DNA of 22,608 nt from IMG/VR virus record IMGVR_UViG_3300032093_000908, positions 1 through 22,608 of that record. The stretch is one strand, 5' to 3'. Below, one piece after another: positions 1 through 22,608 of this stretch. Within the stretch, counting starts at the first letter, position 1. Every line of letters starts with the position of its first letter. Made by a program: the position numbers and the translations under genes. The notes under the pieces are model-generated. The model was not told the DNA's origin, did no database searches, and saw only the letters and a list, made by a program, of their open reading frames with translations. This DNA comes from a virus.

Positions 1-129
1 CCCTGAAGGTGATTGACCAGACAATACCTTTAGAATTTGATAAGACTCAAGTATCTGTTTATTTAAACGTTTATTATCAAGAGATTCTGCACACTCGTCA
101 TAGTTTTGATATGGTAAAAATGTTTGCAT
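1..129 (-). CDS. MSMEG_6728-like protein (N-terminal 43 residues, cut by window edge)
   Basis: Only the first 43 codons are inside the window; the frame is still open at base 1. The product starts MQTFLPYQNYDECAESLD and continues with NKRLNKQ and then a YQILKVL helix. That pattern (an aromatic N-terminus, then LDxKRLxKQ and a QIL helix) matches, from memory, a small actinobacterial family called MSMEG_6728. Databases sometimes label it as related to pyrimidine dimer DNA glycosylase, but I know of no firm proof of that activity. The ATG overlaps the stop of the gene before it by one base (TAATG), so it is probably translationally coupled. The rest of the protein cannot be judged from this window. 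Confidence 0.6.
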   Translation of the reverse strand, partial: MQTFLPYQNYDECAESLDNKRLNKQILESYQILKVLSGQSPSG

Positions 130-359
130 TATTTTATTGCCTCTCTAGTGACCAAGACCACTGCCCCATTCATTTCTAATGCCTTTTTAACTTGAACAAC
201 ATATTGTAACGCTTGGATCTTTTCATCATGAACCATAGTTACAAAATGCTTTTCATCTAATTTTATCGTAAGAAAGGCATCGTTGTCAATAATCTGTACT
301 TTAAATCCTTTTGGGGGAATAATAGAATGAAAGGCTCTACGCATAGAATCTGTATACAT
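129..359 (-). CDS. hypothetical protein, 76 aa
   Basis: I do not recognise a family. The product is 76 residues, mixed alpha/beta in feel, with a hydrophobic strand pattern around residues 18-45 (FKVQIIDNDAFLTIKL), a likely helix in the second half and a final VVLVTRE strand. It has no cysteines, no membrane segment and no signal peptide. Both ends use TAATG junctions: its ATG overlaps the stop of whiB by one base, and its own stop overlaps the next ATG by one base. This places it firmly in the same operon and supports the start. It is likely a small cytosolic phage accessory protein; the function is unknown. Confidence 0.65.
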   Translation of the reverse strand: MYTDSMRRAFHSIIPPKGFKVQIIDNDAFLTIKLDEKHFVTMVHDEKIQALQYVVQVKKALEMNGAVVLVTREAIK

Positions 360-643
360 TATTTATCCATTGTTAAAGATTGCCAAGTTTCTGCCCAATC
401 TTTTTTAGTCCTATGATTGTTGAATTCTCTAGATATTTCTCCACCTTCAAGATATATACCACCCCAAACTCCCCATTCTTTTCCAGAAACACCATTAGCA
501 AAACATGTCTTTCTAACTGGACATGTATTGCATATAGAGTCTACCGCTAATCTAAGCGTTGGCTCTTCTTCATATTTATCAAAAAATATATCAGTATCAA
601 GACCTAAACACTCAGCATCGTCTTTCCAGATGTGCTGTTTCAT
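359..643 (-). CDS. WhiB-family iron-sulfur transcriptional regulator
   Basis: This 94-residue protein has the full WhiB signature. Four cysteines at residues 12, 38, 41 and 47 (C, then CNTC and a third C in a CX2CX5C arrangement) would hold a [4Fe-4S] cluster. They are followed by the G(V/I)WGG turn, seen as EWGVWGG at residues 56-62, and a basic stretch (HRTKKDW) that could touch DNA. WhiB proteins are restricted to Actinobacteria and their phages and usually act by binding the principal sigma factor region 4. Phage copies are known in mycobacteriophages. Here it could retune host or phage transcription, or exclude other phages; that role is inference. The start is 3 nt after the preceding stop, with AGGA upstream. 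Confidence 0.95.
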   Translation of the reverse strand: MKQHIWKDDAECLGLDTDIFFDKYEEEPTLRLAVDSICNTCPVRKTCFANGVSGKEWGVWGGIYLEGGEISREFNNHRTKKDWAETWQSLTMDK

Positions 644-646
644 GTT

Positions 647-856
647 TTACATCCTGTATTTGTTTGGAATATCCCAGCCATTTCGATCAAGTTTAAATAC
701 TCGTTGTGTGTACCACTGATCATTGACTCTTACACCGTTTACAGCAGTCCTGCCCATATCGGTTTTCTTACGCTCTGCAACATCCCAACCAATCCATGCT
801 AATGATTTGTTTGATGCAACAATCTTTTCCATCTTTTCTAATTTATTGATTATCAT
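647..856 (-). CDS. hypothetical protein, 69 aa
   Basis: The protein is small and basic, with a short N-terminal helix (KLEKMEKIV), then WIGWDVAER, a polar middle and a Trp/Tyr-rich end (VNDQWYTQRVFKL, NGWDIPNKY). I do not recognise a named family, though the GWD...NGWDIP pattern feels typical of small conserved actinophage proteins. I chose the ATG at 856 because AGAGAGAA lies a suitable distance upstream and there is then only a short gap from the preceding gene. A longer version from a TTG at 895 (82 aa) would overlap that gene by 26 bases and is less likely. No catalytic or metal-binding motif is visible. Confidence 0.6.
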   Translation of the reverse strand: MIINKLEKMEKIVASNKSLAWIGWDVAERKKTDMGRTAVNGVRVNDQWYTQRVFKLDRNGWDIPNKYRM

Positions 857-869
857 TTTGTTCTCTCTG

Positions 870-1232
870 TTAGTAACGGAAAATTCCAACTTCAATATTC
901 TTTAATTCAGCAGAAGCAACTAACCTTGAATTTGGTTGCTTAGGTTTGCTAAGAAACGCAAAATAGTTTACTTGTTCTAGATTTTCTTCAAGCCAGGCTG
1001 AAGCAACTTTATAAAATTTGATCTTACGACCTCTTGCTTTCATCCCACGCTCTGAAAGATTTGAAAACTCTGAAACAAAAGAATTAATACGAGCAGGTCC
1101 AGCAGAATAGATTACGAACTCTCTATCTTCTTCTGGCATTGTGGAAAGTGCAACCCCCATGGCACGAATGAAGATGTTGTAATCATCAAAGTCATTCGTT
1201 CCCTGCACTGCTACTATCATTTTTTTTTCCAT
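870..1232 (-). CDS. SLOG/DUF2493-like nucleotide-binding protein (tentative)
   Basis: The 120-residue product begins with a hydrophobic strand and a GTNDFDDYNIF segment (MIVAVQGTNDF). It continues with an alpha/beta pattern (REFVIYSAGPARI, then KIKFYKVASAW) and ends with a late strand (FAFLSKPKQPNSRLVASAEL). The GxxDFxDY segment after the first strand is reminiscent of DUF2493/YspA-type proteins of the SLOG superfamily, which bind nucleotides or nucleotide-derived ligands. The family call is from pattern memory only. An alternative ATG at 1220 (MIVAVQ) would shorten it by four residues and reduce its 41-nt overlap with the gene before it. The product is cytosolic, with no signal peptide. Confidence 0.45.
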   Translation of the reverse strand: MEKKMIVAVQGTNDFDDYNIFIRAMGVALSTMPEEDREFVIYSAGPARINSFVSEFSNLSERGMKARGRKIKFYKVASAWLEENLEQVNYFAFLSKPKQPNSRLVASAELKNIEVGIFRY

Positions 1233-1611
1233 TCTTTAGGCTATCCAATATGAACAGCATCTTGTCTAAGTCTCTTCTTGACATACTATTGGTATCAACT
1301 GGTTCTGCTGTTTCAGGAATTACTTCTCCGTCAACTGCTTCTGCAACATAAAATATGTTTTCTGATACCCAGTATGCTAGGTTTCCCATAAAGATAACTT
1401 TAATCATATCCTTTTCTTTGCGCTTTGTCAACTGAGAAGGATGTTTTTCGTTATTGTTTATTTCCAATGAGAAAAAATATTTCAATAGATTATGTATGTC
1501 GCTTTGACTATACAGAGTCTTTGAAAAACCTTTTCTAGCATTTTTCCTTATTACTCTAATTATAAACCAACTGGCTATGGATGTCAAGCCCACAATAAGG
1601 ATATATTCCAT
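1192..1611 (-). CDS. membrane-anchored hypothetical protein, 139 aa
   Basis: An N-terminal hydrophobic segment (about residues 3-19, ILIVGLTSIASWFIIRV) is followed at once by basic residues (RKNARKGFSK), so the protein is probably anchored with the rest in the cytoplasm. After a polar linker comes a compact domain (residues about 68-125) with IKVIFMGNLAYWVSENIFYVAEAVDGE, broken here by a strand-rich pattern, then a helix with MSRRDLDKMLFILDSL. A Ser/Gly/Asn tail ends the protein. The second domain resembles a conserved small phage protein often seen without the anchor, so translation may also begin at the internal Met near residue 69. I cannot assign a function. The upstream site GGGGAAG fits the ATG at 1611. 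Confidence 0.6.
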   Translation of the reverse strand: MEYILIVGLTSIASWFIIRVIRKNARKGFSKTLYSQSDIHNLLKYFFSLEINNNEKHPSQLTKRKEKDMIKVIFMGNLAYWVSENIFYVAEAVDGEVIPETAEPVDTNSMSRRDLDKMLFILDSLKNGKKNDSSSAGNE

Positions 1612-1622
1612 ATCTTCCCCTA

Positions 1623-1808
1623 TTAATCAGGCTTTGATTTTTTGTCTATAACAGTCTTCACTGCTGGTCTAGGTTCTTCAAGATTTTGAAAAGAAATAGC
1701 CTTATTTAACTTTAATTGAGTGTGTAATAGGCTAAACTCTAAATCCGAAGATTTCTGCTTATAAAAAGTAACTAACTGTTTTAATTCTTCAACGCTAAGA
1801 TCGTCCAT
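1623..1808 (-). CDS. hypothetical coiled-coil protein, 61 aa
   Basis: This is a 61-residue protein whose first 45 residues read as one amphipathic helix with leucines at heptad-like spacing (MDDLSVEELKQLVTFYKQK, then LEFSLLHTQLKL). A short basic tail (KTVIDKKSKPD) follows. Nothing catalytic is visible and I recognise no family. It sits in the minus-strand operon, 4 bases after the stop of the 123-residue protein, with AAAGGGG upstream of its ATG. Its size and helix suggest a small oligomerising factor, perhaps a chaperone or scaffold helper for the neighbouring structural genes; that is inference from position alone. Confidence 0.55.
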   Translation of the reverse strand: MDDLSVEELKQLVTFYKQKSSDLEFSLLHTQLKLNKAISFQNLEEPRPAVKTVIDKKSKPD

Positions 1809-1812
1809 GTTT

Positions 1813-2184
1813 CTACCCCTTTCTGAAACTAAATGCGCTTCCTACCCATGCCTTTTCTGCTTTACTTTTTTCTCTATTTACTATTGCACGACTCCATGCA
1901 AAACCTGCATCTCCACCCCATGCATCCCACATAATACGACCATTAGAAGGAAACTCTGGACCATCATAAAAGCCTTTGCCCTTTTTGTCTACCTCATGAC
2001 GAGAAAAAAAAGAAAACATTCGCTTGACAGTACTCAAAGACATTGGTGATCCATTTACAATATCAGTTGCACGACCCCAACCTACGGGAGTTCCTGCACC
2101 AGTTGCCTTGCCATCTTCTTTCCACTTTAATGCACGTCTAGCAGCAGCCTTCATTCCAGCATTAGGTGTATATGTATCAGCCAT
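1813..2184 (-). CDS. phage head-region protein, conserved small basic family
   Basis: The 123-residue product has a recognisable phage pattern. An N-terminal PNAGMKAAARRALKWKEDG helix is followed by GTPVGWGRATDI, then MSLSTVKRMFSFFSRHEVDK, then FPSNGRIMWDAWGGDAGFAW. This layout occurs in proteins encoded next to phage portal or prohead-protease genes and in the C-terminal parts of some prohead proteins. The basic helices could contact DNA or other head proteins. The exact role is not known to me. Its ATG overlaps the preceding stop by 8 nt (ATGGCTGA), supporting the start and translational coupling with the 46-residue gene. Strength of call: family pattern good, function inferred. Confidence 0.65.
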   Translation of the reverse strand: MADTYTPNAGMKAAARRALKWKEDGKATGAGTPVGWGRATDIVNGSPMSLSTVKRMFSFFSRHEVDKKGKGFYDGPEFPSNGRIMWDAWGGDAGFAWSRAIVNREKSKAEKAWVGSAFSFRKG

Positions 2185-2317
2185 GATTAACCTTCTTTTG
2201 TGATTTATTTAAATATGGACCAAGATCTGCCTTAACTGTTCCATCTTTTCTAAGACGAACAATTCTTCCATTCTTAATCTGTGTTGGATTAAATGCTGTT
2301 GCTTTTCTTTTTGACAT
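2177..2317 (-). CDS. small basic protein, 46 aa
   Basis: This short gene was read directly from the reverse strand. ATG at 2317 opens MSKRKATAFNPTQIKNGRIV and the frame runs to a TGA at 2177-2179. The product is very basic (ten Lys, four Arg), with a short beta-like repeat (GRIVRLRKDGTVKADLG), so it may bind nucleic acid or acidic protein surfaces. Both ends are tightly coupled: TAATG with the preceding stop and an 8-nt overlap with the following start. No family is recognised. The double coupling makes a chance ORF unlikely even at this length. Confidence 0.7.
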   Translation of the reverse strand: MSKRKATAFNPTQIKNGRIVRLRKDGTVKADLGPYLNKSQKKVNHG

Positions 2318-3051
2318 TACTTAATTAATCCTTTTGGATCAAAAGAACCATCCCAAATACTTTTTGTTGTAGACTGTGAATCTGACTTATAGGTTCCACC
2401 ACGACGCTTGTACTCTTGTACAACCCAAGAATTTGCTACTGCAGAAGGATAAACATCAAACTTATCTTTTGCTGCTTGTACCACTCTTGCATATAACTTT
2501 GGATTTGCTGGTGTGGAACCACCACTACGTGGCTGAATCATTTCACCATAGTTAGGCTTCTTTGCTTTATCCATATAATTCTCTTCAGATTCCATATCTG
2601 ATTCTTCTTCATCATCTTCTTCATTTTCCATTGAATGATTGTCAATATCAATTACCTCTGCATCTTTATACATCATTCCAATGCTATATGCAGTTGGCTC
2701 CCAACCATCTTCTTCTTCTTTATAAATTCTTACAGACATTGCTGGATTTTCTGGAGGCATTGACTCAAGGGCATACTCAGTTCCAGGTGTTCCCAATGTT
2801 CCACCTTCTATCATAATATGTTCTACCATGCCATGAATCATTCCTTCTTTAGTCATACCCATGACAAAATCGCCTTCTCTTACAACATGCATTGATTTGT
2901 CTATGTTACCTTCTGAACGATTGATTGCATAAATCTGTGCAGCGGCTTCTGCTCGTGTGTTATGGCATCCCATTACTTCATTTGTACCCTCTTTTACAGC
3001 AGGGTATCCTGAACATCCGTATGAACCCTTTGCCCCAATATGATACGGCAT
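2317..3051 (-). CDS. likely phage head/portal-associated structural protein
   Basis: Three recognisable pieces are visible in 244 residues. First is an N-terminal cysteine-bearing motif (residues about 9-45; CSGYPAVKE, then GCHNTRAEAAAQIYA), a pattern seen in prohead-protease and XkdF-like phage proteins. Second is a small beta-rich domain (residues about 55-140; HVVREGDFVMGMTKEG and VEHIMIEGG), similar to TUDOR/SH3-like barrels seen in such proteins. Third, after a very acidic linker (NEEDDEEESDMESEE), is a C-terminal segment with AAKDKFDVYPSAVANSWVVQ, also typical of phage head-region proteins. I infer a structural or assembly role. It has its own extended -10 promoter and a strong TAGGAGG site. 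No catalytic triad for a protease is apparent. Confidence 0.6.
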   Translation of the reverse strand: MPYHIGAKGSYGCSGYPAVKEGTNEVMGCHNTRAEAAAQIYAINRSEGNIDKSMHVVREGDFVMGMTKEGMIHGMVEHIMIEGGTLGTPGTEYALESMPPENPAMSVRIYKEEEDGWEPTAYSIGMMYKDAEVIDIDNHSMENEEDDEEESDMESEENYMDKAKKPNYGEMIQPRSGGSTPANPKLYARVVQAAKDKFDVYPSAVANSWVVQEYKRRGGTYKSDSQSTTKSIWDGSFDPKGLIK

Positions 3052-3077
3052 AGTAAACCTCCTAAGTTTCTATCTAA

Positions 3078-3083
3078 ATTATA
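3078..3083 (-). promoter_or_regulatory. extended -10 promoter (TGATATAAT) for the 244-aa gene
   Basis: Reading leftward, TGATATAAT lies just at the stop of the 111-residue gene, 27 bases before the ATG at 3051. TATAAT is a perfect -10 and the TGN in front makes it an extended -10, which can work without a good -35; no convincing -35 is visible. The leader would be about 20 nt and contains a strong TAGGAGG ribosome site. Confidence 0.55.
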
Positions 3084-3419
3084 TCAGACTTTACGCTGGA
3101 GCAGCCTAATGATTTCAAACAAAGACCATCTTTCTTGCTTAGATAAGCCTTCAATCTCTTCTCTATTCAAAGCCTTTGGGGTAATTGTGATTACTGGATC
3201 CTTTTGAAATAGATCTAGGTTTAAAAAGCCTTTTTCCCATAGATTCATAACTTCAGAATTGACTGTGCGGATATGCTCATTATAAAGATCAGGCATTAAT
3301 TGTTGTATTTTTGGGGTAAATGAGTAAAGCATCTCGCCAGTATCTTCATCAATGGCAGCAGCCTCAAGACCACCTTTAAGGATGAGGTCGTCTATAATTT
3401 TATCTTCTTCGCTATCCAT
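3084..3419 (-). CDS. conserved hypothetical protein, 111 aa
   Basis: The product is an acidic, mostly helical 111-residue protein: MDSEEDKIIDDLILKGGLE at the start, then an AIDEDTGEMLYSFTPKI beta-turn element, a helical middle (YNEHIRTVNSEVMNLWEKGF) and a C-terminal helix rich in Arg. I know similar proteins only as phage hypotheticals; no function is assigned. I chose the ATG at 3419 because it overlaps the thioredoxin stop by 8 nt (ATGGATAG), the junction type common in this genome. A longer frame reaches 3458 but lies deep inside the thioredoxin gene. The IDxxTGEMLYSF segment looks like a winged-helix wing, so a small DNA-binding fold is possible, which is speculative. Confidence 0.6.
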   Translation of the reverse strand: MDSEEDKIIDDLILKGGLEAAAIDEDTGEMLYSFTPKIQQLMPDLYNEHIRTVNSEVMNLWEKGFLNLDLFQKDPVITITPKALNREEIEGLSKQERWSLFEIIRLLQRKV

Positions 3420-3663
3420 TAATAAATTCCTCAATTTGCTCTCTTGTTTTGGCACCATTCATACGTCTAAGTTCTTTACCATCTTCTATTAAAATAAAGG
3501 TTGGTATTGCTTTAATTTCAAACTTTCTGCAAAGTTCTCCATTATCGTCAGCATCAATAAATTGAATTTTAATAACATTATCTCTATTCAACTCTTCTGC
3601 AATTGGCTTTGTACGCTTACATGGATTGCACCATTCAGCAGTAAAGTATAGTATATGACGCAT
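3412..3663 (-). CDS. thioredoxin-fold protein, CNPC active site
   Basis: This 83-residue cytosolic thioredoxin begins RHILYFTAEWCNPCKRTKPI. The redox site is WCNPCK (cysteines near residues 12 and 15), a variant of the WCGPC motif, and the cis-proline loop is IPTFIL in the second half. Thioredoxins reduce disulfides, and in phages commonly support ribonucleotide reductase or act as protein partners. No reductase gene lies in this window. It is shorter than bacterial thioredoxin (about 105 residues), lacking the first strand and helix, which is usual for phage glutaredoxin/thioredoxin-like proteins. I prefer the ATG at 3663 because of the TGATG overlap with the nuclease stop; a GTG one codon earlier is possible. 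Confidence 0.9.
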   Translation of the reverse strand: MRHILYFTAEWCNPCKRTKPIAEELNRDNVIKIQFIDADDNGELCRKFEIKAIPTFILIEDGKELRRMNGAKTREQIEEFING

Positions 3664-4070
3664 CACTTGCCAGACTTTGCTCTAGCCTTTTTTAATGCCT
3701 CAAAATCTTTGATCTTAGTTTCACCAAGATATCCCCATGCGTATCCATCATTAATCATCTTATTATTAAGAGATTCTGATTCTCCATTTACATATACCCA
3801 GCCAAGTATGCGACCATATTTTTCTGATGAGTCCATTTTTTCTGTACGAATTACTACAGACTTAGCATCCTTTAGATGCTTCTTGAGGTATTCTTTTGCT
3901 TCAATTCCAAGAGCCTTTTCAGCCTTGTCTGTTGTGCGTGACTCTGGAGTATCAATACCAGCAAGACGAACACGGGATGAAAATAAAATATCAAACCCTA
4001 AATCAATAATAACATCAATGGTATCTCCATCGACAACATTCTTTACTTCTTTAACAAAATACTCATACAT
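3663..4070 (-). CDS. staphylococcal-nuclease-like (thermonuclease) endonuclease
   Basis: The 135-residue product is a complete SNase domain. It shows VVDGDTIDV near residue 12, the catalytic loop RLAGIDTPE with Arg35 and Glu43, and KYGR ending at Arg87. These three residues are the catalytic set of staphylococcal nuclease, and by chance carry the same numbers here. Asp16 and Asp40 fit the calcium-binding positions. The family cuts DNA and RNA to 3'-phosphate products. There is no signal peptide, so it would act in the cytoplasm, for example degrading host DNA or recycling nucleotides (inference). Both ends are coupled by one-base overlaps: TAATG upstream and TGATG downstream. Confidence 0.93.
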   Translation of the reverse strand: MYEYFVKEVKNVVDGDTIDVIIDLGFDILFSSRVRLAGIDTPESRTTDKAEKALGIEAKEYLKKHLKDAKSVVIRTEKMDSSEKYGRILGWVYVNGESESLNNKMINDGYAWGYLGETKIKDFEALKKARAKSGK

Positions 4071-4324
4071 TAGTAGTCTTTACCTTTCGCTTTGTTTTCA
4101 ACCAATTTTTCACGCTCATCAACAATTGTAAGCATAAAAGACATCATCTTTGCATAACCCTCTTTATTGTCCATAATCCTGTTATAGTGATGACCACAAA
4201 ACATTAGGTCTCCAGTTAAACCAGTAACCTTGACAAGGGCTTCTGCTGCACATGAATCACAGCGATCTGTCGCTTTTAATACCCATTCTTTTGCAACAAT
4301 CTCTTCTGTAATCATTGTTCTCAT
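4070..4324 (-). CDS. DUF7455-like small zinc-binding protein
   Basis: This 84-residue protein has the pattern DRCDSCAAEALVKV followed by GDLMFCGHHYNRI, with cysteines at 22, 25 and 43 and histidines at 45 and 46, which together look like one zinc site. The arrangement (ADRCDxCGAxAYVR, then LLFCxHH) is known from short actinobacterial proteins grouped as DUF7455, so it is a second marker of an actinobacterial host. The function is not known. The C-terminal third is helical and charged. The ATG at 4324 follows the FmdB-like stop by 9 nt; TATACT lies directly before that ATG, and an internal ATG at 4315 is an alternative start. Its own stop is coupled to the nuclease start. Confidence 0.75.
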   Translation of the reverse strand: MRTMITEEIVAKEWVLKATDRCDSCAAEALVKVTGLTGDLMFCGHHYNRIMDNKEGYAKMMSFMLTIVDEREKLVENKAKGKDY

Positions 4325-4333
4325 AGTATACCG

Positions 4334-4507
4334 CTACTTTCTGTTGTCTGTTGAATAGAATCCACTACCATTAAAAATTGTTGCTGTTGCAGTCCAAACT
4401 CTTTGCATAGATTGACTACAGCATACTGGTTCCCTATCTTCACCAAATCCTCTTTCAAATTCAACTTGAGACGAGCACACAGTACACTTGTAGTCATATC
4501 TTGGCAT
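4334..4507 (-). CDS. FmdB-like zinc-ribbon protein, 57 aa
   Basis: This gene was read directly: ATG at 4507, stop TAG at 4334-4336. The product begins MPRYDYKCTVCSSQVEFERG, has a second cysteine pair at residues 29-30 (VCC), and ends with RVWTATATIFNGSGFYSTDN. The CxxC at residues 8 and 11, a second pair about 18 residues later and the terminal FxGSGFYxTD segment are the hallmarks of the FmdB putative regulatory zinc-ribbon family, common in bacteria and phages. Its real function is unproven. It begins 1 nt after the endolysin stop with AGAGG upstream, so it is probably co-transcribed with the endolysin. Confidence 0.8.
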   Translation of the reverse strand: MPRYDYKCTVCSSQVEFERGFGEDREPVCCSQSMQRVWTATATIFNGSGFYSTDNRK

Positions 4508-4508
4508 A

Positions 4509-5300
4509 TTACTTACCTCTTAGTGCCTTTAGTGTTGCTTGATCGACTACACCTGTTACTGGCAAAGAAGATTTCTTTTGAAAAGCCTTAACTGCTTTTT
4601 CAGTTCCTGGACCAAAATCACCATCGGCATTGACTCCAAGAAGTTCTTGAACCTTTTTTACTGTTTCTCCTTTTGAGCCCACCTTAAATGGTTTAAACTC
4701 TTTCTTTTCTGCAGGAGCAGAAGGCTTTACAGCAACTGAACCTGATGGAATTATTGATTCACCCTTTGAAAGTAATGCAAGGTTTTCTTCTCCAGCGTAT
4801 ACTGGACGACCCCAACCAACAACTGCGTTAAGGATACCTTTCTTATTCTTTACATAAGCACGAGTCTTTTCTACACACATTCCGCCATTGCGTTGGTCAC
4901 CCTTTGCAGTTCCAGATGTGTTTCCTTCAATAACTTGAATTGTTCCATCACCATTGTTCTTAATGCAAAGACCAACATGTGAAATACGATTTACACCATC
5001 ATCTGGGAAATCAAAATAAATCCAGTCTCCTGGTGTTGGATCATCATTACGAGCATCTGCCCAACGATTATTCTTCTTAAACCAATCTGCTGCTGCAACA
5101 GTTGATGCAGTCTTTGGATACTTCTTTGGATCTAGACCAGATGTAAATGCACACCAAGAGACAAATGACTGGCACCATGGAGCAAAGTTTGCACCAGACC
5201 ATTTACCATACTTTGTCTCGTTATCTTTTGGACCTTCAATAGTTCCAATTTCTGCTTTAGCAACCTCAATAATTGCTGCCAAACTACCTTTTGCTGCCAT
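4509..5300 (-). CDS. endolysin: CHAP peptidase/amidase plus peptidoglycan-binding domain
   Basis: The 263-residue protein has two domains. Residues about 8-168 are a CHAP domain: catalytic Cys43 in APWCQSFVSWC, His108 in ISHVGLC and Glu125/Asn127 in VIEGNTS, with PGDWIYFD between. CHAP enzymes cut peptide or amide bonds in peptidoglycan. A Pro/Ala/Lys linker (about 170-205) leads to a PG_binding_1 domain (about 206-263; VGSKGETVKKVQELLG, DGDFGPGTEKAVKAFQ). There is no signal peptide, so release would need a holin. The gene has a strong promoter and TAGGAGG ribosome site. It lies about 2.4 kb downstream of three small membrane or lipoprotein genes, among which the holin may be found. Confidence 0.93.
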   Translation of the reverse strand: MAAKGSLAAIIEVAKAEIGTIEGPKDNETKYGKWSGANFAPWCQSFVSWCAFTSGLDPKKYPKTASTVAAADWFKKNNRWADARNDDPTPGDWIYFDFPDDGVNRISHVGLCIKNNGDGTIQVIEGNTSGTAKGDQRNGGMCVEKTRAYVKNKKGILNAVVGWGRPVYAGEENLALLSKGESIIPSGSVAVKPSAPAEKKEFKPFKVGSKGETVKKVQELLGVNADGDFGPGTEKAVKAFQKKSSLPVTGVVDQATLKALRGK

Positions 5301-5334
5301 GTTTCCTCCTAATTAAAGTGGACAGTTTATTACA

Positions 5335-5344
5335 GGACATGTCC
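5335..5344. promoter_or_regulatory. 10-bp perfect palindrome GGACATGTCC in the endolysin leader
   Basis: GGACATGTCC is a perfect inverted repeat located between the predicted endolysin transcription start (about 5352) and its ATG at 5300. A related half-site (GGAC/GTCC) occurs on both sides nearby (GGACC and CTGTCC on the minus strand). It could be a repressor operator just downstream of the promoter, or a small RNA hairpin in the leader. Only the symmetry is observed. Confidence 0.35.
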
Positions 5345-5358
5345 AGGTCCTCTAGTCT

Positions 5359-5387
5359 ATTATATCCTATTGGTTACTTTTTTGCAA
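5359..5387 (-). promoter_or_regulatory. sigma-70-type promoter of the endolysin gene
   Basis: On the minus strand a TTGCAA -35 (5382-5387) and a perfect TATAAT -10 (5359-5364) are separated by 17 bases. The -35 overlaps the last codons of hsp20. The predicted start of transcription is near 5352, giving a leader of about 52 nt before the endolysin ATG. Confidence 0.7.
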
Positions 5388-5802
5388 CTTTGATGTCAAT
5401 TGTTTTAGGCTTCTTGTCTTCTGGAACAATACGATCTACATTAATGTGTAGCATACCATCCTTCATTTCAGCCCCAGTTACTTCCATGTATTCTCCAAGA
5501 GCAAATGATCGTACAAATTTACGAGCAGCAATTCCCTTGTGAACTACTTCAGCATCTGTTACTTCAACAATCTCACCCTTGATAATTAATGTTCCATTAT
5601 CTACAGATACATTAATATCTTCCTTTGAGAATCCAGCAATGGCTAGTGAGACTCTATATGTATCTTCATCTAGTTTTAGGATGTCATAAGGTGGATATGT
5701 TTGTGAGTTTGTTTTATATGCGCTGTTTAGGCGATTCAACTCTCTGTTGAAGCCAATAAAAAAAGGATCATTGAATAGATCCATAGCGAGTTTTGTTACC
5801 AT
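5374..5802 (-). CDS. Hsp20/alpha-crystallin small heat-shock chaperone
   Basis: The 142-residue protein matches the IbpA-like small heat-shock class. After an N-terminal arm (DLFNDPFFIGFNRELNRLN) comes the alpha-crystallin domain, from YPPYDILKLDEDTYRV to about residue 130, with the AGFSKEDINV loop, the GIAARKFVRSF segment and the DGMLHI strand. The C-terminal IxI-type motif is IDI, just before the end. Such chaperones hold unfolding proteins and are known in T4-like cyanophages and other large phages, where they may aid capsid assembly. It has its own extended -10 promoter with a hairpin in the leader and an AAAGGGG ribosome site. Transcription could also enter from the tRNA genes. Confidence 0.95.
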   Translation of the reverse strand: MVTKLAMDLFNDPFFIGFNRELNRLNSAYKTNSQTYPPYDILKLDEDTYRVSLAIAGFSKEDINVSVDNGTLIIKGEIVEVTDAEVVHKGIAARKFVRSFALGEYMEVTGAEMKDGMLHINVDRIVPEDKKPKTIDIKVAKK

Positions 5803-5829
5803 TTTTATTCCCCTTTCAAGCGAATAAGT

Positions 5830-5856
5830 TAGTGTACCCCCGTAGGCAGTACACTA
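5830..5856 (-). promoter_or_regulatory. 8-bp inverted repeat at the hsp20 transcript start
   Basis: Arms TAGTGTAC (5849-5856 on the minus strand read 5'-3') and GTACACTA (5830-5837) are perfectly complementary, with an 11-base loop (TGCCTACGGGG). The repeat begins 3 bases after the -10, so the transcript would start inside the upstream arm. It may be a repressor operator or a 5'-terminal hairpin that stabilises the mRNA or senses temperature. Confidence 0.5.
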
Positions 5857-5858
5857 CT

Positions 5859-5864
5859 ATTATA
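5859..5864 (-). promoter_or_regulatory. extended -10 promoter (TGGTATAAT) of hsp20
   Basis: TGGTATAAT lies immediately downstream of the tRNA-Gly gene and 57 bases before the hsp20 ATG at 5802. TATAAT is perfect and the TGN makes it extended; the -35 position falls in the tRNA 3' end and is not recognisable. The leader also carries AAAGGGG close to the ATG. Confidence 0.6.
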
Positions 5865-5876
5865 CCAAATCTTTAG

Positions 5877-5947
5877 AGCGACTAGCGAGAATCGAACTCG
5901 CACATTAACCTTGGCAAGGTTACGCACTACCACTATGCAATAGTCGC
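5877..5947 (-). tRNA. tRNA-Gly (anticodon GCC)
   Basis: A full cloverleaf can be drawn on the minus strand. The acceptor is GCGACTA paired with TAGTCGC, the D-stem GCAT/GTGC, the anticodon stem TAACC/GGTTA with loop TTGCCAA (anticodon GCC) and the T-arm GCGAG-TTCGATT-CTCGC. The discriminator is T, normal for bacterial tRNA-Gly. The bases after it are CTA, so CCA is not encoded and must be added by the host enzyme. It starts 1 nt after the end of tRNA-Asn. Confidence 0.93.
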
Positions 5948-5948
5948 T

Positions 5949-6024
5949 TGGCTGGTCTGGTAGGACTCGAACCTACGACCCAGGCATTAACAGTGCCTTG
6001 TTCTGCCAACTGAACTACAGACCA
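5949..6024 (-). tRNA. tRNA-Asn (anticodon GTT)
   Basis: The cloverleaf on the minus strand has the acceptor TGGTCTG paired with CAGACCA, the D-stem GTTC/GAAC, the anticodon stem AGGCA/TGCCT with loop CTGTTAA (anticodon GTT) and the T-stem GTAGG/CCTAC with a TTCGAGT loop. The discriminator G is followed by CCA in the DNA (5949-5951), so the tail is encoded. It lies 7 nt after the subtilase stop and 1 nt before tRNA-Gly, and is probably cut from the same transcript. Confidence 0.95.
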
Positions 6025-6031
6025 AAACCTT

Positions 6032-6913
6032 TTACTTTAAAACATCAACAACTGTATTGTTTTTGTTTGTGTCTGATGTTGTAGCAATAGACTTTAGATA
6101 ATCATAAGTCATTTGATAGTTTCCAGCATAAGATTTTGCCCAATATGCTGCAAAGGCTGCGGTTGCAGCAGAAGTTCCTGATACATTTTCTGTAGCAAAT
6201 TCATGTCTGCCAAGAGCATAAAAATCAGTTTCTGCAGAATCATTATTGTATGCTTCTGTATTTCCTCTAGGACCAATAGATGCAACTGCCACTGCTTCTG
6301 TTAAGCATGCTGGATAGTTAATACGAGTTTTATCTCTTTCATTACCAGTTGCAAAAACTGATGCAACACCTAAAGCCTTTAAAGACTCAATAGAAGATTT
6401 TAGTCCAGAGTCGAATCTATTCATAGAGCAATAATTTGTTCCAGTCTTTGTTGGTTTTTGACCAAGCGAAACAGAAACTGCAACTACATTAAACTTTGTC
6501 TTGTTTTTAATTACCCAATCAAGAGCCTGCTTTACTGTGCTGTTTGCATTTGCAGCAGATGTAGCAACATTTCCATTTTTATCCATAGGAAAAATTCGAA
6601 TAAATACAATGTCAATGTTTGGATTGGTTTTTGTAGCAACCAAAGACATTTGTGTTCCATGTGCAAATCCCCCAGAATAAATCTGATTTGCTGGAAGCGT
6701 TGCAGATCCTGGACCTTCCATAAAAGACTTCTTGTTTGGACAACGAAGTTCTTCCATTAAGCAAACTTCATGGATAATCTTACCTTGCAATGCTGGTAGA
6801 GATGTGTCTACTGCTGTGTCAATAATAACGATTGACTTTTTATCTTGAGCATATGTTGGTTGTAAAACCACTAAACTTACTACTGCAATTAACCCCACTG
6901 CTATTTTTTTCAT
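6032..6913 (-). CDS. secreted subtilisin-like (S8) serine protease
   Basis: I start this at the ATG at 6913, which has AAGGAG 5 bases upstream and opens a classic signal peptide: MKKIAVG, a hydrophobic core, then PTYAQ with likely cleavage after Ala22. A longer frame adds 20 residues but spoils the signal. The 293-residue protein carries the full subtilase set: Asp32 in IIDTAVD, His85 in AHGTQ, oxyanion Asn191 in ATGNE and Ser248 in SGTSAAT. It is small for the family and has no obvious propeptide, so the catalytic domain begins almost directly after the signal. It should act outside the membrane, on host surface proteins or on phage-encoded exported proteins nearby; the target is unknown. 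Confidence 0.93.
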   Translation of the reverse strand: MKKIAVGLIAVVSLVVLQPTYAQDKKSIVIIDTAVDTSLPALQGKIIHEVCLMEELRCPNKKSFMEGPGSATLPANQIYSGGFAHGTQMSLVATKTNPNIDIVFIRIFPMDKNGNVATSAANANSTVKQALDWVIKNKTKFNVVAVSVSLGQKPTKTGTNYCSMNRFDSGLKSSIESLKALGVASVFATGNERDKTRINYPACLTEAVAVASIGPRGNTEAYNNDSAETDFYALGRHEFATENVSGTSAATAAFAAYWAKSYAGNYQMTYDYLKSIATTSDTNKNNTVVDVLK

Positions 6914-6921
6914 TTTTCTCC

Positions 6922-7113
6922 TTAGATCATTAGACGGACTACATGACAACATGGGTCGCCACCGTCTTCCCATTCTTGCATTTCATCTTCACCCATGTAC
7001 TGATATCCACCATCATGGGTATTGCAATACGGTTCTGTTACCCATCCCCGTTCAATTCCATTTGTTAACCAAATGCCAAACTCTGCGTCTTCTACGCTAT
7101 CTTCTTCATGCAT
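6922..7113 (-). CDS. small acidic protein, 63 aa
   Basis: This is an acidic 63-residue protein rich in aromatic residues: EFGIWLTNGIERGWVTEPYC, then a THDGG turn, an acidic helix (EDEMQEWEDGGDPC) and a short hydrophobic end (VVRLMI). Cys29, Cys54, Cys55 and nearby His residues could bind a metal. Similar small acidic proteins with FGxW, GWVxEPxCxTHDG and GxDPC are familiar from actinophages, always without known function. A good promoter lies within the end of the Ntn hydrolase gene, and its -10 is so close that the mRNA should begin at or very near the ATG (leaderless). The stop is 8 nt before the subtilase ATG and its end supplies that gene's ribosome site. Confidence 0.7.
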   Translation of the reverse strand: MHEEDSVEDAEFGIWLTNGIERGWVTEPYCNTHDGGYQYMGEDEMQEWEDGGDPCCHVVRLMI

Positions 7114-7119
7114 ATTATA

Positions 7120-7148
7120 AGTATACCCTTAAATGCTTACTACGTCAA
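7120..7148 (-). promoter_or_regulatory. promoter giving a probable leaderless mRNA
   Basis: TTGACG (7143-7148) and TATACT (7120-7125) stand 17 bases apart on the minus strand. The -10 ends 6 bases before the ATG at 7113, where transcription should begin, so the message for the 63-residue protein and the subtilase would have little or no leader. The spacer contains ATTTAAGGGTA, also present in the next promoter upstream. Confidence 0.7.
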
Positions 7149-7653
7149 CTGGACCCATGCAAGATGGACTAAACTTAATTGCTGCTGATACAGCAGAGAC
7201 TACACGATTTCTTGCATTTTTTTGTTTATCAGTTGCATATAGAACGCCATAAGCATATTCAGCACCTGAACCCATTGCAAGATATGGAAGTGTATATTTA
7301 GATAAAGACATATCCGCAGAACTGTGTTCATATATTTCACCACGAACTGCAATAATCAAACCAAGATCTCCATCTTTTGATGTATCTACCCAAAACTCAT
7401 TATAAAATTCTTTTAATTCTTTAACAAATCTTGTTTGCATAAACTTATCTGTATCTTTAATGTTTGGTGCAGTTGGCTTAAAGTTATAACGAATTCTTTC
7501 TCCATCCATTGCCCCCGCATATCCAATTAAATATGGACCAATTTTCCAAACTTTTGGTGCATCTAGAGCAAGAATAGTTCCATCATCTGACGCACCACGG
7601 TCACCAGCCATGTAAATTTTATCGTCATGTTTTACTACAGCAATGCAAGTCAT
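7129..7653 (-). CDS. proteasome-type Ntn hydrolase (HslV/beta-subunit-like peptidase)
   Basis: The 174-residue product starts MTCIAVVKHDDKIYMAGDRG. After Met removal, Thr1 would be the nucleophile, with Asp17 (AGDRG) and Lys33 (APKVWKIG), exactly the numbering of proteasome beta and HslV subunits; Ser129 in MGSGAEYA also fits. The GYAG loop (residues 45-48) and the late PVDVVSI strand complete the fold. The length is close to HslV (about 175). These enzymes form rings and cut peptides, normally with an unfoldase such as HslU or Mpa; none is in this window. It is cytosolic. The gene has the best promoter in the window and an AGAGGGG site. Possible roles are head-protein processing or degradation of host proteins. 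Confidence 0.88.
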   Translation of the reverse strand: MTCIAVVKHDDKIYMAGDRGASDDGTILALDAPKVWKIGPYLIGYAGAMDGERIRYNFKPTAPNIKDTDKFMQTRFVKELKEFYNEFWVDTSKDGDLGLIIAVRGEIYEHSSADMSLSKYTLPYLAMGSGAEYAYGVLYATDKQKNARNRVVSAVSAAIKFSPSCMGPVDVVSI

Positions 7654-7682
7654 GCAAAAACCCCTCTAGATACGTATATTTA

Positions 7683-7712
7683 AGTATACCATCTACCCTT
7701 AAATAGTGTCAA
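7683..7712 (-). promoter_or_regulatory. near-consensus sigma-70 promoter of the Ntn hydrolase gene
   Basis: A perfect TTGACA (7707-7712) and TATACT (7683-7688) are 18 bases apart, with TGG before the -10 (extended). The expected start is near 7676 with a leader of about 23 nt containing AGAGGGG. The spacer holds ATTTAAGGGTA. Confidence 0.82.
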
Positions 7713-7724
7713 GCAAGGTGTTAT

Positions 7725-8081
7725 TTATTCAATAAAGTCGTCAAGATCATCAATATCATCTGCTACCTGGCTAACTGTAGGCTCAGATGTTTGAATAGCC
7801 TGTGACTCATATGGCTGAGAAGTTTGTGAACTATCTGAACCCCCACCATTTTTACCAATCAAGATACCAGCAAGCGTGCCAGTAATAAATGTTGCTACAG
7901 ATGATAGAACATTGAAAAACATTTTATCATTTTCTGATTGTTCACCTATTGGTTGTGTAACAAAAACCAGGGCATACAAAATACCCATAGTTGTAAACAA
8001 TAGAATTGTTCCTAATGTCATGCCAAGGAAAAACTTTAATCTTGCATCTAGTTCATCTGATGTATATCTTTTTTTACTCAT
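7725..8081 (-). CDS. two-span membrane protein, possible holin
   Basis: The 118-residue protein has a charged N-terminus (MSKKRYTSDELDARLK) and two clear membrane segments, about residues 17-42 (FFLGMTLGTILLFTTMGILY and on) and 54-75 (FFNVLSSVATFITGTLAGIL). A Gly/Ser linker leads to a polar tail ending in DDIDDLDDFIE. Two spans with a short loop and a charged cytoplasmic tail fit class II holins, but many phage membrane proteins look the same. It is 8-nt coupled (ATGAGTAA) to the lipoprotein gene. An alternative role is in superinfection exclusion. I recognise no named family. Confidence 0.7.
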   Translation of the reverse strand: MSKKRYTSDELDARLKFFLGMTLGTILLFTTMGILYALVFVTQPIGEQSENDKMFFNVLSSVATFITGTLAGILIGKNGGGSDSSQTSQPYESQAIQTSEPTVSQVADDIDDLDDFIE

Positions 8082-8283
8082 TTACGCTACCCTCCGTAGG
8101 ATCAAAACCAAGTATGTCTTTAGTGCACAACCCATCTGCTTGGCAGATTGGTGGATTACACTCTTTATTATACCAGTTAGCAGGGTCATGGCACTCATAA
8201 CGATATCTATTTTCTAACATTCCGCAAGAAGTTAAAGACATAGATAAGGCTATGATTGATAGCAGTGCTAACATTTTCTTCAT
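8074..8283 (-). CDS. small cysteine-rich lipoprotein
   Basis: The 69-residue product has a lipoprotein signal: MKKMLALL, a hydrophobic core and the lipobox SLTSC with Cys20 as the predicted lipidated residue. The mature part is NRYRYECHDPANWYNKECNP followed by PICQADGLC, with four more cysteines (31, 42, 47, 53) that may form two disulfides outside the membrane. From memory, a very similar NRYRY-C-DPxNW-C-PPxC lipoprotein is widespread in cyanophages, where its function is unknown. It would sit on the outer face of the host membrane. TATAAT lies 7 bases before the ATG, so it may have its own near-leaderless transcript. Candidate roles are a spanin-like lysis helper or entry exclusion. Confidence 0.8.
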   Translation of the reverse strand: MKKMLALLSIIALSMSLTSCGMLENRYRYECHDPANWYNKECNPPICQADGLCTKDILGFDPTEGSVNE

Positions 8284-8290
8284 AGTCTGT

Positions 8291-8296
8291 ATTATA
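8291..8296 (-). promoter_or_regulatory. possible -10 (TATAAT) before the lipoprotein gene
   Basis: A perfect TATAAT begins directly after the stop of the 59-residue membrane protein and ends 7 bases before the lipoprotein ATG at 8283. No -35 is recognisable at 16-18 bases. If it works, the mRNA would start at about the ATG. Confidence 0.35.
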
Positions 8297-8476
8297 CTAC
8301 TCTTCTTTATTTCTAGCAGGACTAGTTAATATCCAAAGTGCGGTAGTTGCTATAATTCCATAGCCAACTATGGTTTTTGCACTACCATCTAACACAACCC
8401 AGGCAATAAACATTCCAAGAAGAGTCCATGCCTGATCAATTAGATCTTTGATTATATTTTTTAGTATTCTTACCAT
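8297..8476 (-). CDS. small two-span membrane protein, 59 aa, holin candidate
   Basis: This was read directly from the minus strand: ATG at 8476, stop TAG at 8297-8299. The protein starts with a basic amphipathic helix (MVRILKNIIKDLIDQ) and has two hydrophobic stretches, WTLLGMFIAWVVL (about 17-29) and IVGYGIIATTALWIL (about 36-50), ending in a charged tail (ARNKEE). From memory, closely similar small proteins (W-x-GxFxAWxVLxG, KTxVGY) occur in marine and freshwater phages with no assigned role. Size and topology fit a holin or antiholin. Its ATG overlaps the stop of the 820-residue gene by 7 nt. It heads a run of three small envelope genes. Confidence 0.75.
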   Translation of the reverse strand: MVRILKNIIKDLIDQAWTLLGMFIAWVVLDGSAKTIVGYGIIATTALWILTSPARNKEE

Positions 8477-10932
8477 TTTCTTCCTCCTCTTGAACCTGGT
8501 GAATTGGCACCTGAAGCACCGCCCCCACCAGAACTTCCTCCACCACCTGTACCTCCTCCAGTTGCCCCACCTGTTGCAACGGCTGCGGCATTAATTGCTG
8601 CACCTGCTGCTACAACTGTAGCCACAACCATTTCTGTTGCTTCTTCTCTTTCTGCTTCTGTCATATCAGCGCCGATGCTTCCAAGTGCTGCTAATGCTGC
8701 TCCAGGATCTGTTAGAGCGGCTGTAAGCAACGCTCCTGGATCTTGAACTAATTCAATATTTGCTGCTACTGCAGCGGTAATTACAAGAGCATTTCCATTT
8801 TCATCAGTGCGAAGTTCAACTGGTGTTGATGGTGGAAGGTCTGCATATGAAACTCCAGATGCTTTAATTTCTGCTGCTGAAACTGATTCTCCAGGCTTAA
8901 GGTCTTCAAGCAAAGCCTCTACAAGAACTTCTTTTTGTTCTTCAGTTAATTCTTTACCGTCTTTAGCATCTTCAAGAATCTCATTTAATTCTTCTTCTTT
9001 TGCTTGAGCCTCTTCTTCTTCAGCCTTTGCTTCTTCTAATTCCTTTTCTTTTGCTTCTGCCTCTGCTTTAGCATCTTCCTCTGCTTGTCTGGCAGCCTCT
9101 GCCTCCGCTTCCTTGGCTGCAGCCTCAGCCTTAGCATCTTCTTCAGCCTGTCTTGCTGCTTCTGCTTCAGCCTCTAATCTTTCAGCCTCTGCTTTTGCTT
9201 CTGCTTCTGCCTGAGCCTGTGCTTCTTGTTCTGCCTTTTGTGCTGCTTCTTCTGCAGCAATCCTATCTGCTTCTGCCTTTTCAGCATCTGCTTGAGCCTT
9301 TGCTGCAGCCTCTTCTGCTGCTATACGATCTGCCTCAGCCTTTGCTGCTGCTGCTTGTGCTGCTGCTGCTTCTGCTTGTGCACGGGCTGCTGCTGCTTCT
9401 GCTGCTCTTGCATTTGCTTCTGCTATTGCTGCTTGTCTAGCAGCCTCCGCTGCTGCTGCAGCCTGCCGTGCTGCCTCTTCTTCTGCAAGAGTATTATTAA
9501 CTATTGTTTGTGCAATAACAACTGCTGCTTTCATTGCTTCAACTACTGGCTCAATTGAAGATACTGCAGCATTTAATTCTGCTTCTGCATTGTCTAATTC
9601 ATTTTCCCAGTAAGCAACTTCTTGTGTTGCTTCTGCAAGATCTGCTTGGGCTGCTGATAGATTAGCCTGTGCTGCATCTATTTCAGACTGTAAAGCATCT
9701 TCATTTGCAAGCAAACTATTCAGAACTGATTGTGATGCAGACAAAACTGATTGTGCTGCAGAAAGATCTGCCTGTGCTGATGCAAGTGCCTCTGCTAAAT
9801 TTGTATCTGCTGGAAGTGGTGTATATGGAGTATATCCAGTAATATCAATATGTGCTGATAAATTTGTTGGAGTGCTCCCTTCATTTTGCTGTATAACAGA
9901 TCCAGTTAATTGATTATTAATTATTTGATTAACTTGAACTTGACCGCTTCCTGCTTGACCCACTGAAGATACATCTGCTTTCCATGTTCCATCAATTGGA
10001 TTTACATCAGCATCAAAAATAATATTAGTTAGTTGCCCAGAACGAGTTCCATACCCTCTAACCATCCATTCAATTAAAAGTGTGTTAATAGTTGTTGAAT
10101 ATCTAACATAAGTGTCTGAATCAACATTCCACCAGTCACGGAAGTTAATATAAACTGCTGGAGCATTTCCACCCCAACCTTGTGGGGTACCAAAAGATAT
10201 CAAACCATTTGTAGCAACATAAACATCTGTATATTCTTGATCACCAAGTCTGAGGGCATAGGGCAGAGTCATTTGGAATGACCAGTCATCGTCTTTAGGA
10301 AGATCTGTTGTTTGTGGATTGCCTGAATTTTGTAAGGCTATCTGATCTTCAACTAAAGTTAAGGCAGCCTGCTCTGATGTTACTGTTGCACTATCAGATA
10401 AAACTATTGCTGTTTGACTATCTATTTGTCCATTAAGAACTGTCATACTATCTGTCAGAGATAAGACTGTTGCTGATTCTGAGGCTACTATTTGAGCCAT
10501 AGCAGTCTGAGTTTCTACCGCTTGAGCCAGGGAATTCTGAGTAGAAATAACATTGTTAACAGCCACAGTAGCACTATCTACTACTGTCTGAGCCTGGGTA
10601 ATAGAAGTATTTGCCTGTGTAATAGTGGCTGTAATGGTCTCTGTAGGGCTTGTAATGGCTGTTGCTTGGGTCTCTATGACTGCCGTGGTAGTTTCAGCCT
10701 GAGTAATTGTAGCCTGTGCTACCTCAATTATGGCTGTAGCACTTTCTACAGATGTATGCACTATAACTGTTGAAGAAGAATCTATTGTTGCCGTTGATGT
10801 ATCAGACGAAGATACTTGGTTTGTTACTGTTTCATCTGCATGTGCTTGGCTAATTGGAGATAAGATAAACCACAAACCCACCAAAAAAGCAACTACCCCA
10901 CTTTTTAGTAGGATCTTTTCGATAGAGGGCAC
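8470..10932 (-). CDS. 820-aa exported fibre-like protein: signal peptide, nidogen-like domain, Ala/Glu coiled coil, Gly-rich tail
   Basis: A signal peptide (hydrophobic core VVAFLVGLWFILSP, cleavage after AHA at residue 32) is followed by a Thr/Ser/Ala-rich helical region to about 200. A beta-rich domain (about 210-364) then shows PYALRLGDQEYTDVYVATNG and LISFG, like the nidogen (NIDO) pattern. Next is a very long Ala/Glu coiled coil (about 370-665) with near-repeats of EAARQAEEDAKAEA and EADRIAAEEAA. A compact C-terminal domain (about 665-787) and a Gly/Ser tail ending GSRGGRKW finish the protein. Only a GTG start is available, with GGAAAGGA close upstream. A signal peptide is unusual for a virion fibre. 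It may be displayed on the host cell or act as an adhesin or decoy; a structural role is not excluded. Confidence 0.8.
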   Translation of the reverse strand: MPSIEKILLKSGVVAFLVGLWFILSPISQAHADETVTNQVSSSDTSTATIDSSSTVIVHTSVESATAIIEVAQATITQAETTTAVIETQATAITSPTETITATITQANTSITQAQTVVDSATVAVNNVISTQNSLAQAVETQTAMAQIVASESATVLSLTDSMTVLNGQIDSQTAIVLSDSATVTSEQAALTLVEDQIALQNSGNPQTTDLPKDDDWSFQMTLPYALRLGDQEYTDVYVATNGLISFGTPQGWGGNAPAVYINFRDWWNVDSDTYVRYSTTINTLLIEWMVRGYGTRSGQLTNIIFDADVNPIDGTWKADVSSVGQAGSGQVQVNQIINNQLTGSVIQQNEGSTPTNLSAHIDITGYTPYTPLPADTNLAEALASAQADLSAAQSVLSASQSVLNSLLANEDALQSEIDAAQANLSAAQADLAEATQEVAYWENELDNAEAELNAAVSSIEPVVEAMKAAVVIAQTIVNNTLAEEEAARQAAAAAEAARQAAIAEANARAAEAAAARAQAEAAAAQAAAAKAEADRIAAEEAAAKAQADAEKAEADRIAAEEAAQKAEQEAQAQAEAEAKAEAERLEAEAEAARQAEEDAKAEAAAKEAEAEAARQAEEDAKAEAEAKEKELEEAKAEEEEAQAKEEELNEILEDAKDGKELTEEQKEVLVEALLEDLKPGESVSAAEIKASGVSYADLPPSTPVELRTDENGNALVITAAVAANIELVQDPGALLTAALTDPGAALAALGSIGADMTEAEREEATEMVVATVVAAGAAINAAAVATGGATGGGTGGGGSSGGGGASGANSPGSRGGRKW

Positions 10933-10957
10933 ATCCTTTCCGATGTTTGATAGTCTT

Positions 10958-10966
10958 ATTATATCA
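10958..10966 (-). promoter_or_regulatory. extended -10 promoter (TGATATAAT) of the 820-aa gene
   Basis: TGATATAAT lies between the intrinsic terminator of the 565-residue gene and the GTG start at 10932. The -10 is perfect and extended, and a T-rich region occupies the -35 place. Together with the terminator it separates the two surface-protein genes into different transcripts. Confidence 0.55.
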
Positions 10967-10978
10967 TTTTGTTGAAAT

Positions 10979-11007
10979 AAAAAAGAGGGTTAGCACTTGG
11001 CTAACCC
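10979..11007 (-). terminator. rho-independent terminator after the 565-aa gene
   Basis: On the minus strand GGGTTAGC (11000-11007), loop CAAGT and GCTAACCC (10987-10994) form a perfect 8-bp stem, extendable by further G-T/C pairs, followed by a TC and a run of six T (10979-10984). It lies 17 bases after the stop at 11024. It is the only strong terminator I see in the window. Confidence 0.92.
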
Positions 11008-11023
11008 CCTAATTTATAAAGTT

Positions 11024-12721
11024 TTACTTCTTAAGAAGTGCAACCTTAGACTTTGGATTCTTCTTGTTCCATTTAGTTGCAAGAGAATTATACTGCTTTA
11101 CAAAAGCAGCACGATCAGCAATTGCCTTAGCATCTGCTGCTGCCTTATCAGCCTTAAGTGTTGTAATTTCTGCCTTAAGGCTATCAAAAATTCCCTGCAT
11201 TGCGGTAATCTGTGCAACTAATGCTGCAAGAGTAGCGTTTGTGCTAGAAGAAGAGTTTGATACCTTCGCTGTTGCAGATACTGCTACCTGTCCAGCCAAA
11301 GGAAGTGAAGTTCCACCAGTTGCTGAAATTGTTACAGTGTTTTCTGTCAATGGCATAAATACCTTGTATGACTTAACTGTATCAGTATCAGTTGTAACTG
11401 ATGTTGCTGTAAGAATATCTGAACCTGAACCAAATGCATAGGTTGAAGTAATTCCACCTGTTGCAAATAGAGCAGAGTGTGTCTTTCCAGATAATGGAAG
11501 ACCTGCTGCATCAAGAACTGTTACTCTAATAGTTGCTGCTTCTCCTGGAAGATATGTGTCCTTGTCAAAAGCCAACTTTACAGTTGCTGCTGGTGACTCT
11601 ACACGTACTGCAACTGAGTTAGAAGAGATTGTTCCAGACTTAATTGTAACTGCAACATCTCCAGCCTTAACACCAGTAAGAGTAAATACTGCCTCACCAT
11701 TAACAATTGTTGCTGCTGTACCTGAATCAGATACTGTTGCAATATTGCTTGAGAAAGCATTAAGTGTTCCTGCTCCAACTGTTACGCCAGAAGCATCCTT
11801 TGCTACTGCCTTAACTGTAGTTGTGTTTGCACCAAGTGCAATAACAGACTTGACTGGAGTTGCTTCGATTGTAGCAATGTCTCCATAGAATGTTACCTTC
11901 TCTGTTGCAAGTACTGTACCTGTAAGTGTTGTAATTGTAATTGTTCCAACTCCTGCAGTACCGTCAGCAAATACGCCAATGTAATTTCCTGAAGGGATAA
12001 CAACTGAACGACCAAGAAGTGACATTGTTGTGGCATTTGTGCCATATCCAATTGCTCCTGATCCAGTTACTGTAGCAAGAAGCGACTCTGAAGTTGCTCT
12101 GCCTGCTGCATTCTTTTGTGCAATAACAATAACTGCTGCTGCATCTGTTGCTGCTGCCTTTGGCGCAAATACTGAATCATCTGCTGTAGCAGTAATTACT
12201 TCACCTCTATTAAGAATTGAAGTTGTTGTTGAAGCAGATGGAACTGTATCTCCAGCCCCTACTGTTACTGTCCATGCAACTGATGGACCAGTTGATGGGC
12301 GAGTTGTAATAATTCTTGCCTCGTATGTACCTGCAACTGATGGAGCAACCAAAGATACTGTAAACTTTGCAGTTACATATCCTGGAGTATTAACAGTTGA
12401 GTTAACATCTGCTGAAAGATTAGTGTTAGCAATTGCTACAGTTGCTGTTGATGTTTCTAGCAATGTAATTGTTGCTGACTTGTTAGCCGTTGATGGCTGT
12501 GCAAACATAGCAGAAAGCACGGTTGCTGTATCTGCTGTTGTTTCTGAAATAAATGACAGTGTAACTACTGCTGTTGCAGTTTCACCAACTAGAATTGAGT
12601 CTGTAGCAGAATCAATCGTTAGTGTAGGTGCAATCACAGCAGCACTTGTCGGAAGTGCCGATAGTACGCCAAAGGACATTGCTGCAGCGAGTCCTAGAGC
12701 GATTTTCTTAAATGAATTCAT
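11024..12721 (-). CDS. 565-aa secreted Ig-like surface protein with C-terminal coiled coil
   Basis: The signal peptide is textbook: MNSFKKIALGLAAAMSFGVL, then cleavage after PTSA (residue 27). The mature part is Thr/Val/Ala-rich beta structure, probably several bacterial Ig-like domains; examples are LVGETATAVVTLSF near residue 45, GAGTLNAFSSNIATVSDSG mid-protein and YLPGEAATIRVTVLDAAG near residue 400. A coiled coil (about 490-545; LAALVAQITAMQ, LKAEITTLKADKAAADAK) is followed by YNSLATKWNKKNPKSKVALL at the end. From memory, this layout and C-terminus resemble abundant surface proteins of aquatic Actinobacteria, so it may be host-derived. It follows the terminase with no promoter between them, has AAGGAGA before its ATG and ends at a strong terminator. 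Confidence 0.82.
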   Translation of the reverse strand: MNSFKKIALGLAAAMSFGVLSALPTSAAVIAPTLTIDSATDSILVGETATAVVTLSFISETTADTATVLSAMFAQPSTANKSATITLLETSTATVAIANTNLSADVNSTVNTPGYVTAKFTVSLVAPSVAGTYEARIITTRPSTGPSVAWTVTVGAGDTVPSASTTTSILNRGEVITATADDSVFAPKAAATDAAAVIVIAQKNAAGRATSESLLATVTGSGAIGYGTNATTMSLLGRSVVIPSGNYIGVFADGTAGVGTITITTLTGTVLATEKVTFYGDIATIEATPVKSVIALGANTTTVKAVAKDASGVTVGAGTLNAFSSNIATVSDSGTAATIVNGEAVFTLTGVKAGDVAVTIKSGTISSNSVAVRVESPAATVKLAFDKDTYLPGEAATIRVTVLDAAGLPLSGKTHSALFATGGITSTYAFGSGSDILTATSVTTDTDTVKSYKVFMPLTENTVTISATGGTSLPLAGQVAVSATAKVSNSSSSTNATLAALVAQITAMQGIFDSLKAEITTLKADKAAADAKAIADRAAFVKQYNSLATKWNKKNPKSKVALLKK

Positions 12722-12741
12722 CTTTCTCCTTGTTTGTTTGT

Positions 12742-14517
12742 TTATATTAAGTTGAATTTATCGAGGAAATCCTTAACATCGTTAGGCATTTCTCGATTAT
12801 CCAATTCTACCATATCCCTTTGTTTTTGTGCAAGTCGTGTTGCAGAACTCCAGGTATGGACATCTATTTCTGTATTATTAGTCTTTGCTGTGTGAGAGAT
12901 AGCCCCAAATACGGCTCCACATACAGCATCTGCCAAGTCTTTAGATTTTTTACGGGGGTGATCAACACGGTTGCCCTTCATAATCTTTAACTCTGACATT
13001 TCTTCAAGCAAGATTGGAATCATGGGAATTGAAACACGCTCCTCATAAATCATCATAGCCAAATCCTCATAGTGTTTCTTTGCAACAGAAACAGTTTCAG
13101 TCCTAATTCCTACTGCTTGCAACTCATTTTGAATATCAAATGACTGCCATCGGTCAAAAGAAACCATGCCAAGATTAAATCCTTGTCTACGTAAGTTCAT
13201 AATCCACTGCTTGACTTCTGATAGGTTAACTGGACCTTCTGCTCTTGGTTCCCACCAGGCTACTGCATCCACTACAACAATTGGCGCTACCTGTTCATAA
13301 TCTTTAATGACCTGAATGTTTACCCACTTATCTACGTGAGCAATAGCAACTGCACACTTGTCATGCTTTTGTGCAAGGTCAGCATGTATATAATAAACCT
13401 TATTCTCATCTGGCTTAAAGGTTTCATCAAACCTTCTGAACTGATCTAGTGGATTTCTTGTGTTCATACATTTTTCTAGTTTATCTTTTTGCTTAAAGAA
13501 AGCATCTGATGCATATGTTGGCATACAAGCAAAGCGCATCATTGCATCTCCTAGGTCTGTGTAAAAGGCTAATTTAAAATCTTCTATTTTACGAGTAGGA
13601 TTAACTTCCCAAGTTGGTCTTTTAAATGCATAGACTCTTGGTATTTTATATGAAAGTATTGTATCTTCATCCCACGAAATTTCAAACTGGTTTCCTGGAT
13701 CATCGTGTGGCAAGTCTTCGTTCATGATAAACGTATGTCTACGCTCAATAGTTTCTTTATCAGCAATAACTGCTTCATATCGTTGGGAAATAAAGTCACC
13801 TTGATATCTGGGGAATGAAAGCAAAACAACTTTACCAAGATCAGGGAAACGAGAATCTACGGTACCACGGAAGGCTTTATAGATGTTATCAGCAGTTTTT
13901 CCTTGTTCGTTACCAGTACCTACTTCTGTAGCAAAACCAGAAATCTCATCAAGTACTGCCATAAGAAGGTTTAAACCCTCATGAGATTCTCTTTCTGAAT
14001 GACCAGAATAAACTGTAATTGCCTTATCGAATTCAATTGAGTCAGCCTTAGCGTTATACTTACCCGCAAACCACGGAGATTTTTCAATCTTTGTTTTAAA
14101 GCCTTTAAAGAAAACGTTCTTAGCCTGTTGTGCGTTAACAGCAACGTTAATAATATCAATTGCGTCTCCTGCAGGCTTGCCAAAGTATGTTGCTGGATCC
14201 TTTAGGCAAAGTAGTTTATATACTACATATGCACATGCCACGGTTGAAATAAAATCTTTGCCACTACCCTTGCCAAGTTGGAGAATCAATTCATTTTTTG
14301 TATATTTATTAAAATGATTTAAGCCTTCGGCTTGACCCATAAGTTCTATCAGGTCTTCTTTGCGATAAATTTGACTCATTGCCTCTACTATTTCATATTG
14401 AATATCAGAAAGCAGTGGTTGACCAAGATATTCAGGAGACTGAACAAAGGTTTTTACATCTACTGGAGTTTCAATAAAATGGTTTTCTTTTAAAACATCA
14501 AGAAACTCATTGAACAT
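12742..14517 (-). CDS. terL: terminase large subunit (DNA-packaging ATPase/nuclease)
   Basis: The protein has about 591 residues in two parts. The ATPase has Walker A GKGSGKD (residues 82-88) and Walker B LMAVLDEIS (about 183-191, with the catalytic Glu). The RNase H-like nuclease has YYIHADLAQ (first Asp about 378), MVSFDRWQS (middle Asp) and KDLADAVCGAVFG near 525 (last Asp). This enzyme cuts concatemers and pumps DNA into the head through the portal. I prefer the ATG at 14517, which overlaps the preceding gene by 11 nt; a TTG at 14526 is possible. The family type (cos or headful) cannot be told by eye. The neighbour downstream is unexpectedly a secreted surface protein rather than the portal gene. 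Confidence 0.93.
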   Translation of the reverse strand: MFNEFLDVLKENHFIETPVDVKTFVQSPEYLGQPLLSDIQYEIVEAMSQIYRKEDLIELMGQAEGLNHFNKYTKNELILQLGKGSGKDFISTVACAYVVYKLLCLKDPATYFGKPAGDAIDIINVAVNAQQAKNVFFKGFKTKIEKSPWFAGKYNAKADSIEFDKAITVYSGHSERESHEGLNLLMAVLDEISGFATEVGTGNEQGKTADNIYKAFRGTVDSRFPDLGKVVLLSFPRYQGDFISQRYEAVIADKETIERRHTFIMNEDLPHDDPGNQFEISWDEDTILSYKIPRVYAFKRPTWEVNPTRKIEDFKLAFYTDLGDAMMRFACMPTYASDAFFKQKDKLEKCMNTRNPLDQFRRFDETFKPDENKVYYIHADLAQKHDKCAVAIAHVDKWVNIQVIKDYEQVAPIVVVDAVAWWEPRAEGPVNLSEVKQWIMNLRRQGFNLGMVSFDRWQSFDIQNELQAVGIRTETVSVAKKHYEDLAMMIYEERVSIPMIPILLEEMSELKIMKGNRVDHPRKKSKDLADAVCGAVFGAISHTAKTNNTEIDVHTWSSATRLAQKQRDMVELDNREMPNDVKDFLDKFNLI

Positions 14518-15043
14518 CGTGGACAATTGTAATCACTTCGCCTTCTTTTGCAATAGAAGAAAGTCTATGCATAATTAAGTCACGTATTTCTGGATGCTCT
14601 GAAGCAACATCTCTAAGAATTCCAATAAGGACTTCTTGTTTTCTTTCAATCTCAACCATTTCTTCTGCAAGTTCTTTGTTCTCAAGTAGACCAGCCTTTT
14701 GAAGCATTTCAATTCTAGACTTTTCAATATCCATAACAAGTTTAATAGCCTGAGTTTTTGCACTAAGATTATTAGTCAAACTTGATTCATCAATAACCTC
14801 ATAAGCCTTTGTTATAAGTTTGCTGTAATGTGTGTCTGCTCCAGCAAGAGCCTCTTTAGCACGAGCACGAATAGCATCATTGGCAGAAGCCATAACTTTC
14901 CACTCATTAATTAATGCAACAACACGAGTTCTTGGCATATCTAGGTCTTTGGAAATCTTAGTTGGATCTTGACCCTTTAAATATTCAGTTACAACCTTGT
15001 TAACTTCATCAAGATGCTCTATTAGTTCTACTTCACTTGACAA
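14507..15043 (-). CDS. putative terminase small subunit (HTH plus helical domain)
   Basis: This is a 178-residue, almost wholly helical protein. An N-terminal helix-turn-helix is visible (residues about 13-50; VVTEYLKGQDPTKISKDLDM, then TRVVALINEW), as expected for site recognition by a small terminase. It is followed by a long helical region (KLITKAYEVIDE and SRIEMLQKAGLLENKEL) that could form the ring. It directly precedes and overlaps the large terminase gene, which is the usual order. The start is TTG at 15043 with GAGGGT 7 nt upstream; no ATG precedes the HTH. Name by position and fold only. Confidence 0.68.
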   Translation of the reverse strand: MSSEVELIEHLDEVNKVVTEYLKGQDPTKISKDLDMPRTRVVALINEWKVMASANDAIRARAKEALAGADTHYSKLITKAYEVIDESSLTNNLSAKTQAIKLVMDIEKSRIEMLQKAGLLENKELAEEMVEIERKQEVLIGILRDVASEHPEIRDLIMHRLSSIAKEGEVITIVHDVQ

Positions 15044-15284
15044 TGTATTTACCCTCTAACCTATTTATTTCATCTTTAATATAAAAGATTGCCTTTTCAA
15101 GATCTTGAATTGTTTTTTCTTCATCTTTAAGACCTGCTCTCCAAAGATATTTAAAAGCATTTCCAATATTAAAATTACGATGTCTAGTTATTTGAATACA
15201 TTCAACACCAGAAGGATCTGTTGTATAGTGTAATGGATGATTAACTTGGTCAACTGTAATGCTTAACTCTGTATGATTACTCAT
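15033..15284 (-). CDS. DUF3310 family protein
   Basis: The 83-residue product contains the whole DUF3310 pattern: VNHPLHYTTDPSGVECIQI near the start, then FNIGNAFKYLWRAGLKD, then a helix with DLEKAIFYIKDEINRLE. The NHPxHY and GNAxKYLWRxGxK motifs are conserved in this family, which is widespread in phages and sometimes fused to nucleotide kinases. Its function is not established; a link to nucleotide metabolism is suspected. I chose the ATG at 15284 because it overlaps the preceding stop by 8 nt (ATGAGTAA) and has GAAGAGG upstream. Longer in-frame versions run back inside the tiny membrane-protein gene. Confidence 0.88.
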   Translation of the reverse strand: MSNHTELSITVDQVNHPLHYTTDPSGVECIQITRHRNFNIGNAFKYLWRAGLKDEEKTIQDLEKAIFYIKDEINRLEGKYIVK

Positions 15285-15405
15285 CTGATTCATCCTCTTC
15301 CCAATCAAATGCTTCTGGCATACCTTTAAGCGCTGTGATAACATAGGTTAAACCTACTGCGCCAGCAATTCCAATTCCAATTAAAACCTTTTGTGCTTTA
15401 TTCAT
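15277..15405 (-). CDS. tiny single-span membrane protein, 42 aa
   Basis: This gene was read directly: ATG at 15405, TAA at 15277-15279. The product is MNKAQKVLIGIGIAGAVGLT, continuing into YVITALKGM, then an acidic tail (EAFDWEEDESDE). There is one hydrophobic segment (about 7-26) with small residues, a basic N-terminus and a strongly acidic C-terminus. It is overlapped by neighbours at both ends (ATGA and ATGAGTAA), which argues for real translation. The role is unknown; a membrane anchor for the adjacent proteins or a toxin-like peptide are both possible. Confidence 0.65.
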   Translation of the reverse strand: MNKAQKVLIGIGIAGAVGLTYVITALKGMPEAFDWEEDESDE

Positions 15406-15557
15406 CGTCGTGACTTCCTTAGTCCAAATTTAGCAAGGTAAACATAGATTGTTTCTACGCTTGCCCCGCACTCTTTTGCAATCTCTTCTGGAGACTTTTT
15501 ATCCATAAGAAACCTCTTACGGAGCCAAACCTCTGATGTATATAGTTTACCAGCCAT
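15402..15557 (-). CDS. small helix-turn-helix DNA-binding protein, 51 aa
   Basis: This was read directly: ATG at 15557, TGA at 15402-15404. The core KSPEEIAKECGASVETIYVY is a clean HTH (residues about 21-41), followed by LAKFGLRKSRR; before it stands LYTSEVWLRKRFLMDK. The YxxxxWLRxxxxxxxxSxxEIAKxxGxSxxTIYxxLxKxGL pattern is common in small phage proteins and in the DNA-binding tails of homing endonucleases. It may regulate phage genes. An internal ATG at 15506 has AAGAGG 6 nt upstream and would give a 34-residue version with the HTH intact. It overlaps the next gene by 4 nt (ATGA). Confidence 0.8.
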   Translation of the reverse strand: MAGKLYTSEVWLRKRFLMDKKSPEEIAKECGASVETIYVYLAKFGLRKSRR

Positions 15558-15561
15558 AGCG

Positions 15562-16152
15562 TTATTTGTCAACCCCCAAAGCCTTATTCCAATTATTTAC
15601 AGCCCAATGACCAATGCCACAGGCATCAGCCACATCGTTATCAGTAATAGTCTTTTTATACTGAAACTCTATAAAGTCCATAGTTCTTTGTTTTCTAAGA
15701 TTACGCTCAAAGGTTTTATACCAAGACAAAGACTTTCCAGGATTTCTAACAGCAATCATTGCTCTTTCATCTTTAGATATCTTTTTGTTACCAATATAAT
15801 TTTGCCAGGTAATAGGTGAAACTTTTCCCACTGTAGTAATTCCACACATAGCGGCAGCACCAAGAAGAGCACCCTGAACCAATGCAAGATCGGCAGCAGT
15901 CTTAGGGCTATTCATAAATACCGTATGTTCAATTACTATAGCATCTGCCTTCATAATTGTTTCAAAATATGCCTTAGTTTTTCTAGCAGCATCCCCCACT
16001 TTAGCGTATATGTCTTCACCTTCAAAGTTTATCTTACCAATTTCTTTTAAATCTTTTTTATCAAATACAGCAAAAGCAAGGCTATTTGTACTAGCGTCTA
16101 TAGCACAAACACGATCTGGCTGAACCTCTATGCCCCACTTATTCTTGCTCAT
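15562..16152 (-). CDS. RuvC-like RNase H-fold nuclease (Holliday junction resolvase-like)
   Basis: The 196-residue protein follows the RuvC layout: first strand with Asp19 in CAIDASTNSLAFAVF, second acidic residue Glu75 in AIVIEHTVF, a helical QGALLGAAA region, the PITWQNYIG element, and the final pair Asp173/Asp176 in NDVADACGIGHWA. These four carboxylates would bind two metal ions. The family resolves four-way DNA junctions before packaging. I chose the ATG at 16152, which overlaps the zinc-finger gene by 14 nt; a TTG two codons earlier is an alternative. An Hjc-like nuclease is encoded in the same operon, so the two may act on different structures. Confidence 0.85.
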   Translation of the reverse strand: MSKNKWGIEVQPDRVCAIDASTNSLAFAVFDKKDLKEIGKINFEGEDIYAKVGDAARKTKAYFETIMKADAIVIEHTVFMNSPKTAADLALVQGALLGAAAMCGITTVGKVSPITWQNYIGNKKISKDERAMIAVRNPGKSLSWYKTFERNLRKQRTMDFIEFQYKKTITDNDVADACGIGHWAVNNWNKALGVDK

Positions 16153-16429
16153 AATCAATAAACCCCTTTAATTCTTTTAACATTTTTGCTACTTGTTTTT
16201 CACTTACATTGCAGTTAGCACAAAATCCAGAATCGTTATATATTGATAACTGGGTTTGGCAACCACCTAAACAAAATCTTTTCTTGCCTTTTCTCTTTTG
16301 ACGACGAGTTATCTGATACCTCTCGGTAATCTTTTCTTTAGTTGCAGCGTCTCTACAATCAACACTACAGTAAATTTGATAAGTTACTTTAGGTTCAAAA
16401 TATGTATCACATCTGTCACAGAGTTTCAA
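16139..16429 (-). CDS. double zinc-finger protein, TTG start
   Basis: The 96-residue product has two cysteine clusters joined by a very basic linker: CDRC and YCSVDC near the N-terminus, and CLGGC with CANC in the middle. Each set can bind one zinc. Between them lies RRQKRKGKKR, suggesting nucleic-acid contact. The C-terminal helix is LKELKGFIDYEQE. The start must be TTG at 16429: an in-frame TGA lies just before it and no ATG precedes the first cysteines. GGAGGGG upstream supports this. No named family is recognised; similar proteins in phages are sometimes called HNH-like, but no His-Asn-His motif is present here. Confidence 0.75.
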   Translation of the reverse strand: MKLCDRCDTYFEPKVTYQIYCSVDCRDAATKEKITERYQITRRQKRKGKKRFCLGGCQTQLSIYNDSGFCANCNVSEKQVAKMLKELKGFIDYEQE

Positions 16430-17231
16430 TCAGCCCCTCCATAGATTTGATTTTAACAACTCCAGCGCCAGCCTCATCACATGCTGCTTTGATTGGGCAT
16501 GTCTTACATATTTTTGAATTAGCACGATAATTTTTAGTTGGTAGTGTTCGATCAACCCAAGCCTTACGAACATCACGCATCCATTGGAAAGTTGCATCAA
16601 TCCACTGTCGATAATAATCGTCTACTTCAACTGGAAGAACTAAGAGTTCATGATTATTTTTATTCTCATAAATCAATACACCCTTTTTCTTACCAAGAAT
16701 CTTCATATAGATAAGCAACTGAATTAGGTGACCAGTTTTAGGCTTCATTGAGTTCTTACGATACTCAAACCCTTCGTTAAGCATTGTCTTGATTTCTCCG
16801 ACAATCTCTTCGCCTTCCCAGTCAAGCATTGCATCACCATATCCAAAGATAGGTGGATCATCATATCTAATCTTAAATTCTGTTGTTGGCTGGTTATCGT
16901 CATCACGGTATACCTTGGCAACTCCAGCATTCATCATGGCATCTTGAATTCTTGCGTGTGACAATGTTCCAGCAGTCATATTTGCTGCACCATAGGCATC
17001 TGCGTTGTCTTCAAATGTAGCACCATCAAATGCAAGATACCAATAGCGTGGACACTCTCCATGGCTATAGGCAATTGTTGATGGGGCAAATGTTTTTTTG
17101 GTTTGAAACTTTGGACCACGATTTACAACGTATCCAGATTTAATCTTTTCAATCAGCGCATCTGCATCCAGTATGGTGCTTTTCTTAGAAACACTTTTGA
17201 GCATAACCTGCTGTAATAAACTTTTTGTCAT
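16416..17231 (-). CDS. Cas4/RecB-like PD-(D/E)XK exonuclease with four-cysteine cluster site
   Basis: The 271-residue protein has the complete Cas4-type arrangement. It shows His92 (LSHARIQ), Asp133 (GYGDAMLDW), Glu146 and Lys148 (GEIKT), a QLLIYMK motif after it, and four cysteines for an iron-sulfur cluster: Cys60 in ECPRYWY and Cys242, Cys245, Cys251 in ICKTCPIKAAC. Such nucleases resect DNA ends, and phage copies usually sit beside recombinases, as here. No CRISPR array or cas1/cas2 is seen, so a recombination role is more likely. It has its own extended -10 promoter and an AAGGGGA ribosome site. Its end overlaps the zinc-finger gene by 14 nt. Confidence 0.9.
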   Translation of the reverse strand: MTKSLLQQVMLKSVSKKSTILDADALIEKIKSGYVVNRGPKFQTKKTFAPSTIAYSHGECPRYWYLAFDGATFEDNADAYGAANMTAGTLSHARIQDAMMNAGVAKVYRDDDNQPTTEFKIRYDDPPIFGYGDAMLDWEGEEIVGEIKTMLNEGFEYRKNSMKPKTGHLIQLLIYMKILGKKKGVLIYENKNNHELLVLPVEVDDYYRQWIDATFQWMRDVRKAWVDRTLPTKNYRANSKICKTCPIKAACDEAGAGVVKIKSMEGLIETL

Positions 17232-17252
17232 TATATCCCCTTGTTTTATATA

Positions 17253-17261
17253 AGTATAGCA
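17253..17261 (-). promoter_or_regulatory. extended -10 promoter (TGCTATACT) of the Cas4-like gene
   Basis: TGCTATACT occupies the short gap between the 103-residue gene and the Cas4-like ATG at 17231. The -35 region is not convincing. The predicted leader is about 15 nt and carries AAGGGG, so the recombination genes below can be expressed separately from the polymerase operon. Confidence 0.6.
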
Positions 17262-17263
17262 TG

Positions 17264-17575
17264 TTATCGCATTATGTATTTAAGTGCTGATACTAAGTTA
17301 TTTACTGCTTCTGCTGCTGTATAGTAAATGTTTTTCTTTGCTCTGTTGTTTTTATCTACATTTGCCATCCAAGTAGCCTTTAGTGCTAACTTTCCTGCAA
17401 TAGCCTGAAGTCTAACGATTTCAATACTGGCTACTGGAGCAGGGATATCTGGTTTAATGATTAACTTAGCAATCATTGTTAGAGCCGTATTGAGTTCTTC
17501 ATCTTCCATAAACTCAGCAATCTCTGCCAAACCATTAATCATTTCTAGTGTTGTTTGCCCTGTACCCTCTGTCAT
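17264..17575 (-). CDS. conserved phage hypothetical protein, 103 aa
   Basis: The protein is all-helical, 103 residues, with no cysteines. The first half is acidic (GLAEIAEFMEDEELNTALTM), and the second has LQAIAGKLALKATWMANV followed by a basic loop (DKNNRAKKN) and IYYTAAEAVNNLVSALKYIM. I know similar sequences only as unassigned phage proteins near replication genes. The helical bundle with a basic loop might bind the recombinase or DNA polymerase as an accessory factor, which is a guess from position. It starts 2 nt after the Hjc-like stop and ends just before the promoter of the Cas4-like gene. Confidence 0.65.
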   Translation of the reverse strand: MTEGTGQTTLEMINGLAEIAEFMEDEELNTALTMIAKLIIKPDIPAPVASIEIVRLQAIAGKLALKATWMANVDKNNRAKKNIYYTAAEAVNNLVSALKYIMR

Positions 17576-17576
17576 T

Positions 17577-17861
17577 TTATTCTCCTTCTATCAACTGTTC
17601 TAGTAGTTCTAATTCTATAATAGCCAGACGTACCTTCTTTGTACCCTCGCCTAAAACAATCACTAGCGCTGGATCCATATTTTTCTTTAGAGCATCAGTA
17701 ACTGCTTTTGCCCATACATCTTGGTTAAGTGTAAAAGATTTAGAGCACTCTTTGAAGTCTAAAACAAAGTTATGCCAAGAAGCATCTCCCTTTGTATTAT
17801 TTCTTCCAGAGTTTTTATGCTGCTTAGCACCTATTCTTTTAGATTCTCCACGCTCACTCAT
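17577..17861 (-). CDS. Hjc-like PD-(D/E)XK nuclease (Holliday junction resolvase-like)
   Basis: The 94-residue protein shows the phage version of the Hjc/PD-(D/E)XK core: KRIGAKQHKNSGRNNTKGDA with the first Asp in GDA, then VLDFKEC with Asp-x-Lys, then SKSFTLNQDVWAKA and a last strand ALVIVLGE. The family cuts branched DNA. It is short, about two thirds of archaeal Hjc, but similar mini versions are usual in phages. ATG at 17861 overlaps the zinc-ribbon stop by 8 nt (ATGAGTGA), preferred over a start four codons earlier. Substrate unproven. A RuvC-like nuclease lies 1.4 kb downstream. Confidence 0.8.
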   Translation of the reverse strand: MSERGESKRIGAKQHKNSGRNNTKGDASWHNFVLDFKECSKSFTLNQDVWAKAVTDALKKNMDPALVIVLGEGTKKVRLAIIELELLEQLIEGE

Positions 17862-18036
17862 TTTTAAAATCACTTTTCTTTTTCTTTGGAGGAATGAGAT
17901 TTACTTTTGATATATGTTTTTCTGGACACATCCATGTTGCATCCCCACTTTCAGCCCAATATCTTAAAGATGTAACTTCAACTCCACACTTCTTACATGG
18001 AAATTTTCCAGGATATACAGTAAAATCTTTAGCCAT
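17854..18036 (-). CDS. small zinc-ribbon protein, 60 aa
   Basis: A single zinc-ribbon is visible: PCKKCGVEV near residue 13, then WMCPEKH near residue 35, with Cys/Cys...Cys/His ligands. The region between (SLRYWAESGDATW) is a typical beta hairpin. The C-terminal part is a lysine-rich tail (PPKKKKSDFK). Such proteins may bind DNA or act as adaptors; no specific family is recognised. It is 8-nt coupled on both sides (ATGGCTAA with recA, ATGAGTGA with the Hjc-like gene), so the three are made together, and a part in recombination is a fair inference. Confidence 0.75.
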   Translation of the reverse strand: MAKDFTVYPGKFPCKKCGVEVTSLRYWAESGDATWMCPEKHISKVNLIPPKKKKSDFKNE

Positions 18037-19045
18037 TATTCAACTTATCTTTAAGACTTTGCTGTAAGTCAAGGTCTTCCTTAACACGAGCAATAAAACC
18101 ATCTCTACCTTGAACTTTAGTTCCATCATCTAGTTGGTACCATGCACCAGTTCTATTTACAAGACCTGCTGCTTCTGCTGTATCAACTAAATCTCCTATG
18201 GAGTCGATTCCTACTTCATCTCCTCTAAAATAAAAATCATACTCACCTGATTGAAATCCTGGAGAAGTTTTTGAGAACTGCAGTTCCCAACGAATCTTTC
18301 TACCAATCTTTTCTTCAATTAACTTATCACCAATCTTTATTTTGCCTTTAATTGCTTGGTTATCCGATTCGGACGAAAACAATTTAATAACAGTAGAAGA
18401 ATAGAACTTAGTAGCCTGACCACCAGTAGGCTGCTGGCTAGTATACATAGCATTAATATTGTTACGGCTTTGACTAATAAGAACAAAAAGCGTTGGCTTA
18501 ACTTTATTATTTGCATAGTTAATCATCTTCCAAGCATTGGAAAAGTCACGAGACTCTGCACCAATTTGTTTTGTGTTTTCAAGTTGCTTGAGTTCATCGG
18601 AATCCTTTTCAAAATAGATTGCTGGAAGTAATGATGTAATTGAGTCAACAACCACAATATCAACACCAGCATTGATTAGGTTTGTACCTACGTCAACCAT
18701 TTCATTAATTGTACGAGCCTGAGAATAAATAAGTTTAGATGAATCTACTCCAAGACGTTCTGCCCATGCTTTATCGTATGACATTTCTGCATCAATCCAT
18801 GCACAGATCTTTCCTTCTTTCTGTGCTAGACCAATCATCTGAAGGCATAGAGAAGACTTTGCAGAGGATTTAGAACCCCAAACAAGTACTTGACGACCAT
18901 ATGGTAATCCACCTGCTAATGCACGGTTTAAACCAAAACTGGGAGTTGCTGCATATTCTGTTGGAGGTACTGAGTCTCCAACCATAATAGTCTTACGCAA
19001 CTTAGGGTTAAGTTGTGCCAATACTTCTTCCATTGTTACTGACAT
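18029..19045 (-). CDS. recA: RecA-like recombinase
   Basis: The 338-residue protein aligns by eye with RecA. It has the P-loop WGSKSSAKSS (residues 56-65), the IDAEMSYDKAWAERLGVD segment with the catalytic Glu87, Walker B VDIVVVDSIT (Asp134), VLISQSRNN in the sensor position and the FYSSTVIKLF strand. It is close to bacterial RecA length (about 350), with a shorter C-terminal tail. It should form filaments on single-stranded DNA and promote strand exchange with the nearby Cas4-like, RuvC-like and Hjc-like nucleases. The P-loop is odd: the second conserved Gly of GxxxxGK(S/T) is Ala62. The start is fixed by a TAATG overlap with the MazG-like gene; its end overlaps the zinc ribbon by 8 nt. Confidence 0.92.
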   Translation of the reverse strand: MSVTMEEVLAQLNPKLRKTIMVGDSVPPTEYAATPSFGLNRALAGGLPYGRQVLVWGSKSSAKSSLCLQMIGLAQKEGKICAWIDAEMSYDKAWAERLGVDSSKLIYSQARTINEMVDVGTNLINAGVDIVVVDSITSLLPAIYFEKDSDELKQLENTKQIGAESRDFSNAWKMINYANNKVKPTLFVLISQSRNNINAMYTSQQPTGGQATKFYSSTVIKLFSSESDNQAIKGKIKIGDKLIEEKIGRKIRWELQFSKTSPGFQSGEYDFYFRGDEVGIDSIGDLVDTAEAAGLVNRTGAWYQLDDGTKVQGRDGFIARVKEDLDLQQSLKDKLNNG

Positions 19046-19389
19046 TAGAATCGTACCCCGTGTTTTTCTGGTCTAGTTTTATTAAAATCTATTTTTTCTC
19101 TTAACATTTGATCAAGAGATAGTTTTGTATATCCAGCCTCTACCATGCCAGCATATAAATCTAATGTACGGATAATGATGTCTGCAAATTCTTTAGTTAT
19201 TTCTTCTTCACCCTTATCTTTACGTACTGCTTCCATTACTTCAGTAACCTCTGAAACAATCATCATACACTGCTTAGCAACAAAAATATCGTCTATTGCA
19301 TCGCTATCTTCTGGGCTTCCCCAAAAACCTTTTTCAACTGCTACCTTATGTAATTCAATTGCTAGATTATCAAACACGTTATCGTACAT
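19045..19389 (-). CDS. MazG-like nucleotide pyrophosphohydrolase
   Basis: The 114-residue protein has the all-alpha NTP pyrophosphohydrolase motif: Glu47 and Glu50 in VSEVTEVMEAVRKD, and Glu67 and Asp70 in EFADIIIRTLDL. These four residues would bind magnesium. MazG-like enzymes turn (d)NTPs into (d)NMPs and pyrophosphate, removing damaged nucleotides; phage MazG has also been proposed to lower the alarmone level. It is a single-domain version, as usual in phages. It overlaps the polymerase gene by 11 nt and is coupled to recA by TAATG, placing it in the replication operon. Confidence 0.9.
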   Translation of the reverse strand: MYDNVFDNLAIELHKVAVEKGFWGSPEDSDAIDDIFVAKQCMMIVSEVTEVMEAVRKDKGEEEITKEFADIIIRTLDLYAGMVEAGYTKLSLDQMLREKIDFNKTRPEKHGVRF

Positions 19390-22300
19390 TTACTTCCTCC
19401 AATGTAATTGTTCCATCTTTTGTTTTACCAAACTTAAATTTATAAGCATTGCCTTCTTCAATATGCATGTATGCCTGTGCAAACGAAGTTGGAAATACTG
19501 TAACTGGGTGCAAATCTCTACTAGTATCTGCTAAGGTTAAAGAAGCCATTTTTTTACCAGCCTTTGTAATTCTTGGCTTAAAGGAAACAACAAACATTTC
19601 CTCTTCTGTAAAAGGCAATTGCTTATAATTTAAAAACTTTACAAGTGCATTTGATGAACCTTTAATCTCTTCTACTGGAATAGCAGAGACAATTCTGTTA
19701 TCAGTAGCCAGAAGAAGGTAAGTCTTCCCTGGCTCAATCATTGTTTGTTCTTCATCAAAAATGCCAACGGATCCAGTCTTGTCAAGAATTTCTACTCTAG
19801 ACCAACCTTTGCCACGCTTAATACTTTTAACCATACCCATTAATACAAAAGAACCCTTTTCCTCAAAATCACAAACCTCTTGAATAAATGCATGGTAATG
19901 GGATGGGACTGTAATGTTAAACTCAGGAAGATTTAAATAATCATAAAGATTTTCTTTAATCTCTTGCTCATTACGTGGATTATCTGGGAAGTTAGCAGCA
20001 CCAATAACTCTTAATGCTTGTAGTGCCCTGCTGTTTACTCCATTTCCTTTTGTAAAGGTAAATTCTTCAAGTTCTTTGTATGAACTAAATGGTCGTGCCG
20101 TAATGTATCTCTCTGCAATTTTGTCAGATATGTACTTGATAGCAGTGAGTCCAAACCGAATACCCTTACCCTCAATTTTAAAATCAATATCCGAATCGTT
20201 AATGTGAGGTAACTTAATACTAATGCCCATTCTTTTCGCTTCAATAAGATACTCAGTTCTTCCATCTTTATCCTTTTCGTTTTTAAGAAGTGCAAACATA
20301 AACTCAAGAGGGTAGTAATATTTTAACCACGCCGTCCAATACGAGACTGTAGAGTAAGCAACCGCATGAGACTTGTTGAACGAGTAGCCTGCATGCGCCT
20401 CAAAGTCATGCCATAAATCAAGAGCCTGATTGGGACTAATATAGGCAGAAGCACCTTTAACGAATTTGTCTTTGAATACGTCAAACTCTTTAGCATCTTT
20501 CTTCTTGCCAATGATCTTTCTAACTTTATCTGCTTCCGACATGGACATACCGCCAAGGTGTACGCATGCTTGCATAACTTGTTCCTGGTATAAAACACAG
20601 CCATAGGTATCCTCCGTAAATGGTTTCATTACCTGATGACTATATGATACCGACTGTTTTCCATGCTTACGAGCAATATAGTCTTTACCAATAGTGTTCA
20701 TTGCGCCAGGTCGAACTAAAGCGTTTGATGCAGCAAGTTCATTTAGGTTCTTTACACCCATCTTAATAAGAAGGTTTGTATATGGTGTTGCTTCACACTG
20801 AAATACACCCTTAGTGTATCCACTGGATAACATTTCATATACATTTGCATCGTCCATATCAATATTTAATAAGTCTATATCTTTAAAATGATTTTGTTTG
20901 ACCATTTGTAAAGTATCTTGGATTACACTTAAAGTCTTTAACCCAAGAGCATCTATCTTAATTAAACCAATTCTTTCAGCCTCTTCCATATCCACAGCAA
21001 CCACTGGAATGCGATCATCGCTACCAGTACTAGAGCGTGTTTCCATAGGTGCATGTCTAAAGATTGGTTCTTTTGATGTTACAACACCAGCAGCATGAAT
21101 TCCAGTACCACGGATTCTGCCACGAAGTTTATCTCCATAGATTTCTACTTCAGGGTATTTTTCACGGAACCATGCAGTTGTTTTAGAACTACAATACTCA
21201 TCCCATGTATCTACTAACTTTAGAACTTTGTTAACATCTGTTAATGGAATATCTAAAACTCGTGCAACATCTCGCACTACACCCTTATCTTTGAACTGAA
21301 GGAATGTTGCAATTGATGCTACGTGTCTATACTGTCTAACTAAATAATCTTTAACTTCTTCACGTCTATTATCTTGAATGTCTGTATCAATATCAGGAAA
21401 GTCATTACGCTCTGGGTTAATAAAACGGAAGAATAGAAGTCCATGTTCAATTGGATCAATTTCAGTAATGCCAAGTGCATAACATACCAAAGAGCCTGCA
21501 GCAGATCCACGACCAGGACCTACCATAATCCCTTCCTTCTTTGCCCAACTAATCATACTTTGCACAACAAGAAAGTATGGACCAAAGTTCTTTGTTTTAA
21601 TAATCTCTAACTCTTCATCAAGACGAGCAAGATATTCTGGATTACTATCAAACCCACGAACCTTTAAACCTTCTAGTGCAAGAGATTTTAGTTCTTTATC
21701 AGGATTCTTGTATTGTACTGGTAGGAGGTTTAGACCATCTTTAATGTCATAGTCCTCTATCTTATCTGCAATGGTTATAGAGTTGATATACATGTCTTCT
21801 CTTACAATACCCTGCGATTCCATGGCTACCTTCATCTCATCATAAGATAAAAGATGGATGTCAAACTTATTAAATGACATTTGGCGATCTTCACCATACA
21901 AATAATCAAGACGCTTCATCATTCCATTTTGCTTTTTAGACTTATCATAGGTTACATCTTTTTGAACTTTAGCATGTGAGTTCATTAATAGTTTAAATTC
22001 TTGAATCTCTTTTTGTGATTCATCAACATGGTGACAGTCTGGTGTTACGACAGTTTGTACCTTGAACTCATCTGCAAGTTCTGCTAGTTGCTTATTAACT
22101 TCTGCACCATTGTGTGGCATGAGTTCCATATAAAAATCATCTTTAAATACACGCTTGAACCACTCAATGTGCTTCTTAGCCTGAGCATACTCCCCATGCT
22201 CCAAGGCTTTTGCAATGATACCGCTTAGACATCCAGATAAAACAATAATGCCTTCGCTGTACTTTTCTAGAACTTCAAAGTCAAAGCGTGGCTTACTAAA

Positions 22301-22608
22301 ATATCCTTCAGTCCAAGCGATTTCATTAATCTTGTTTAGATTTTCTAAACCAAGTTGGTTCTTAGCGAGAAGGATAATGTGATTATAGACCATATCAGTT
22401 GGCTCAGTGCGTTCTGCCTTTGCCCTTTTATCAAATCTATCAGTACAAAAATATCCTTCTACGCCAAGAATAGGCTTTACACCTTTTGCTTTTGCAATTC
22501 GGTACAGTTCCCGATGCCCAGATAAGGTTCCGTGATCTGTGATAGCCAATGCTGGCATACCAAGTTCAACTGCTCGGTCTATATATTCTTCTGGAGTAGC
22601 AACACCAT
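19379..22608 (-). CDS. dnaE: DNA polymerase III alpha subunit (N-terminus cut by window edge)
   Basis: The frame is open to the right edge, so about 1,075 codons are visible and a short N-terminal part is missing. Domains in order are a PHP phosphoesterase (LAITDHGTLSGH at the edge, PDCHHVDE near 22030), then the family C polymerase core with GPGRGSAAGSLVCYALG, PDIDTD (21380-21397; two catalytic Asp) and KIDALGLKTLSVI (third Asp at 20951-20953). LYQEQVMQ and the helical KSHAVAYSTVSYWTAWLKYY region follow, and then an OB-fold (SFVLMGMVKSIKRG). All three catalytic aspartates are kept, so it should be an active replicase. No epsilon-type proofreading subunit is seen here. It heads the leftward replication operon. 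Confidence 0.95.
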   Translation of the reverse strand, partial: GVATPEEYIDRAVELGMPALAITDHGTLSGHRELYRIAKAKGVKPILGVEGYFCTDRFDKRAKAERTEPTDMVYNHIILLAKNQLGLENLNKINEIAWTEGYFSKPRFDFEVLEKYSEGIIVLSGCLSGIIAKALEHGEYAQAKKHIEWFKRVFKDDFYMELMPHNGAEVNKQLAELADEFKVQTVVTPDCHHVDESQKEIQEFKLLMNSHAKVQKDVTYDKSKKQNGMMKRLDYLYGEDRQMSFNKFDIHLLSYDEMKVAMESQGIVREDMYINSITIADKIEDYDIKDGLNLLPVQYKNPDKELKSLALEGLKVRGFDSNPEYLARLDEELEIIKTKNFGPYFLVVQSMISWAKKEGIMVGPGRGSAAGSLVCYALGITEIDPIEHGLLFFRFINPERNDFPDIDTDIQDNRREEVKDYLVRQYRHVASIATFLQFKDKGVVRDVARVLDIPLTDVNKVLKLVDTWDEYCSSKTTAWFREKYPEVEIYGDKLRGRIRGTGIHAAGVVTSKEPIFRHAPMETRSSTGSDDRIPVVAVDMEEAERIGLIKIDALGLKTLSVIQDTLQMVKQNHFKDIDLLNIDMDDANVYEMLSSGYTKGVFQCEATPYTNLLIKMGVKNLNELAASNALVRPGAMNTIGKDYIARKHGKQSVSYSHQVMKPFTEDTYGCVLYQEQVMQACVHLGGMSMSEADKVRKIIGKKKDAKEFDVFKDKFVKGASAYISPNQALDLWHDFEAHAGYSFNKSHAVAYSTVSYWTAWLKYYYPLEFMFALLKNEKDKDGRTEYLIEAKRMGISIKLPHINDSDIDFKIEGKGIRFGLTAIKYISDKIAERYITARPFSSYKELEEFTFTKGNGVNSRALQALRVIGAANFPDNPRNEQEIKENLYDYLNLPEFNITVPSHYHAFIQEVCDFEEKGSFVLMGMVKSIKRGKGWSRVEILDKTGSVGIFDEEQTMIEPGKTYLLLATDNRIVSAIPVEEIKGSSNALVKFLNYKQLPFTEEEMFVVSFKPRITKAGKKMASLTLADTSRDLHPVTVFPTSFAQAYMHIEEGNAYKFKFGKTKDGTITLEEVNVR

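Follow-up and report, generated by a model that had tools for sequence, protein, structure and literature searches.

The block, its genes and its transcription signals

The window, a stretch of 22,608 nucleotides from IMG/VR virus record IMGVR_UViG_3300032093_000908, carries eight minus-strand genes between that for the large terminase (TerL; 12742..14526, minus strand; 54.5% identical to the TerL of Streptomyces phage Yaboi), which anchored our survey, and an endolysin gene with CHAP and PG_binding_1 domain matches (4509..5300, minus strand). Going away from TerL, the eight encode a 565-aa protein (S565, slot A), an 820-aa protein (S820, slot B), the membrane protein TM59, the lipoprotein lipo69, the membrane protein TM118, an HslV-like hydrolase, the acidic protein acidic63 and a subtilase. 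Yaboi (Stanwilliamsviridae) matches the backbone of this phage group (TerL, DnaE, RecA, portal, protease, MCP and tail genes), and the host of the group is probably an actinobacterium.

A sequence-only reading had placed these eight products here and assigned an export or membrane signal to six of them. All eight were indeed present at those places on the minus strand, and such signals were found, by reading and by a home-made rule (h-region, charge, and AXA or lipobox; not SignalP), in S565, S820, the subtilase, the 69-aa lipoprotein and the two small membrane proteins, the same rule finding none in the HslV-like protein or the acidic 63-aa protein. Two gene calls were revised: the subtilase, listed as an open reading frame from 6973, was moved to the ATG at 6913 because a Shine-Dalgarno site and signal peptide are placed there, and the first small membrane protein proved to be 59 aa long (8297-8476), below the 60-aa cut-off for open reading frames, and was found by reading the DNA. 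The block proteins are 100% identical to those of a 101,516-base phage record (G001; L004). Applied blind to the uncurated set of 150 called open reading frames of this 101.5-kb record, the rule flagged eight, six of them inside the block (hypergeometric P = 1.6e-7, the block counted as nine genes), which upholds the enrichment first noticed in the window. Of the two flagged frames outside, one is encoded on the opposite strand and the other is homologous to a tail-region protein of Yaboi 'with Ig domain'. The block lies at 28-35 kb in this record and homologues of tail, capsid, protease and portal genes lie at 50-74 kb; by position, slots A and B are thus outside the virion gene cluster.

The block is not continuous in its transcription signals, being split by a terminator and by several promoter-like elements. 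By reading, slot A is followed by an intrinsic terminator, a GC hairpin and then T6 (10979..11009, minus strand), an arrangement that recurs in relatives, and slot B is preceded by an extended -10 promoter-like element (10957..10966, minus strand). The surveyed loci contain 59 distinct places with a T-run followed by TGNTATAATA, and among the 45 of these 59 that were listed, two (L039 and L046) precede HSP20. Upstream of lipo69 there is a TATAAT (8296-8291), given which its mRNA would be expected to start at or beside its ATG, and upstream of the HslV-like gene there are a TTGACA (7712-7707) and a TATACT (7688-7683).

Two large proteins with export signals and variable bodies

Slot A (11024..12721, minus strand) encodes, as judged from reading, models and survey, a signal peptide (about residues 1-27, by reading), tandem Ig-like (Big-type) domains and a C-terminal helix with a basic tail; reading revealed no LPXTG or SLH anchor. 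The Pfam match to PF02369 Big_1 (1.4e-4) falls under the family's cut-off. In the AlphaFold2 model (mean pLDDT 78, pTM 0.54) the nearest folds are FdeC (Z 12.4, rmsd 16.2, 278 aligned), the SbsC S-layer domains (Z 11.0, rmsd 2.7, 91 aligned, 31% identity) and invasin/intimin; we dismissed many PDB matches of Z 9-10, with complement, KIT and glycosidases, as generic to Ig or beta-sandwich folds. Among close relatives (TerL at least 86% identical), slot A follows TerL with the same signal-peptide start at all 75 TerL loci with at least 300 nt downstream, and the bodies behind this conserved start fall into eight k-mer groups, some of them related. Relatives of S565 are encoded in at least 501, among the 600 IMG/VR stretches listed. 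Two alignment scans of the genome collection confirmed no host homologue among 411 pattern matches to S565 or among 175 to its C-terminal tail, and so gave no support to mimicry of a host protein.

Slot B (8470..10932, minus strand) encodes a protein in which sequence and model place a signal peptide, a stalk, a head and a C-terminal helix. Coiled coils at residues 62-202 and 379-539 flank a beta head (207-363), and a stem (553-657) leads into a conserved C-terminal domain (about 655-788) whose hydrophobic helix (759-788), modelled with low confidence, is followed by a Gly-rich and basic tail. Our rule and the AlphaFold2 model together give a signal peptide, a long coiled-coil stalk and a globular tip, with pLDDT blocks of 90-97 (101-190), 71-82 (191-220) and 81-98 (381-500), and of 59-86 in the head. 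All 74 distinct slot-B proteins have, by hydropathy, the C-terminal hydrophobic window and basic tail; they share a homologous C-terminus and so are not independent tests of an anchor. Because the helix is Ala-rich and modelled at low confidence (pLDDT blocks 63, 54 and 43), a membrane anchor in S820 is not certain; by reading, S820 contains no LPXTG.

The start codon of slot B is unusual. S820 probably starts at an ATC at 10923 rather than at the GTG at 10932, and slot-B genes apparently use AUU/AUC or UUG. The 65 distinct slot-B N-termini carry ATT/ATC (35) or TTG (15) at ribosome-site distance, or fit neither rule (15). By the same home-made rule none of the 65 has an ATG with a ribosome site at the proper distance, which rules out an ATG start for S820 relatives in this survey: in 28 no ATG, GTG or TTG lies ahead of the hydrophobic stretch, and in some an in-frame ATG or GTG is present yet too near the ribosome site. 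Slot B also allows apparent, conserved AUU initiation to be put to the test in phages.

The heads are of sugar-binding type. Pfam finds PA14 heads in 27 of 61 slot-B representatives, and no protease family among the matches of S820 or, at E<=0.001, of the 61. The head region of S820 aligns with sugar-phosphorylase beta-sandwiches (Z up to 7.9, VIA list), and BFVD relatives include PA14-labelled proteins and one labelled as a SUEL lectin (156 shared columns, 42% identity; region within the protein not given). PrgA (6z9l), a surface-exclusion protein with a long stalk, comes first in the VIA list at Z 13.6 (rmsd 8.0, 279 aligned; runner-up 10.2), a score to be read against the tool's own note that helical models often reach Z about 14. 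Foldseek returned no PDB match for S820 at E<=0.001, PrgA standing second (E 3.4e-3, prob 1.00), and matches to flagellin, Hsp70 and SMC were dismissed as long-helix matches. Five slot-B head regions, along with the S820 C-terminus and the S565 body, were compared with all proteins called in three phage records, and for the heads the only match was slot B itself. Heads without relatives among the other called phage proteins are not simple copies of the phage's own receptor-binding domain, and this three-record search lowered our confidence in simple receptor mimicry by heads copied from its tail fibres.

Both slots are kept while their bodies change. A large slot-B protein with a signal peptide follows slot A in 27 of 27 inspected contigs, in all of which both slots have predicted signal peptides (25 by rule, two by reading), and the slot-B C-terminal profile and TM59 occur in all 23 contigs with at least 4.5 kb downstream. 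Slots A and B are the most variable of the genes compared between near relatives: in pairs with TerL at least 93% identical, slot A has a median identity of 52.5% (412 pairs) and the slot-B head an identity of 31.1% (88 pairs), against 93.4% for RecA (61 pairs). Slot-B heads are also exchanged between near-identical genomes. Neither S565 nor S820 gave a tblastn match at E<=1e-3 in a 50,697-record phage collection, which may omit records very near the window.

The earlier impression that the two large proteins look built for export and display is borne out by the signal peptides and C-terminal helices of both and the stalk and head of slot B, and their display on the infected cell is, as a prediction, well supported. 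The proposal that the locus remodels the cell surface stands as regards display, and is better put as a fibre with an exchangeable sugar-binding-type head together with an Ig-domain protein. It is quite improbable that S820 and S565 are instead tail or decoration proteins whose N-terminal hydrophobic stretches go unused for export. Head swapping and PA14 or Ig domains are also found in phage tail and capsid proteins, and many of the BFVD structural matches of S565 are phage structural proteins, but signal peptides are retained on both slots in the 27 inspected contigs despite differing bodies, slot B ends in a hydrophobic helix and basic tail, and the capsid, portal and tail homologues of G001 are encoded elsewhere.

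Our tentative preference is that the exported and displayed heads block phage adsorption to the infected cell, that is, surface exclusion. Both proteins would be made in the infected actinobacterium and exported via the host Sec pathway. The C-terminal helix of slot B would keep that protein in the cell membrane, probably with the co-translated TM59, the long coiled-coil stalk carrying a glycan-binding-type head past the cell wall, and slot A would be a secreted Ig-domain protein whose basic tail probably binds the wall. The heads would most likely occupy or cover surface glycans, such that competing phages or the phage's own progeny could not adsorb to a doomed cell, and by being exchanged they would keep pace with diverse host surfaces and rivals. 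What we infer is the topology in the membrane, the binding of glycans, the pairing with TM59 and the exclusion function. The AUU/UUG starts count against surface exclusion, since they suggest a low output of slot B, which would be odd for a coat.

Lectin-like fibres could alternatively stick infected cells or their remnants to neighbours or particles, progeny being freed near new hosts. We consider such adhesion or aggregation unlikely, even though PA14 heads and Ig domains occur in adhesins and the best folds of slot A are adhesins. In the available text of PMC12911398, phage lectin-superfamily genes are proposed to aid host adhesion in Patescibacteriota, and in that of PMC10588982 PrgB, the partner of PrgA, is an aggregation adhesin. 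Against this, slot B would have only a brief period of activity should the phage be lytic.

Small membrane genes, probable lysis genes and the optional genes

TM59 (8297..8476, minus strand) was recognised by reading the DNA; its ATG lies inside the 3' end of slot B, an overlap present at 64 of 68 slot-B/TM59 junctions. The cysteine-rich lipo69 (8074..8283, minus strand), identified by its lipobox and survey, is optional and is paired with TM118 (7725..8081, minus strand; phrog_25359), which by reading has two TM segments and an acidic tail: of 22 contigs, 12 have both and 10 have neither. As the two are always paired and elsewhere have an endolysin or a holin-like match for a neighbour, a role in lysis is probable on these sequence grounds, with TM118 holin-like by position. 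A spanin comparison gave a weak match of lipo69 to phrog_456 (0.0087 over residues 1-45, signal sequence included), and the two TM segments of its partner TM118 are unlike the Rz layout. A search of the phage collection with lipo69 matched two records. In phage DSL-LC01, the neighbour of a lipo69 relative matches a holin family (phrog_443, 1.5e-5), although it matches a nuclease-labelled family better (4.6e-18).

Slot B and TM59 might belong with lipo69, TM118 and endolysin to an extended lysis module that acts on the envelope, as holin/antiholin or by wall disruption, and not on other phages. The order slot B-TM59-lipo69-TM118-endolysin is found in seven TerL-anchored contigs (L206, L200, L184, L183, L196, L202 and L191), and the same gene set in G006 (L047), a record that encodes slot-B kin and has no match to Yaboi TerL, portal, protease or MCP, and may be incomplete; the DSL-LC01 neighbour also speaks for a lysis module, by the weaker of its two matches. 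We nevertheless regard this as rather unlikely: lipo69 and TM118 are missing from 10 of 22 contigs, whereas none of the 23 contigs with enough sequence downstream lacks the slot-B C-terminal profile or TM59, hypervariable heads are unexpected in a lysis protein, and TM59 has no lysis-family match in PHROGs. We give the idea that slot B is a surface sensor as little credence as the virion-protein reading: a lectin-tipped, membrane-anchored fibre would signal contact via its basic tail to TM59 and thereby set lysis through the nearby holin-like and endolysin genes. Lysis would then be timed by what touches the infected cell, be it a phage attempting superinfection, an adjacent cell or glycans from debris, heads being swapped per surface.

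The HslV/proteasome-like Ntn hydrolase (7129..7653, minus strand; phrog_1040, 3e-22; PF00227, 3.3e-5) lacks an export signal and has, by reading, a Thr2 after its Met. The small acidic protein acidic63 (6922..7113, minus strand), without an export signal by rule, is present in 17 of 17 contigs spanning HslV to HSP20. The subtilase with its signal peptide (6032..6913, minus strand; PF00082, 1.5e-14; phrog_3677, 1.8e-22) is optional, occurring in 8 of 17 contigs. It has four Cys and the motif residues D32, H85, N191 and S248, the D-H-S triad (D32/H85/S248) lying in order; a three-motif regular expression matched 23 of 38 distinct relatives, and the phage collection gave three weak record matches.

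The core of slots A and B, TM59, HslV and acidic63 recurs in relatives; lipo69/TM118 and the subtilase come and go. The all-or-none lipo69/TM118 pair, the subtilase in 8 of 17 contigs, and the terminator and promoter-like elements give no support to the suggestion that all eight genes form one programme. They could be neighbours by history, unrelated in function, in a region that gathers accessory genes; the separate promoter-like elements and optional genes agree with this, as does the L034/L107 lineage, in which gene order is changed and slot A of L034 does not follow TerL. We hold this to be improbable, since the core recurs in close relatives spanning it and the block set is kept within about 15 kb in L034, whose TerL is only 54% identical.

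Comparison with known surface systems

The usual view of lytic phages is that, small exclusion proteins aside, their action outside the cell is that of their virions. The freshwater actinophage group described here, an abundant one, retains two genes whose large products are apparently displayed at the surface; where this group has slot A after TerL, Yaboi has instead an HNH gene followed by one for a hypothetical protein and by tRNAs. Literature searches for secreted proteins in freshwater phage genomes, or for phage PA14 with a signal peptide there, found no papers, and the locus may still be published; the available main text of PMC6802176 makes no mention of signal peptide, lipoprotein, subtilisin, proteasome, peptidase, surface, lectin, adhesin, superinfection or secreted. 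If exclusion is the true function, the locus would equal plasmid PrgA/PrgB in scale as a surface-exclusion system, and competition between phages could be predicted from their head types.

T5 Llp, TP-J34 Ltp and T4 Imm are small, single superinfection-exclusion lipoproteins or membrane proteins. By analogy, slots A and B would likewise be phage proteins at the host envelope with the potential to keep other phages out, but they are two large multi-domain proteins with exchangeable heads. FdeC, invasin/intimin and SbsC resemble slot A in having tandem Ig-like domains after a signal peptide; unlike them, slot A is phage-encoded, sets one conserved start before differing bodies and ends in a short basic tail.

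The closest likeness in architecture is to PrgA, the surface-exclusion protein of the enterococcal plasmid pCF10 (PDB 6z9l), which, like slot B, has a long coiled-coil stalk and a globular tip outside a Gram-positive cell, and whose wall anchor is of LPXTG type. Identity in the fold alignments is low, at 11-13%, and the likeness is one of architecture. According to the available text of PMC10588982, PrgA is anchored to the cell wall and bears a protease domain on a stalk; slot B differs from it in its C-terminal hydrophobic helix and its PA14 or beta-sandwich heads. PrgA belongs to a conjugative plasmid and slot B to a phage, yet in both cases the mobile element also carries an Ig-domain surface protein, PrgB in the one and slot A in the other.

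Phage and locus context

The window is a complete IMG/VR virus record of 22,608 bases. Its host is probably an actinobacterium, since it encodes a WhiB-family protein (PF02467, 3e-12) and its large terminase (TerL, 12742..14526, - strand) matches 366 records with Streptomyces and Gordonia phages at the top, including 54.5% identity to TerL of Streptomyces phage Yaboi. PMC6802176 assigns freshwater phages to Actinobacteria by whiB. PMC10202952 presents the first Nanopelagicales phage isolates, 39-kb phages, and in the first part of its text describes no such locus. Literature searches that drew on few subscription papers listed no title about paired exported fibres of such phages. The block (6032-12721, - strand) recurs in a 101,516-base phage record (G001, at L004) with all proteins 100% identical. 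There, genes for replication, portal, protease, capsid and tail all have matches in Yaboi; the block lies apart at 28-35 kb, tail-to-portal homologues occupy 50-74 kb, and more large ORFs extend up to 93 kb. In the window, tRNA-Gly and tRNA-Asn genes (5876-6024) directly follow the subtilase gene (6032..6913, start at 6913).

The sequence-only reading held that most block products carry export or membrane signals, and a home-made rule bore this out for 6 of 8. Applied blind to the uncurated ORF set of G001, the rule flagged 8 of 150 ORFs, 6 of them within the block (P = 1.6e-7, block taken as nine genes); TM59, a 59-aa membrane protein, is too short for the ORF cut-off.

Conservation, variation and mobility of the gene set

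To survey relatives independently of the proteins in question, we gathered loci through TerL; the set is the best 80 of at least 599 confirmed matches (at least 600 matched), each sharing 86% or more identity with the window TerL and hence close relatives only. Among these 80, the start of slot A (the 565-aa Ig-like protein S565, 11024..12721, -) lay downstream of TerL in all 75 loci with at least 300 nt downstream; its start motif lay within 150 nt in 72 of the 75, the other three reading MNSFKR, MNSFKR and MNSLKK. TerL was followed by two large signal-peptide ORFs in 27/27 contigs examined from this set (24 of the 26 loci reaching 4.0 kb or more past TerL and L212, scored with a lenient choice of seven start codons, and the remaining two checked by reading), the second ORF, slot B (the predicted 820-aa stalk-and-head fibre S820, 8470..10932, -), being incomplete at the contig end in a few, such as L212 and L089. 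In related genomes the block appears as a unit only in part. Slots A and B and acidic63, a small acidic protein, were present in all TerL-anchored contigs covering them, with the slot-B C-terminal profile and acidic63 each in 17/17 contigs spanning HslV (an HslV/proteasome-like Ntn hydrolase) to HSP20; the subtilase was found in only 8 of these 17. The Cys-rich lipoprotein lipo69 and the two-TM protein TM118 occurred together in 12 of 22 contigs spanning TM59 to HslV, with neither in 10 and one alone in 0, a co-occurrence whose Fisher value overstates independence as the set holds near-duplicate contigs. Possible substrates for trimming by the subtilase are slot A, slot B and host proteins, but the gene is missing from about half of the contigs. 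On gene neighbourhood, lipo69 and TM118 seem better placed with the lysis genes.

Variation was compared for the genes named here in 412 genotype pairs with TerL at least 93% identical (fewer for genes not always covered). Median identity was highest for HTH178 (95.6%), RecA (93.4%), HslV (85.7%), PDDEXK (83.5%) and endolysin (82.6%), intermediate for the slot-B C-terminus (78.2%), HSP20 (77.0%) and RuvC (74.4%), and lowest for slot A (52.5%) and the slot-B head (31.1%); the TM59 value (63.5%) is unreliable as its ORF ends were untrimmed. Contigs L092 and L125 are 99-100% identical in TerL, slot A, RecA, HslV, HSP20 and endolysin, 85% in the slot-B C-terminus and 84% in RuvC, with slot-B heads at only 17%. 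L040 and L024 share 98-100% in TerL, slot B, TM59 and HslV, with slot A at 28%.

Judged from gene arrangement, the set is partly mobile between phage groups, because two further phages carry it in other arrangements or backbones. L034 (TerL 54%) holds endolysin, HSP20, slot B, TM59, HslV, subtilase, acidic63 and a slot A-type protein within about 15 kb in a different order, the last starting MKSFKK and not next after TerL. G006, a 96-kb record that may be incomplete, carries slot B-TM59-lipo69-TM118-endolysin-HSP20 (L047) and gave no match to Yaboi TerL, portal, protease or MCP. Relatives of lipo69 occur in two otherwise different phages (MW202675.1 2834-3016, L128; OQ999401.1 11990-12223, L127), where one copy lies close to a gene annotated as chitinase A and the other adjoins a gene that matches a holin family. 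A further signal-peptide phage protein (G004:C1:78142-79185, within L139) has an N-terminus that presumably resembles the phosphate-binding protein PstS.

Expression signals

A terminator-like hairpin stands at the end of slot A and an extended -10 element before slot B, a layout repeated in relatives. Since lipo69, HslV and acidic63 have promoter-like elements of their own shortly upstream, the block is unlikely to be a single operon. The -10-like elements of lipo69 (8291-8296) and acidic63 (7120-7125) abut the ATG, and the sequence suggests that both mRNAs are leaderless. At L039:5235 and L046:4397, a T-run and extended -10 with a common downstream leader lie just upstream of the HSP20 gene.

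AUU and AUC are very rare start codons. Among 65 distinct slot-B N-termini, apparent starts were ATT/ATC in 35 and TTG in 15, with 15 following neither rule, and none had an ATG suitably spaced from a ribosome site. Apparent AUU/AUC starts lie behind a Shine-Dalgarno-like site in the window (10921-10941), L100, L024, L072 and others. That ATT is the true start is supported by the homologous position, ATT in L100, being TTG in L178.

Architecture and possible role of the two slots

The 113 distinct slot A proteins, 111 of which start MNSFKK, form eight k-mer groups, some related to one another, and end in short basic tails (net +2 or more in the last 14 residues); 17 have a hydrophobic window (at least 1.6) near the C-terminus, absent from the rest. 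The window protein was modelled as tandem beta-sandwich domains with a C-terminal helix (pLDDT 78, pTM 0.54). Its best fold match was FdeC (Z 12.4, rmsd 16.2, 278 aligned), with SbsC domains (Z 11.0, rmsd 2.7, 91 aligned, 31% identity), invasin and intimin also among the best. BFVD returned mostly Ig-type proteins, phage structural ones among them, with TM-scores of at most 0.25 among the matches listed. Scans of genome contigs confirmed no slot A in cellular genomes. One variant, L150:3117-4841, has no Pfam match and a Cys-Lys-rich tail (CVKGKTVKKVTGVNPVCPVGYKKK), which we take to resemble actinobacterial secreted-protein tails.

In the S820 model (mean pLDDT 72.5, pTM 0.40), an N-terminal helix precedes two coiled coils, 62-202 and 379-539, with a beta head (207-363) between them; a stem (553-657, pLDDT 52-69) then leads to a small C-terminal domain. 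All 74 distinct slot-B relatives have a 19-residue window of mean hydropathy at least 1.6 in the last 90 residues and a final 12 residues whose net charge is at least +2, and 8/74 have an equally hydrophobic window elsewhere in the ectodomain. We read this C-terminal window as a predicted stop-transfer anchor with some uncertainty; in S820 the helix is Ala-rich, followed by a Gly-rich stretch, and of low model confidence. The TM59 start overlaps the slot-B end at 64/68 junctions.

Slot-B heads are exchanged between relatives: PA14 occurs in 27 of 61 representatives (from 64 head groups among the 74 proteins, three being left out for a size limit), and the S820 of the window has a sandwich head. 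BFVD gave PA14-labelled relatives and one SUEL-lectin-labelled protein (42% identity over 156 columns); presumably the likeness covers the C-terminal domain, and the lectin is that protein's head. The head families suggest that slot B may bind glycans.

Their predicted anatomy would have the slot proteins exported and displayed on the infected cell, where such fibres may act in exclusion, given their hypervariability and a design like that of PrgA, the enterococcal pCF10 surface-exclusion protein. Against exclusion count the weak slot-B start codons, the uncertain anchor and a search of the other called proteins in three phage records that found no related head. The slot proteins might instead serve in adhesion, in lysis control or in the virion. 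PrgA came first in the VIA list for the S820 model (Z 13.6, rmsd 8.0, 279 aligned; next match 10.2) and second in Foldseek (prob 1.00, E 3.4e-3). As helical models can reach such Z without kinship, the modelled likeness is taken as architectural. The slot-B stalk, roughly 35-40 nm as estimated from residue counts, would be comparable in length with that of PrgA, given as about 40 nm in PMC10588982.
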